Below are positions 1 to 64,000 of a DNA stretch of 64,000 nt, in pieces; the first letter of the stretch is position 1; every line of letters begins with the position of its first letter. Below the pieces are notes generated by a model. That model was not told the origin of the DNA. It saw only the letters and a program-made list of their open reading frames with translations, and made no database searches. The translations under genes and the position numbers were made by a program. This stretch comes from an uncultured Clostridia bacterium (GTDB lineage Bacteria > Bacillota > Clostridia > Oscillospirales > Acutalibacteraceae), in the NCBI GenBank assembly GCA_904420015.1, contig CAJFTS010000012.1, positions 1-64,000 on the forward strand, read 5' to 3'.

Positions 1-435
1 ACACATTTGCAAAAATTCCTTTTGGAACTTGGCAGAGGTTTTTCATTTGTAGCGCGGCAGAAAAGAATAACATTTGATGGACGTCATTTTAGAATTGACC
101 TTGTATTTTATAATTACATCTTAAAATGTTTTGTGTTGATTGATTTAAAGGTTGGAGATTTAACACATCAGGATTTAGGACAGATGCAGATGTATGTTCA
201 TTATTATGAACGAGAACTTATGAATGAAGGAGACAATCCGCCGATTGGTATTGTTTTGTGTGCAGATAAAAGTGAGTCTGTAGTTAAGTATACGTTACCT
301 GAAAATGAAACACAGATTTTTGCTTCAAAATACAAATTGTATTTACCAAGCGAGGAAGAATTGCTACGTGAATTAAAGCAGGAATACCAAGCATTGGAAT
401 CTATTAAGACAGTAGAAGAAAATATTGGTAATTAG
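1..435 (+). CDS. C-terminal part of DUF1016/YhcG-type PDDEXK nuclease domain protein (truncated by window start)
   Basis: Frame is open from base 1; FLLELGRGFSFVARQKRITFDGRHFRIDLVFYN...LIDLKVGDLTHQDLGQMQMYVHYYE is typical of the DUF1016 C-terminal nuclease domain (D...LK PDDEXK-like core). Confidence 0.8.
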   Translation, partial: THLQKFLLELGRGFSFVARQKRITFDGRHFRIDLVFYNYILKCFVLIDLKVGDLTHQDLGQMQMYVHYYERELMNEGDNPPIGIVLCADKSESVVKYTLPENETQIFASKYKLYLPSEEELLRELKQEYQALESIKTVEENIGN

Positions 436-670
436 GAGTAGATTTTGCATTAAGGTGATACAAAATTGATAGAATCTATATTTTGTGGGAAAAGGGATGT
501 GCGAGCAGTATTAGTATTGTATAAATATTGCCCATATTTCCGTAATTTTGTGGGGATATGTTTTAATTTGGTACTCATGTGGAGACGGTTGTACTTTTGT
601 CCCGGATTATACCGAAAGGGGTATTTTAAAGGAGGCGGCCCCCCAATCCCGTCGTGATAAGGGCGGTACA

Positions 671-712
671 AAAAACCGGACAAGCCTGCCATGGCAGGCT
701 TGTCCGGTTTTT
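671..712. terminator. Perfect 42-nt palindrome, probable bidirectional terminator
   Basis: aaaaaccggacaagcctgcca/tggcaggcttgtccggttttt: 21-nt arms, no spacer, A-tract before and T-tract after. Confidence 0.6.
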
Positions 713-1425
713 CTTTTGTAAAAGTCAACGACCGGCTCTGCCGGTGGAGATGTCCCGCAAAAAAGCGTTCGCTATAAGCATCGAGGGAAGCGAGCTGCTT
801 AAAGCCAGCCTAATGGTGACGAAAGGCTTCCGTTAAAATGGGGATTCGCCTGTTTACGGGCCGCGGGGCAAGTGATGCAAGTGAAATCAATTTCTGTGCA
901 TCTTGAGACGCTTGCTGGTAATAAGCCCTTCTAGGGCTTTTCATGCCTCCGGCTTTGCCGGTGGTTTTAACTTATCGGGGACCACCGGCTTCACTGATGG
1001 TTCCCAAAAAATCGTTCGCTTTTAGATTTAAGCGGATTCGAATAAAAAGCCCGTATATGAACGGGAGGAGACGTCCATGGGTAAGGCTGTTCACGGGCGG
1101 CAGGGCATTGGATTCCAACGGCAGAAGATTTCGATGCCAGCCGGTATTATGGCCCTGCCAGGGCCTATGAAAGCCACCGCTCTTAGCTGGTTGTCGTGAT
1201 TGGAACGAGCTGTTTTGCAAAAAATGACAGAATCGTTGCGCTGGCGGGCTTTAAGCACTTTAGGCGGTAATAGGAGAAGGGAGAATAATCGGCCGCAAAA
1301 ACAGACGGACATGCTCAAAAGAAAAAGGCCCAATGGGGCGTTCCCGGCAGGCGCCCGACCGCCTGCCCTTGCGTTTGCACGAAAAACCCCCAGTCTGAAA
1401 GATACCCGGACCGGGATTAGTGACA

Positions 1426-1794
1426 CTAGCTGTTGCGTTGTGCGTGCGCCTTAATGGCTTCAAAGCTTTCGCTGCTGATGACGTGCTCAATGCGGCAGGC
1501 GTCCTTGACAGCGGTATCCGGATCCACGCCCAGCGCCACCAGCCAATTGGACAATAAGGTGTGGCGTTCATACATTTTTTCGGCGATTTGGCGTCCGGCA
1601 TCCAGCAGGATCAGACAGCCGTCTGCGTCTACCTCAATATAACCGTTTTCCCTGAGGTTTTTCATCGCAATGCTGACGCTGGGCTTAGAAAATCCCAGCT
1701 CGTTGGCCACGTCGATGGAACGGACCATGCCCTTGCGTTTTTGCAGCATCAGGATGGTCTCCAAATAATTCTCAGCCGATTCTTGTATTTTCAT
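1426..1794 (-). CDS. DtxR/MntR-family metal-dependent transcriptional repressor
   Basis: MKIQESAENYLETILMLQKRKGMVRSIDVANELGFSKPSVSIAMKNLRENGYIEV wHTH plus dimerization domain; divergent from feoA. Confidence 0.9.
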   Translation of the reverse strand: MKIQESAENYLETILMLQKRKGMVRSIDVANELGFSKPSVSIAMKNLRENGYIEVDADGCLILLDAGRQIAEKMYERHTLLSNWLVALGVDPDTAVKDACRIEHVISSESFEAIKAHAQRNS

Positions 1795-1937
1795 CTTGCA
1801 CCACCCTAATTTCAACAGATTCGTTATAATTCACAAATTATATTTTATAGTATAGCACATTTATACACGCAAATGCAAGCAAAAGAGGATGGACGAAGGA
1901 TGTCGGAAAAAAGGAGGGATATTTTTTGGAAAAGCCC

Positions 1938-2023
1938 TTGACAAATGCATTAGCGGGAGCTAACATAGATACGGTTAGTAAGTACTAACCATTTATTTGT
2001 GTTTTTGGTTAGCGTATGCTTAC
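1938..2023 (+). promoter_or_regulatory. feo promoter (TTGACA-N17-TAACAT) with overlapping TTAG-N6-CTAA operators
   Basis: TTGACA 1938-1943, TAACAT 1961-1966; TTAGCGGGAGCTAA 1950-1963, TTAGTAAGTACTAA 1975-1988, near-match TTAGCGTATGCTTA 2009-2022. Confidence 0.7.
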
Positions 2024-2042
2024 TGAAAGGCGGGGGTGAAAT

Positions 2043-2255
2043 ATGATGCCGTTAACGCTTGCAAATGTTGGCGAGGAAAACCTAATTCGTAAGGTGGGCG
2101 GCAATCCAGAGGTACGGGCGCATCTGGAAAATCTCGGTTTTGTAGCAGGAGGAAATGTCACGATCATTTCCACCATTGCGGGCAATCTCATCGTCAATGT
2201 GAAGGATTCCCGTGTGGCGATCAGCCGCGAAATGGCCAGCAAAATTATGGTGTAA
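2043..2255 (+). CDS. feoA: FeoA family ferrous iron transport protein (first copy)
   Basis: MMPLTLANVGEENLIRKVGGNPEVRAHLENLGFVAGGNVTIIS; FeoA SH3-like fold. Confidence 0.9.
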   Translation: MMPLTLANVGEENLIRKVGGNPEVRAHLENLGFVAGGNVTIISTIAGNLIVNVKDSRVAISREMASKIMV

Positions 2256-2285
2256 GCCATTTTAGTCAGCAAGGAGGAAACATAC

Positions 2286-2507
2286 ATGAGAACGTTGAGA
2301 CAGGCAAAGGTGGGCGACGTGGCCACGGTGGTTAAGCTCCACGGGGAAGGCGCGGTCAAACGCCGCATCATGGATATGGGGATCACAAAGGGAACCCAGG
2401 TCCAGGTGCGGAAAGTGGCGCCGCTGGGCGATCCGGTCGAGGTGACCGTTCGCGGCTACGAGCTCTCGATCCGCAAGTCGGACGCGGAAATGATTGAGGT
2501 ACAGTAA
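2286..2507 (+). CDS. feoA: FeoA family ferrous iron transport protein (second copy)
   Basis: MRTLRQAKVGDVATVVKLHGEGAVKRRIMDMGITKGTQVQVRKVAPLGDPVEVTVRGYELSIRK. Confidence 0.93.
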   Translation: MRTLRQAKVGDVATVVKLHGEGAVKRRIMDMGITKGTQVQVRKVAPLGDPVEVTVRGYELSIRKSDAEMIEVQ

Positions 2508-2550
2508 GGAGAAAAGGGGGCTTTGCTGCCCCGTTTTTTTCGCGCAAAGG

Positions 2551-2564
2551 TTAGCTGTGACTAA
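2551..2564. promoter_or_regulatory. TTAG-N6-CTAA motif between feoA2 and feoB
   Basis: ttagctgtgactaa; same half-sites and spacing as the feo promoter operators. Confidence 0.45.
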
Positions 2565-2590
2565 TTACATAGGGAAAGGAACGACGCGGC

Positions 2591-5002
2591 ATGGATATCC
2601 GAATTGCCTTAGCGGGCAACCCGAACAGCGGAAAAACTACCCTGTTCAATGCATTGACCGGCGCAAACCAGTTTGTGGGAAACTGGCCGGGCGTTACGGT
2701 GGAAAAGAAGGAAGGAAAACTGAAGAAACACAGCAATGTGGTCATCATGGACCTTCCCGGTATTTATTCTCTCTCCCCTTACACCTTGGAAGAGGTGGTG
2801 GCGAGAAATTACCTGATTCAGGAGCGGCCGGATGCGATTTTAAACATCATCGACGGCACGAACCTCGAGCGCAATCTCTACCTGACTACTCAGCTGACGG
2901 AGCTGGGCATTCCGGTAGTGGTGGCGGTCAACATGATGGATGTCGTTAAGAAAAACGGCGATCACATCCATATTGACGAGCTGTCCCGGCAGCTGGGCTG
3001 CAAGGTGGTGGAAATTTCCGCCTTGAAGGGTACCGGCACGATGCAGGCGGCGGAGGAAGCCGTGAAGGCGGCTGCCAACACCAAGACGATTCCGCAGCAC
3101 AGCTTCAGCGGCCCGGTGGAGCACGCCATCGCTCACATTGAGGAAGCGGCGGTTCACAACCTGCCTGCCGAACAGCAGCGCTGGTACGCCATCAAGATTT
3201 TTGAGCGGGACGAAAAGGTTCTGTCTCAGCTGAAGCTTAGCAAAACCGTTCTCGATCACATTGAGGAAGATATCCTTGCGGCGGAAAAAGAACTCGACGA
3301 CGATGCGGAAAGCATCATCACCAACGAGCGGTATCTTTACATCGCCTCCATCATCAAGGGGTGTTATAAGAAAAAGAACCGCGGCAAGCTTACCACCTCC
3401 GACAAAATCGATAAGGTGGTAACCAACCGGTGGCTTGCCCTGCCGATTTTTGCGGTGGTCATGTTTATCGTATATTATCTTTCGGTGTCCACGGTGGGCA
3501 CCTGGGCCACCGACTGGGCCAACGACGGATTGTTCGGCGACGGCTATCACCTGTTTGCCATCGGCTCGGCCGAGTATGAGGAGGCGGCGGAGGAATATGT
3601 CATTCCGGGCGCCGTCGTGGAAGCCTTTGAATCCGCTGCGGAAGAGGCGGATGTGGATCCCGCCCAAGCGACCGATTTGACCACTACCGCTTACCTCTAT
3701 GACGACGACGGAAACGTAGAGGAAGAAATTCCGGTGGACTTCGCCGCTTATGAAGAAGCGGCCGCCATCGAAGAGCCGGATCCCGCCAATTACGGCGTTT
3801 GGGTGCCCGGCCTGCCCAGCCTCATTGGGGACGGCCTTAACGCAATCAACTGCGCCGACTGGCTCCAGGGCCTGATTCTCGACGGCATTGTGGGCGGTGT
3901 GGGCGCCGTGCTGGGCTTCGTTCCGCAGATGCTCGTGCTCTTCCTGCTGCTGGCGTTCCTGGAATCCTGCGGTTATATGGCGCGTATCGCCTTTGTTCTC
4001 GACCGTATCTTCCGGAAATTCGGCCTTTCCGGCAAGTCCTTCATCCCGATGCTCATCGGTACCGGCTGCGGGATCCCCGGCATCATGGCCTCCCGTACCA
4101 TTGAAAACGACCGGGATCGCAAGATGACCGTTATGACCACCACCTTTATTCCCTGCAGCGCGAAGCTCCCCATTATTGCGCTGATTGCCGGCGCTCTGTT
4201 CGGCGGAGCATGGTGGGTGGCGCCGAGCGCCTATTTTGTCGGCATTGCGGCCATCATCCTTTCCGGCATTATGCTTAAGAAAACCAAGATGTTTGCAGGC
4301 GATCCGGCTCCCTTTGTTATGGAGCTGCCCGCCTATCACTGGCCCACGGTGGGCAACATTCTGCGTTCCATGTGGGAGCGGGCCTGGTCCTTCATCAAGA
4401 AGGCCGGTACGGTTATCCTGCTTTCCGCCATCCTTCTGTGGTTCCTGCAGGGCTTCGGCTTTGAGGACGGCAGCTTCGGTATGGTTGAGGATCTCAACAA
4501 TTCCATCCTGGCGGTTATCGGCGGCGCAATTTCCTGGATCTTCTCTCCGCTCGGCTGGGGCGATTGGCAGGCGGCTGTGGCGTCCATCACCGGTCTCATT
4601 GCCAAGGAAAACGTGGTCAGCACCTTCGGTGTGCTCTACGGCGGCTTTGACGAAGTGGCTGAAAACGGCTGGCAGGTCTGGGCCAATATGCAGTCCTTCT
4701 TTACTCCGCTTTCGGCCTATTCCTTCCTGATCTTCAATCTCCTGTGCGCGCCCTGCTTTGCGGCTATCGGTGCCATCAAGCGGGAGATGAACAGCGCAAA
4801 GTGGACCTTCTTCGCCATCGGCTATCAGTGCGTGTTCGCTTATGCCATTTCGCTGGTGGTCTATCAGCTGGGTATGCTGTTTACGGGCAGTGGAAACGTC
4901 ATCGGATCCATCGTTGCCTTTGCCATTGTGGCGTTGATCCTGTTTATGCTCTTCCGTCCATATAAGGAGAGCAATACTCTCAAGACAAAGGTTAAGGTGT
5001 AA
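2591..5002 (+). CDS. feoB: Ferrous iron transport protein B
   Basis: GNPNSGKTTLFNALTG G1 motif; gate motifs CGYMARIAFVLDR and GTGCGIPGIMASRTIE. Confidence 0.97.
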   Translation: MDIRIALAGNPNSGKTTLFNALTGANQFVGNWPGVTVEKKEGKLKKHSNVVIMDLPGIYSLSPYTLEEVVARNYLIQERPDAILNIIDGTNLERNLYLTTQLTELGIPVVVAVNMMDVVKKNGDHIHIDELSRQLGCKVVEISALKGTGTMQAAEEAVKAAANTKTIPQHSFSGPVEHAIAHIEEAAVHNLPAEQQRWYAIKIFERDEKVLSQLKLSKTVLDHIEEDILAAEKELDDDAESIITNERYLYIASIIKGCYKKKNRGKLTTSDKIDKVVTNRWLALPIFAVVMFIVYYLSVSTVGTWATDWANDGLFGDGYHLFAIGSAEYEEAAEEYVIPGAVVEAFESAAEEADVDPAQATDLTTTAYLYDDDGNVEEEIPVDFAAYEEAAAIEEPDPANYGVWVPGLPSLIGDGLNAINCADWLQGLILDGIVGGVGAVLGFVPQMLVLFLLLAFLESCGYMARIAFVLDRIFRKFGLSGKSFIPMLIGTGCGIPGIMASRTIENDRDRKMTVMTTTFIPCSAKLPIIALIAGALFGGAWWVAPSAYFVGIAAIILSGIMLKKTKMFAGDPAPFVMELPAYHWPTVGNILRSMWERAWSFIKKAGTVILLSAILLWFLQGFGFEDGSFGMVEDLNNSILAVIGGAISWIFSPLGWGDWQAAVASITGLIAKENVVSTFGVLYGGFDEVAENGWQVWANMQSFFTPLSAYSFLIFNLLCAPCFAAIGAIKREMNSAKWTFFAIGYQCVFAYAISLVVYQLGMLFTGSGNVIGSIVAFAIVALILFMLFRPYKESNTLKTKVKV

Positions 5003-5022
5003 GGCAAAAGGAGGAAACGGAG

Positions 5023-5193
5023 ATGCTGGATTTTCTCGCAACAAACTGGGGTACGATTGCCGTCGGCGCGGCAGTGGCGGCGGTTGTGGTACTGGTCATT
5101 GTGAAACTGCGGCGGGATCGGAAAAAAGGCAGTTCCAGCTGCGGCTGCGGCTGTGACCATTGTCCTTCCTCGGGCATGTGCCATAAGAAATAG
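5023..5193 (+). CDS. FeoB-associated Cys-rich membrane protein (56 aa, not in ORF track)
   Basis: RBS gaggaaacgg-ag then MLDFLATNWGTIAVGAAVAAVVVLVIVKLRRDRKKGSSSCGCGCDHCPSSGMCHKK*. Confidence 0.9.
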   Translation: MLDFLATNWGTIAVGAAVAAVVVLVIVKLRRDRKKGSSSCGCGCDHCPSSGMCHKK

Positions 5194-5399
5194 CCGGTAC
5201 CTTACGGTGTCTCCTCCGTTTATTTGAATTATTTTTCATGCGGCGGAACGCGGGTCCCCTTTCCGCGTTCCGCCAGCAGACGGCTTTCATCGGCAAAGAA
5301 GGGTGCATGCAGTTGTGTTTGTCCTTTCATCGCGCAGTTTTTATGCGGATTTGAAAGGAATGAACCGCGAAAAGAGGGGGAAAATGAAAGCAAGAAGGG

Positions 5400-5419
5400 A
5401 CGGCGGACGCCGTTTTTTC
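5400..5419 (+). terminator. Rho-independent terminator after feoB unit
   Basis: acggcg ga cgccgt followed by ttttttctt. Confidence 0.55.
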
Positions 5420-5430
5420 TTCCACTGTGG

Positions 5431-5444
5431 TTAGTTATAACTAA
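5431..5444. promoter_or_regulatory. TTAG-N6-CTAA operator upstream of DUF2325-DUF3793-flavodoxin unit
   Basis: ttagttataactaa, core of the perfect palindrome gttagttataactaac. Confidence 0.6.
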
Positions 5445-5616
5445 CTAAATGAAGCCTTTCTCACTGGTTTTATCTACCCTTTCAGGGATAAGGGCTTGCC
5501 GCCCAAAAAGGCATTGCGTGACAGCAAACGGCGGCTTTTTCGCCTGTGAGGCATTGCAAAGGGAGAAGCGGCCCCATAACTCGAAATCACAGACGTGACA
5601 GATGAAAGGAGCAAAC

Positions 5617-5904
5617 ATGAGTATCGTAATTGTGGGCGGAAACGAGCGGATGGTCTGCCAATATCAGAACATCTGCAAGCAGTATGGATGCAAGGCCAAG
5701 GTATACCCAAAAGAAAACGGTTCGCTGCGTAAGAAGCTGGGATGCCCCGATCTTCTGATTTTGTTTACCAGCACCGTATCCCACAAGATGGTCATCAGCG
5801 CCTTCCAAGAGGCGAAACGAAACAATGTGCCGGTTGCGCGCGTGCACACCAGCAGCGCCACGGCCCTGCACTCGGTTTTGTCGGAACACTGTCTGAAGCG
5901 ATAA
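5617..5904 (+). CDS. DUF2325 domain protein
   Basis: MSIVIVGGNERMVCQYQNICKQYGCKAKVYPKENGSLRKKLGCPDLLILFTSTVSHKMV; RBS aaaggag upstream. Confidence 0.85.
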   Translation: MSIVIVGGNERMVCQYQNICKQYGCKAKVYPKENGSLRKKLGCPDLLILFTSTVSHKMVISAFQEAKRNNVPVARVHTSSATALHSVLSEHCLKR

Positions 5905-5924
5905 GAAAGGGGAAGGGTCTTTGG

Positions 5925-6473
5925 ATGGAACGGTATCTGATTGCACATTGCTCGCCTACCCTGGCGTCTTTAAAGACAGCGAATTTGTTCTGTTATCCTT
6001 ATTCCTGTGAACAGCAGCTGCGTGAACAGCTGGCCCAATGGAACGCCCGGCTGGGACGGAAAGGAATCTCCCTGCTTATATTGCGCCGCCGGGAGGGGAC
6101 AGCGCTGGTTTACGTCTTTCGAAAGGCGCGGCTGCAGGCGGATTTGTCCAATCCGGACACCGCTCGGTTTCTCCTTCGCTACGGCTATCGGTATCCCAAG
6201 GTAGAGGATGCCCTTCGGCGTTTAAAAAAACGACTCAAGCGATGCGATTCGTTTCCACATGAAATTGGTTTGTTTTTGGGATATCCTTTGGGAGATGTTG
6301 TTGGATTTATTCGAAATGAAGGGAAAAACTGCAAATGCACCGGGTGCTGGAAGGTGTATTGCGACGAATGGGAGGCCGTCAAGGCCTTTGAAAAGATGAA
6401 AAAATGCAAAGATGTCTACGCACGTCTTTGGAACCAAGGCAGGAGTGTTTGGCAGCTGACTGTGGCTGCTTGA
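5925..6473 (+). CDS. DUF3793 family protein
   Basis: MERYLIAHCSPTLASLKTANLFCY...HEIGLFLGYPLGDVVGFI...CKCTGCWKVYCDEWEA; follows DUF2325. Confidence 0.88.
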   Translation: MERYLIAHCSPTLASLKTANLFCYPYSCEQQLREQLAQWNARLGRKGISLLILRRREGTALVYVFRKARLQADLSNPDTARFLLRYGYRYPKVEDALRRLKKRLKRCDSFPHEIGLFLGYPLGDVVGFIRNEGKNCKCTGCWKVYCDEWEAVKAFEKMKKCKDVYARLWNQGRSVWQLTVAA

Positions 6474-6507
6474 CATAGAAAAATACATAGAAAGAGGTTA
6501 TGCCAAT

Positions 6508-6930
6508 ATGAGCAAGGTTGCAGTTGTCTACTGGAGCGGTACGGGAAACACCGAACAAATGGCCCAGAAGGTCGAGGAAGGCGCGAAGGCGGCGGGCGCC
6601 GAGGTTACGCTGCTGACTTCGGCGGAGTTTGGAGCCGATGCGATGGATCAGTATGACGCGGTGGCGTTTGGTTGTCCTTCCATGGGTGCCGAGCAGCTGG
6701 AGGAAAGCGAGTTTGAGCCCATGTTCTCCGCTTGCGAAGGAAAGCTCAAGGGAAAGAAAATCGCGCTCTTCGGTTCCTACGGCTGGGGCGACGGAGAATG
6801 GATGCGTACCTGGGAAGAGACGTGCATGGCCGACGGCGCGGTGCTCGCCTGCGACAGCGTGATCTGTAACGAGGCCCCCGATGAGGAGGCACAGGAGGCC
6901 TGTGTGAAGCTGGGCGAGGCGCTCGCGTAA
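6508..6930 (+). CDS. Flavodoxin
   Basis: MSKVAVVYWSGTGNTEQMAQKVEEGAKAAGAEV FMN-binding P-loop. Confidence 0.95.
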   Translation: MSKVAVVYWSGTGNTEQMAQKVEEGAKAAGAEVTLLTSAEFGADAMDQYDAVAFGCPSMGAEQLEESEFEPMFSACEGKLKGKKIALFGSYGWGDGEWMRTWEETCMADGAVLACDSVICNEAPDEEAQEACVKLGEALA

Positions 6931-7100
6931 GATGAAATGGGCGCAATCGCTCTTCTTTGTTGAGCTCTAGCGGGGAATGCAGAGCTTCCTATGCTTTTGA
7001 AAGGCGGATTGTCTGGCCGGCCCCCCTCCGGCCCGCTGCCGGAAAAAGGCGGATAATCGGGCTCCTCGCTCTCTTCGCTTTGTATGTTCGAATGTATGAG

Positions 7101-7138
7101 AAAGGCTGGTGCCGTCCATTGGGCGGTGCCGGCCTTTT
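7101..7138 (+). terminator. Terminator downstream of flavodoxin
   Basis: aaaggctggtgccg...cggtgccggcctttt hairpin with G-U pairs. Confidence 0.5.
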
Positions 7139-7258
7139 CCTGTTTGTCTTTTGTAATTTGTTGGACAGATGGACGCGAGGGGGTAAATATGCTACCATTG
7201 CCGTAGAGCGCCGAATGATGTGCGGTGCAATACGGAGCTACTTGATGGGAGGCATAGT

Positions 7259-7807
7259 ATGATCCTTTTGATCGGCGGCAGTTCTCATACAGGGAAAACA
7301 CTCTTGGCCCAGAAGCTTTTGGAGAGGGATCATTTTCCATACCTGTCCCTGGATCATCTCAAGATGGGCCTAATCCGAAGCGGACATTGCTCTTTGACGG
7401 CCCAAAGCACGGATCAGGAGCTGACCGGCTACCTCTGGCCGATTGCGGTGGAAATCATTCGCACAGCGCTGGAAAATAAGCAGAATCTCATTGTGGAGGG
7501 CTGTTATATTCCCTTTGACTATCGGCGTTATTTTCGCCATGAGGAAGCAAAGGAAATTCGCTATCTCTGTTTGATTTTCTCCCAAAAATATATCGAAGCC
7601 CACTATGACGATATCCTGCAATATGCCAATGTAATTGAGCATCGCCTTTGTGAAGAATCCTCCAAGGAAGGGCTGATCGAAGAAAACGCCTATCACCTTG
7701 CCATGTGCAAGGCGCATGGGCTGGAATACCTGCTCTTTGAGGAGGAATACCAGCTTCAATGGGATTGGAGGGACCCGGGTGCTGTCCGTTCATATGGCCG
7801 ATATTAA
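7259..7807 (+). CDS. P-loop kinase-like protein (2-phosphoglycerate kinase-like / AAA)
   Basis: MILLIGGSSHTGKTLLAQKLLERDHFPYLSLDHLKMGLIR Walker A. Confidence 0.65.
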   Translation: MILLIGGSSHTGKTLLAQKLLERDHFPYLSLDHLKMGLIRSGHCSLTAQSTDQELTGYLWPIAVEIIRTALENKQNLIVEGCYIPFDYRRYFRHEEAKEIRYLCLIFSQKYIEAHYDDILQYANVIEHRLCEESSKEGLIEENAYHLAMCKAHGLEYLLFEEEYQLQWDWRDPGAVRSYGRY

Positions 7808-8051
7808 ATAGACGAACGCACGGGAAACGCTCCGCTTCCCAGCTGCGCAGAGAAAGAATCGTGCGGTACGCGCAATTCCATAAAACCGCCTCCTCACATA
7901 GGGGGAATTTGCGGTGAGTGTTTATAAAGATAATATGAGCGCAAATGCTTTGAAATGGGTGCGGATTGGGGCGCCCTCCGTAAGGAAGGTGCCCCAAGGC
8001 TTTGTATCTCAAATAAAATATTGTTGTGTTTGAAGCGGTATAGCCCTACGG

Positions 8052-9791
<1,740 letters not shown>

Positions 9792-9819
9792 CGCCGTTGA
9801 AATTCAACGCTTTAAAGTG

Positions 9820-10092
9820 TTAATCTATTCTTTTCAATATAATTCTCTGCGTTTTTTCCTCTAAACTCTCGCTTGCGTTTTTGTCGAAACAAGTGCTTAC
9901 AGTATATACAGTACCGCCAATCTCCGTTTCAAAATTGATGGGGTAGGGATATTGGGTCTTGCGAAACCAGTTCATGCGCTCAGCCTTCGTCATAGCGGCA
10001 AGTATATCCGTTATTTCTTCAATAGCGGCGTGAATTTCTATGCCGTCATCAACGGCGTTTCCGTATTCGTCAAGATAAATCACATCTGTCAT
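9820..10092 (-). CDS. Small transposon-encoded protein of unknown function
   Basis: 90-aa ORF overlapping the end of the mob gene by 4 nt. Confidence 0.6.
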   Translation of the reverse strand: MTDVIYLDEYGNAVDDGIEIHAAIEEITDILAAMTKAERMNWFRKTQYPYPINFETEIGGTVYTVSTCFDKNASESLEEKTQRIILKRID

Positions 10093-11354
10093 CGTTCAAA
10101 GCTCTCCTTTTTCTTAGATTTTGGTTTTCGTGCCGGTATTTGCAGTTCCCACGGGGAAAGCTTCAGTTCCTTTTCGGGCTGTTTATGAAAAATGCTCTTT
10201 TCCTGCTCAGGTGCGGTTTTGCAGAGGGATTTCAGGATACCGTCAATGAAGTCCTTGACCTTTTTGGGCGCAGCCTTTAATGCTTCCAAATACGGCTTGC
10301 ATTTTTCCTTTAATTCTGTGAGTTCAGCTTTCAGGCTTTTCACCTTATCCGATAACGCCCGATTGGAGCTTTCCAAAATTTGAACGGTACGCCTGTTCAC
10401 AAGGCACTCTTTGGCTAAGTTAGATAAAGCGGCATAATCGTCTGTACTCATCTGCACCTTGCCCGTCAGCGTTTTCTTACCGATATTGTCAATCGCCTGT
10501 ACGCTCGCCCGAACGGGCAAAACCTTTTCCAAATCTTCATTGGCAACAGCAATCTTGCTCTCAATATCCGCAAGGCGTTCCTTATCCCTCTCAATTTGAT
10601 ATTGCAGACAGCTTTGGTTTTCGGCGGTGCTGCCACGCTCTCCACGGACAAAATCGTTAAATCCCGCTGCCTGCATATGCTCGAAAAATTCGTCCTGTAA
10701 AATACTGTAGGTGGGGACAAGCACCGCTTTCCCTTTTTCGTCATACACAGGCTTTCCCTGCTCGTCCACAGCCTGCGGTGATTTCCATTTTTTTGAGTGG
10801 CTGACCTGCTGAACAACCTCCTTGACCGTACCGACCAATTCGGGATTTTTGCACCGCTTCGTCCATAACACTTGCTTCTCCACCACGGGCAATGCTACAA
10901 TGTGCATATGGTAGTGGTAAATTGGCTCGCCGTACTGCTCGGACAGGGCGAGGTTAACTTCATCGGCGTGCATAACTGCGGAGAGGATATTGTCCTCGCC
11001 GTAAACCTTTACGGCAAACCGATAGGCTTCAGCATAAAACCGTCTGGCAAATTCATAGCCGCCGTGGGTTTCAAAGTAGTCGGTGTTGACATCTAAAATC
11101 ATCTCGTCAAAGATTTTAGCATCCTTTTTCAGACCACGAAGCGACACTTTGCCGTCTGCGACCAGCTTATCAAGGGTTTCATTGTAGGTCATATCGCCGC
11201 AGGATTTGAAATGCACATTCATCGATGTGCGGGACAGGTCAACATTCATATTGCCGTAATGCTCGTTTTTGCGCTCATTGTGGCGTTCATATTTGCCGAT
11301 GGAATCCCTTGTGCGGGTTTCCACCCTTGCCACGCTGAAATTCTGTCTTGACAT
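10089..11354 (-). CDS. MobV/Pre family relaxase (plasmid recombination enzyme)
   Basis: MSRQNFSVARVETRTRDSIGKYERHNERKNEHYGNMNVDLSRT...HMHIVALPV; coiled-coil C-terminus. Confidence 0.92.
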   Translation of the reverse strand: MSRQNFSVARVETRTRDSIGKYERHNERKNEHYGNMNVDLSRTSMNVHFKSCGDMTYNETLDKLVADGKVSLRGLKKDAKIFDEMILDVNTDYFETHGGYEFARRFYAEAYRFAVKVYGEDNILSAVMHADEVNLALSEQYGEPIYHYHMHIVALPVVEKQVLWTKRCKNPELVGTVKEVVQQVSHSKKWKSPQAVDEQGKPVYDEKGKAVLVPTYSILQDEFFEHMQAAGFNDFVRGERGSTAENQSCLQYQIERDKERLADIESKIAVANEDLEKVLPVRASVQAIDNIGKKTLTGKVQMSTDDYAALSNLAKECLVNRRTVQILESSNRALSDKVKSLKAELTELKEKCKPYLEALKAAPKKVKDFIDGILKSLCKTAPEQEKSIFHKQPEKELKLSPWELQIPARKPKSKKKESFER

Positions 11355-11433
11355 TCTTCTCACTTCCTTTCTGTTTCGGATTGTATTTCTTTCTCCCGAT
11401 GGGAGGATATGTTGAGGTTGGCGGTCATTGTTT

Positions 11434-11537
11434 ACGCACCTTTTTCAAAGTGCGTAACCCACTATGACACTTTCAGCCTTACGGCTGCAAAGTGCCAGTG
11501 GGCTCTCCGAGGGGCAAAGGCACTCTTTGAAAAGAGT
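11434..11537. other. Candidate oriT region upstream of mobV: three consecutive inverted repeats
   Basis: ACGCAC/GTGCGT 11434-11455; CCCACTatgaCACTTTcAGCC/GGCTgcAAAGTGccAGTGGG 11458-11502; ACTCTTTgaAAAGAGT 11522-11537. Confidence 0.5.
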
Positions 11538-11823
11538 ACCTCTGCACTCCTCAGAAACCTCAAGCACGCTGTACGCATAAGAACGATGTAACGCATGATA
11601 CGGTCAAAATGGGGATTGCCGTATAAGCCATTCAGACTGATATATATAAGCCTGATAAGCCTTACGGCAAGCGAATTTCAACCCATAAAAGAGTTACATA
11701 CAAGGTATGTGCCGTTCTCTCCGAATGTCGTTCCTGCCCCCAGTTCAGACAGCGTTGCTTTGCTCATATCATCGCAAAATCATATCCCATTCGGACGGTC
11801 ATTCAGTTGTAAACGGCAAAACA

Positions 11824-11899
11824 AAAGCCGTTACACAGACATCAAAAATCGGCGGGAGCTTTGCTCTCGTTTCAAAATGATGTTCTATGTAACGGCTTT
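11824..11899. other. Long imperfect hairpin with an alternative pairing partner (candidate structured leader)
   Basis: AAAGCCGTTACAcAGAcATCA ... TGATGTtCTaTGTAACGGCTTT with internal GGGAGC/GCTCTC stem; third copy GTAAaCGGC at 11809-11817. Confidence 0.5.
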
Positions 11900-12220
11900 G
11901 AAATTCAAAACCATACTGTTTTTTTGCCCCTCCGCCGCTGACAGTACAAAACAGCTTTTGACGGCGGGCAGCGATACTTCCTCTTAGCGTACCGCAGGCG
12001 TTAGGCGACTTATGCCGCAATTCCATTTCAAGAACATTAGATATTCAGTTGTAACTCTCCGAAAAGGGTATTTTATTATATATCACAGGATAGGTGCTTG
12101 TCAATATTTTTTCGGAGGTTTTTGAATATTTCTCGGTGAAGCTGGGAATACTATTTGGTTTGAACAGAAAGAAAGAGCCAATGAAATATGAGTTTCCTCA
12201 CACCTTCATTGACTCTGCGT

Positions 12221-12394
12221 TTATGTGTTTTGTTCTTTTATGATGGTTACGTGAAAATCCTTTGCTTCAATCAAACTTTCCTGCTTGCATTTCGGGCAAT
12301 AGAGAGGAAAGTTTTTTAACTCTGTATCGTACCGTAATTTAATTCGTGTTTTATTTTTGCACACGGGGCATAGCAGCCATTCTGTTTTAAACAT
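12221..12394 (-). CDS. Cysteine-rich KTR domain protein (57 aa, not in ORF track)
   Basis: MFKTEWLLCPVCKNKTRIKLRYDTELKNFPLYCPKCKQESLIEAKDFHVTIIKEQNT*; two CPxC knuckles. Confidence 0.85.
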   Translation of the reverse strand: MFKTEWLLCPVCKNKTRIKLRYDTELKNFPLYCPKCKQESLIEAKDFHVTIIKEQNT

Positions 12395-12409
12395 ATATTC
12401 TCACCTTGT

Positions 12410-13735
12410 TCAATTTAATAAATGTTTTGATGTCTTATAGAAACAATATATTGCTATAAGCATAGTAATTAATTCTGCAAAAATCAGTCCCATCCATATT
12501 CCGTTCAAGCCCCATATAAAAGGCAATACTACAACTAATACACCTGTCAGAACAATACCTCTAAGCATTGCAATAAAAACAGCCAAGACGGATTTCATAA
12601 TGGACTGCAAATAATATATGGCAAGGTGTCCCACTCCTGCAAACAGCATAGAAAAGAAAATAGGGCTTATAATCTTCGGAGACATCTCTAAAATTTCAGG
12701 TGTGGTTTCCATAAAAATCATGCTGATTTCCTTTGGAAAAATCATTCCGATTACAGTAAAGAAAAGGCTTAAAACAACTTCTGTAATAATGGAATAGCGT
12801 AATATATCAAATATTCGTTTACGCATTTTGCCGCCATAATTTGCAGATATGATAGGCTGTGTAGCTTGTCCTACGCCGTCATACATTTTTTGTATTACGG
12901 AAATGCAGGTATATGCAATGCCAAATATTGCAAGCACTGTTTCATTACCATATTTCATAACCTGATTGTTCAGCAAAATAGTAAGGGCGATATATGCGAT
13001 GTCCACCAGCCCTGCACTAATGCCTGCTCCGACTATTCTTTTAAAGCCTCTAAACCAGTGGTTGGGCTTTGTTAATTTTAAATTGCTTTTTCTACTTATA
13101 ATGTAAACTAAAAAAATAACAGTCTGCACCGCATTTCCCAATACAGTAGCGATTGCTGCACCTGCCATACCTGTTCCGATGGTAAAAGGAAAAACAAGGA
13201 GATAATCTCCCAAAACATTTAATAAGCCGCCTATAATTACCGCATACAATACAATATTAGGCGCTCCGTCTGTTCTGACGATGCACCCTAAGTAAATCGA
13301 CAAAAAGAAAATAGGCATACATCCGATTATCCAATTGCCATATTCCTTTACTAAAGGCATCAGTCTGTCATTTGCTCCAAAGAATATGTAAATAGGTTCA
13401 GCAAATATCAGAAAGCAAATCCAAAGAAACAGTGTAAAAAGCAAAATAAGCACTAGGGAAACAGTAAAGCAAGCGGAATACTTTTCCTTATTCCTTTCTC
13501 CTTCAGCCATGCCCATATATACCGAACCGCCTATACCTACAAAAAGACCGAGAAAGGATGTTACCCCAAATAATGGCGTGACAATCGCCAATGCGGCTGC
13601 GCCGTCAGCGCCAACGCCTTGACCGATCGCAACCATATCCACAAGCTGAAAAATAGATATTGCAGCCGCCGATAAAAGCGATGGGATTAGATATTTTCTG
13701 AATAATACGCTGATTTTATCTGTCAATAAATTCAT
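12410..13735 (-). CDS. MATE family efflux transporter
   Basis: Polytopic; FRKYLIPSLLSAAAISIFQLVDMVAIGQGVGADGAAALAIVTPLF typical MATE N-half. Confidence 0.93.
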   Translation of the reverse strand: MNLLTDKISVLFRKYLIPSLLSAAAISIFQLVDMVAIGQGVGADGAAALAIVTPLFGVTSFLGLFVGIGGSVYMGMAEGERNKEKYSACFTVSLVLILLFTLFLWICFLIFAEPIYIFFGANDRLMPLVKEYGNWIIGCMPIFFLSIYLGCIVRTDGAPNIVLYAVIIGGLLNVLGDYLLVFPFTIGTGMAGAAIATVLGNAVQTVIFLVYIISRKSNLKLTKPNHWFRGFKRIVGAGISAGLVDIAYIALTILLNNQVMKYGNETVLAIFGIAYTCISVIQKMYDGVGQATQPIISANYGGKMRKRIFDILRYSIITEVVLSLFFTVIGMIFPKEISMIFMETTPEILEMSPKIISPIFFSMLFAGVGHLAIYYLQSIMKSVLAVFIAMLRGIVLTGVLVVVLPFIWGLNGIWMGLIFAELITMLIAIYCFYKTSKHLLN

Positions 13736-13816
13736 AACAATGCAATACCTCCTTGCTTTTGTTTTTCAGATAGTGTATTATAAAGTGTGATATAATGTGA
13801 GAGTCAAGAGGTATAT

Positions 13817-14614
13817 ATGAAAAAACAAGATTTGATTTCCATTGGAGTTTTATCCAAAATAACGAATGTGCATATTCAATCCTTGAGATATTATGAAAAA
13901 ATTGGAATTCTCAAACCGATTTATATTGATGAACAAAGTAAATATCGCTACTATTCGTTTTCTCAAATCCGTATAGTAGAAGCAATACAGTATTGTGTCG
14001 AGCTCGATATACCTTTAAAAGACTTTTCTACATTTATTTCTGATTCAGAACAGGAAATTGATTATGCATCTCTTATCGCATACGGTCGAAAAATTGCAAA
14101 CGAGAAAATAGAAATGATAAAGGATAAAACAGAGCATTTAGCGTCTATCGAGCAGGATATGCTACATTCAAAAAAATGTGTTGATAATACCATTATCTCA
14201 TGTACTTTACCACAAAAAACATATTACATATCGCCATATAGCGGTACACAAACAGACCCTATGTTTCGTAATGCTGCAATAAAGTTGTTAAATAATGTAC
14301 ATTTAAATGGTTATAAGACAGGGTATGACATCGGTCTGCTTGCCAGATACAAAAATAATTCCATTGAGCAATATGTTTGCACAGATGTTTTAAATTACAA
14401 TCAAGCAGCTTGCCAAGATAAAAACATTTTTTGTATTCCCGCATCTACCTATTACTGTTTAAAACACAAGCAAAGTGGTATTCTTTCAGCTTTAGATATT
14501 TTTAAGGCATACCTTGAAAATGCCAGTGAATATCTCGTAATTGAAACGGATATTTTTACTGAAAAATATTCCTATAATAATCCGAGCTATGAAATTAGAT
14601 GCACTACTCTATAA
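13817..14614 (+). CDS. MerR family transcriptional regulator with C-terminal effector domain
   Basis: SIGVLSKITNVHIQSLRYYEKIGILKPIYIDEQSKYRYYSFSQI; divergent from MATE gene. Confidence 0.92.
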   Translation: MKKQDLISIGVLSKITNVHIQSLRYYEKIGILKPIYIDEQSKYRYYSFSQIRIVEAIQYCVELDIPLKDFSTFISDSEQEIDYASLIAYGRKIANEKIEMIKDKTEHLASIEQDMLHSKKCVDNTIISCTLPQKTYYISPYSGTQTDPMFRNAAIKLLNNVHLNGYKTGYDIGLLARYKNNSIEQYVCTDVLNYNQAACQDKNIFCIPASTYYCLKHKQSGILSALDIFKAYLENASEYLVIETDIFTEKYSYNNPSYEIRCTTL

Positions 14615-14649
14615 ATATTTTTGTGTATTTCGATATTGATTTTCTGATT

Positions 14650-14680
14650 AAAAAACGGCAGAGGGTAAAAACTCTGCCGT
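14650..14680 (-). terminator. Terminator of tnpV
   Basis: acggcagag/ctctgccgt stem with A-tract on + strand (U-tract on the minus transcript). Confidence 0.65.
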
Positions 14681-14687
14681 CTGTCTG

Positions 14688-15062
14688 CTATGCGGAAATG
14701 ATTTCTTTATTCACAATCTCCATCGCACACGCCCATATGTTATTCATTCTTCCAGTCCATTCTAAGGCGTTTTCCGCCTTTAGCTGTTCCGTGATACACT
14801 GTGCCTGCTTCATTTGCTCTATGGGCCGTTCAAAGAGTTTCTGTGCTTGTTCGTTGATATCAGCAAGATAACTGTTTAACTTGCCGCTTGTCAGTAAATT
14901 CATGTACAGAACTTTGTGATTTTGCTTTAAGTATTGTGCGTGCCGCTGTCCCCATATCCCGATGGGCTTTTCATCTTCGAGTGATAAGGTGAGGTTAGGA
15001 ATAAGATACCCGCTTTCATCGTGATAAGTACCACCCATTTCTTCAAAAATCGATTTTGCCAT
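14688..15062 (-). CDS. TnpV-type transposon protein
   Basis: EEMGGTYHDESGYLIPNLTLSLEDEKPIGIWGQRHAQYLKQNHKVLYMNLLTSGKLNSYLADINEQAQ. Confidence 0.85.
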   Translation of the reverse strand: MAKSIFEEMGGTYHDESGYLIPNLTLSLEDEKPIGIWGQRHAQYLKQNHKVLYMNLLTSGKLNSYLADINEQAQKLFERPIEQMKQAQCITEQLKAENALEWTGRMNNIWACAMEIVNKEIISA

Positions 15063-15230
15063 TGCTGTAATCCTCCGTTATGATTTGAGTTTTTCCTACA
15101 ATTCAATCACTCTGGCTGATTACAAAACCGAAGGGAGAAGCTACTTCCTTATGTAGCCTCTCCTTTATCCGCCTTTTTTCTTTTGGTTTGCCCGCAGATA
15201 TGAAGGTTTTGTAAAATTCCCGATTCTTCG

Positions 15231-15276
15231 TAGACAGGGAAGGGAAAAAAGCCTATTATATGTGAAGCACATGTAA
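15231..15276 (+). promoter_or_regulatory. marR promoter TAGACA-N17-TATTAT with overlapping 21-nt palindrome
   Basis: TAGACA 15231-15236, TATTAT 15254-15259, TTAtATGTG-AAG-CACATgTAA 15256-15276. Confidence 0.6.
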
Positions 15277-15306
15277 ATGAGGTTGGCATACGACACGGGA
15301 TGAAGG

Positions 15307-15789
15307 ATGGTGGAAGTGGACGTACAACTTTTTCGCGAGCAGGTTTGGCGGGACATCCAATTGACCAAAGTATATTTGGATAAGGTGTTCGACCCGGTGG
15401 TGCAGTCGGAGGGGCTGACCATGCTGCAGGCGTTGGTACTGCTGGGGCTCGAACAAAGGAGCATCGATACCGTCGGCTCGCTGTGCAGAGCGACCGGTAT
15501 GGGCCAGGCGAACGCTTCCAACCTTTGTAAAAAGCTGGAGCGGGACGGCTTTCTCCGCCGGGCCCGCAGCGAGGATGACGCAAGGGTGGTGACCTTGCTG
15601 CTCACTGAACAGGGGAAGGGTGCCATCAAGCGGCTTGAAGGAAAATTTCAGGCGTACGATGTGGTGTTGAGAACCATGGAACCTCAAAAGTTTGACGCGG
15701 TTCTTCAGGGCATTGCGGCCGCCCGGGAGATCCTGCATCGGATTTACGCATATCAGCAGGCAGACAAAGGAGGCACGCAGCTATGCTAG
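15307..15789 (+). CDS. MarR family transcriptional regulator
   Basis: LTMLQALVLLGLEQRSIDTVGSLCRATGMGQANASNLCKKLERDGFLRRARSEDDARVVTLLLTEQGK. Confidence 0.9.
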   Translation: MVEVDVQLFREQVWRDIQLTKVYLDKVFDPVVQSEGLTMLQALVLLGLEQRSIDTVGSLCRATGMGQANASNLCKKLERDGFLRRARSEDDARVVTLLLTEQGKGAIKRLEGKFQAYDVVLRTMEPQKFDAVLQGIAAAREILHRIYAYQQADKGGTQLC

Positions 15790-18125
15790 AACTTAAGCAC
15801 ATTCGAAAGACCTACCGGGTGGGGGATATTGAGACCAAGGCGCTCGACGATATCAGCGTGGCGTTCCGTCAGAAGGAATTCGTCGCGATTTTGGGTACCA
15901 GCGGGTCGGGGAAAACCACCTGCCTGAACATCATCGGCGGCCTTGACCGGTACGATTCGGGGGAGCTTGTCATCAAGGGGAAAAAGACCTCTGATTTTAA
16001 GGAGCGGGATTGGGACGCTTACCGCAACAACTCGGTGGGCTTTGTCTTTCAGAGCTACAACCTGATTATGCACCTGAGCATTGTGGAAAACGTGGAGCTG
16101 GGAATGACCTTAAGCGGCGTTTCCTCCGAGGAAAAGCGCAAGCGGGCGTTGCAGGTGCTCGAGCAGGTGGGGCTCAAGGACCATCTGCACAAAAAGCCAA
16201 ACCAGCTTTCCGGCGGCCAGATGCAGCGGGTGGCCATCGCCCGCGCCCTTGCCAACGACCCGGAAATCCTGCTGTGCGACGAGCCCACCGGCGCGCTGGA
16301 TACGGCCACCAGCATCCAGATCATGGATTTGATCCAATCGGTCGCCAAAGACCGGCTCGTGATTATGGTCACCCACAATCCGGAAATTGCCGAGCAGTAT
16401 GCCGACCGGATTATCCGGTTCCAGGACGGCAGGATTATCTCCGACAGCCATCCCCATCAGGAACGGCCCAAGCCGGATGGTTTCACTCTAAAAAAGACCA
16501 GCATGAGCTTTTTTACGGCGCTCAAGCTTTCCTTCAACAACATCCGTACCAAGAAAGGGCGCACCTTCCTGACCTCCTTTGCCTCCAGCATCGGGATCAT
16601 CGGGATTGCGGTCATTTTAAGCCTGTCCACCGGCTTTCGCACCCAGATCGATCAGTTCCAGCAGGACGCTATGGCGGAGTTTCCCATTTTCATCTCCCAG
16701 CAGGCGGCTGAGGTGGATATGGACACCATGATGGAGCAGTCGCAGAAGATGCAGGACCAGATTGAAGGGGAAGGGGAGTACACCGACGCCAAGGAGGTTT
16801 ATCTCCACGACCCGGCCGAATCGCAGATACTGCATCAGAACGTTTTTACCGATGCGTTTATGGATTACCTCAACGGGATTGACCCGGAAATCTGCAGCAG
16901 CATCGGCTATACCCGAATCGTCAATATGAACCTGCTGCGGCAGGTGGACGGCGAAGCCGTACCGGTATCCCTGTCGGGAACCTCCTCTTCCGGGTCCTCT
17001 TCGGCCATGAGCTCCATGCACCTGTCCTCCTATCCCAAAGAGCTCAAGGAGGACAACAGCTCCTATCTTGAGAAGAATTACGACGTGCTGGAGGGCAGCT
17101 ATCCCCAGGAGCCCACCGATATGGTTCTGGTGGTGGATGCCAACAACGAAGTGAAGATAGACGTGTTCAAAAACCTGGGCTTTGACGTGGAGGGCAGGGA
17201 CACCATCCCCTTCTCCGAAATCGTGGGGCTGGAAATGAAGCTCATCCCCAACGACGAGTACTACGTCAAGACCGAGTTCGGCACCTTCCTGCCGGGGACT
17301 GATTACAACGCCATGTATCAGTCGGATAACGCGGTGACGGTGCGCATTGTGGGTGTGGTCCGCCAGAAGGAGGACATCGGCTATGGCCTTCTGGGCGCCG
17401 GTCTTGCCTATAGCGACGAGCTTTCTCAGATGATCATCGATACCGCCGCCGATTCGGAAATCGTCAAAGCGCAGAAGGAAAGCGACCAGAACGTTATGAC
17501 CATGGAGGAGCTGGATGAGGAGACCAAAGCCTCCTTCCTTTCCTACCTGGGCGGCGACGCCACCCCTTACATGGTGATGGTCTACCCCAACAACTTTGAG
17601 GATAAGGATGCGGTCACCGCCTATCTGGACGCCTACAACGAAGGCAAGGACGCGGACGACCAGATCATCTATACCGATCTCGCCGCCACCATGTCCTCCA
17701 TGACCGGCGGTATTATGGACGGCATCACCATTGTATTGGTGGCCTTCGCCGCCATCTCGCTGGTGGTCAGCCTGATTATGATTTGCATCATCACCTATAC
17801 CTCGGTGCTGGAGCGCACCAAGGAGATCGGCATTCTGCGGGCCCTGGGCGCCCGCAAGAAGGATATCACCCGGGTGTTCGACGCGGAGACCTGTATTTTA
17901 GGCGTGTTTTCCGGGGTGCTCGGCGTGGTGATCGCCTGGCTGCTCAACTTCCCCATCAACCAGATTCTCTACAGCATGACGGAGCTGGAAAACGTCTCCA
18001 GCCTTCAGATTACCCATGCGGTGCTGCTGGTTGTGATCAGCACGGTGCTGACCATGCTCGGCGGCCATATTCCGGCGCGTATGGCGTCTAAGCGGGACGC
18101 GGTGGAAGCGCTTCGCTCGGAATAA
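15783..18125 (+). CDS. MacB-like ABC transporter, fused ATPase and FtsX-type permease
   Basis: GTSGSGKTTCLNIIGGLDRYDSGE, LSGGQMQRVAIARAL, C-terminal FtsX domain TKEIGILRALGARKKDI. Confidence 0.95.
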   Translation: MLELKHIRKTYRVGDIETKALDDISVAFRQKEFVAILGTSGSGKTTCLNIIGGLDRYDSGELVIKGKKTSDFKERDWDAYRNNSVGFVFQSYNLIMHLSIVENVELGMTLSGVSSEEKRKRALQVLEQVGLKDHLHKKPNQLSGGQMQRVAIARALANDPEILLCDEPTGALDTATSIQIMDLIQSVAKDRLVIMVTHNPEIAEQYADRIIRFQDGRIISDSHPHQERPKPDGFTLKKTSMSFFTALKLSFNNIRTKKGRTFLTSFASSIGIIGIAVILSLSTGFRTQIDQFQQDAMAEFPIFISQQAAEVDMDTMMEQSQKMQDQIEGEGEYTDAKEVYLHDPAESQILHQNVFTDAFMDYLNGIDPEICSSIGYTRIVNMNLLRQVDGEAVPVSLSGTSSSGSSSAMSSMHLSSYPKELKEDNSSYLEKNYDVLEGSYPQEPTDMVLVVDANNEVKIDVFKNLGFDVEGRDTIPFSEIVGLEMKLIPNDEYYVKTEFGTFLPGTDYNAMYQSDNAVTVRIVGVVRQKEDIGYGLLGAGLAYSDELSQMIIDTAADSEIVKAQKESDQNVMTMEELDEETKASFLSYLGGDATPYMVMVYPNNFEDKDAVTAYLDAYNEGKDADDQIIYTDLAATMSSMTGGIMDGITIVLVAFAAISLVVSLIMICIITYTSVLERTKEIGILRALGARKKDITRVFDAETCILGVFSGVLGVVIAWLLNFPINQILYSMTELENVSSLQITHAVLLVVISTVLTMLGGHIPARMASKRDAVEALRSE

Positions 18126-18140
18126 GATCCCTGTATTTCC

Positions 18141-18176
18141 CGCCCGGCCGTATCCTTTGCGCGGCCGGGCGTTTTT
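18141..18176 (+). terminator. Terminator downstream of ABC transporter
   Basis: cgcccggccg...cggccgggcg ttttt. Confidence 0.75.
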
Positions 18177-18690
18177 CATTCTAGCTTCGGCGTAAAAACC
18201 ACGGCAATACCGGGGAGAAGAAAAAGCGTCCGCTTTCTTCATAGAGTGAGACGGATGAGGCGGACCGTTTCGCTGGGTGCAAGAAGCGGTCGGGAGAAAA
18301 CGGCTTTCGCCGCTGCAGCGGGCGGGATGCAACCGGCCGGTATCCCGAGCCCACAGAAAGCCGCCCGGTATTGTGCCCTTTCAAGGCTTGTGCATGCCAT
18401 GCGTTTTACGCCCGGTTTCCCTAGGGCGGCGATAAGGTTGGATGCGGCCGGCTGCCGGGAGAGAAGGTTCCTTGGCGCTTCGGCGGGATCAAGCGGGAAC
18501 CCGAATGGGTCAGATGCGGGAGGAAAAGGAAACCCAACCCTTTTGGGATTTACCGGCGGGCTTGACCGGGCTTTTTTGAGCGCGCGGCAAAAGCAGGCCG
18601 GTTTTGCGACGGGATTCGAGGGGCGGCGCGGAAGGGATGCCGTACAATGGGGAAGGTTTCATCTTTAGGAAAAGGAGACCGGTTCCACCG

Positions 18691-20103
18691 ATGGATAAAT
18701 ATAAAAAGCTGATTTCCAACACCGTCATATTTGCCGTCGGCACCTTCAGCTCAAAGGTGCTGGTGTTTTTGCTCATGCCCCTGTATACGTCGGTTTTGAG
18801 CAATGCGGAATACGGCGTGACCGATCTGCTGGTACAGACGGGAAACCTGCTGCTGCCCCTGGTGTCCCTCGGGGTGGTCAACGCCGTGGTGCGCTTCGGG
18901 CTGGACCGAAGCGTCCATAAAACCGACGTGTTTTCCACCGGGCTTTTGACCATCTTCTGTGGGTTTGGAGTGCTGCTGGCCTTCTGGCCCTTGCTCGACC
19001 GGGTGGAGGCGATCTCCGGCCATACGGGGCTGATCTATGCCTTTGTGCTCATGTCCTCTTTGCGCTCCCTTTGCTCTCATTTTACCCGGGCAAGGGGGCT
19101 TGTGCGCCTTTATGCCTTCGACGGCATCCTCAGCACCGTCACCACCATCCTCTTCAACGTCCTGTTTTTGGTGGGACTGGGCTGGGGGGTGTCCGGCTAT
19201 GTGCTGGCCATGGTCTGTTCGGATTTTATTTCGGTGGTATTTTTGTTTGCCGTGGGCCGGCTGAGCCGCTTTGTAAGCATCGGCAGGCTGGACGGAAAAA
19301 CCGTCAAGGCCATGCTCAAATATGCCGTCCCGATGATTCCAAACACGATGTTCTGGTGGATTACCAACGTCTCCGACCGGTACATTGTCACCGCCCTGTG
19401 CGGGGAGGCTGCCAACGGCCTTTATGCGGTGGCCTATAAGATTCCGTCCGTCGTGGTGCTGATTTCCGGCATCTTTATGGATGCCTGGCAGCTTTCTGCC
19501 GTGACTGAGGAGAAGGCCCGGTCCCGTTTTTTCACCAAGGTATTTCGATCCTACAGCGCCCTGATTATGATGGCGGCGTCCGGGATCATCCTTGTTTGCA
19601 AGCTGATGACCAAGCTGCTGGTCAGCGACGAGTTTTACGCTTCCTGGCAGTATATCCCCCTGCTGGTGCTGGCGACGGCGTTTTCCTGCCTGGTCAATTT
19701 CCTCGGCAGCGTCTATATGGTCAAAAAGAAAAGCCTGCTCTCCTTGGTGACAACAGCGGCCGGAGCGGGGCTGAATATTGCTCTCAACTTCCTGCTTATC
19801 CCGGTAATGGGGGTGAACGGCGCGGCCCTTGCAACCTTTGCAAGCTATCTGTTCGTCTTTCTCCTGCGGGCGGTTACCGCCCGGTGGTTTCTTTTTATCG
19901 ACTACGGCGCCGCAAAGCTGGCGGTGAATACCCTGCTGCTGGTTTCCCAAAGCGTGTGTATGCTTTTGCAGCCGCCCTACTGGTTTTTGCTGCAGGCGGC
20001 CTTTGTTCTGTTCATTTTCGCCGTCAATTCCAAGGAGCTTTTGGAGAACGCTCAAAAGCTCCTGCCCCGCAACCGGAAGGCCCAGGGGCGTAGCTCAAAA
20101 TAG
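18691..20103 (+). CDS. Oligosaccharide flippase family protein (Wzx/MOP superfamily)
   Basis: MDKYKKLISNTVIFAVGTFSSKVLVFLLMPLYTSVLSNAEYGVTDLLVQT; RBS aaaggag. Confidence 0.9.
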   Translation: MDKYKKLISNTVIFAVGTFSSKVLVFLLMPLYTSVLSNAEYGVTDLLVQTGNLLLPLVSLGVVNAVVRFGLDRSVHKTDVFSTGLLTIFCGFGVLLAFWPLLDRVEAISGHTGLIYAFVLMSSLRSLCSHFTRARGLVRLYAFDGILSTVTTILFNVLFLVGLGWGVSGYVLAMVCSDFISVVFLFAVGRLSRFVSIGRLDGKTVKAMLKYAVPMIPNTMFWWITNVSDRYIVTALCGEAANGLYAVAYKIPSVVVLISGIFMDAWQLSAVTEEKARSRFFTKVFRSYSALIMMAASGIILVCKLMTKLLVSDEFYASWQYIPLLVLATAFSCLVNFLGSVYMVKKKSLLSLVTTAAGAGLNIALNFLLIPVMGVNGAALATFASYLFVFLLRAVTARWFLFIDYGAAKLAVNTLLLVSQSVCMLLQPPYWFLLQAAFVLFIFAVNSKELLENAQKLLPRNRKAQGRSSK

Positions 20104-20472
20104 CCGGGCGTGTTATAAAAACGGGGTAGCGCGGGATATGGTTCTGCTTTTCTTTGCCGGTGATAGTCTGGGTACAGAGAAGCTGTGTGCAACAGAGAAT
20201 AGGGAAAAGGAGCTTCGGCGCGCCGTGCGATGGTACGGCGCGTTGTCTATATAAGGAAGATAGCTTTTTGGCCTCTTATTTGAAATGCAACGGTTGAGAG
20301 AGCATTTCTGCAAAAGGAGGAAAGGTTGGAACCGAATATTCGGCAGGATTGGATAAAATTCGACAAAATCAGTCATAATCGGTCAGATCAATCATCGTTT
20401 TGGTATTTATTATACATAATTACAGAGGGAAATTGAATGAAAAAATAGGATAGAATTGTTATATAATACGAC

Positions 20473-20502
20473 TGACTGTGATTGACTTTGAGTGAAATTG
20501 AT
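20473..20502. promoter_or_regulatory. Three 10-bp phased direct repeats downstream of a TATAAT (20462-20467), candidate FruR operator
   Basis: tgactgtgat / tgactttgag / tgaaattgat; related inverted cluster at 20366-20397. Confidence 0.55.
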
Positions 20503-20535
20503 GTTATCATCAAAACAGAAAAGGAAGTGAGAACC

Positions 20536-21285
20536 ATGCTCACCGAGCTTCGCCAACAAGCAATTCTCGACCTGCTTTCGCAAAGACGGGCCGTCACCGT
20601 TATCGAGCTGACCGAGCTTCTGAATTCTTCGGAGTCCACCATCCGGCGGGACCTGACCGCCTTGCATGAAATGGGGCGTCTCAAGAAGGTGCACGGCGGC
20701 GCTACCGCCGTCGACGACGAATACAGCGTCGCCGTCGACGTGTCGGCGCGGAAGGATCTCAGCCGGGAGGAAAAAAAGCGCATCGCAGCCTATGGAGCGA
20801 CGCTGGTATCACCGGGGGACTTCGTTTACATCGACGCGGGCACCACCACCGATCTGCTGGTGGACTGCCTGACCCAAAAGCGGGCCGTCTATGTCACCAA
20901 CGCCCTTTCCCACGCCCGCAAGCTGGCGCAGGGGGGGTGTCGGGTCATCCTGCTGGGCGGAGAGTTCAAGCTTTCCACCGATGCGGCGGTGGGGACGGAA
21001 ACCGTCCATTTTTTAAAAAAGTACCATTTTACCAAGGGCTTTTTCGGCGTCAACGGTATCCATCCCAGAGGCGGACTGAGTACCACCGAGGCCAATGAGG
21101 CGGCGGTCAAGGCGGAGGCGCTTTCCCGCTGCCGGGAGAGATATGTTCTGGCGGACCCCAGCAAATTCAGTCAAATCTCATCGGTAACCTTCGGGGCGCT
21201 TTCAGATGCCGTCATCCTGACCACCACCCTAGAGGAGAAACGCTACCGCAGCTACACGAGAATTGTGGAGGTAGACCCGCTGTGA
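20536..21285 (+). CDS. fruR: DeoR family regulator (FruR-like)
   Basis: MLTELRQQAILDLLSQRRAVTVIELTELLNSSESTIRRDLTALHEMGRLKKVHGGA; overlaps fruK. Confidence 0.85.
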   Translation: MLTELRQQAILDLLSQRRAVTVIELTELLNSSESTIRRDLTALHEMGRLKKVHGGATAVDDEYSVAVDVSARKDLSREEKKRIAAYGATLVSPGDFVYIDAGTTTDLLVDCLTQKRAVYVTNALSHARKLAQGGCRVILLGGEFKLSTDAAVGTETVHFLKKYHFTKGFFGVNGIHPRGGLSTTEANEAAVKAEALSRCRERYVLADPSKFSQISSVTFGALSDAVILTTTLEEKRYRSYTRIVEVDPL

Positions 21286-22184
21286 TTTATACCGTGACCT
21301 TTAACCCTTGCATCGATTATGTGGTCCGCGTCCCCTCTTTTCAGACGGGGACGGTCAACCGCACCGAATTTGAGGATGTGTTTCCCGGAGGAAAAGGAAT
21401 CAACGTATCCATTGTACTGAAGAATTTAGGGGTAGCCAATACGGCTCTCGGCTTTACCGCCGGTTTTACCGGCCGGGAAATCGAACGGGCAATGGAGGAA
21501 ATCGGCTGTAAAACCGACTTTATCCGAGTGAAAAGCGGGATGTCCCGCATCAATATCAAGCTCAAGGCCCAGGTGGAAACCGAGATCAACGGCCGCGGGC
21601 CTATCATTACGGAGAAAGACCTGCAAAGGCTGTATGAGAGGCTTTCTCCCTTAAAGCAGGGCGACGTCCTGGTGCTGGCTGGTTCCATACCCGATACCCT
21701 GCCCAGCGACCTTTACGAAAGCATCCTAAAACGCATGCAGGGACAGGGGGTTTCCTTTGTGGTGGACGCCACCCGGGACCTGCTCAAAAACGTGCTCAAA
21801 TATCATCCGTTCCTGATTAAGCCCAACCATCACGAGCTGGGGGAGCTGTTCGGCGCAACGGTGCGGGGAAAAGAGGAGATCGCGTTCTATGCCGGAAAGC
21901 TGCAGCAGATGGGGGCCCGTCACGTGCTCGTTTCCATGGCGGGGGACGGTGCGCTCCTGCGGTGTGAGGACGGGACGGTGTACCATAGTCCCGCCCCCAA
22001 GGGAAGGGTAGTCAATTCCGTCGGCGCAGGGGATTCGATGGTGGCCGGTTTTCTGGCCGGGTACCTTGGTTCGTCAGACCTGCAGACCGCATTTAAAATG
22101 GGGCTGGCGGCCGGCAGCGCCAGCGCCTTTTCCGAAGGGCTTGCCACGAAGGAGGAGGTCGACCGGCTTCTGTCTGGGCGGTAA
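21282..22184 (+). CDS. fruK: 1-phosphofructokinase
   Basis: MIYTVTFNPCIDYVVRVPSFQTGTVNRTEFEDVFPGGKGINVSIVLKNLG; PfkB signature GAGDSMVAGFLAGYL. Confidence 0.92.
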   Translation: MIYTVTFNPCIDYVVRVPSFQTGTVNRTEFEDVFPGGKGINVSIVLKNLGVANTALGFTAGFTGREIERAMEEIGCKTDFIRVKSGMSRINIKLKAQVETEINGRGPIITEKDLQRLYERLSPLKQGDVLVLAGSIPDTLPSDLYESILKRMQGQGVSFVVDATRDLLKNVLKYHPFLIKPNHHELGELFGATVRGKEEIAFYAGKLQQMGARHVLVSMAGDGALLRCEDGTVYHSPAPKGRVVNSVGAGDSMVAGFLAGYLGSSDLQTAFKMGLAAGSASAFSEGLATKEEVDRLLSGR

Positions 22185-22460
22185 CCGCATCGGGGAGGAA
22201 CCGATGGGCGTTTCCGGTCTAATGAACAAGGACGCCGCCGGCCGAATCGCCGGGGGAGACCGCCAAGGCACGGCCGTCGACCGGCTGGAGGAGCGGATGG
22301 AAAGAACCGGGAGGATCGCCGGTCCGGTTCTTTTCCTGGCTGCGCTGCCGGTAGGGTCCATGTAGGTGCGCTGCCTGCCCGGTGGTATAAACCCGTCCGG
22401 GAAAAGGAAAGGCAGCCGAGGTTATCCCGGCGAATTTGTAACCATGAGGAGCGAACCGCT

Positions 22461-22718
22461 GTGAAAGAATTCACCTATGTCGTCACCGATCCCGAAGGCA
22501 TCCATGCCCGTCCCGCCGGCCTGTTGGTGAAGCAAGCCAACCGCTTCCAAAGCAGGATCACCCTCCATAAGGAGGGGAAAACCGCCGACGCCAAGCGCAT
22601 CTTTGCCGTTATGCGTCTCGCTGTGGAAACAGGCCAGCCCATTGTGGTCACCGTGGAGGGCGAGGATGAGGAAACGGCCGCAGCGGCTATGGAAGCCTTC
22701 TTGAAGGCAAATCTGTAG
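22461..22718 (+). CDS. HPr-like phosphocarrier protein (His15 present, Ser46 absent)
   Basis: DPEGIHARPAGLLVK active-site His; GKTADAKRIFAVMRLAV in place of GKxxxxKSIMGVMSL. Confidence 0.9.
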   Translation: MKEFTYVVTDPEGIHARPAGLLVKQANRFQSRITLHKEGKTADAKRIFAVMRLAVETGQPIVVTVEGEDEETAAAAMEAFLKANL

Positions 22719-22775
22719 CGGGAAGGGGCGGCCGCCTTAGCAAGGCGGCCTGCCCGGCGCAAAGGAGGCAACGGT

Positions 22776-24410
<1,635 letters not shown>

Positions 24411-24584
24411 AAGGAGGCGGGTGCTTTCACGGAAAACCAGCACGCTTTTAAGAACAATAATAAAAACACGGAAAGACGGTTGTGCGCCGTCCAACAAAAA
24501 AGGTTCTTATCTCACCGCCCGGCTTTCCCGCCTCCTGTGATAGAGCGGCAGAGGGCACGGCAAAATGAAAAAGGAAGGATAGCG

Positions 24585-24620
24585 GAAGCTCCAGGCCGCG
24601 CGCCAGGAGCTTCTTTTTTT
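24585..24620 (+). terminator. Terminator downstream of enzyme I
   Basis: gaagctcc aggccgcgcgcca ggagcttc ttttttt. Confidence 0.8.
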
Positions 24621-24679
24621 GCCGGCCGGCTTGTCACATGCGCCCATGGCCGCCGCCCGCTTCTTTTGTGGAATGTGGG

Positions 24680-24713
24680 TTGCAAATTTGATCGATTTTG
24701 ACTATCATAGTCA
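24680..24713 (+). promoter_or_regulatory. Promoter TTGCAA-N17-TATCAT with 15-nt perfect palindrome over the -10
   Basis: TTGCAA 24680-24685; TATCAT 24703-24708; TGACTATcATAGTCA 24699-24713. Confidence 0.6.
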
Positions 24714-25013
24714 GAGTGACCGGTTTTACAGAGGGATTGCGCCTGCGGATGGAAACCGAAAGGCCGCAAACCGGCCGATGCCTCTGGCGGATAAAAAACC
24801 GGCGACGGAGCGAAAGGACCGGATAAGCACCGCCGGCTGCGCTCAAGGGGATCGGAACCGGCAGCGCCCCTTTGGTGCAGGAGGGGGGCGGATGAACCTT
24901 TTCGGCGTCTGGCCGGTCCCAGTCCCGGCAGGCTCGTGCCCGCAAAGGGACGGCCGGGCGGACAGGCGGGCCTGTATTCGGCCGGCCCCTGCGTAGAAGT
25001 GAGGAGGATGACG

Positions 25014-26765
25014 ATGAAAACAATCAATTTGATGCGGCGCTTTGCGCCCTATTTCAAGAAATACCGGGCCACCCTGGCCCTCGACCTGTTCTGCGCCTCT
25101 CTGACCACCCTGTGCGAGCTGGTCCTGCCCTTGATCGTGCGGTATATCACCAACACCGGCATGACCGATCTCGAAAGCCTGACGGTGCAGACCATCCTAT
25201 CTTTGGGCGGGCTTTACCTGGTGCTGCGTATCATCGACGCCGTGGCCAATTATTATATGGAGAACATCGGGCATGTGATGGGTGCGCGCATTGAAACGGA
25301 CATGCGCAGGGACTTGTTTCACCATTTGCAAAGGCTCTCCTATTCCTATTACAGCAACACCAAGGTGGGCCAGATCATGGCCCGGGTCACCAGCGACCTG
25401 TTCGATGTGACCGAATTCGCCCACCACTGCCCAGAGGAATATTTCATCGCCGCGGTAAAGATCATTGCCTCCTTTGCCATCCTCGGCTCCATGAACATCT
25501 GGCTGACCCTGATTATCTTCTCCATCCTGCCGGTGATGCTCGTCTGCTCCATGTACTTTAACAAGAAGATGCGCCGTGCCTTCAAAGCGTCCAGAGACCA
25601 GATCGGCGAGCTCAACGCCCAAGTGGAGGACAGCCTTTTGGGGGTGCGGGTGGTCAAATCCTTTGCCAACGAAGCGCTGGAGGAAAGAAAGTTTGAGGAA
25701 GGAAATCACAAGTTTTTGAACATCAAGCGCAAGATGTACCGCTATATGGCCGGGTTCCAGACCACCACCCGGGTGTTCGACGGCATCATGTACATCGTCG
25801 TGGTGGTGGCGGGCGCTTTGTTTATGATTAACCGCCAGATTACCCCCGCCGACCTGATGGCATACCTGCTTTATGTGACCACCCTGCTTACCTCCATCCG
25901 CCGAATCGTGGAATTCACCGAGCAGTTCCAGCGCGGCATGACCGGCATCGAGCGGTTCGGGGAGATTATGGACGCCCCCGTCGACATCCAGAATCTGCCC
26001 GGCGCCCTGCCGCTTGAGCGGGTAAAAGGGGAAATTGCCTTTCGCCATGTCAGCTTCCAGTATTCCGACGACCATACCGAGGTGCTCTCCGATCTCAACC
26101 TCCACGTAAATCCCGGGGATAATGTGGCGGTAGTCGGCCCTTCCGGCAGCGGCAAGACCACCCTTTGCAACCTCATCCCCCGTTTTTACGACGTGACCGC
26201 CGGCGAGGTGCTCTTGGACGGGAAGAACATCAAGGATTTTACCCTCCATTCCCTGCGCTCCCAGATCGGCGTGGTGCAGCAGGAGGTATACCTTTTCTCC
26301 GGCACCATCTATGAAAACATTGCCTACGGCCGTCCGGGCGCATCCAAGGAGGAAATCGTCGAGGCGGCGAAGAAGGCGGGCGCTCATACGTTCATTACCC
26401 AGCTGGCCGACGGATACGACACCTATGTGGGGGAACGGGGAGTTAAGCTTTCCGGCGGGCAGAAGCAGCGGATTTCCATCGCCCGTGTCTTTTTGAAAAA
26501 CCCGCCCATCCTCATCCTCGACGAGGCCACCTCCGCGCTGGATAACGAAAGCGAACGGGTGGTTCAGGAATCTTTGGAAAAGCTGGCCCACGGCCGCACC
26601 ACCCTAACCATCGCCCACCGGCTGACCACCATCCGCAACGCCACCGTCATCTGGGTACTCACTGAGAACGGCATTGAGGAGCAGGGCAGCCACAAGGAGC
26701 TGATGGAACAAAAGGGCGTCTATTATCATCTTTACCGGATGTATCAGGATACCATGGCCCAATAA
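25014..26765 (+). CDS. ABC exporter (TM-ATPase half-transporter, multidrug/lipid type)
   Basis: GPSGSGKTTLCNLIPRFYD, LSGGQKQRISIARVF, DEATSALDNESE; N-terminal six-TM domain. Confidence 0.95.
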   Translation: MKTINLMRRFAPYFKKYRATLALDLFCASLTTLCELVLPLIVRYITNTGMTDLESLTVQTILSLGGLYLVLRIIDAVANYYMENIGHVMGARIETDMRRDLFHHLQRLSYSYYSNTKVGQIMARVTSDLFDVTEFAHHCPEEYFIAAVKIIASFAILGSMNIWLTLIIFSILPVMLVCSMYFNKKMRRAFKASRDQIGELNAQVEDSLLGVRVVKSFANEALEERKFEEGNHKFLNIKRKMYRYMAGFQTTTRVFDGIMYIVVVVAGALFMINRQITPADLMAYLLYVTTLLTSIRRIVEFTEQFQRGMTGIERFGEIMDAPVDIQNLPGALPLERVKGEIAFRHVSFQYSDDHTEVLSDLNLHVNPGDNVAVVGPSGSGKTTLCNLIPRFYDVTAGEVLLDGKNIKDFTLHSLRSQIGVVQQEVYLFSGTIYENIAYGRPGASKEEIVEAAKKAGAHTFITQLADGYDTYVGERGVKLSGGQKQRISIARVFLKNPPILILDEATSALDNESERVVQESLEKLAHGRTTLTIAHRLTTIRNATVIWVLTENGIEEQGSHKELMEQKGVYYHLYRMYQDTMAQ

Positions 26766-26783
26766 GGACGAAAAAAGGAGCAG

Positions 26784-27509
26784 ATGCACAGCATGCAGCC
26801 GACATTCCTCATCAACAGCTTTTCCCGCGGCCTGAAGGACGGCGTTCCCATCGGCCTGGGGTATCTTTCGGTCTCCTTCACCTTCGGCATGAAGGCGGTG
26901 GCCGATGGGCTTCCCATCTGGGCGGCCGTGGTGATCTCCATGACCAACCTCACCTCCGCCGGGCAGTTTGCGGGCCTGACATTGATAGCGTCCGGCGCCC
27001 CCCTTCTGGAAATGGCGCTGACCCAAATGGTCATCAACATGCGCTATTCCCTTATGTCTTTGTCCCTGTCCCAAAAGCTGCATAAGAGCGTCACCTTTTT
27101 CGACCGGCTCCTCATCGCCTTTTGCAACACCGACGAGATTTTTGCCGTAGCCAGCGGCCAGAGGGGAGAGGTGGGCAAGCGTTACTTCTTCGGACTGGCT
27201 GTTACCCCGTATCTGGGCTGGGCTGCGGGCACCTTGCTCGGCGCGGTGGCAAGCGGCCTGCTGCCGGCCTTTGTCCAGTCGGCCTTGGGGATCGCCATCT
27301 ACGGCATGTTCCTGGCCATCATTCTGCCCCCTGCCAAGCACAGCCGCCCCATCGCGCTGGTGTTGCTGCTTGCGGTGTTCCTCAGCTGCCTGTTCTACTG
27401 GGTTCCGGGGCTCAACCAGGTGTCCAGCGGCTTTGTCATCATTATCTGCGCCGTCGCCGCCTCCGCCCTGGGCGCGCTTCTCTTTCCGATCCGGGAGGAG
27501 GCCGCCTGA
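26784..27509 (+). CDS. azlC: AzlC family branched-chain amino acid exporter subunit
   Basis: FSRGLKDGVPIGLGYLSVSFTFGMKAVADGLPIWAAVVISMTNLTSAGQFAGL. Confidence 0.93.
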   Translation: MHSMQPTFLINSFSRGLKDGVPIGLGYLSVSFTFGMKAVADGLPIWAAVVISMTNLTSAGQFAGLTLIASGAPLLEMALTQMVINMRYSLMSLSLSQKLHKSVTFFDRLLIAFCNTDEIFAVASGQRGEVGKRYFFGLAVTPYLGWAAGTLLGAVASGLLPAFVQSALGIAIYGMFLAIILPPAKHSRPIALVLLLAVFLSCLFYWVPGLNQVSSGFVIIICAVAASALGALLFPIREEAA

Positions 27510-27832
27510 TGGAAACGACATCGCTTCTTTTGTACATTGCGGTCATGGCCGGGGTGACCTACCTCATCCGCATGCTCCCCCTTGCCATCTTTAAAACCAA
27601 GATCAACAGCCGCTTTTTACGCTCCTTTCTCTATTATGTGCCCTACGCGGTGCTGGGGGCCATGACCTTTCCCGCCATTTTGTTTTCCACCAGCTCCCTG
27701 CTCTCCGCCGCCGGCGGCTTTGCAGTGGCCCTGGTTTTGGCGTATTTTGAGCGGAGCCTTCTCACCGTGGCCCTTTCCGCCTGCGGGACGGTTCTGCTGA
27801 TCGAATGGGCCGTGCGGCTAATTGGAGGGTGA
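27509..27832 (+). CDS. azlD: AzlD family branched-chain amino acid exporter subunit
   Basis: MAGVTYLIRMLPLAIFKTKINSRFLRSFLYYVPYAVLGAMTFPAI; start overlaps azlC stop. Confidence 0.92.
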   Translation: METTSLLLYIAVMAGVTYLIRMLPLAIFKTKINSRFLRSFLYYVPYAVLGAMTFPAILFSTSSLLSAAGGFAVALVLAYFERSLLTVALSACGTVLLIEWAVRLIGG

Positions 27833-28347
27833 TTCCTTCCGTCTTATCCGGCAAGCGGGAGCCTGATTGGGAGGAAAATTGCAGATTGTCAGGGCCGTCC
27901 GGGTCCCGGCGGTATGCCGTTGACCGGCTTCGCCCTCTCCGGGGAAGCAAAGACGTACCCATCGCAGCACGCGCCCATTTGTCTGCCTGGAAATGGGTTT
28001 TAAGCCGATGGAGGGTGCCTCTGAGTTTCCCGGTTGTTTGCGATTTTTCTGTAGGGCCGTTTTGGCATTTGCCCGCTTTCTTTTGAAACCCAAAGCCGTT
28101 TTGGGAAGCTTTTCTGCCTGCTCCGGGTTTCTTTTAAGGTAGGTGCGAAGTATACAATCCAAACCGCTGGGAAACGAGTGGTATGCCCAGACCCCAGAGG
28201 GGGCAGTCCTTGCTGACCTCGAAAGGGTCGGAAGCATCATATCGCTGGCCCTGCAACTGTCTTACTGCCGGCGTCCACCTTTTTTGCCGAGGTTTTTTAC
28301 CAGCCCCCGGGCAATACCGGAGAGGTTATCCTGCTGTAGGCGACAAA

Positions 28348-28382
28348 AAGCCGCCGGAATGCATTATGCATTCCGGCGGCTT
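28348..28382. terminator. 16-bp stem, 3-nt loop palindrome; bidirectional terminator-like
   Basis: aagccgccggaatgca tta tgcattccggcggctt preceded by aaaa. Confidence 0.55.
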
Positions 28383-28429
28383 CCTATTTCGTCTCGATTC
28401 ACGCAGAAAAAGGAGCGGCCCGGCTATCT

Positions 28430-29422
28430 TTACGGGCTTACGTAATTGAGCGCATTTACCGCGTTCGCGGAAGAATTGCCGCCCTCGCGGAACTCAAAAT
28501 GCAGGTGGATGCCGGTGGCGCCGGCGCATTGGCCGGTGTTGCCCATCTTGGCAATGACCTGCCCCTTGGAGACCGTGTCCCCCTCCTCGACAAAGACCTG
28601 CCCCACATCCAGGTGGGCGTACATGGTGTAGTTGCCGTCCGCGTGGCGGATCACCACCACGTTTCCGCCGCCTCCGTAACCGGTTCCGCCGTTGCAGCAG
28701 ATATAGGGCTGCTTGCGGTGGGTGCAGCCGGTGTAGACGTATTCGACAACGCCGTCATTGGCAGCGTATACGTCGCGGGTGCCGCCGCCCAGCTGGGACA
28801 GAGAAGTCCCGTTGTAGCTGATGTCGGTGGCCGGATGCCCGGCGCTGAAATTCTGGGTGATGACCGTGGGGCCTTCCGCCGGCCAGATGTAGCCGTCGGA
28901 CGGCGCCGGGTCGGGCGTGGGCTGAGGCTCGGGCGCCGGCGCCGGAATGTCGTAGGTCACCGCGTAGGTGGCGCAGAGATATCCGGTCATGCCGCTGCTG
29001 AGACGGACCTCATACCAGCCGTTTCCTTCCGAAAGGATCTCAAAATAAGTACCGTCGGTCAATTTTGTGATAATCGAATAGTCGGTGCTCGGGCCGGTAC
29101 GCACATGCAGGCGGCTTCCCTCGGTGTCCACCTTGCCCATGCGGTTGTGGCTGACCGTCAGGACATATTCCCCGCAGACATAGCCGCTGACGGTAGGAGT
29201 CACAATCTGATACCATCCGTTTTCCTCGCCGACGATTTCAAAATAGGTCCCGTCGGACAGCCTGCCTAAAATCGAATACCCGGTGCTCGGGCCGGAGCGG
29301 ACGTTGAGGTTGCTTCCCTCCGTGTCAACCCTTCCGAAAGATTGTTCACTTGCAACCGTCGAGATCGTCGCTATCGAACTTAACAACAGAAAAACAAGCA
29401 GCGTTGCAACAAGTTTTTTCAA
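28430..29422 (-). CDS. Secreted SH3b-SH3b-M23 peptidase
   Basis: Signal peptide LKKLVATLLVFLLLSSIATIST; two SH3b repeats (LNVRSGPSTGYSILGRLSDGTYFEIV); LytM motif HLHFEF; TTG start after ggaggt. Confidence 0.85.
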   Translation of the reverse strand: MKKLVATLLVFLLLSSIATISTVASEQSFGRVDTEGSNLNVRSGPSTGYSILGRLSDGTYFEIVGEENGWYQIVTPTVSGYVCGEYVLTVSHNRMGKVDTEGSRLHVRTGPSTDYSIITKLTDGTYFEILSEGNGWYEVRLSSGMTGYLCATYAVTYDIPAPAPEPQPTPDPAPSDGYIWPAEGPTVITQNFSAGHPATDISYNGTSLSQLGGGTRDVYAANDGVVEYVYTGCTHRKQPYICCNGGTGYGGGGNVVVIRHADGNYTMYAHLDVGQVFVEEGDTVSKGQVIAKMGNTGQCAGATGIHLHFEFREGGNSSANAVNALNYVSP

Positions 29423-29703
29423 TGAAAGACCTCCCGTTTCCAATTCCTCATCCAATTTAGAAAATCCATACAATTATGCGTGAATTTGCTCTATTTTTTC
29501 TGCAATCACTTCCTCATCCGGTAAATTTTCGCCAAAAACTTGCGCGAAATTTGGCATATTAAAAAGATAGCATACATTTGCGACTATTTCAACTAATTTG
29601 CACATTTGCGAATAGAAATCACCGTTTTTTTCTCATTTTCCGTTAGAATTTGCCGTTCGGAAGCCGAGCGCGGAAATTGCCGGCGTCCGGCGTGGTACCC
29701 CGG

Positions 29704-29732
29704 TTGATTTCACCGGGAGGCCATGCTATAAT
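29704..29732 (+). promoter_or_regulatory. valS promoter TTGATT-N17-TATAAT
   Basis: TTGATT 29704-29709, TATAAT 29727-29732. Confidence 0.6.
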
Positions 29733-29798
29733 AATCGGTAAATATGCGCGAAACCGCGCAGGGAAAGCCTGCGCCAAAAACCGTCAGGAGGAGTAACA

Positions 29799-32420
29799 TT
29801 GAGGCAGCTTGCAAAGACCTACGATCCTCATGAGGTCGAGGATCGAATTTATGATTTTTGGCTGAAAGGGAATTATTTTCATGCGGTGGTAGATCCCAAA
29901 AAGAAGCCCTATTCCATCGTCATGCCGCCCCCCAACATCACCGGACAGCTGCACATGGGCCACGCGCTGGACAATACCATGCAGGATGCGCTCATCCGCT
30001 GGCGCCGGATGCAGGGGTATTCCGCCTTGTGGATGCCCGGGACCGACCATGCCTCCATCGCAACGGAAGCGAAGATCGTGGAGGCGATGAAGAAGGAAGG
30101 GCTTACCAAGGAGGACTTGGGCCGGGACGGCTTTTTGCAGCGGGCTTGGGCCTGGCGGGAAAAGTTTGGCGGCCGGATTGTCGAGCAGCTCAAAAAGCTC
30201 GGTTCCTCCTGCGACTGGGAGCGGGAACGCTTTACCTTGGACGAGGGCTGCTCGAAGGCGGTGCGGGAGTTTTTCTGCCGTCTGTATGACAAGGGCCTGA
30301 TCTACCGGGGCGAACGCATCATCAATTGGTGCCCCCACTGCCTGACCTCCATCTCCGACGCGGAGGTGGAGTATTCCGAGCACGACGGCAGCTTCTGGCA
30401 TCTGCGCTACCCGCTCAGCGACGGCTCGGGCTATCTGGAGCTGGCCACCACCCGGCCGGAAACGCTGCTGGGCGATACGGCGGTGGCGGTGCACCCGGAG
30501 GACGAGCGGTACCGTCATCTGATCGGCAAAACGGTGATTTTGCCCCTAGTGGGCCGGGAGATCCCGGTGGTGGGAGACGAATACGTGGAACGGGATTTCG
30601 GCACCGGTGTCGTCAAGATCACCCCCGCCCACGACCCCAACGACTTTGAGGTGGGCCTGCGCCACAATCTGCCGGTCATCAACGTGATGGATGAAACCGC
30701 CGTCATCAACGAAAACGGCGGGAAATACCAGGGCCTCGGCCGGTATGAGGCGAGAAAGCGGATCGTCGCCGATTTGGAAGAGGGCGGCTTCTTAGTCAAG
30801 GTGGAGCCCATGAAGCACAACGTGGGCGAATGCTACCGCTGCCACACCATTGTCGAACCGCGTATTTCCCTGCAATGGTTTGTCAAGATGGGCCCGCTGG
30901 CCGGGCCGGCCATTGAGGCGGTGCGGGAAGGAAAGACCAGGTTCGTCCCCGAGCGGTTTGAGAAGATTTATTACCACTGGATGGAGAATATCAAGGATTG
31001 GTGCATCTCCCGCCAGCTTTGGTGGGGCCACCGGATCCCGGCCTGGTACTGCGCCGACTGCGGCGAGGTGATTGTGGCGAGAGAGGATCCGGACAGCTGC
31101 CCGAAATGCGGCTCTAAGCACATCGAGCAGGATCCGGACACTCTGGACACCTGGTTTTCTTCCGCATTGTGGCCCTTCTCCACCATGGGCTGGCCGGAGA
31201 AAACGCCGGAGCTTTCCTATTTCTATCCCACCAATACCCTGGTGACCGCCTACGACATCATCTTTTTCTGGGTGGCCCGCATGATCTTCTCCGCCGTGGA
31301 GCTGACCGACGAGGCCCCCTTCGACACCGTCTTTATCCACGGTATTATCCGGGACGCCCAGGGCCGCAAGATGAGCAAAAGCCTTGGCAACGGCATCGAC
31401 CCGCTGGAGGTCATCGAGGAGTACGGCGCCGACGCGCTGCGCTTTACCCTGGCCACCGGCAACAGCCCTGGTAACGACATGCGCTATATGAAGGAGAAGG
31501 TGGAGGCTTCCCGCAACTTTGCCAACAAGCTGTGGAATGCGGCCCGCTTTATCCTGATGAACCTGGAGGGCAAGGAGGCGGCGCCCGGCCTGCCGGAGGA
31601 GCTGACGCTGGAGGAAAAGTGGATCGTCAGCCGGTTTAACGGGCTTGCTAAGGACGTTACCGAGAATTTAGAGAAGTTCGAGCTGGGCATCGCGGTGGGC
31701 AAGCTCTACGATTTCAGCTGGGACGTGTTCTGCGACTGGTATATTGAGCTGGCGAAAATCCGCCTTCAGGCGGACGAGAAGCAGGCGGAGAACGCCCGGC
31801 GGGTGCTTGTGTTCCTTATGGACGGCATTTTGCGGCTGCTCCACCCCTTTATGCCCTTTATTACCGAGGAAATTTGGCAGTCCCTTCCTCACGAAGGGGA
31901 AAGCCTGATGGTGGCCGAATGGCCCCGGTTTGACGAGGCGCTCCGGTTTACCGCCGAGGAGCGGGAGTTTGAGCGGATCATGACCGCCATCCGGGCTATC
32001 CGCAACCGCCGCGCGGAGATGAACGTGCCGCCGTCGAAGAAAGCGAAGGTGTATGTGGAAACCCCCTTCGGCGAGACCTTTGAGGCTGCCGGCGCCTTCT
32101 TTACCCGCTTGGCCTTTGCCTCCGAGGTGGCGGTTAATACCGGGTTCGGCGGGGAAGGGGCGGTTTCCATCGTCACCTCCGATGCGAAGGTGTTCATCCC
32201 CCTGGGCGAGCTGGTGGACTTTGCCGCCGAGCGTGCCCGCCTGAATAAGGAGCTGGCCGCCGCCCAGAAGAATTTGAGCGGCGTGGAGGCCAAGCTTGCA
32301 AACGAGGCCTTCACCTCCAAGGCGCCCAAGCATATTGTGGAGAATCAGCGGGAGCTGGCCAAGGAGATCAAGGAGAAAATCGCCATGCTTGTCCAGAGCA
32401 TCGAAAGGCTGCCCCAGTAA
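29799..32420 (+). CDS. valS: Valyl-tRNA synthetase
   Basis: [19 protein letters not shown]-type motif; [17 protein letters not shown] motif; TTG start. Confidence 0.97.
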
Positions 32421-33136
32421 TGGGGAACACGGGACAAGGGCGGGGGACGGCCCTCTTGATCCACGGGTTTACCGGCGTACCGGAAAACCTGTATCCGCTG
32501 GCCCAGCGCTTACGGCAGGAAGGCTATGAAGCGGTGGTGCCCCGTCTGGCGGGCCATACCCGAAAAAAGAGGGATATGAAGGGGCACACCCATGAAGAGT
32601 GGGTGGGGAGCATCCTTGACGCCTACGACGGACTGACAAAGGAAGGAAAGCGTCCCATTCTGGTGGGATATTCCATGGGCGCGCTCATCGCCATCCAAGT
32701 GGCGCGGCGGCGGGAAGTGGACGCGGTGGTTCTCGTCTGTCCGCCGGTCTTTGAGCTGAGCTGGCGCAATATCTTCGGCCGCCTGCAAGAGGAGTTCTGG
32801 TATGCCCTGAGCGGCTATATCATGCTTCCCAGATGCGCCACCCGCGGCAGTATCCGGGAGCTCAAGAAGCTCAGGGAGGAGTGCATCCAAGAGATGGAGG
32901 GGCTTACCTGCCGCATCACCGTCATTCAGTCGAAGGACGACGATTGCGCCAATCCCAAAAGCGCCCTTTACATCATGGAGCATACGCCGCGGGCGGAAAA
33001 GACCCTGCACTGGATTGAACGGGGGCACCACGAGGTGTTTGAACCGAAAAACGTGGCCTATGAGGAAGCGGTCGCTTTCGTTTCCCAGGCCCTGGCTACC
33101 TATTTATCCAAAAGAATCGAGGAAACGACCGGATGA
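32420..33136 (+). CDS. Alpha/beta hydrolase (carboxylesterase-like)
   Basis: ALLIHGFTGVPENLYPLAQRL; GYSMG nucleophile elbow; GHHEVF. Confidence 0.88.
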   Translation: MGNTGQGRGTALLIHGFTGVPENLYPLAQRLRQEGYEAVVPRLAGHTRKKRDMKGHTHEEWVGSILDAYDGLTKEGKRPILVGYSMGALIAIQVARRREVDAVVLVCPPVFELSWRNIFGRLQEEFWYALSGYIMLPRCATRGSIRELKKLREECIQEMEGLTCRITVIQSKDDDCANPKSALYIMEHTPRAEKTLHWIERGHHEVFEPKNVAYEEAVAFVSQALATYLSKRIEETTG

Positions 33137-34419
33137 CCTATGAGGAAAGTCTGCAATATATCCATTCCCTGCTGCGCTTTGGGATGAAGCCGGGCCTGGA
33201 GCGGATCGACGGTCTGCTCAGACGGATGGGCAGCCCCCACGACAAGCTGCGCTGTATCCACGTGGCGGGAACCAACGGGAAGGGCTCGGTCTGCGCCATG
33301 CTTTCCGAGATCCTGCAATGCGCGGGATACCGGACGGGGCTGACCATTTCCCCTTATATCACTGATTTTTGCGAACGCATGCAGGTCAATTCCACCCCCA
33401 TCTCCCACGAGGAACTGGCGGGGCAGGTGGAGAAGCTCAAGCCCCTTTTGGAAGAAATCTCCCGGGAGGGGGAACCGGTAACAGAGTTTGAGGCGGTTAC
33501 CGCCTTGGCCTTCCAATGGTTTTATGAACAGAAATGCGACGTTGTAGTGCTGGAAACCGGCCTGGGCGGCCGGTTTGACGCCACCAATGTCATTCAAAAG
33601 CCGCTGTGCTCGGTCATCACTTCCATTGGGATGGATCACACCGATATTTTAGGAGACAGCTATCGGCAGATCGCATTCGAAAAATGCGGGATCATCAAAC
33701 CGGACGGCATAACGGTAAGCTACCCTGAGCAGGAGCAGGAGGCCCTGGGTGAAATCATGCGCATCGCCGCCCAGCGGCGCAATACCCTGTGTATGGGCAA
33801 CGCCGCCGCACTGGAGGTCAAGCGGATGACGGTGGAGGGAAGCGACGTGGTGTACGGCCGTCTGCCGCTTCACATCCCGTTGGCCGGCGCCCACCAGCAT
33901 AACAATGCCATTACCGCGGTGGAAACGGCATGGGCCCTAAACGGCGCAGGGCTTTCCATCCACGATGGGGATATTCAAAAGGGGATCGCGCAGGTTTGCT
34001 GGCCGGCGCGGTTTGAGGTGCTCGCTTCCAAGCCGCTGGTGCTGGTGGACGGGGCCCACAATCCCGACGGTATGCGGGCCCTGGCCGATACGCTGGGACG
34101 GACTTTGCCGGGACGGAAGGTTACGGCGGTGGCCGGAATGCTCCGGGATAAGGAATACCGGGAGTCGGTGGCGGCCCTTGCACCTTTTGTGAAAACGGCT
34201 TTCTGCGTGACGCCGGACAACCCCAGGGCCCTTTCAGGGGACGCCCTGGCGGAGGAATTTGCCGGTCACGGGGTAGCCGCATGCGCGGCGGGCCTGGAGG
34301 AAGGGCTTCGCCTTGCGAAAGAGGAGGCCGGAGAAGATGGGACGTTGCTGGTCTGCGGATCTCTTTACCTGGCGGGCCCGGCCCGTCAACGGCTTTTGCA
34401 GGCGGAAGAGGAAATTTGA
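33133..34419 (+). CDS. folC: Bifunctional folylpolyglutamate synthase/dihydrofolate synthase
   Basis: HVAGTNGKGSVCAMLSEILQCAGYRTGLTISPYI; DGAHNPDGMRALADTL. Confidence 0.95.
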   Translation: MTYEESLQYIHSLLRFGMKPGLERIDGLLRRMGSPHDKLRCIHVAGTNGKGSVCAMLSEILQCAGYRTGLTISPYITDFCERMQVNSTPISHEELAGQVEKLKPLLEEISREGEPVTEFEAVTALAFQWFYEQKCDVVVLETGLGGRFDATNVIQKPLCSVITSIGMDHTDILGDSYRQIAFEKCGIIKPDGITVSYPEQEQEALGEIMRIAAQRRNTLCMGNAAALEVKRMTVEGSDVVYGRLPLHIPLAGAHQHNNAITAVETAWALNGAGLSIHDGDIQKGIAQVCWPARFEVLASKPLVLVDGAHNPDGMRALADTLGRTLPGRKVTAVAGMLRDKEYRESVAALAPFVKTAFCVTPDNPRALSGDALAEEFAGHGVAACAAGLEEGLRLAKEEAGEDGTLLVCGSLYLAGPARQRLLQAEEEI

Positions 34420-34463
34420 AAAAAGGCGGGCGGGGCGACAAATTGCGCGCGCTAATTGGAATA

Positions 34464-34494
34464 AAATCCCTTATCATAGCGATAAGGGATTTTT
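34464..34494 (+). terminator. Terminator between folC and spoIIAA
   Basis: aatcccttatc atagc gataagggatt tttcttt. Confidence 0.65.
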
Positions 34495-34517
34495 CTTTTG
34501 AATTGAGGTGAAAAAGC

Positions 34518-34838
34518 ATGTCGGTACAGATCGAACACCAAGACAAGGTGATGACGGCATATCTGGACGGGGAAATCGACCATCATTCCGCCCGCCCCAT
34601 CCGCGAGCAGATCGACGACGAGGCCCAGCAGACCAAGCCCGATACTCTGCTTTTGGATTTCGGCCGGGTTTCCTTTATGGACAGCTCCGGCATCGGCCTG
34701 GTCATGGGGCGGTTTCGTCTCATGAGCGAATTGGGCGGGACACTCAAGGTGGTCAATACGCCGCCCCACATTGCCAAGGTAATGCGGCTGGCGGGAATGG
34801 AACGACTCAATGTACTGGAAAAGGAGAACGGAAGATGA
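34518..34838 (+). CDS. spoIIAA: Anti-sigma F factor antagonist
   Basis: LLLDFGRVSFMDSSGIGLVMGRFRLMSELGG STAS domain with conserved DSSG. Confidence 0.95.
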   Translation: MSVQIEHQDKVMTAYLDGEIDHHSARPIREQIDDEAQQTKPDTLLLDFGRVSFMDSSGIGLVMGRFRLMSELGGTLKVVNTPPHIAKVMRLAGMERLNVLEKENGR

Positions 34839-35275
34839 AACCGGTCAATGAAATGAAGCTGGTGATTCCCAGCCGGTCGGCCAACGAAAGCTACGCCCGC
34901 GTGGCGGTGGCGGCCTTTGCAGCGCAGCTTGATCCGACCATCGAGGAGATCAACGACATCAAGACGGCGGTTTCCGAAGCCGTCACCAACTGCATCGTTC
35001 ATGCCTACCGGGATAAGATCGGCACGGTTTTTCTCACCGTCAAGCTCTTTGAGGAAGGGAAGATCGCCATCAAGATCCGGGATACCGGCTGCGGCATCGA
35101 CGATGTCAAACAAGCGATGGAACCCCTCTTTACCACCGCCGGCGAAGAGCGGGCGGGCCTGGGTTTTGCGGTGATGCAGTCCTTCATGGACAAGCTTACC
35201 GTCCGCTCCAAGCCGGGGAAGGGCACCACCGTTTCTATGGAAAAACGCCTCAAGCCGCGTCCTCTCCGGGTTTGA
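34835..35275 (+). CDS. spoIIAB: Anti-sigma F factor
   Basis: DIKTAVSEAVTNCIVHAYRDKIG...IRDTGCGIDDVKQAMEPLFTT...GLGFAVMQSFMD HATPase. Confidence 0.95.
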   Translation: MKPVNEMKLVIPSRSANESYARVAVAAFAAQLDPTIEEINDIKTAVSEAVTNCIVHAYRDKIGTVFLTVKLFEEGKIAIKIRDTGCGIDDVKQAMEPLFTTAGEERAGLGFAVMQSFMDKLTVRSKPGKGTTVSMEKRLKPRPLRV

Positions 35276-35280
35276 CCGCC

Positions 35281-35946
35281 ATGAGCGGCGAAAAGACCGT
35301 CGACGCCCTTGTTCAGGATAACCTGGGGCTGGTGCATTCCTGCTCCCATCGCTTCAAGGGCCGCGGCATTGATTATGACGACCTGTTCCAGGCGGGCTGC
35401 ATGGGGCTTGTAAAAGCCGCCAAGGCCTTTGAGCCGGAACGGGGCAATTGCTTCTCCACCTATGCGGTGCCGGTGATTTTGGGAGAGATCAAGCGGCTCT
35501 TCCGCGACGGTGGAACGGTCAAGGTGGGACGCACCCTCAAGGAGCTGTCCATCAAGGCGGTGCGCTGCCGCGAGCAGCTTTCCAACCAGCTTGGCCGGGA
35601 CCCCACCATCGGGGAGCTGGCCGAGCGGCTGGGCGTTTCCCCCGAAGAGGCGGCTCAGGCCGTCACCGCATCCCTTCCGCCCGTATCCCTGACCGCGGGG
35701 GAAGAGGAGGGCGGCGGCCAGCTGGATATCCCGGTGGAAGCGCCGGAGGAGAGGATTTCCGATATCATCGCCCTCAAGGAGGTAGTTTCCGCCCTTTCGG
35801 CCCGGGACCGCAAGCTGATCGTCATGCGGTATTTCTCCAGTATGACCCAGTCCCAAACGGCCGAAAAGCTGGGAATGACCCAGGTGCAGGTTTCCCGGCG
35901 GGAAAAGGTGATCTTAAACGAGCTGCGAAAACAGCTCACAGGCTAG
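35281..35946 (+). CDS. sigF: RNA polymerase sporulation sigma factor SigF (possible upstream TTG start at 35272)
   Basis: DDLFQAGCMGLVKAAKAFEPERGNCFSTYAVPVILGEIKRLFRD; third gene of spoIIA-type operon. Confidence 0.94.
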   Translation: MSGEKTVDALVQDNLGLVHSCSHRFKGRGIDYDDLFQAGCMGLVKAAKAFEPERGNCFSTYAVPVILGEIKRLFRDGGTVKVGRTLKELSIKAVRCREQLSNQLGRDPTIGELAERLGVSPEEAAQAVTASLPPVSLTAGEEEGGGQLDIPVEAPEERISDIIALKEVVSALSARDRKLIVMRYFSSMTQSQTAEKLGMTQVQVSRREKVILNELRKQLTG

Positions 35947-36074
35947 GAAGGGCCGGCGGCCGGATAGGCTGCCGGCCCTTCCTAATTGGTTGGGAAATGC
36001 CGGCCTTCTCCTCCCGCCTGGAAAGAAGGCCATCCCTTCCATCCGGCTTTGGGGCCGGCATTTCCGTAAAAAGG

Positions 36075-36108
36075 AAACCGGACCGCAGCGTTCCCTGCGG
36101 CCCGGTTT
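36075..36108 (-). terminator. Hairpin downstream of lepB
   Basis: aaaccggaccgca gcgttccc tgcggcccggttt. Confidence 0.5.
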
Positions 36109-36124
36109 GCACGGCGCCCGTTTA

Positions 36125-36682
36125 TTATTCCACCCAGCGCAGCCTTGGATAATACTCAAACAGCACCTTTCCCTTAATCTGATCCCGGCGTACGTAAGGA
36201 TTGCGCCAGAAGCGGGAATCCAGCGAGTCGTTGCGGTTGTCCCCCATCATGAAGTAGCAGCCCTCCGGCACCTGATAGGGACCGAATACCCCCTCGGTCG
36301 GCTCCTTGACATAGTCCTCCTCCAGCCGTTTACCATTGATGTATACCCCGCCGTCGTGAATCTCCACCGTATCCCCCGGCAGCCCGATGATCCGTTTGAC
36401 ATACCAGTCCTCTCCGCCGTCGGGCGGGTCGAAGATAATGACATCCCCCCGGGCGGGGTCCTCAAAGAGATAGGTCAGCCGCAAGGCCATGATCCGGTCC
36501 TCCACCTGGATGGTATCCTCCATCGAACCGGTGGGTACCACGGCGTTCACCACCACGAAATTGCTGATGAGGAAAGCCAGCACCAGGGAAATCAGGATCA
36601 GCCGGACCCAGCTTAACAGCTCCCGGCGGACATAGGAACCCCCAGCGGCATTTGTATCCGCTTCCCGTCGTTCTTTCTCCAT
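36125..36682 (-). CDS. lepB: Signal peptidase I
   Basis: VPTGSMEDTIQVEDRIM catalytic Ser; YVKRIIGLPGDTVEI catalytic Lys; GDNRNDSLDSR. Confidence 0.95.
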   Translation of the reverse strand: MEKERREADTNAAGGSYVRRELLSWVRLILISLVLAFLISNFVVVNAVVPTGSMEDTIQVEDRIMALRLTYLFEDPARGDVIIFDPPDGGEDWYVKRIIGLPGDTVEIHDGGVYINGKRLEEDYVKEPTEGVFGPYQVPEGCYFMMGDNRNDSLDSRFWRNPYVRRDQIKGKVLFEYYPRLRWVE

Positions 36683-36706
36683 CCGATGCTCCCTCCTTGC
36701 GGTCGG

Positions 36707-38626
36707 CTATTCGCCGCATTCCTCCAGCTGCCGAAGCTGTTCCTCCAGCGATTCCCATTGCACATACAGCTCATCGAGGCGGCGTTTGGCCTCGTCGAGC
36801 TGTCCGGTCAGCTCCAAGATCTTATTGTAGTCCGTTCCCACCTCCGGGGAGGACAGCGCCGCCTGCAGCTGTTCAATTTGCGCCTCCGTCTCTTCAATGG
36901 CGGCCTCCGTGCGGTTTCGTTGCCCGGCCGTACGGCGCTTTTGGGATTCGAGCTCCTTTCGCCGCTGGTAGTCGTTTTGCTTTTTCGGCGCCGCCCTCTC
37001 TACCGGCGCCTGCGCCTGCCCCCGTTTTTCCGCCCTCGACAGGTAGTCGTCGTAATTGCCGATGCACTCCTCCATGCCGTCCTGATGCATCACCACCACC
37101 CGGTTTGCCAGCTTGTTGATGAAATACCGGTCGTGGGACACCATCAGCAGCGTGCCCTCATAGCCAAGCAGAGCCGCCTCCAGCGCTTCCCTGGAGGCGA
37201 TATCCAGATGGTTGGTGGGCTCGTCGAGCAAAAGGAAATTCGCTTTGGAAAGCATCAGCTTGAGCAGGGCCACCCTGGCCCGTTCTCCGCCGCTCAAGGC
37301 GTTCATGGGCTTGAACACGTCGTCCCCGGTGAATAGGAACACCGCCAGGGCGCAGCGCACCTCGGTCTGGGTCATCTGGGGATAGGCGTCCCAGATTTCG
37401 TGGATGACGTCCTTGCTGTAATCGAGACCCTCCAAATTCTGGTCGTAGTATCCCGTCTTGATTCCCGCTCCCAGCCGGGCGAATCCGCCGTCGGCCGGCA
37501 GCCGCCCGGTAAGGATACGGAGAAGGGTGGTCTTTCCGCATCCGTTTTCCCCTAAGAGAAAGACCCGCTCGCCGTTTCGGATATGCAGGCCGGCGTTCTC
37601 AAAGAGTTTCTTTCCCCCAAAGCCCTTGGAAAGCCCCTTTGCCAGCAGCACGTCGTTGCCCCCGCCGGGCAGGACTTGGAATGCAAAGCGGATCGAAGAG
37701 AGCTCCGCCTCCGGCTTTACCAGCTGTTCGCGCAGCCGGTCCACCATCTTCTGCTTGCTTTCGGCGGTCTTGATGTTCTTTTCCCGGTTCCACTGGCGCT
37801 GCTGGGCAATGATCCCCTCGATGCGCTTGATTTCCCGCATCTGGCTGTCGTACTGGTGCTGCAGCACCTCCCGGTCCGCCTGCTTGCGGGTGATGTATTC
37901 GGAATAGCCGCCCCCGTATGCCCGCAGACGCCCATGCTCGAGCTCGAAGGTCTTGCGGGTAACCTGGTCGAGAAAATACCGGTCGTGGGAAATGACCAGA
38001 TAGGCCCCCTCGTATCCCTTGAGGAATTCCTCCAGCCACTGTACCGATTGGATGTCCAAATGGTTGGTCGGCTCGTCGAGGAGCAGAAGCTTTGCGTCGC
38101 AGGTGAGCAGGCGGGCCAGGCTTACCTTAGACCGCTGCCCGCCGCTCAGGGTGGAGAGGGGGCGGTCCAGATCCTCCGGCGCAAACCCAAGCCCGATCAG
38201 CGCCGCCCGTACCCGGCTTTGGTAGGTAAGCCCTCCCTCCGCCGCATACCGCTCGGTCAGGAACTGCTGCCGCTCGATGAGGGAGGCGTCTCCTCCCGCC
38301 CCTTCCAAGGCGGCGGTCAGCGTTTGCAGCTCCTCCTCCATCCTTTTGAATTTCAAAAAGCCGGACAGCGCTTCCTCCAATACCGTTCGCCCATCGTCCA
38401 GACAGGCATACTGCTCCATGTAGCCGATGGCGTCCCGGTTGACGTAGACGCCGCCCTCGTCCGGTTCCATCTCCCCGATAATCATTTTAAACAGGGTGGT
38501 TTTGCCTGCGCCGTTGGCGCCCACCAGCCCGATTTTGTCGTGGTCCTCCACATGAAAGGACAGATTGCTAAACAACGTTTCCTCTCCAAAGAACTTGGAG
38601 ACGTTTGCCGCGCTCAAAAGTACCAT
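36707..38626 (-). CDS. ABC-F family ATPase
   Basis: Two ATPase domains, LSGGQRSKVSLARLL and LSGGERARVALLKLM, no TM; inter-domain linker. Confidence 0.95.
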   Translation of the reverse strand: MVLLSAANVSKFFGEETLFSNLSFHVEDHDKIGLVGANGAGKTTLFKMIIGEMEPDEGGVYVNRDAIGYMEQYACLDDGRTVLEEALSGFLKFKRMEEELQTLTAALEGAGGDASLIERQQFLTERYAAEGGLTYQSRVRAALIGLGFAPEDLDRPLSTLSGGQRSKVSLARLLTCDAKLLLLDEPTNHLDIQSVQWLEEFLKGYEGAYLVISHDRYFLDQVTRKTFELEHGRLRAYGGGYSEYITRKQADREVLQHQYDSQMREIKRIEGIIAQQRQWNREKNIKTAESKQKMVDRLREQLVKPEAELSSIRFAFQVLPGGGNDVLLAKGLSKGFGGKKLFENAGLHIRNGERVFLLGENGCGKTTLLRILTGRLPADGGFARLGAGIKTGYYDQNLEGLDYSKDVIHEIWDAYPQMTQTEVRCALAVFLFTGDDVFKPMNALSGGERARVALLKLMLSKANFLLLDEPTNHLDIASREALEAALLGYEGTLLMVSHDRYFINKLANRVVVMHQDGMEECIGNYDDYLSRAEKRGQAQAPVERAAPKKQNDYQRRKELESQKRRTAGQRNRTEAAIEETEAQIEQLQAALSSPEVGTDYNKILELTGQLDEAKRRLDELYVQWESLEEQLRQLEECGE

Positions 38627-38855
38627 AGATTTGTTTCTCCCGTTTCCTTTACGGATAAATTTGCAGATAAAATCAGTTTATCACACTTGCCGCCCCTTGT
38701 AAACCGCAGACGAATCAAGGAAAATTAGGACAAAAGTTGCAAAGAAGAGTCGCTGGAGTGGTTGCAAAGGGAGGGGGAAATGCGGTATACTTAAAAAACA
38801 GAAAGGGAATTCCCTGGATTTTCGGAATTCGCGGCAACCGGGGGGAAAGTTAGAC

Positions 38856-39686
38856 ATGAACGATACCTTTAAGCATTCGTATAAGGTGGAGCATTTTGAA
38901 TACGTCGGCCTTGCGGTGTATAACTGCGGCCTGCAAAAGTGCGAGGCGGGGCACAGCTGGGGTCCTGCGGTGCGCGACCATTATCTGATCCACTATATCC
39001 TGTCCGGAAAGGGGAGCTATGAAACCGGCGGGCGGCGGTACGAGCTTTCGGCCGGGGACGGGTTTTTGGCGTTTCCTTCTACGGTGATTCATTACCGGGC
39101 GGACGGGAACGACCCTTGGGAATATTCCTGGGTGGGCTTCAACGGCACGGAGGCGGAGCGGCTGGTGAAGCTCGGCGGCCTTTCGCCGGAAAATCCGATC
39201 TTTCATTGCCCGCTGGAAAGCCCGCTTTCGGCCAATCTCGCCGCCATCCTCGACGCCACCGGCTCGCGGGTGTCGGATGAGATCCGTATGCGCGGCAGGC
39301 TGATGGAGTTTTTGGCCACCCTTGTTGCGTATTGCGGCGCCAATGAGACCCAGCGGGATACCGGTACCGGAAGGCGGTACATCGAAAAGGCGCTGCGCTT
39401 TATCCAGTATAACTATTCGCGCAGCATCAGTGTCGGTGATATTGCCGACAGCGTGGGCATCAGCCGCAGCCATCTCTACCGGCTGTTTATCGAGCATCTG
39501 AGTATGTCGCCCAATGAGTATTTGACCCGTTTCCGTATTGACGAGGCCTGTGTGCTGCTGCGCTCCCAGGGCTTGTCGGTCAGCGAGGCGGCGTTCTCCT
39601 CCGGGTTTTCCGATCAGCTCTACTTTTCACGGGTGTTCAAGCGCTATAAGGGCGTGCCGCCGAGCAAGTATGCGCTGGAAAAATAA
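38856..39686 (+). CDS. AraC family transcriptional regulator
   Basis: N-terminal cupin; ISVGDIADSVGISRSHLYRLFIEHLSMSPNEYLTRFRIDEACVLLRSQGLSVSEAAFSSGFSDQLYFSRVFKRYKGVPPSKY. Confidence 0.95.
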   Translation: MNDTFKHSYKVEHFEYVGLAVYNCGLQKCEAGHSWGPAVRDHYLIHYILSGKGSYETGGRRYELSAGDGFLAFPSTVIHYRADGNDPWEYSWVGFNGTEAERLVKLGGLSPENPIFHCPLESPLSANLAAILDATGSRVSDEIRMRGRLMEFLATLVAYCGANETQRDTGTGRRYIEKALRFIQYNYSRSISVGDIADSVGISRSHLYRLFIEHLSMSPNEYLTRFRIDEACVLLRSQGLSVSEAAFSSGFSDQLYFSRVFKRYKGVPPSKYALEK

Positions 39687-39706
39687 GAAAAGGATGTGAA
39701 GGGCGG

Positions 39707-40297
39707 ATGATCGAAAGCTTTGAGGAGCTCGAGCGCCAATGTAAGGAATGCACCCGCTGCCCGCTGGCGGCGACCCGCACCAACGTGGTGTTCGGGGTGG
39801 GCAGCCGGGAGGCGGAGGTGCTGTTTGTGGGCGAAGGCCCGGGCAAGAATGAAGATGAGCAGGGGGAGCCCTTTGTAGGAAGGGCCGGCCAGCTTTTGGA
39901 TAAATTTCTGGCGGCAGTGGGCTTGTCTAGGGAGAGCGTCTACATCGCCAATATCGTCAAATGCCGCCCGCCGGAAAACCGGGATCCGAAGCCGGAGGAG
40001 CAGGAGCAGTGCATCGGCTGGCTGCGCAATCAATTTTACCTGATGAAGCCGAAGATTGTGGTCTGCTTAGGGCGCATTGCGGCTTTGAAAATGATTAGCC
40101 CCAATTTTAAGGTGACCAAGGAACACGGCCTTTTCTTTGAAAAGCAGGGGACCCTTTTTATGGGGACCTTCCATCCCGCCGCGCTGCTGCGGTATCCTTC
40201 CAATAAGCCCCAGGCTTTTGAGGATTTTGTAAAGCTGCGGGATAAAATTCGGGAAACTTGTACCCATACCCCGATTGAAGAGATCACGCCGGAATAA
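39707..40297 (+). CDS. Family 4 uracil-DNA glycosylase
   Basis: CTRCPLAATRTNVVFGVGSREAEVLFVGEGPGKNEDEQGEPFVGRAGQLLDKFL; Fe-S cysteines; HPAALLR. Confidence 0.95.
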   Translation: MIESFEELERQCKECTRCPLAATRTNVVFGVGSREAEVLFVGEGPGKNEDEQGEPFVGRAGQLLDKFLAAVGLSRESVYIANIVKCRPPENRDPKPEEQEQCIGWLRNQFYLMKPKIVVCLGRIAALKMISPNFKVTKEHGLFFEKQGTLFMGTFHPAALLRYPSNKPQAFEDFVKLRDKIRETCTHTPIEEITPE

Positions 40298-40407
40298 AGG
40301 CGGCCGGGAAAGCTTTCCGGCCGGTTTCGAGCAACTGCGACCAATGGAATGGGAAAACTATGGTATGGTATCGTTACCAGAAATATTAGTTTAAGGATGT
40401 GACGGGT

Positions 40408-42120
40408 ATGAAGGAAATGGAGCTTTACGAGCTGTGGAAGAAAAAGGCGGTGGGCGACCCCGATCTGGTCGAGGAGCTTAACCGCATTGCCGGGGACGAG
40501 GTGGCCGTCAAGGACCGCTTCTACGACGAGCTGCAGTTCGGCACCGCCGGGCTGCGGGGGGTAATCGGTGCCGGCACCATCCGCATGAACATCTACACCG
40601 TGCGCCGGGCCACCCAGGGCTACGCCGACTATCTGCTGGAGACCTTTGACCGCCCCTCGGTTGCCATCGCGTTTGACAGCCGCATCAAGTCGGATCTCTT
40701 TGCTAAGGAGACGGCCTGCGTTTTTGCCGCCAACGGCATCCCGGTACATATTTTTAAGGAGCTGCAGCCGACGCCGGTGCTCTCCTTTGCCATCCGGTAT
40801 CTCAAAGCGCAGGGGGGCGTGGTGGTTACCGCCAGCCACAATCCTTCCAAGTATAACGGCTATAAGGCCTACGGGGCGGACGGCTGTCAGATGACCGAGG
40901 AAGCGGCGGGCGCCGTTATGCGCAAGATGCAGGCGGTGGATGTGTTCGACGGGGCGAAAACCATGGACTTTGACGAAGGGGTGCGCACGGGGAAAATCTC
41001 CATCATTGGAGAGGACCTGCTCAATGCCTATCTCGATGCGGTGGCGGCGAAGGCCATTCATCCCGGCATCGGCAAGGAGGCTGGCCTGAAGGTGGTATAC
41101 ACCCCCTTAAACGGCGCCGGAAACGTGCCGGTGCGCAAGATCCTCGCAAGGGAAGGGTTCGAGCAGGTGCATGTGGTGCCCGAGCAGGAAATGCCCGACG
41201 GCAATTTCCCCACGGCCCCCTTCCCCAACCCGGAGATCCGCCAGGCCTTCGAATGCGCGCTGAAGCTGGCCGAACAGGTGGGGCCGGATATCCTTCTGGC
41301 CACCGACCCGGACAGCGACCGGGTGGGGATCGCCGTGCGTCAGGATGGGGAATATGTCCTCATGTCCGGCAATGAGGTGGGGGCGATGCTCCTTAATTAC
41401 ATCTGCTCCCAACGGCTGGCCGCCGGCACCATGCCCAAGGACCCGGTAGCGGTCACCACCATCGTTTCCACCCGGATGACCGCGGCCATTGCGGAGAAAT
41501 ACGGCGTGCAGCTTATCGACGTGCTCACCGGCTTTAAGTATATCGGGGAGCAGATCGGCCTTCTGGAAAAGAAGGGTGAGGACGACCGGTTCCTCTTCGG
41601 CTTTGAGGAAAGCTACGGATATCTGGCCGGCTCCTATGTGCGGGATAAGGACGCGGTTGTCGGCTCCATGCTGATCTGTGAAATGGCGGCCTTCTATAAG
41701 AAGCAGGGCAAGACGCTGTATGAGGTGATGCAGGGCCTGTATGAGGAATTCGGCTATTACAAGAACGCGGTGGATTCCATCGTCCGGGAGGGCGCGGCCG
41801 GTATGGCCGAGCTGCAGGGGATAATGGAAAAGCTGCGTGAGAATCCGCCCGCTCAGATCGCCGCACGCAAGGTGACGGGCATTGCCGATTACGCCCGTTC
41901 TACCGATGCCGACCTGGTTCGCGGTACCGAGAGCGTCATCCATCTGCCCAAGTCCAATGTTTTGTGCTACCGCCTGGAGGGCGGCGCGCAGGTGATCGTT
42001 CGTCCTTCCGGGACCGAGCCGAAGGTAAAGATCTATTATACGGCTAAGGCTCCCACCAGCGAAGAGGCGGATGGGATCACCGAGCAGCTCAAAGCCTCGA
42101 TGGCGCAGCTGCTCAGCTGA
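40408..42120 (+). CDS. Phospho-sugar mutase (phosphoglucomutase/phosphomannomutase family)
   Basis: GTAGLRGVIGAGTIRMN; VVTASHNPSKYNGYK active-site Ser loop; ATDPDSDRVGIAV; RPSGTEPKVKIYY. Confidence 0.95.
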   Translation: MKEMELYELWKKKAVGDPDLVEELNRIAGDEVAVKDRFYDELQFGTAGLRGVIGAGTIRMNIYTVRRATQGYADYLLETFDRPSVAIAFDSRIKSDLFAKETACVFAANGIPVHIFKELQPTPVLSFAIRYLKAQGGVVVTASHNPSKYNGYKAYGADGCQMTEEAAGAVMRKMQAVDVFDGAKTMDFDEGVRTGKISIIGEDLLNAYLDAVAAKAIHPGIGKEAGLKVVYTPLNGAGNVPVRKILAREGFEQVHVVPEQEMPDGNFPTAPFPNPEIRQAFECALKLAEQVGPDILLATDPDSDRVGIAVRQDGEYVLMSGNEVGAMLLNYICSQRLAAGTMPKDPVAVTTIVSTRMTAAIAEKYGVQLIDVLTGFKYIGEQIGLLEKKGEDDRFLFGFEESYGYLAGSYVRDKDAVVGSMLICEMAAFYKKQGKTLYEVMQGLYEEFGYYKNAVDSIVREGAAGMAELQGIMEKLRENPPAQIAARKVTGIADYARSTDADLVRGTESVIHLPKSNVLCYRLEGGAQVIVRPSGTEPKVKIYYTAKAPTSEEADGITEQLKASMAQLLS

Positions 42121-42135
42121 TTGTTTTACCCAGCG

Positions 42136-42179
42136 AAAGGCCCGGCGGTATTTTATGGCCGACGGGCCTTTTTATTTTT
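42136..42179 (+). terminator. Terminator after phosphohexomutase
   Basis: aaggcccg...cgggcctt tttattttt. Confidence 0.65.
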
Positions 42180-42505
42180 CTTCTGCCCGGCGGGCGATAA
42201 TACCCTTATAGGCGGAATTTTGAGCGGATTTTCCCTTGAAAATAGCGGGGAAAAGAGGGGATATTTCGAATTTAGCAGCGGTTATATCAGCCCTTGCCGC
42301 CGCGGAAACCGGACCGGATGGCCCACATAGATTTGTTTCAATTTGTTCATAGAAAAATACATTCCTCTCAGTGGAATGTGGTATAATAAAGTTGAAATAT
42401 TTTACAGTTTATCCCTATGGGAAAAGGTCTGGCTGCACCGTGCCGGTCTGCCGCAAAGGAAGCGACGGCGGAAAAGACACGGGCGGGCGAAAGGAGTCGG
42501 CAGGT

Positions 42506-43534
42506 ATGAAAACGCTTTATTTGGTAACCGGTGCAAAGGGCCACCTGGGGAATACCATCGTCCGAAAGCTGAAAAGCCAAGGCAAGTGGGTGCGGGGCCT
42601 TGCCCTGGCGGGAGATTCGTCCAAGGCCCTTCAGCAGCTGGATGTGGAGGTGTTTGAAGGGGACATCCGCGACCCGAAGTCCATCGAGCCCGCCTTTCAA
42701 ACCAAGGAGCCGTGCGAACGAATTGTCATCCACACCGCCGGCATCGTATCCATTGCATCCAAATTTCAGCAAAAGGTCTACGACGTCAATGTGACCGGTA
42801 CCGCCAACATCATTGCCCTATGCCGCAAATACCAGGTCAAGCGGCTGGTGTATACCAGCTCCGTTCACGCCATTCCCGCGCCAAAGGGAGCTGAGATTCG
42901 GGAGGTTTCCCACTTTGACCCGGAGCAGGTGGAGGGCCTTTATGCCAAGACGAAGGCCCAGGCGGCTCAGCTGGTGCTGGATGCGGCAAAGACGGGGCTG
43001 GATGCGGTTGTGGTGCATCCGTCCGGGATCATCGGGCCCTATGACTTCGGCCACGGCCATCTGACCCAGCTGATTATGGATTATCTCGATCATCGGCTGG
43101 TGGCCTGTGTCAACGGCGGCTATGACTTTGTGGATGTGCGGGATGTGGCGGATGGAATCCTATCGGCCGCCCAGCGGGGAACAGCCGGGGCTTGCTACAT
43201 TCTTTCCGGCCATTTTTGTTCCATTCCCGCACTGCTTAAAACCCTTAGTAAGCTTAGCGGCCGCAAGCCGGTCAAGACGGTCCTTCCCACCTGGCTGGCA
43301 AAGGCCACCGCACCGCTGGCGGAATGGTATTATAAGCTGCGCCGCCAGCCGCCGCTTTATACCAAGTATTCGCTGTTCACCCTTGACAGTAATGCGAATT
43401 TCTCCAACCAGAAGGCAAGAAGGGAACTGGGCTATCAGCCCCGTCCCTTGACGCAGACGCTTGCAGACACGGTAAAGTGGCTTGAAGAGCATCAGCGGGT
43501 CAAGCCGCATGTGGCGCAGAAAAACGGAATATAA
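42506..43534 (+). CDS. NAD-dependent epimerase/dehydratase (extended SDR)
   Basis: YLVTGAKGHLGNTIVRKLKSQGKWVRGL; YTSSVHAIP; YAKTKAQ (YxxxK). Confidence 0.9.
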   Translation: MKTLYLVTGAKGHLGNTIVRKLKSQGKWVRGLALAGDSSKALQQLDVEVFEGDIRDPKSIEPAFQTKEPCERIVIHTAGIVSIASKFQQKVYDVNVTGTANIIALCRKYQVKRLVYTSSVHAIPAPKGAEIREVSHFDPEQVEGLYAKTKAQAAQLVLDAAKTGLDAVVVHPSGIIGPYDFGHGHLTQLIMDYLDHRLVACVNGGYDFVDVRDVADGILSAAQRGTAGACYILSGHFCSIPALLKTLSKLSGRKPVKTVLPTWLAKATAPLAEWYYKLRRQPPLYTKYSLFTLDSNANFSNQKARRELGYQPRPLTQTLADTVKWLEEHQRVKPHVAQKNGI

Positions 43535-43566
43535 AGGAAAGCCGCCCATATGGGCGGCTTTCCTTT
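43533..43566. terminator. Perfect 34-nt palindrome overlapping the SDR stop codon
   Basis: aaaggaaagccgcccatatgggcggctttccttt. Confidence 0.65.
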
Positions 43567-43621
43567 TCGAAATCAGCCTTTTTGACCGGTATGCGTTCCA
43601 ACAACCGGTATTCATTGGGGC

Positions 43622-43656
43622 AAAAAGGATGCGCCCCGCCGAAAAGGGGGCGCATC
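43622..43656 (-). terminator. Terminator for the CapD-like gene
   Basis: gatgcgcccc...ggggcgcatc, A-tract on + strand gives U-tract on minus transcript. Confidence 0.6.
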
Positions 43657-43667
43657 TGCCGTGCTTT

Positions 43668-45587
43668 TTATACGGAGGCGGTTTCCAATACCGCTTCCTC
43701 CATCTTTTTTGCAGAAACATCAAAATCCTGCATGGGAGTTTTCCGAATCGGGACAATCCGCTGCAGGGCATAGGACGCCGCCTTGGGATCCTGTTGGATT
43801 TCCGCCGACAGGGTTTCCAGTTTTTCCATCAGGTTCGCCCCTTCGCCGGGCAAAGGACGGGTAATCATAATCCGGTTGTGGGCCGTGGTAATCAGCCGAT
43901 CCCGTTCATCGTCCAAAATCAGCTCCTCATAAAGCTTTTCGCCCGGACGCAGGCCCACGTACTTTACCATAATGTCGATATCCGGTTTATAGCCCATCAG
44001 ACGAATCATATTTCGGGCCAGATCATCGATCTTGACCGGCTTGCCCATATCCAGCACATAGATGGCGCCGCTTTCCGCCATGCCGCCGGCTTGCAGCACC
44101 AGCTGGGCCGCTTCCGGAATGGTCATAAAGTACCGGGTGATGTCCGGATGGGTGACACAGACCGGGCCGCCCGATTCAATCTGCTTCTTAAACAGGGGTA
44201 CCACGCTGCCGTTGGAACCGAGCACATTGCCGAAGCGCACCGCCATAAACCGGGTTTTGCTGACGGTCGCCATATGCCGGATGATGATCTCCGTCACCCG
44301 CTTGGTGGCGCCCATGATATTGGTGGGATTGACGGCCTTGTCGGTAGACAGGAGGACGAACCGCTTCACCCCGTACTGGTCGGCGCACTGGGCTACATTC
44401 AGGGTACCGAACACGTTGTTCTTAATGGCCTCGGCAGGGCTGTCCTCCATCAAGGGGACATGCTTATGGGCCGCCGCATGAAAAACGATGCTGGGATGGT
44501 ACTCTCTAAAGACTTCCTCCAGCCGCTCCTTATCCCGCACCGAACCGATCAGGATCAGGCTTTTGAGCGCGCTGCCGTACCGGTCCTTGAGCTCGTTTTG
44601 CAGCTCGTAGGCGTTGTTTTCGTATATGTCGAAGATAATCAGCAGTTTCGGGGAGAACCGGGCAATCTGCCGGCAAAGCTCCGAACCGATGGAGCCGCCA
44701 CCGCCGGTGACCAGCACCACATTGTCTTTGAGGTATTCGCTGATGCTCTGCATGTCCAGCTTGACCTCGTCGCGCAGCAGCAGGTCGGAGATGTTCAGCT
44801 CCCGCACCTCGCCGATGGGCCGGGTCCCGTCCTGGATTTCGCTCAAAGGCGGGACCATCTTGATTTTGCATTTGGTTTTGGTACAATTGCTCACAATCCG
44901 CTCATATTGATCGGAGGTGGCGGATGGGATGGCGATATAGATATCGTCGATGGAGAATTGCTCGGCCAGCTCCTGGATACGGTCCACGCCGTAGAGGACC
45001 GATACGCCGCGGATTTGGGTATGATGCTTTTTGATGTCGTCATCCACCACGATGACCGGCGTACCCCGTTTGGGCCCTTCATTGAGCAGGTCATGCACCA
45101 AAGCGGAGCCGGCGTTTCCGCCGCCTACCACCATAATCCGGCGGTAGACCTTATCCTCCACTGCCGCGATGGAGGTCTGTACATGGATGTAGCGGTTGAT
45201 AAAGCGGGAAAACAGAAGAAAGCAAATCGACACGATGGCGCCCATTACATATACCGACAAAGGCAGAAGCAGGTTAAAAATCAACCCGTAGAGGAAATAG
45301 AAAACCATCGCCGTGATACAACCCATAGCGACCCGCCCGATATCCAAAGACGACGCATAGAGCCACAGAACGTGGTAAACCCGGTAGGCGCAGAGACTGA
45401 GCACGGTAAAGATAGACAGAGCCCAGAAGCTTTTAAAATAGTCGGTCAGGAGAGCGGGCGTCAGATCAAAATCATGAAGCAGCAGGTAGGAAAAAACCAC
45501 TGCGACATTGACCATAATCACATCCAGCAGGGCCAAGCCGATTTTAGGAAGCAGAACAGGGAAGAAAAGCTTTTTTTTCTTTGTCAT
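43668..45587 (-). CDS. Membrane-anchored nucleoside-diphosphate-sugar 4,6-dehydratase (CapD/PglF/WbpM-like)
   Basis: N-terminal TM segments; VVLVTGGGGSIGSELCRQIA; LLSTDKAVNPTNIMGATKRVTE (MxxxK variant of YxxxK). Confidence 0.93.
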   Translation of the reverse strand: MTKKKKLFFPVLLPKIGLALLDVIMVNVAVVFSYLLLHDFDLTPALLTDYFKSFWALSIFTVLSLCAYRVYHVLWLYASSLDIGRVAMGCITAMVFYFLYGLIFNLLLPLSVYVMGAIVSICFLLFSRFINRYIHVQTSIAAVEDKVYRRIMVVGGGNAGSALVHDLLNEGPKRGTPVIVVDDDIKKHHTQIRGVSVLYGVDRIQELAEQFSIDDIYIAIPSATSDQYERIVSNCTKTKCKIKMVPPLSEIQDGTRPIGEVRELNISDLLLRDEVKLDMQSISEYLKDNVVLVTGGGGSIGSELCRQIARFSPKLLIIFDIYENNAYELQNELKDRYGSALKSLILIGSVRDKERLEEVFREYHPSIVFHAAAHKHVPLMEDSPAEAIKNNVFGTLNVAQCADQYGVKRFVLLSTDKAVNPTNIMGATKRVTEIIIRHMATVSKTRFMAVRFGNVLGSNGSVVPLFKKQIESGGPVCVTHPDITRYFMTIPEAAQLVLQAGGMAESGAIYVLDMGKPVKIDDLARNMIRLMGYKPDIDIMVKYVGLRPGEKLYEELILDDERDRLITTAHNRIMITRPLPGEGANLMEKLETLSAEIQQDPKAASYALQRIVPIRKTPMQDFDVSAKKMEEAVLETASV

Positions 45588-45723
45588 ATGGATACATCCG
45601 CCTTTTTGACAACTGTCGATATTCTTCATTCTATTCTAACTTTTTTAAATCTGCTTGTCAACGCGGACGATGAAACTTATGAAGAAAAGGGGGAATTCGA
45701 GTGCCTTCTTTCCTTATAAAAAG

Positions 45724-47067
45724 TTACATTTTCCTTGACCGGTTGATCCGCTTGTTTTTGCGGCGCTTTTGATTGAGGATAACGGCGATGACCGCATAGG
45801 CCAAAATCAGCGCCACCACCGCGATGACGGCCACCTTGAACCAGGTGGAGGATAATATTTCATTGATTTTTTCCATATAAAATTCGAATTCACTTCGGTT
45901 GACCGATTCTCCCGCCACCAGGTCGATGGTGCCCAGCTCCTCGCCTGCCAGCATCAGCTTGGCGGTACCCAGCTTGTCCCCCTTCTTGATGGGGGCGTCC
46001 ACCGTATCCGGCAGATCGGGGACCAGCAGAATGCTGGATTTTTCAATGTTTTTGGGAACCAGCGCCGAGAAATCCTCGCCCGGATAGGCAAGAACGCTGT
46101 CCTTCTCATCGCCTAAGTGGACGTTGACTTCCCCGCTGGGTTCCTGCTGATCCACCAGGGATTTTACCTGGAAATTGGGCAGAGCCCATTCATAGAGATT
46201 GATGGCGTCCATAAAATTGTACATGTCGGAGATGGGCTCCCCGTTTTCATCCTCCGACGGTGCGCCCAGGGTGATGAGCAGGTAGGTATACCCGTCCTGA
46301 GAGGCGGTGGAGATTAGGTTCCGGCCCGCCTCGGGGGTGTAGCCGGTCTTGATACCCTTGGCAAGGCTGTAGTAATACTTCCCGCCGGTGGCCTGGTCCA
46401 TCAGCAAATTGGTGGTCACCAGGGTGCGTTCCTCGTTCATGTTGGTCGCCGGCATCCGGTACCGGGCGGTGGAACAGATTTCCATAAAGACCGGCAGCTG
46501 CATGGCGTTTTGCACGATTTTATACAGGTCCCGGGCGGTGGTGTACTGTTCTTCCTCGTGAAGCCCATGAGGATTGACGAAATGGGTATTTTCACAGCCG
46601 AGCTCCTTGACCCGTTCGTTCATCATATCCACAAAATTGCTCACGCTGCCGCCCACCGCGTCGGCCACCACGTTGGAGCCCTCGCAGGCCGATTTGACCA
46701 TGACCGCGTACAAAAGCTGGCGCATGGTCAGCACCTCGCCGTCCTTGAGCCCGGCGTTGGAATAGCCCCAGCCCAGGTCGTCAAACAAAGCCCCGTCCAC
46801 GGTAACCTGCTCGTCGAGCCGGTCCCCCCATTCCTCCAGGGCGATCATGGTGGTGACTATCTTGGTCAGGGAGGCCGGGTACATCCTTTTGTCCGCGTTT
46901 TTCTCATATATGATCTCACCCGTCTCCACGTTGACCATCAGCACCGCCTCCGAACGTACCGGGACGCTGTCCGGCGGCGTGTAGGAGGCCGATGCGGAAA
47001 ACGGCATGAGCAGCAATGCGATCGTCAATAAGGCAGACAGGAAAATTGCCTTTTTGTTCATGGACAT
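45724..47067 (-). CDS. D-alanyl-D-alanine carboxypeptidase (DacF-like)
   Basis: SxxK motif ASLTKIVTTMIAL; SACEGSN; KTG motif GIKTGYTPEAGRNL; C-terminal TM. Confidence 0.93.
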   Translation of the reverse strand: MSMNKKAIFLSALLTIALLLMPFSASASYTPPDSVPVRSEAVLMVNVETGEIIYEKNADKRMYPASLTKIVTTMIALEEWGDRLDEQVTVDGALFDDLGWGYSNAGLKDGEVLTMRQLLYAVMVKSACEGSNVVADAVGGSVSNFVDMMNERVKELGCENTHFVNPHGLHEEEQYTTARDLYKIVQNAMQLPVFMEICSTARYRMPATNMNEERTLVTTNLLMDQATGGKYYYSLAKGIKTGYTPEAGRNLISTASQDGYTYLLITLGAPSEDENGEPISDMYNFMDAINLYEWALPNFQVKSLVDQQEPSGEVNVHLGDEKDSVLAYPGEDFSALVPKNIEKSSILLVPDLPDTVDAPIKKGDKLGTAKLMLAGEELGTIDLVAGESVNRSEFEFYMEKINEILSSTWFKVAVIAVVALILAYAVIAVILNQKRRKNKRINRSRKM

Positions 47068-47236
47068 TTCCCTCCAATGTGCTATACTATATATTCACGA
47101 TGGAATTTTTTCTAGTATATCAGGATTTGCGTGAAAAGAAAAGGCATTTTTCTGCAGGGAAAGGTGTCTTTCCAGCCGTTATAGAGCTATGGATCGGATT
47201 GGCGGCTATTTACCTTTTTCTGGAGGGATTTTTGGT

Positions 47237-47920
47237 TTGATTTATGTGACAGGCGACCTGCACGGGGAGCTGGCGCGGTTCTCCGAACGGCAGATGAAGG
47301 TGGTAAAAAAGCGCGACACCCTTTTGGTCTGCGGGGATTTCGGCTTTGTATGGGATGGGGGCAAGGAGGAGCAGAAAGCCCTCAAGACCTTAGGAAAGCT
47401 TCCCTTTACCATCGCCTTTGTAGACGGGGCGCATGAAAATTTTGAGCTGCTCGGCCGGCTGCCGGTAAGCGAGTGGTGCGGCGGGAAGGTCCGCCGTCTG
47501 CAGGAGAATACGGTGCAGCTGATGCGAGGCGAAATTTACGAAATCGAGGGGGAACGCATCTTCGCCTTCGGCGGCGGGGAGAGCCCGGACAAGGATATCC
47601 GCAAGGAGGACGGCCATTGGTGGGCAAAGGAGCTCCCGTCCCCGGAGGAGATTGAGGAAGGACGGCGCAGCTTGGAGGCGTCCTTCCACCAGGTGGATTA
47701 TATCATCACCCATGAGCCGTCCGCGGCGGTCAAGGGGATGCTCAACTTGGGGGAGGATTCCATCAATTCCCTAAATATTTTCTTTGACGAGGTGGCGAAA
47801 ACCTGTCAGTATAAGCGTTGGTTTTTCGGCAGCTGCCATGTGGATAAGGTGATTTCGCCCAAACAGATTGCGGTGTTCGGGGATGTGCTTCCCTTGGACT
47901 TAAAGCGAAAGAAGCGGTGA
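47237..47920 (+). CDS. Metallophosphoesterase
   Basis: IYVTGDLHGELARFSER; LLVCGDFGFVWDG; THEP; GSCHVDK; TTG start after ggaggg. Confidence 0.85.
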   Translation: MIYVTGDLHGELARFSERQMKVVKKRDTLLVCGDFGFVWDGGKEEQKALKTLGKLPFTIAFVDGAHENFELLGRLPVSEWCGGKVRRLQENTVQLMRGEIYEIEGERIFAFGGGESPDKDIRKEDGHWWAKELPSPEEIEEGRRSLEASFHQVDYIITHEPSAAVKGMLNLGEDSINSLNIFFDEVAKTCQYKRWFFGSCHVDKVISPKQIAVFGDVLPLDLKRKKR

Positions 47921-47927
47921 GGCGGTT

Positions 47928-49079
47928 ATGAAGCTGCTGCATACGGCCGACTGGCACTTGGGCAAGGTGATTTTTTCCCGTTCCCTTTTGGAGGAGCAGG
48001 AGCATTTCCTTTTCCATACCTTCCTGCCGGCGGTGGACCGGGAGGATCCGGATCTGATTGTGCTGGCGGGGGACGTATTCGACCGGCCCATTGCGCCGGT
48101 GGAGGCGATCCGGCTGTTCGACGACCTGCTCTACGCTCTATGTGCCGAGAGGGGGCGGAAGGTTGCCGTCATTCCCGGCAACCATGACAGCGCCGACCGG
48201 CTGACGGTGGGCTCGGAAATCCTCAAAAGGCAGGGGCTTTACATCGCCTCCCGGCTCAAGGCGGAGCCGGAGGCGGTTCATTTTTCCGACGAGTTCGGGC
48301 CGGTGGAGCTTTGGATGCTGCCCTATTTTGATCCCGCCCAGGTGCGCGAGGTGTTTCAGGACGAGTCGGTACGGGGGTTCCAGGAGGCCTATGAGCGGGT
48401 GCTTGGAGCGGTGCGGCAACGGCAGACGAAGGGGGCCAGGCAGATCCTCATGGCCCACTGCTTTGTCACCGGCTCGAAAAAGAGCGAGTCGGAATCCCCG
48501 TTGTCCATCGGCGGCAGCGGGGAGATCGACGGCGCTCTCTTTGACGGGTTCGATTACGTGGCCTTGGGCCATCTGCACGGTCCTCAAAGGGCGGCGAAGA
48601 ACGCACGGTATGCGGGCTCGCCGCTTAAATATTCCTTCGACGAGGCCAGGCAGAAGAAATCGCTGACGGTGGCGGAGCTTTCGGCGGATTCGGTGGAGGT
48701 GCGGCAGATCCCTGTCCTTCCCAGGCGGGATATGCGGGTGCTGGAAGGGACCCTGCACGAGCTTTTGCAGGCGGCAAAGACGGATGAGCACCGGGAGGAT
48801 TTTCTCTACGCCAACCTTCTGGACGACGCGCCGGTGTTCGAGCCGATGGCCCGGCTGCGGGAAGGCTATCCCAATCTGCTGGGGCTTACCTGTGCCTGGC
48901 TGCAGGGCGGCCGGAGCCAGGCGCAGGGACGCGACGACCTGCGCAAGGGCCTGCGTGCCCAGAGGGTGGACGACCAGGCGGTTTTGGAGGCGTTTTTGCG
49001 GCAGATCTGCGACCGGGAGCCGGATGAGGACATCACCCGGCTCTTTTGCCGGCTTGCCGAGGAGGAGGAACGCTTATGA
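47928..49079 (+). CDS. sbcD: Exonuclease subunit SbcD
   Basis: MKLLHTADWHLGKVIFSRSLLEEQEHFL; VIPGNHDSADRL; ALGHLHGPQ. Confidence 0.96.
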   Translation: MKLLHTADWHLGKVIFSRSLLEEQEHFLFHTFLPAVDREDPDLIVLAGDVFDRPIAPVEAIRLFDDLLYALCAERGRKVAVIPGNHDSADRLTVGSEILKRQGLYIASRLKAEPEAVHFSDEFGPVELWMLPYFDPAQVREVFQDESVRGFQEAYERVLGAVRQRQTKGARQILMAHCFVTGSKKSESESPLSIGGSGEIDGALFDGFDYVALGHLHGPQRAAKNARYAGSPLKYSFDEARQKKSLTVAELSADSVEVRQIPVLPRRDMRVLEGTLHELLQAAKTDEHREDFLYANLLDDAPVFEPMARLREGYPNLLGLTCAWLQGGRSQAQGRDDLRKGLRAQRVDDQAVLEAFLRQICDREPDEDITRLFCRLAEEEERL

Positions 49080-52000
49080 GACCGGACAAGATTGTCATGC
49101 AGTGCTTCGGCGCTTATCTGAGCCGCAGCGAGGTGGATTTTTCCCGGCTGGCCGGGGCCTCTCTCTTTTTGATCTGCGGCCCAACCGGCAGCGGAAAGAC
49201 CACCTTGCTCGACGCCATGAGCTGCGCCTTATACGGACGGGCGACCGGCGCGCTGCGAAAGGACTGGAAGGAGCTTCGCAGCACCGGTGCGCCCCAGGAC
49301 ACGCCCACCGTGGTGGAATTCGTGTTTTCCTTGGGAGATAAACGATACCGGTTTTTGCGTACCTTCAGCGAACGGGTGGTCAAAAAACGAGCGGGCGGCA
49401 CAGAGCTTAAGCAGGAGAGCACGGCCGAGTGCTTTTTCTATGAGGCCGACGGCTGGCGGCTGCTTTGCACCGGGCTGGAGGTGGCCCAGAAGGCAAAGGA
49501 GCTGTTGGGCTTTACCTATGAGCAGTTTTCCCAGGTGATTGTGCTGCCGCAGGGGGAATTCCGCAAGCTGCTCACCGCGTCCTCCAGCGAAAAGGAGGGA
49601 ATACTGGAGGTCCTCTTCGCCACTGGCAGGTGGAAGCGGCTTGCCGAGCGGGCGGCCCGCCATGCCGCCGGACTGCGGGATAGGCAGAAGGAATTGACCG
49701 CGCAGTTAGGGCCGCTTCTGGCGGCGGGCCAGGCAAAGGATATCCCCGAGCTGCTCGCCAGGTTCGATGCGTGCCGGGAGGAATACCAAGCCGCCAGGAA
49801 GCAGGCGGCGGTTTTGGAGGAGAAGCTGGCCGAGGCTAACGCAGCGCTGCAGGAGGCCACGCGGCAGAAGGAGCGGTTTGACCGCAAAAGGGCGGCGGAG
49901 GAAAAGGAAAAGCAGCTTCTCATGCAGGCCCCCCGGATAAAGCGGCTGCGCGAGCGGTATGACTACGGCGTGAAGCTCAAGGGGACGGCGCCCTACTGGC
50001 GGATGTGGCAGACGGCCCGGACGCGCAGGGAAGAGTCCCAGCGGGAGGCGGAGGAGAGCCGCAGGCGGGAAGCCGCAGCGGCGCATGCCTGCCGCCAGGC
50101 GGAGGAAGCGGCCGAGGGGATTGCGGCTTTGCAGGAGGAGACGCAGGAGGAAAGCCGCCGCCTGGCTGAGTTGCAGCGGGCGCTGGAGGACGCGAAGCGT
50201 CTTGCCGGGGCGAGGGCGGCGAAAGAGGCGGCCGCCCTGGCCGCAGACCAGGCAAAAGAGCGGGAGCAGGAGGCGGCCGCCCGGACGGCGGTTTTGCAGG
50301 GCCGAATCGAGAAGGGCGAAGCCTACCTGCGCGAGCAGTTTGAGACCCATCTTTCCAGGCTGCCGGAGTTTTCGCTGCAGGTGCAGACGCTTATGGGCGC
50401 CAAGGAGGCCCTTGCCGCCATGCAGGAGGCCCAGCGGGCGGAACGGCAGGCGTTTGCCGCGCAGCTGGCGGCCCGCAAAGAGACGGTGGACGCCCAGCGT
50501 ATCTTTGCGCACAAACGGGAAAAGGTAATACAGATGGAGGCGGCGTCCCGGGCGGACGCGGCTTATCTGCTGGCCGGCCTGCTCAAAGAGGAGGAGCCCT
50601 GCCCGGTATGCGGCTCGCGGCATCATCCGCATCCCGCCCGGCCGGCGGGGCATGCACCGGCGCCCCAGGAGCTGCAGCAGGCCCGGGAGCAGGAGGAGGC
50701 GGCGAAGGCGGCCTATGAAGCGGCGGGACAGGAGCTGCACCGCCGGGAGACGGCCTATGAAGCAGCCGGGCAGGCGCTGGCCCGGGCGACGGAGGGCTTT
50801 GCCCGGTATGAGATGCAGCCGGAGCAGATCGACCCGGCACTGCAACAGGCGCAGGAGCGGCTCTCCTTCGCCCGGAAGGCGCAGCGGGAACGGCCCAAGT
50901 ACGAAGCGGCGCTGCAAAGCCTGCGCAGGTCCCTTCCCAAGGCGAAGGAAGAGGAGGAGGCCTGCCGCCGGGAGACGCGGCAGGCCGAGGTGGATGCCGC
51001 TAAGGCCCAGGCGAGCGTACAGGAGCTGCAGCAAGCGCTGACGGGAAAAGAAACCGATGCCTACAAGCTGGGCGGATCCATTGAAAGGCTGACCGAGCGG
51101 GTCAAAGAGAAAAAAGAGAGGATGGAGCGTCTGCAGGAGGCGCTTAGCCAGGCCAGGTCCCGGCTGGCCGGGGCGAAAGAGAGGGCCGCGGCGGCGGGGC
51201 AGGCGGAGGAAAAGGCGGCAAGGCAGCTGGAAGCCGCCTTGTTAGACTACCGCAGCCAGTGCGAAGCCGCCGGGCTGCCGGTGGGAGAGGACCCGGTTTC
51301 CCAGACGGAATTGCTCGAGGGCTTGCCCCGGATGGAGCGGGAGATTTCCAGCTATGAAAAGGAGCGGGCGGCGGTCAGGGAAACGATTGAGCAGCTTTCC
51401 GAGCAGCTCAAGGGCCTTAATGCGCCCGATCTCGCCGGCAAAACGGCGGGGCGGGACGCCCTTTCCCGGGAAAAGGCACAGCGGGACGAAGCCCTTGGCC
51501 GGCTGCGGGAGCGGGAGGGAACGCTCAAGCAGGCGTGCGGCCGGGCACAGGCTCTCGCGAAAGCCCAGGAAGAGCTGGAGGAGCAATACCGCACCGCCGG
51601 CGCCCTTTCGGACCTCCTCAGCGGGAAAAACCCCCGCAAGACCCCCATTCACCAGTTTGTGCTTGGCATCATGCTCGACGATATCGTCAGCGCCGCCAAC
51701 CAGTATCTGCTCCATCTCAGCCGGGGTCAATACAGCCTTGTGCGGATGGATAAGCAGGGAGGACAGGGCTACCGGGGGCTGGATTTGTATGTCCTAGACG
51801 GCTACCGGGGCGGGGAGCGAAGCGTCAACACCCTGTCGGGAGGGGAGCTGTTTTTGGCCTCGCTGGCGTTGGCCTTTGGGCTGGCGGACACGGTGCAGAG
51901 CTATGCGGGCGGCATCCGGCTCGACTCGGTCTTTATTGACGAGGGCTTCGGCACCCTGGATGCCCAAACGCTTGAATGCGTGATGCGCGCCCTGTCCGAG

Positions 52001-52126
52001 CTGCAGGCGGGAGGGCGGCTTATCGGCATCATCTCCCATGTGCAGGAGCTGCGGGAGCGGATTGCGGCGAAAATCGAGGTATCCCCTGACCCGCGGGGAG
52101 GCAGCCGGGTGGAACTGGTCTGCTGA
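49076..52126 (+). CDS. sbcC: Exonuclease subunit SbcC
   Basis: ICGPTGSGKTTLLDAMSCALYG; zinc hook CPVCGSRHHPHP; LSGGELFLASLALAFGLADTVQ; overlaps sbcD. Confidence 0.96.
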   Translation: MRPDKIVMQCFGAYLSRSEVDFSRLAGASLFLICGPTGSGKTTLLDAMSCALYGRATGALRKDWKELRSTGAPQDTPTVVEFVFSLGDKRYRFLRTFSERVVKKRAGGTELKQESTAECFFYEADGWRLLCTGLEVAQKAKELLGFTYEQFSQVIVLPQGEFRKLLTASSSEKEGILEVLFATGRWKRLAERAARHAAGLRDRQKELTAQLGPLLAAGQAKDIPELLARFDACREEYQAARKQAAVLEEKLAEANAALQEATRQKERFDRKRAAEEKEKQLLMQAPRIKRLRERYDYGVKLKGTAPYWRMWQTARTRREESQREAEESRRREAAAAHACRQAEEAAEGIAALQEETQEESRRLAELQRALEDAKRLAGARAAKEAAALAADQAKEREQEAAARTAVLQGRIEKGEAYLREQFETHLSRLPEFSLQVQTLMGAKEALAAMQEAQRAERQAFAAQLAARKETVDAQRIFAHKREKVIQMEAASRADAAYLLAGLLKEEEPCPVCGSRHHPHPARPAGHAPAPQELQQAREQEEAAKAAYEAAGQELHRRETAYEAAGQALARATEGFARYEMQPEQIDPALQQAQERLSFARKAQRERPKYEAALQSLRRSLPKAKEEEEACRRETRQAEVDAAKAQASVQELQQALTGKETDAYKLGGSIERLTERVKEKKERMERLQEALSQARSRLAGAKERAAAAGQAEEKAARQLEAALLDYRSQCEAAGLPVGEDPVSQTELLEGLPRMEREISSYEKERAAVRETIEQLSEQLKGLNAPDLAGKTAGRDALSREKAQRDEALGRLREREGTLKQACGRAQALAKAQEELEEQYRTAGALSDLLSGKNPRKTPIHQFVLGIMLDDIVSAANQYLLHLSRGQYSLVRMDKQGGQGYRGLDLYVLDGYRGGERSVNTLSGGELFLASLALAFGLADTVQSYAGGIRLDSVFIDEGFGTLDAQTLECVMRALSELQAGGRLIGIISHVQELRERIAAKIEVSPDPRGGSRVELVC

Positions 52127-52161
52127 CCGGCGAGCGCATCAGGTAAAAGGAGGAGCAGAAG

Positions 52162-53112
52162 GTGGCATACGAAAAGACGGCGGGATTTTTTGAAAGCGCC
52201 AATGGAATCGATCGGGTGGCTTACTATATTTACACCCCCAAGGAGACGCCTTGGGCGATTTTGCAGCTGTCCCACGGGATGTGCGAGTACATCCAGAGGT
52301 ACGAGCAGGTTCCCTTTCTCGACGTGCTGACCGGGGCGGGGGTACTCGTCTGCGGCAACGACCACCTGGGTCATGGAAGCACGGCTCCTACAAGGGAGGA
52401 TCTGGGCTATTTCGACCAGAAGGACGGCTGGCGGACGCTGCCGGAGGACCTGCATCGGATGACCGCGCTCATCCGCGGGCGGTATCCCGGCCTGCCGCTT
52501 TTCCTGCTCGGGCACAGCATGGGCTCCTTTGCCGCGCGGGCGTACCTGAGCCGGTATGGGGAGGAGCTGACCGGCGCCATTCTGGTGGGCACCAGCGGGG
52601 GGCAACCGCTGGCGGGCGTTGGAATGGCGCTGGCAAGGCTTATCGGCGTATGCAAAGGGGAGCGGTACCGCAGCCGGCTGATAAACGGCATGGCCTTCGG
52701 GCTTTATAACCGCAGATATAAAACCCGCCGCTCCTCCTTCGACTGGCTTACCCGCGAAAATGAGGTTGTGGACCGGTATGTGAAGGATCCTTACTGCCAT
52801 TTTCTGTTTACCATCAACGGGTTTTACAACCTCTTTCACCTGCTTAAAACCGTATCGGGCAAAGATTGGGCCGAGAGCGTCCCCAAGGACCTGCCCATCC
52901 TCCTGCTCAGCGGGGATATGGACCCGGTGGGCCAATTCGGCAAGGGGGTCGAAAAGGTGGCGAGACGGCTGAAAGAGGCCGGGGTCAGGCAGGTAAGCTG
53001 CAAGCTTTACAAGGATGCGCGGCATGAGATCATCAACGAGACCAATCGGGACGAGGTCTATCGGGATCTTTTACAGTTCCTAAAAGCAAAGGGAAAAGGG
53101 GAAACGGTATGA
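52162..53112 (+). CDS. Alpha/beta hydrolase (monoacylglycerol lipase/lysophospholipase-like)
   Basis: AILQLSHGMCEYIQRYEQVPFLDVLTGAGVLVCGNDHLGHGST; GHSMGSF; GTG start. Confidence 0.9.
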   Translation: MAYEKTAGFFESANGIDRVAYYIYTPKETPWAILQLSHGMCEYIQRYEQVPFLDVLTGAGVLVCGNDHLGHGSTAPTREDLGYFDQKDGWRTLPEDLHRMTALIRGRYPGLPLFLLGHSMGSFAARAYLSRYGEELTGAILVGTSGGQPLAGVGMALARLIGVCKGERYRSRLINGMAFGLYNRRYKTRRSSFDWLTRENEVVDRYVKDPYCHFLFTINGFYNLFHLLKTVSGKDWAESVPKDLPILLLSGDMDPVGQFGKGVEKVARRLKEAGVRQVSCKLYKDARHEIINETNRDEVYRDLLQFLKAKGKGETV

Positions 53113-53951
53113 ACATTGCGGTAGTGGGGCTGGGGCTGATCGGCGGTTCCCTATGCAAGGCGATCAAGCACCGCACCAAGCATCTGTGCCTTGGCCTGGA
53201 TCAAAGCGAAGAGACCATCCGCGCCGCCCTCAACCAGGGGGCCATCGACCGGGAGATTGGGCCGGACGGCCTTAAGGAAGCGGACATGACCTTTGTCTGC
53301 CTGCACCCGCAGCAGAGCATTGATTTCCTATTGCAAAACCGGGACTGCTTTCGTCCGGGCAGCATTGTGGCGGACGTATGCGGCGTCAAAAAGGCGGTGG
53401 TGGATCAAGTGACCCTGCCTTTGCGGGAACGGGGCGTCGCTTTTGTGGGGACCCATCCCATGGCGGGAAGGGAGTTTTCCGGCTTTGCCTATTCCCTCGA
53501 CAGCCTGTTCGACCGGGCCAGCTTCATCATCACCCCTTCGGCGGGGACTCCCGGCTGTGCCATCGAGGCGGTGGAGGCCCTTGCCAAGGACATCGGCTTT
53601 GCCAGAATTGTACTTACCACCCCGCTGGAACACGACCGGATCATTGCGTTTACCTCCCAGCTGGCCCATGTGGTGTCCAGCGCTTACATCAAAAGCCCCT
53701 CGCTAAAGAAGCAGGGCGGTTTTACCGGCGGCAGCTTTCAAGATCTGACCCGGGTGGCCAAGCTCAACGAAGAGATGTGGACCACCCTGTTCCTTCTGAA
53801 CCAGGGGCCGCTGGTCGAGGAGATCGACTGCATTTTAGCGAGGCTCGCCGAATACCGGGAGGCGATTGCGGCGGGAGACGCCGACCGTTTGTGTGCGCTG
53901 CTGCGGGAAGGAAGGATCTTAAAGGAAGAAAGCCTGAGGGAAACCGAATAA
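53109..53951 (+). CDS. tyrA: Prephenate dehydrogenase
   Basis: MNIAVVGLGLIGGSLCKAIK; VGTHPMAGREFSGF. Confidence 0.93.
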   Translation: MNIAVVGLGLIGGSLCKAIKHRTKHLCLGLDQSEETIRAALNQGAIDREIGPDGLKEADMTFVCLHPQQSIDFLLQNRDCFRPGSIVADVCGVKKAVVDQVTLPLRERGVAFVGTHPMAGREFSGFAYSLDSLFDRASFIITPSAGTPGCAIEAVEALAKDIGFARIVLTTPLEHDRIIAFTSQLAHVVSSAYIKSPSLKKQGGFTGGSFQDLTRVAKLNEEMWTTLFLLNQGPLVEEIDCILARLAEYREAIAAGDADRLCALLREGRILKEESLRETE

Positions 53952-53960
53952 GACAGCAAG

Positions 53961-53985
53961 GCCGCGTGAGGATCACGCGGCTTTT
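53961..53985 (+). terminator. Terminator after tyrA
   Basis: gccgcgtg aggat cacgcggc tttt. Confidence 0.65.
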
Positions 53986-54021
53986 CCTTTGCAGCGGCGG
54001 ATTTTAACGCCGGTATCAAGT

Positions 54022-54077
54022 AAAAAAGGGAAGGGGAAGCGCCTGTTTGGAAAGGCCGCTTCCCCTTCCTTTTTTTG
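54022..54077. terminator. Long bidirectional terminator-like hairpin
   Basis: aaaaaagggaaggggaagcg...cgcttccccttccttttttt. Confidence 0.6.
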
Positions 54078-54148
54078 TTGGAATCCCATCCGGGCTTAAG
54101 AGGATGAGAATCCGGACAAGCATTTATGAAAAAAAGGAGAGCAACCGC

Positions 54149-54205
54149 TTGACAACGGCGAATCGGGTTGCTATAATACAATCAAACAGATGAACAAATG
54201 CTCAT
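54149..54205 (+). promoter_or_regulatory. Consensus promoter TTGACA-N17-TATAAT plus SmtB/ArsR-type operator
   Basis: TTGACA 54149-54154; TATAAT 54172-54177; ATGAaCAaaTGcTCAT 54190-54205. Confidence 0.8.
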
Positions 54206-54224
54206 ATGAATGGAGGATAAAAAT

Positions 54225-54590
54225 ATGAAGGACGGTTCCCAATCCAATTCGCAGCCGGCGGCCCTTTCCCATGACGAGATGATCGCCCAGGTCCAGGACC
54301 AGATGCCCGATGAGGAAACCCTTTATGATTTGGCGGAGCTGTTTAAGGTATTCGGAGATACCACCCGGGTGCGGATCATGTGCGCGCTGTTTGAACAGGA
54401 GCTGAGTGTGACGGATATCGCCGAGCTCCTGGGAATGGGGCAGTCGGCCATCTCCCATCAGCTGCGGCTGCTGCGGTCGGCCCGTTTGGTGCGTTCCCGC
54501 CGGGACGGGAAGATGGCCTACTATTCTTTGGATGACGAGCATGTACGGGAAATCTTCGACAAGGGTTTGGCCCATATCGAGGAACGCTGA
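54225..54590 (+). CDS. ArsR/SmtB family metal-sensing repressor
   Basis: LFKVFGDTTRVRIMCALFEQELSVTDIAELLGMGQSAISHQLRLLRSARLVRSRRDGKMAYYSLDDEHVREIFDKGLAHIEER. Confidence 0.95.
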   Translation: MKDGSQSNSQPAALSHDEMIAQVQDQMPDEETLYDLAELFKVFGDTTRVRIMCALFEQELSVTDIAELLGMGQSAISHQLRLLRSARLVRSRRDGKMAYYSLDDEHVREIFDKGLAHIEER

Positions 54591-54639
54591 ATCGGCTTTT
54601 CTTTTTCTAACATATGACTTTAGAAAAGGGGTAAGAGTT

Positions 54640-56721
54640 ATGGTACGCAAGAAATATGAGGTACACAATCTCGACTGCGCCCACTGTGCGGCGAAGATCG
54701 AACATGCGGTAGCGCAGCTGCAGGGGGTGGGCAGCTCCAATTTGGATTTCGTCACCCGTTCCTTTGTGGTGACGGTGGACGAGGAGCATGCGCCCAGCCT
54801 GCAACAAAACATTGAAAAGATTATTGCGAAAATGGAACCGGACGCAAAGCTGGTGGTCCCGCAGGAGCAGGAAAAGGGACAGCCGCGCGAAGGCGGTTGG
54901 GTCAAATACCTGTTGCTGGGGCTGGCGGCGGCCTTCTTTGCGGCGGGCCTGATCTGCTCCTATGCGGGGGTGCCTACCCTGGTCTACGCCCTGCTTTTTG
55001 CGGCGGCAACCCTTTTGGGCGGCTATGAGACGCTGCTCAAGGGGCTCAACAGCCTGGTTCATTTGCAGGTAGACGAAAACCTGCTCATGACCATCGCGGT
55101 GGTGGCGGCCTTTGCGCTGGGCGATTACCCGGAGGCGGCCGGGGTTGCGCTCTTGTTCTGTGTCGGGGAGATGTTTGAGGACCGGGCGGTGGACCGCTCC
55201 CGGAAGGACATCGAGGCCCTTGCCCAGATCCAGCCTACCGAGGCGGCCAGATATCTGCCCGACGGTTCCACCAAGGTGGTGCCTGCCGAGGCGGTACAGG
55301 TGGACGAGGTCATCGCGGTGCGCCCCTTTGAGCGGGTGCCTCTGGACGGCGTAGTGCTGGAGGGGCATTCGAATGTGAATACGGCGGCGCTGACCGGCGA
55401 GAGCGTACCGCTTGAGGCGATGAAGGGAACCCAGCTACTTTCCGGCATGGTAAACGGCGAGGCGCTTTTAAAGGTGAAGGTAACCAACCGGTTTGAGGAT
55501 TCCGCCGCGTCGCGCATCATCGCCATGGTGCAGGACGCCGCATCCCGCAAGGGGAAATCGGAGCGGTTTATCACCCGGTTTGCCCGGGTGTATACCCCGG
55601 TAGTGGTGGCGGCGGCCGTCCTGCTGGCGGTGCTGCCTCCCCTGTTCGGGATGGGGGAATTCACCGAATGGCTCCAGCGGGCGCTGGTATTCTTGGTGGC
55701 CTCCTGCCCTTGCGCGCTGGTGATATCCGTGCCGCTGGGCTTCTTCTCAGGCATCGGCGCCGCGTCGAAAAAGGGCGTGCTGGTCAAGGGCGGCAAATAT
55801 GTCGAGCTGCTTTCCAAGGCGGATGCGGCGGTCTTTGATAAGACGGGCACCATTACCACCGGCCAGCTGCAGGTGACCGAGGCGGTTTCGTTCGACAGCA
55901 CCTATGACAAAGAGGAGCTGCTCCGGCTGGCGGCCGCCGCCGAGCGGTATTCCAGCCATCCCATCGCCCAGGCCATCTGCCGGGCGGCGGGGGAAAACAG
56001 CCTCAAAGGGGAAGCCTACGAGGAGCATCCCGGCTACGGGGTAGAGGCGAACGTGGACGGAAAGCGGATCATGGTGGGTGCGCAACGAATGCTCGCCAAG
56101 TTTGCAATCAAGGGCGAGGGACTGCCGCAGGCTTCGGTGTATGTAGCGGTGGACGGAGAGGTGAAGGGCGCCATCCAGGTGCGCGACACCCTGCGTACCG
56201 ATGTGACCGGCATGATTAAGGCGCTGGAGGAAGAGGGGATCGGCCGGCTGGTCATGCTCACCGGCGACGGAGAGCAGGTGGCGAAGGAAATCGCCGCCCA
56301 GGCGGGAATCCGCGAGTTCCACGCGGGGCTGCTTCCCCAGGATAAGGTGCGGCTGATGGAGGAAATCCGAAGCCAGTCGGGAAAGACGGTATTCGTCGGC
56401 GACGGCATCAACGACGCGCCGGTTCTGGCGGCGGCCGATGTGGGGGTAGCCATGGGGCTGGGATCGGATGCGGCCATTGAGGCGGCGGACGTGGTGCTGG
56501 TGGAAAACAAGCCCTCCCGTTTGGCGGACGCCGTCCGTCTGTTTCGAAAGGTAATGCGGGTGGTGCGCTTCAACATCGTTTTCGCTTTGGCGGTCAAGGC
56601 GGCGGTTTTGGTGCTGGCGGCCTTCGGCCTGGCGCCTATGTGGCTGGCGGTGCTAGCGGACACCGGCGTGGCGCTTCTGGCGGTGCTTAATTCCGCACGG
56701 CTTTTAAAGAGTAGGATGTAA
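54640..56721 (+). CDS. Heavy-metal P1B-type ATPase (Zn/Cd/Pb exporter)
   Basis: HMA domain HNLDCAHCAAKIE; SCPCALVISVPL; DKTGTITTG; GDGINDAPVLAAADVGVAMG. Confidence 0.95.
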   Translation: MVRKKYEVHNLDCAHCAAKIEHAVAQLQGVGSSNLDFVTRSFVVTVDEEHAPSLQQNIEKIIAKMEPDAKLVVPQEQEKGQPREGGWVKYLLLGLAAAFFAAGLICSYAGVPTLVYALLFAAATLLGGYETLLKGLNSLVHLQVDENLLMTIAVVAAFALGDYPEAAGVALLFCVGEMFEDRAVDRSRKDIEALAQIQPTEAARYLPDGSTKVVPAEAVQVDEVIAVRPFERVPLDGVVLEGHSNVNTAALTGESVPLEAMKGTQLLSGMVNGEALLKVKVTNRFEDSAASRIIAMVQDAASRKGKSERFITRFARVYTPVVVAAAVLLAVLPPLFGMGEFTEWLQRALVFLVASCPCALVISVPLGFFSGIGAASKKGVLVKGGKYVELLSKADAAVFDKTGTITTGQLQVTEAVSFDSTYDKEELLRLAAAAERYSSHPIAQAICRAAGENSLKGEAYEEHPGYGVEANVDGKRIMVGAQRMLAKFAIKGEGLPQASVYVAVDGEVKGAIQVRDTLRTDVTGMIKALEEEGIGRLVMLTGDGEQVAKEIAAQAGIREFHAGLLPQDKVRLMEEIRSQSGKTVFVGDGINDAPVLAAADVGVAMGLGSDAAIEAADVVLVENKPSRLADAVRLFRKVMRVVRFNIVFALAVKAAVLVLAAFGLAPMWLAVLADTGVALLAVLNSARLLKSRM

Positions 56722-56761
56722 GGGCGCGCGTTTGCGGCCGAAAGCCGGATATAAATAAAGG

Positions 56762-56801
56762 AGCCTGCCGGGCAGCGTATGCTGCCCGGCAGGCTTTTTT
56801 T
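56762..56801 (+). terminator. Strong terminator after metal ATPase
   Basis: agcctgccgggcagc gtat gctgcccggcaggct tttttt. Confidence 0.85.
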
Positions 56802-56852
56802 GCAGCGAACGAGGTGGGCTTGCCTCGTTTTAGCCCCAGCCGGGTGACGTTC

Positions 56853-57194
56853 CTATAGATAAAAGATCAGGATCCCCACTAAAATCAGGCAGTTGCCCAC
56901 CACCTTGCGCACCGTAAGCTTCTCTTTGAGGAGCCACCAGCTTAAAAGCATCACCAGAATATAGCCCAGCGACTCGATGATCGGCCCGTTCTTGTAATCC
57001 ATCCCGGAAAAGGCAAAAACGGTCAGCAGGGTGGATACCACCATCATTGAATACCCGGCGATCACATGAACATTGAGGTATTCTTTCAGAAAGGAGCCGT
57101 GCTCCTTCTGGGCGCTTTTCTTGAGAAGGATCTGGGAAAAGGAGGCCACCGTCACCGAGGCGAAGAGCAGCAGCCAGGAAAGATTAAGCGTCAT
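56853..57194 (-). CDS. EamA/SMR-like small 4-TM membrane protein, subunit 2 (ArnE/F-like architecture)
   Basis: 113 aa; SQILLKKSAQKE...GPIIESLGYILVMLLSWWLLKEKLTVRKVVGNCLILVGILIFYL. Confidence 0.85.
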   Translation of the reverse strand: MTLNLSWLLLFASVTVASFSQILLKKSAQKEHGSFLKEYLNVHVIAGYSMMVVSTLLTVFAFSGMDYKNGPIIESLGYILVMLLSWWLLKEKLTVRKVVGNCLILVGILIFYL

Positions 57195-57573
57195 CGGAAT
57201 TCACCACCATCGTTCCTGCGATGACCACCGCCACGCCGACGGCGTTTTGGATGGTCACCGATTCCTGAAAAAAGAGCACCGCCCACAGCATGGACCAGAG
57301 CAGCGCGATGGACCGGTTGGCGTAGGCTACCGACAGGTCGAACCGCTTGATGATCTGCTGCCAAAGCAGGGCGTATCCCCCCAAAATGACGATTTCCAGC
57401 CCATAAAACCCGATAAAACCGGGGGTAAGAAACCCGTATCCGGAGGCAAATTTTGCCGCCACCGTCGAAAGGGTGTAGATCATCACCACCAATTGCAGCA
57501 GCAGGATGCTTTTGATGGTAACCTTGGTATGCTTGGACGCCTTCCCTTGTTCCTTTGTATGGATGTGTTTCAT
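57184..57573 (-). CDS. EamA/SMR-like small 4-TM membrane protein, subunit 1 (ArnE/F-like architecture)
   Basis: 129 aa; YTLSTVAAKFASG...LSVAYANRSIALLWSMLWAVLFFQESVTIQNAVGVAVVIAGTMVV; overlaps neighbours. Confidence 0.85.
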   Translation of the reverse strand: MKHIHTKEQGKASKHTKVTIKSILLLQLVVMIYTLSTVAAKFASGYGFLTPGFIGFYGLEIVILGGYALLWQQIIKRFDLSVAYANRSIALLWSMLWAVLFFQESVTIQNAVGVAVVIAGTMVVNSDDA

Positions 57574-58712
57574 AGTTCCAGAAGCCTTTTTATTTGTTCT
57601 CGGTCGTCGCCGGCCAGGATATAGTACCCGTATCGGGTGGAGCTGTCCACAACCCGATGGGTGAAGGGCTCCATCTCGCTTTCCAGGCGGATAAGCTCCG
57701 GGGCCTCCCGCCGGATCCGATCCAGCCGGTCTAAATCCTTTTGGCCGAATACGAACCGGATCGCAGCCGCCTTAAAATGCGGCCCCTTCTGGAGGGAAAG
57801 CGGTATGCCAGCCGCCGCCTCGGTCACCATGCGGACAAAATCGCAGCCGGTGGAAAGGGGGACCAGGTGGGAGCCGATGCAGTCCCCGCCCATCCGTGCG
57901 CCGATTTCAATGAGGCGCACCTGGCCCCGGGGGGTTATCTTCAGCTCGGCATGGGAGGCGCCGCAGGTGACCTTCAGCGCATCAAGCGCCGCGAAAACCG
58001 CGGTGACGATCCGGCTCTGCCATTGGGCAGGGACTTCGGCGGGCTGTATATGCCCGGTTTCGATGAAATGGGGAGCACCGGTGGTATACTTTTTCGTCAG
58101 CGCAAGGAAGGTATGCCTGCCGTCCTGGGAGATGCATTCGCAGCTGAACTCCTCGCCTTCGATATACTCCTCTACGATGGCGCGCTTCTCAAAGGAATTC
58201 GCCCAGGCGTCTGCAAGCGCCTGCATCAGGCCGTCCGGGGAGCACAGCTTGGTAATTCCCCGGCTGCCCGACCGGTCGGTGGGCTTGACGATCACCGGGT
58301 AGGGGAGGGCGGCCGGGTCGAAGGCATCGCCGGGAGAAAGGCGCAGATACCGAGGGGTGGGGATACCGGCCGCCTCCAGGGCCTGCCGCATGGCGTACTT
58401 ATTGGTGGTCAGGATTGTGCAGGCAGAGCTGTTACCAGGCAGGCCCAGCCGCTGGGCCAGAAACTGTACGGTGACGGCGGCCAGGTCGGAGGCAATGGTC
58501 GCTACCGCATCCGGTCGGATACGCCGGCAGACGGCGAGGATTTCCTCCTTTTCGGTGATGCTCACCGGATAGAAATGATCCGCCGTCCTTGCACCTACCG
58601 CCCCTTCCTGCCAGGCGAATACATGGGTCTCATACCCCAGCTTCTTTGCGCTGCGGATGAGCGGGTCCTGAAAGGAGTTGGCGCCGATGATCGCAATCCG
58701 TTTCCTTTTCAT
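57570..58712 (-). CDS. ATP-grasp domain ligase
   Basis: KYAMRQALEAAGIPTPRYL...YPVIVKPTDRSGSRGITKL...IVEEYIEGEEFSCECI...EIGARMGGDCIGSHLV. Confidence 0.9.
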   Translation of the reverse strand: MKRKRIAIIGANSFQDPLIRSAKKLGYETHVFAWQEGAVGARTADHFYPVSITEKEEILAVCRRIRPDAVATIASDLAAVTVQFLAQRLGLPGNSSACTILTTNKYAMRQALEAAGIPTPRYLRLSPGDAFDPAALPYPVIVKPTDRSGSRGITKLCSPDGLMQALADAWANSFEKRAIVEEYIEGEEFSCECISQDGRHTFLALTKKYTTGAPHFIETGHIQPAEVPAQWQSRIVTAVFAALDALKVTCGASHAELKITPRGQVRLIEIGARMGGDCIGSHLVPLSTGCDFVRMVTEAAAGIPLSLQKGPHFKAAAIRFVFGQKDLDRLDRIRREAPELIRLESEMEPFTHRVVDSSTRYGYYILAGDDREQIKRLLEL

Positions 58713-58733
58713 GAAGCTACCGATCCTTTCCCC

Positions 58734-59870
58734 TTACTCGGATACCCGGTAAAAATCCCGGACGGCCTGTACGATATAGGCGAGAGATTCCTCCGAAAGC
58801 TTATAGTACATCGGCAGGCGCACCAGCCGTTCGCTCTCCCGGGTGGTGTACCGGTCCTCGCCGAAGAACCGGCCGAACCGTTTTCCGGCCGGGGCGGTAT
58901 GCAGCGGGATATAATGAAAGACGCACTGAATCCCCCGGCTTTTCATATAGTCGATAAACCGGGTGCGTTCGTCGAGATCCTTGCATTTGATGTAATACAT
59001 ATGGGCGTTGTGCACACAGCCGTCGGGGACCGTCGGCTGCTCGATCAAGCCCCGGTCTTGCAAAGGGCGCAGAGCTTCGTGGTAGTAATTCCACGAAGCA
59101 AGCCGGTCGGCGTTGATCTGGTCGGCCATCAGCAGCTGGGCCCAAAGGTAGGCGGCGTTTAGGTCGCTGGGAAGATAGGAGGAGCCAAAGTCCACCCAGG
59201 TATATTTGTCCACCTGGCCGCGGAAGAATTTGCTGCGGTTGGTGCCCTTTTCGCGGATGATTTCCGCCTTCTCCGCATATACCGGGTCCTGGAACAGGAT
59301 GGCGCCCCCTTCGCCCATGCTGTAGTTTTTCGTTTCATGAAAGCTGTAGCAGCCGAAGTCTCCCATTGTTCCCAGCGCCCTTCCTTTGTAGGAGGACATG
59401 ACCCCTTGGGCCGCATCCTCCACCACCTTCAGGCCATGCTTTTTCGCCACCGCCAGGATGGCGTCCATTTCGCAGGAAACCCCCGCATAGTGGACCGGGA
59501 CGATTGCCTTGGTGCGCTCGGTCACCGCCGCCTCTAAGAGCGCTTCATTGAGGTTCATGGTGTCCGGGCGGATGTCCACAAACACCAGCTTCGCTCCGCG
59601 CATCACAAAGGCGTCCGCCGTGGAAACAAAGGTGTAGGAGGGCAGGAGAACCTCATCCCCTTCCTCGATGCCGCACAGAAGGGCGGCCATCTCCAGCGCG
59701 TGGGTGCAGGAGGTGGTCAGCAGCGCATTGGAAACCGTGAACCGGTCCTTGAGCCATGCGGTGCACTTCTTCGTAAATTCACCGTCGCCGCAGATTTTGT
59801 GCTGGGCGATGGCCTGCTGGATATAGCCGGTTTCGTTGCCGGTGGAGGGAGGAATATTAAAATCAATCAT
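58734..59870 (-). CDS. wecE: dTDP-4-amino-4,6-dideoxygalactose transaminase (WecE/RffA type, DegT/DnrJ/EryC1 family)
   Basis: ICGDGEFTKKCTAWL; LPSYTFVSTADAFVMRGAKLVFVDIRPDTMNLNEALLEAAVT; VEDAAQGVMSSYKGRALGTMGDFGCYSFHETKNY PLP-Lys; close resemblance to WecE along its length. Confidence 0.93.
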   Translation of the reverse strand: MIDFNIPPSTGNETGYIQQAIAQHKICGDGEFTKKCTAWLKDRFTVSNALLTTSCTHALEMAALLCGIEEGDEVLLPSYTFVSTADAFVMRGAKLVFVDIRPDTMNLNEALLEAAVTERTKAIVPVHYAGVSCEMDAILAVAKKHGLKVVEDAAQGVMSSYKGRALGTMGDFGCYSFHETKNYSMGEGGAILFQDPVYAEKAEIIREKGTNRSKFFRGQVDKYTWVDFGSSYLPSDLNAAYLWAQLLMADQINADRLASWNYYHEALRPLQDRGLIEQPTVPDGCVHNAHMYYIKCKDLDERTRFIDYMKSRGIQCVFHYIPLHTAPAGKRFGRFFGEDRYTTRESERLVRLPMYYKLSEESLAYIVQAVRDFYRVSE

Positions 59871-59897
59871 AGTGAAACGTTCACGCCTCCGATTGGT

Positions 59898-61244
59898 TTA
59901 TTTGACATAGGCTGGATACAACACCAGAGCGTAGGACAGCACGCTTAAGGCAACCACGCCTCCTCCGATGCAGATTTGCACGAACACCTGAAACCTCCGG
60001 CTGATAAACAGGCGCTCGATCAGGGTCTTAAGACCCATCGTTACTAGAAACATAAAGGGCACCAGCATGGGAAGCAGATACCGTCCCTGGGGCTGGAAAT
60101 CACTGAAATAAGAGTAATAAACGCTCAAAACCACCGGGATGAAGGCGGCGAGGACCATGACCGCGAAAAAAAGTATCCGCCGGTGTTCCTCCCGGCTGCG
60201 GTTTCGTACCCGGGTAAAGCCGTTGATGAGCTTGACGGCCACGCCGGCAAAGCCCAGCAGAAAGAGGGTGCTGTAAAGAACATACATCCAGGAGGGAAGG
60301 GGATAGGCCATATACCCAAAGAAGCCGATAAAACTTTTGAAGGAGGTCTTCAGCCAGAGCATGTTTATAAGCATATACGCAAGGGAAACGCCTTGGCTTT
60401 GGGGAGTAATTCGGTTGGAAGGCTTGACGTAGTCGAGCCCATACGTCTGTGCATATTCATCCGAGGTGCGCATCCCCAGAAAATCGCCGTTGTAAAGCAC
60501 GGCGTTGCGGATAAACCACCAGCCCGCCAGCAGAATCACAACCCCTACAATCAGCAGGCCGTATCGGAGCATGCGCTTATAGTCAACCTTCTTTTCCTCA
60601 AAGAAAAAGAAGGAAAGGACAAAGAGCAGCACACTGCAAAGAAGGAATCCGTAAGCGTTATAGTAGGACAGGGAGCAGACCGCCGCCGCCGCCCCAAGAA
60701 AGAGGCAGCTTTTTCGGTCCCATCGGCTTTGCAGGCCGAGGATCCAGGCATAGACGAGCATGGCCGAGGAAAAGAGTGCCAGTGCGTCGTTGTTGACGTA
60801 GGAAGAGATAAAGACAAACTGGGGAAGAAGGGCCGCCAGCAGGACGAAAAGATAGCGATACCCGCCTCGAAAGAGCTTTCGGCCGATCCGGATGCAAAAA
60901 TAAGCGGTTCCCACACAGCATAGGATGCTGACCATCCGCGCCGCCATCAACAGGACAAAGGGATCGGTGGAAAATAGGCTTGCCACCTTCATAAACCCGG
61001 CGCTTACGATATAGGATAAAATAGGAGTAAAGGCATAGGAGATGCCCCAGATGGGGTTGCGGATGGCGGGGTCGCCGCCATGGGGCAGATAACCGTGCTG
61101 ATAAATAAATTCCGGTATTTGGTAGCGCATATATTCGTCCGGCGCGGAATTGTAAGGCTGCGTAACCGCCCAGAGAAAATAAAAACCGAACAATAGCACT
61201 AGGATTCCACAGGTCAGAAGAGAATCGCGTTTGACTGCTTTCAT
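59898..61244 (-). CDS. DUF2142-like polytopic membrane protein, probable GT-C-type glycosyltransferase
   Basis: About 10 TM; YNSAPDEYMRYQIPEFIYQHGYLP first-loop acidic motif; SYVNNDALA. Confidence 0.75.
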   Translation of the reverse strand: MKAVKRDSLLTCGILVLLFGFYFLWAVTQPYNSAPDEYMRYQIPEFIYQHGYLPHGGDPAIRNPIWGISYAFTPILSYIVSAGFMKVASLFSTDPFVLLMAARMVSILCCVGTAYFCIRIGRKLFRGGYRYLFVLLAALLPQFVFISSYVNNDALALFSSAMLVYAWILGLQSRWDRKSCLFLGAAAAVCSLSYYNAYGFLLCSVLLFVLSFFFFEEKKVDYKRMLRYGLLIVGVVILLAGWWFIRNAVLYNGDFLGMRTSDEYAQTYGLDYVKPSNRITPQSQGVSLAYMLINMLWLKTSFKSFIGFFGYMAYPLPSWMYVLYSTLFLLGFAGVAVKLINGFTRVRNRSREEHRRILFFAVMVLAAFIPVVLSVYYSYFSDFQPQGRYLLPMLVPFMFLVTMGLKTLIERLFISRRFQVFVQICIGGGVVALSVLSYALVLYPAYVK

Positions 61245-61463
61245 TGATAACGCTCCATGTTATAAAATTGAAATAGTTTCCTCTTTATTCGTCCGATAGT
61301 ATACCACTGTACAAAGGCAATCTCAATCGAAGACGGCATAAATTTAATGATTTGTTACAATAATGAGGATGATCGCCGGGGCGGGAATGCATACGAAAAG
61401 GGTGAAAAAATTAGCCCGCTTCCCGCCCTTTTTGCTGGGAACCGGGGCGCTTTTGCGTCTTCC

Positions 61464-61491
61464 TTGCTTTTTTTATGAGGCGTGCTATAAT
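61464..61491 (+). promoter_or_regulatory. Promoter for GT2 gene TTGCTT-N16-TATAAT
   Basis: TTGCTT 61464-61469, TATAAT 61486-61491. Confidence 0.45.
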
Positions 61492-61543
61492 AATGGGCGT
61501 CGAAAAAGAACGAAGAAATTATTGAAAGGAACGGACGCGCTTT

Positions 61544-62500
61544 ATGGATAAGATTTCCATTGTGGTGCCGGTCTACTTCAGTGAGGACAACCTTTTGCCC
61601 CTTTATGCGGATTTAAAGGAAAAGGTCCTCGGAAGGCTTCCGGCCGGCTGGGATTATGAGCTGGTGCTGGTGGACGACGGCTCAAAGGACCGATCCTACC
61701 AGGTGATGTGCGACCTTAAGAGGATTGATCCGAGGATCCGGCTCGTCAAGCTGGCGCGCAATTTCGGCGAGCATGAGGCTACGCTGGCGGGCCTGACCGC
61801 CTGCACCGGTACCTGCGCGGTGCGAAAGTCCGCCGACCTGCAGGAGCCGAGCGAGATGATCCTTCAGATGCTCGAAAAATACCGAGGTGGCGCACCGGTG
61901 GTGATTGCCGCGCGCAGGGGGCGGGACGAACCGGCCATGCAGAAGCTGCTGTCCAACACTTACTGCCTGCTGATGCGCAAGTTCGCCCTGAAGAATATGC
62001 CCAAGGGAGGCTTTGACAGCTATCTAATCGGCCGCGAGGTCATCGATGTGCTGGTGAAGATGCAGGAGAAAAATACCCCTTTGACCGAACAGATCCTTTG
62101 GTGCGGGTTTCCGATGGAGCAAGTTTCTTACATCCGGCCCAAGCGGGTCATTGGGAAATCCAGATGGACGCTGTCCAAAAAGGTCAAGATGGCGTTGGAT
62201 TCCTTTTTGGGCTTTTCCTATTTTCCCGTCCGGTTCATTTCCGGGGTAGGCTTTGTCTCCTTCCTCGGCTCGTGTATCTGGCTGTTGGTGCTTCTTATCC
62301 AGAAGCTGGCGGGGAAAATTACGGTGGACGGATTTACTACGGTGGCGGCCCTGGTGCTGTTGAGCTTCGGTATCGTGATGCTGTCTATCGGCATTCTGGG
62401 GGAATATATCTGGCGGATGTTTGACGCTACCCGAAACCGTCCGCCCTATATCGTGGAGCGCCAGGATGAGGACAAAACGGATGAAACCCGCAAGGGATAA
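61544..62500 (+). CDS. Glycosyltransferase family 2, polyprenyl-phosphate sugar transferase type (ArnC/GtrB/DPM1-like)
   Basis: ISIVVPVYFSEDNLLPLYADL; ELVLVDDGSKDRSYQVM; two C-terminal TM helices before LGEYIWRMFDATRNRPPYIV. Confidence 0.92.
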   Translation: MDKISIVVPVYFSEDNLLPLYADLKEKVLGRLPAGWDYELVLVDDGSKDRSYQVMCDLKRIDPRIRLVKLARNFGEHEATLAGLTACTGTCAVRKSADLQEPSEMILQMLEKYRGGAPVVIAARRGRDEPAMQKLLSNTYCLLMRKFALKNMPKGGFDSYLIGREVIDVLVKMQEKNTPLTEQILWCGFPMEQVSYIRPKRVIGKSRWTLSKKVKMALDSFLGFSYFPVRFISGVGFVSFLGSCIWLLVLLIQKLAGKITVDGFTTVAALVLLSFGIVMLSIGILGEYIWRMFDATRNRPPYIVERQDEDKTDETRKG

Positions 62501-62554
62501 GAGAAAAAACCGGGACGGCTGCCGCCCCGGTTTTTTATAAGAGGAGGAGAAGAA

Positions 62555-63133
62555 GTGGACTATCGCGAGCAGATTGCAGCCTTCCGGCCGGCGGATGAAC
62601 CGGAGAAAAGGGTGCGGGAAAGGGTGATCCGGCTGATCGAACAAAAGGGGGACGCCCTTCTGGAACGGACTTGTGGGTATCATTTTACCGGTTCGGCTTT
62701 GCTTTTAAACCCCTCGGGGAGCAAAACCCTTCTCCTTTTTCACAAGCAGTTTCAATCCTGGACTTATCCGGGCGGACATGCGGACGGGGACAGGGATCTG
62801 CTGGCCGTTGCTCTGCGGGAGGCGAGGGAGGAAACCGGACTTTCGGCGCTGACCCCGGTGAAGGAGGAAATCCTCGCCTTGGACCTGCTGGGAGTACCCG
62901 GCCATAGGAAAAACGGCAGCGCCGTCGAGGCGCATACCCATATCAGTGCATCCTTTGTGCTGCAGGCGCGGGAGGGGGAGCCGCTGCTCCAAAATCCCGC
63001 GGAATCCCAGGGGCTGCGCTGGGTACCGGTGGATCAGATGGAAAAATGGTGCAGAGAGCCCCATATGCTGGCGGTATTCCGAAAGCTGCTGGCCCGGGCG
63101 GGGGCATTTGGAAGAAGGGAGGAGAAGCGATGA
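62555..63133 (+). CDS. NUDIX hydrolase
   Basis: YPGGHADGDRDLLAVALREAREETGL Nudix-box-like; GTG start. Confidence 0.88.
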   Translation: MDYREQIAAFRPADEPEKRVRERVIRLIEQKGDALLERTCGYHFTGSALLLNPSGSKTLLLFHKQFQSWTYPGGHADGDRDLLAVALREAREETGLSALTPVKEEILALDLLGVPGHRKNGSAVEAHTHISASFVLQAREGEPLLQNPAESQGLRWVPVDQMEKWCREPHMLAVFRKLLARAGAFGRREEKR

Positions 63134-64000
63134 AACAGACGCCGAAGGAAGAGCAGGCCGAGAGCCACGACCTTAACCTTTCCCGGATTGTGGAACCCCT
63201 TCTTTCCTGGTACGACGGGAACGCCCGCATCCTCCCCTGGCGGGAGCTGCCCACTCCGTATCGGGTATGGATTTCGGAAATCATGCTCCAGCAGACCAGG
63301 GTGGAGGCGGTCAAGCCCTATTTCGAACGGTTTGTATCCGCTCTGCCCGGTGTCGCCGAGCTGGCGGGGGTGAGCGACGACCTGCTCATGAAGCTGTGGG
63401 AGGGGCTGGGGTATTACTCCCGGGCGCGGAATCTGAAAAAGGCGGCGGGCCTTTTGATGGAGCGGTTTGAAGGAAAGCTGCCCGCCTCCTACGACGCGCT
63501 TCTGACCCTCCCCGGTATCGGGCCCTACACGGCAGGGGCCGTCGCTTCCATTGCCTACGGCCTGCCGGTGCCGGCGGTGGATGGGAACGTGCTGCGGGTA
63601 GTGTCCCGTCTGCTTGCAAGCGAAGCGGACATTACTCGGCCCATCGTCAAGAGGACCTTTGAGAAGGCGCTGGCCCGCATCCTTCCTCCTGCGCGGCCCG
63701 GGGATTTTAACCAGGCCCTGATGGAGCTGGGAGCCACCGTCTGCCTGCCCAATGGCGTGGCCTTATGCGGCCGGTGCCCGGTCCGGGCCTTCTGCGAGGG
63801 GCTGCGGCAGGGGCGGGCGATGGAGCTGCCGGTAAAGGCGAAAAAGAAGGCCAGGCGGGAGGAGGAGCGCACGGTGCTCCTTCTCCTTTGCAAGGGAAGG
63901 GCGGCGGTACGGCAGCGGGAGGACAAGGGGCTGCTGGCGGGGCTTTGGGAGCTTCCCAATGTGGAAGGACGATTGGCGGAGATCGAGGTGGAGGAACGGC
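63130..64000 (+). CDS. mutY: A/G-specific adenine glycosylase (truncated by window end)
   Basis: LLSWYDGNARILPWRELPTPYRVWISEIMLQQTRVEAV; LPGIGPYTAGAVASIAYG; Fe-S cluster Cys motif. Confidence 0.95.
   Translation, partial: MKQTPKEEQAESHDLNLSRIVEPLLSWYDGNARILPWRELPTPYRVWISEIMLQQTRVEAVKPYFERFVSALPGVAELAGVSDDLLMKLWEGLGYYSRARNLKKAAGLLMERFEGKLPASYDALLTLPGIGPYTAGAVASIAYGLPVPAVDGNVLRVVSRLLASEADITRPIVKRTFEKALARILPPARPGDFNQALMELGATVCLPNGVALCGRCPVRAFCEGLRQGRAMELPVKAKKKARREEERTVLLLLCKGRAAVRQREDKGLLAGLWELPNVEGRLAEIEVEER

Follow-up and report, generated by a model that had tools for sequence, protein, structure and literature searches.

Within the 64,000-nt stretch of clostridial DNA analyzed here (the window), six open reading frames and two candidate expression signals, the latter identified by consensus scan only, make up the following locus:

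56762..56795, minus strand: terminator-like hairpin with a 15-bp stem, just 3' of the EamA2 gene
56853..57194, minus strand: EamA2, small SMR/EamA protein of 113 aa
57184..57573, minus strand: EamA1, small SMR/EamA protein of 129 aa; its gene overlaps that of EamA2 by 11 nt, which couples the two
57570..58712, minus strand: ATP-grasp carboxylate-amine ligase, 380 aa
58734..59870, minus strand: WecE-type DegT aminotransferase, 378 aa
59898..61244, minus strand: predicted GT-C glycosyltransferase of the DUF2142 family, 448 aa
61298..61326, minus strand: promoter-like site 5' of the GT-C gene (TTGAGA-17-TATACT, with TG before the -10)
61544..62500, plus strand: divergent polyprenyl-phosphate GT2 (GtrB/PgfS/ArnC class), 318 aa

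The six coordinates, the arrangement of five packed minus-strand genes with a divergent GT2, and the spacings given in the original prediction (gaps of 27 and 21 nt, overlaps of 4 and 11 nt) were all exact. Since the promoter-like site and the terminator-like hairpin flank the minus-strand unit, its five genes look like one operon.

The aminotransferase had been assigned to the WecE type, and both curated models confirmed this assignment (TIGR02379, 632 bits with a cut-off of 435; PRK11706, 627 bits with a cut-off of 375). The PLP lysine is present as K181, placed by the motif HETKN, and the WecE-type PDB structure 4piw matches with E=2e-167. A genome search for rmlA and rmlB had been suggested as a check on the supply of the dTDP-sugar; it recovered rmlA, rmlB, rmlC, and rmlD in the same genome (L089, 7139-10663).

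The ligase belongs to the Pfam family ATP-grasp_4. The PDB folds closest to its AlphaFold model (pLDDT 94) were the L-amino-acid ligase 3vot, followed by 4dim, RizA, and BacD; profile searches were led by 4dim, 3vot, and BacD, and the segment GARMGGD aligns with GARIGGS of 3vot. In Blautia-type loci, the ATP-grasp homolog forms one fusion protein with a PLP fold-II amino-acid enzyme; next to the fusion gene comes a second ATP-grasp gene, with an L-amino-acid-ligase C-terminal domain (LAL_C2). Because of this fold and this fusion, amino-acylation of the amino sugar is favored. The (amino)acylation originally proposed is refined by both observations, and the amino acid as substrate is what we infer from them. 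The window protein resembles the L-amino-acid ligases (BL00235/3vot, BacD, and RizA) in predicted fold and profile but differs from them in being encoded beside a sugar aminotransferase, which makes a sugar the probable bearer of the acceptor amine.

The divergent gene product (Pfam Glycos_transf_2) is the only GT2 encoded by the six genes and falls in the polyprenyl-monophosphate class. It aligns over its full length, including the C-terminal transmembrane part, with GtrB (5ekp) and ArnC (9bhc), and its best-matching model is PgfS (187 bits, under the cut-off of 500). Its metal motif reads SAD in place of DXD. SAD or AAD stands in 8/8 members of the window type, and a DXD form in 57 of 58 others. 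The first Asp of the motif is missing in all window-type proteins, which weighs against taking catalysis by this GT2 for granted.

Resemblance of the two small membrane proteins to the paired ArnE/ArnF flippase subunits had also been proposed. EamA2 exceeds the Pfam EamA cut-off of 28.2 bits (37.6 bits) and EamA1 falls below it (24.9 bits). The top NCBIfam model of EamA1 is ArnE (31.7 bits, under its cut-off of 92), which is matched by 38 of 40 EamA1 homologs and is the commonest match for the homologs of both subunits. Alignment to Escherichia coli ArnE with hhalign gave probabilities of 95.6 for EamA1 and 92 for EamA2. Using the EamA1 profile, we found no solved structure; the EamA2 profile retrieved EmrE, weakly. 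With loop boundaries set by hand, the K+R bias was positive in 40/40 EamA1 homologs and negative in 43/43 EamA2 homologs, and the predicted topology is N-in for EamA1 and N-out for EamA2. Two subunits arranged antiparallel in a heterodimer should show just such uniformly opposite bias. The ArnE resemblance and the opposite predicted topologies support the proposed pairing. An acidic residue at the position of the TM1 glutamate of EmrE is absent in both proteins, and lipid-transporting SMRs without an acidic residue at this position have been reported (PMC9574504). It is probable that EamA1 and EamA2 are the subunits of a flippase for a lipid-linked sugar.

The GT-C protein belongs to Pfam DUF2142/PMT_2. 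A Foldseek search with its AlphaFold model (pLDDT 93) retrieved OST/AglB, Pmt4, ALG9, and ArnT. Its predicted first extracellular loop contains a PDE motif (residues 35-37), which is kept in all 14 alignment rows that cover it. The hhalign probability between this family and E. coli ArnT is 3%, though the PDE motifs line up.

Two congeneric species have the same six genes in the same order, with 74-91% identity. To analyze the distribution of the gene set, we surveyed 80 loci seeded with ATP-grasp homologs, counting a partner if it was no more than 8 kb away. WecE was present in 68/80 loci, GT2 in 60/80, and both EamA genes in 55/80; when the count was restricted to the 48 loci that extend 7.5 kb or more in each direction, the numbers were 45, 39, and 36. 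RmlA and RmlC families were present in 27 and 18 loci, respectively. The polytopic GT-C-type partner varies among loci (DUF2142, YfhO, DUF6056, PMT_2, and unnamed families) and the donor genes are constant, a pattern expected if the acceptor alone varies. Accessory sets also differ from locus to locus and include an SDR, a second DegT, a second ATP-grasp, and an acyltransferase. The core gene set, or close variants of it, is thus widespread in gut Clostridia, including Blautia, Christensenella, and others. The synteny in congeners and the recurring core led us to reject a chance juxtaposition of the six genes.

In both Christensenella species and some other organisms, the EamA pair is missing in cis. 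Among ten genomes of this kind, the pair was found elsewhere in four and was not found in six. Genes for LrgA/LrgB adjoin the Christensenella hongkongensis locus (L009) and were considered as a substitute flippase; as this genome has an EamA pair elsewhere, they are more likely a coincidental neighbor.

Based on these data, we consider it probable that the locus serves a six-step pathway in which a dTDP-amino sugar is made, probably aminoacylated, loaded onto a lipid, flipped, and attached at the cell surface. RmlA and RmlB, whose genes lie elsewhere in the genome, would provide dTDP-4-keto-6-deoxyglucose. The WecE-type enzyme is proposed, from its family, to transaminate C4 of this compound to yield dTDP-4-amino-4,6-dideoxyhexose, in the most likely stereochemistry the galacto form, Fuc4N, with Qui4N as the alternative. 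The ATP-grasp ligase, as its predicted fold suggests, may then form an amide bond between the 4-amino group and a carboxylate, most likely that of an amino acid. The GT2, by family, would move the sugar from dTDP onto undecaprenyl phosphate, and the putative EamA1/EamA2 antiparallel heterodimer would flip the lipid-linked sugar. Finally, the DUF2142 protein, with its predicted GT-C fold and conserved motif, is proposed to transfer the sugar, on the outer side of the membrane, to an acceptor that is probably a wall polymer or surface protein.

Three other explanations deserve consideration. Transmembrane glycosylation might proceed in the same way, with the ATP-grasp protein adding another carboxylate (a hydroxy acid, a formyl-like or a carbamoyl group) or making a peptide or acyl donor for a polymer. 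The ATP-grasp fold is common to ligases that use non-amino-acid carboxylates; the folds of PurT (formate-dependent) and PurK are also near the model, every curated cut-off for amino-acid ligases is missed, and the accessory genes differ between loci. However, the L-amino-acid ligases 3vot, BacD, and RizA are the best fold and leading profile matches, and the Blautia-type fusion and its LAL_C2 neighbor also point to an amino acid, which makes this explanation unlikely in our view. We regard as less likely still that the DUF2142 protein is a wall-polysaccharide polymerase or oligosaccharide transferase, with the amino sugar placed in a repeat unit and not added as a single decoration. Lactococcal DUF2142 proteins have been proposed to act as a polymerase (WpsI) or a side-chain transferase (WpsJ) (PMC12599335), but beside the six genes there is no phosphoglycosyltransferase, further glycosyltransferase, or Wzx; the sole GT2 is of the polyprenyl-monophosphate class, and a small paired putative flippase takes the place of Wzx.

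It is very improbable that the EamA pair is an SMR-type drug or metabolite exporter that lies beside sugar genes by chance. EamA2 does score slightly higher on Qac SMR models than on ArnF, and some EamA pairs occur away from WecE or ATP-grasp genes, indicating that the pair is not specific to the amino sugar proposed here. On the other hand, an EamA1-seeded search of 291 genomes found the pair intact in 15/15 other matches; 8 of the 15 adjoin a WecE gene of at least 488 bits, and nearly all the rest have GT2, polytopic membrane, or sugar-nucleotide genes as neighbors, which places the homologous pairs in glycan loci. The ArnE matches of both subunits and their lack of the TM1 acidic residue also argue for the flippase. 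The four points on which the original prediction could have failed, namely the rml genes, the acidic motif of the GT-C protein, the conservation of the gene set, and the context of the EamA pair, all turned out in its favor.

Judging from this locus, common gut Clostridia, among them Blautia and Christensenella, would have a system for an amino sugar in which the flippase is a pair of the SMR type. More tentatively, it might represent an undescribed and widespread class of Gram-positive surface glycosylation in these bacteria, combining a dTDP-4-amino-4,6-dideoxyhexose aminoacylated by the ATP-grasp ligase, a GT2 (in this locus of an unusual AxD subclass) that loads it onto undecaprenyl phosphate, an SMR heterodimer, and interchangeable GT-Cs that serve different surface acceptors, and producing a zwitterionic or cationic surface in parallel to D-alanylation. 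No published description of the gene set was found in the literature searched, most subscription papers being outside its reach. If the proposal is true, abundant commensals would have a new surface modification, with consequences for charge, tolerance of host peptides, phage adsorption, and immune recognition, and the ATP-grasp protein would be a candidate enzyme for amino-acylating a sugar amine.

The Arn pathway of Enterobacteria (ArnBCADTEF) places Ara4N on lipid A. The locus shares with it a DegT aminotransferase, an ArnC-class polyprenyl-phosphate GT2, a small SMR-type pair (here the putative flippase), and a GT-C, all at one locus, and the family calls and folds support the Arn-like logic originally suggested. 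However, the sugar here would come by the WecE/dTDP route and not as UDP-Ara4N, an ATP-grasp ligase is added, and the GT-C is of the DUF2142 type. All Arn equivalog cut-offs are missed (scores and cut-offs in bits: ArnB, 179 and 631; ArnC, 129 and 529; ArnE, 31.7 and 92; ArnF, 27.1 and 99), and no ArnA or ArnD ORF is present among the six genes or adjoining them. A plain Arn pathway was therefore rejected; as judged from sequence, the locus is Arn-like in logic and not a member of that pathway. The genome also encodes SpoIIAB (195.5 bits; cut-off 135), and in such a sporulating Gram-positive lineage lipid A is an unlikely acceptor, being presumably absent.

The WecE of enterobacterial common antigen synthesis belongs to the same aminotransferase family as the window enzyme, which scores over the cut-off. 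No other genes of that pathway lie beside the window gene; the N-acetyltransferase WecD is absent from the locus, which has an ATP-grasp ligase instead. The Pgf system of Streptococcus mutans (PgfS/M1/E/M2) provides the best match of the GT2, and some homologous loci encode YfhO-type proteins that weakly match PgfM1/M2. The Pgf operon is not known to contain a WecE, an ATP-grasp, or an EamA pair.

Another close parallel is with the multi-component transmembrane glycosylation systems of Gram-positive bacteria, such as CsbB/GtcA/YfhO, GtlA/GtcA/GtlB, CsdAB/CflA, and GacI/GacK/GacL (PMC8035078), which combine a polyprenyl-phosphate GT2 with C-terminal transmembrane helices, a flippase, and a GT-C. 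Their hallmarks, a GT2 with C-terminal transmembrane segments and a GT-C fold with an extracellular acidic motif, are present here, the fold as predicted. A 2021 review of such systems lists only GtrA- or Wzx-type flippases, with Gal, Glc, and GlcNAc as sugars (PMC8035078), and lipid-transporting SMR pairs were described mainly from Proteobacteria in a 2022 review (PMC9574504). In contrast to the CsbB- and GacI-type systems, the locus described here has an SMR pair as the putative flippase, and the operon that encodes it also includes the aminotransferase that would make the amino sugar, together with an ATP-grasp ligase.

All six open reading frames that the original prediction had assembled into a lipid-linked aminosugar pathway were found, and its gaps of 27 and 21 nt and overlaps of 4 and 11 nt proved exact. 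The GT2 gene is divergent from a five-gene minus-strand unit:

56853-57194, minus strand, EamA2
57184-57573, minus strand, EamA1
57570-58712, minus strand, ATP-grasp ligase
58734-59870, minus strand, WecE-type aminotransferase
59898-61244, minus strand, GT-C protein
61544-62500, plus strand, GT2
61326-61298, minus strand, promoter-like site upstream of the GT-C gene (consensus match only)
56795-56762, minus strand, strong terminator-like hairpin after the last gene of the unit (consensus match only)

With a promoter-like site upstream and a hairpin at the end, the five-gene unit resembles a single operon. Elsewhere in the window, the stretch at 8052-15000 is probably a mobile element: it has a low GC content (36–46%) and genes for a large serine recombinase, a relaxase that resembles MobV but falls below cut-off, a MATE exporter and a MerR-like regulator. 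A sporulating host lineage is supported by spoIIAB, which exceeds its cut-off, and by a sigma gene of SigF/SigG type, which does not (34814-35946).

Both congeners searched have the ATP-grasp protein and contain the six genes in the same order and orientation (74–91% identity). A NUDIX hydrolase gene adjoining GT2 (62555-63133, plus strand) also occurs in both, with a lower identity of ~57%. The distribution of the ATP-grasp protein is patchy (8 matches among 60 genomes, own genome included). Three of these matches are weak and have different neighbourhoods, yet these are sugar-like loci, and DegT-type aminotransferases adjoin two of the three. In 80 ATP-grasp-seeded loci from named genomes (Blautia, Christensenella, Mediterraneibacter, Hespellia, Longicatena, Massilimicrobiota and many gut Clostridia MAGs), WecE lay within 8 kb at 68 loci, both EamA genes at 55 and a GT2 at 60; where both flanks were at least 7.5 kb long (48 loci), the corresponding numbers were 45, 36 and 39. 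Across loci the donor genes are constant and the polytopic partner varies (DUF2142, YfhO, DUF6056, PMT_2-like and unnamed families). Accessory genes also vary by locus, including SDR, a second DegT, a second ATP-grasp with an L-amino-acid-ligase C-terminal domain, acyltransferase 3 and rmlA/rmlC. In Christensenella hongkongensis (retrieved locus L009, 11258-12335), LrgA/LrgB genes directly follow the ATP-grasp gene, and the EamA pair is not in cis and is present elsewhere in the genome.

The aminotransferase is WecE-type, exceeding both curated cut-offs (TIGR02379, 632 bits, cut-off 435; PRK11706, 627, cut-off 375), and curated-family search scored it far better as WecE than as ArnB, PseC or DesI. 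Its best solved relative is 4piw, and the motif HETKN identifies K181 as the PLP lysine. The reading depends on a dTDP-glucose 4,6-dehydratase, and the genome has one: a single RmlB above the curated cut-off (471 bits, cut-off 365), whose neighbours read as RmlA, RmlD and RmlC (the genome's own rml locus, L089, 7139-10663). About 11 kb from the six genes, a PglF/CapD-like membrane-bound nucleotide-sugar 4,6-dehydratase (window 43668-45629, minus strand; PseB-like domain, below cut-off) is a possible second amino-sugar route.

The ATP-grasp protein fits no curated family exactly, and the genome has no second copy of useful similarity. In fold comparison, its AlphaFold model (pLDDT 94) best matched 3vot, an L-amino-acid ligase, followed by 4dim, RizA and BacD, and profile search recovered the same group (3vot, 4dim, BacD). 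In Blautia-type loci (e.g., L019, 10004-12112), the ATP-grasp ligase forms one polypeptide with a PLP fold-II enzyme (D-cysteate sulfo-lyase/ACC-deaminase group), and a second ATP-grasp with LAL_C2 (L-amino-acid-ligase C-terminal domain) follows. Fusion to an amino-acid enzyme is the best clue so far that an amino acid is a substrate of the ligase.

Alignments revealed that EamA1 and EamA2 are unlike in sequence. Positive-inside K+R counts, with loop boundaries drawn by hand, predicted N-in for EamA1 (40/40) and N-out for EamA2 (43/43), the opposite topologies that an antiparallel heterodimer would require. ArnE was the commonest curated match (38/40 EamA1, 32/43 EamA2; E 0.01), with scores far under the ArnE cut-off; hhalign probabilities were 96% and 92% against E. 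coli ArnE, and 44% and 24% against ArnF. The glutamate that EmrE has in TM1 is absent from both proteins, which agrees with the remark in an SMR review that lipid-transporting SMRs often have a substitution there (PMC9574504). In TM1 of EamA2, Q21 is invariant and aligned with a Gln of ArnE and ArnF. Since the 80 loci had been picked by the ATP-grasp gene, a reverse test was seeded by EamA1, whose profile matched 16 of 291 genomes of the class. In the 15 besides our own, EamA2 was always adjacent, WecE was nearby in eight and the ATP-grasp gene in three. Judged by eye, most remaining pairs have GT2, DegT, sugar-nucleotide or large polytopic ORFs as neighbours; from these neighbourhoods, the pair represents a wider family, not limited to this sugar, whose members are probable glycolipid flippases. 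Three retrieved loci (L133, L134 and L137) have WecE-free pairs at about 7.4–8.7 kb, next to ORFs resembling LicD, cytidylyltransferase and MBOAT by eye, and these pairs are possibly flippases for other lipid-linked substrates.

GT2 can be aligned over its full length, including the TM part, with GtrB and ArnC; PgfS is its top-scoring family, but below cut-off. Its metal motif is altered:

61826-61849, plus strand, SAD in place of DXD (GT2 residues 95-102, sequence comparison)

SAD or AAD occurs in the window protein and seven close relatives (8/8) and a form of DXD in 57 of 58 other GT2s of these loci. The window GT2 keeps the second Asp and the Gln after it. These proteins form an unusual polyprenyl-P GT2 subclass, whose motif may mark different donor or metal use.

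The polytopic protein belongs to DUF2142/PMT_2, and its model (pLDDT 93) resembles GT-C enzymes that draw on lipid-phosphate donors, namely ArnT, Pmt4, ALG9 and the oligosaccharyltransferases of archaea and eukaryotes. A PDE motif (residues 35-37), between helix 1 and the next helix, is present in 14/14 homologues covering the site. DUF2142 proteins are also discussed as polymerase or transferase candidates for the wall polysaccharides of lactococci and streptococci, where they are encoded at the biosynthetic loci (PMC12599335, PMC9746298), so a less likely alternative is that this protein polymerizes or transfers a wall polysaccharide with the amino sugar within its repeat unit.

The analysis establishes the gene content of the locus, the families and folds of its products, its conservation and an operon-like organization, and it predicts opposite topologies for the EamA proteins. 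For the lipid-linked sugar pathway, we infer the following route, and likewise the phenotype of the system. RmlA/RmlB would provide dTDP-4-keto-6-deoxyglucose, which the WecE-type enzyme would aminate at C4 with a presumed stereochemistry. The ATP-grasp ligase would acylate this amine (the probable acyl donor is an amino acid), and GT2 would put the sugar on undecaprenyl phosphate, in a presumed order. The EamA heterodimer would then flip the lipid-linked sugar, and GT-C would transfer it to a putative outside acceptor.

No description of the six-gene set was found in the literature searched, which is weak evidence, and the system is apparently undescribed so far; it is real and conserved, and varies on a type of system that is already known. 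The Arn-like logic originally proposed is largely right, but the Arn pathway proper is ruled out, with no ArnA or ArnD and every Arn cut-off missed. The locus resembles both Arn and Gram-positive three-component systems in working logic. It differs from the Gram-positive systems of a 2021 review (PMC8035078) in flippase type and sugar, and in carrying sugar-making genes.
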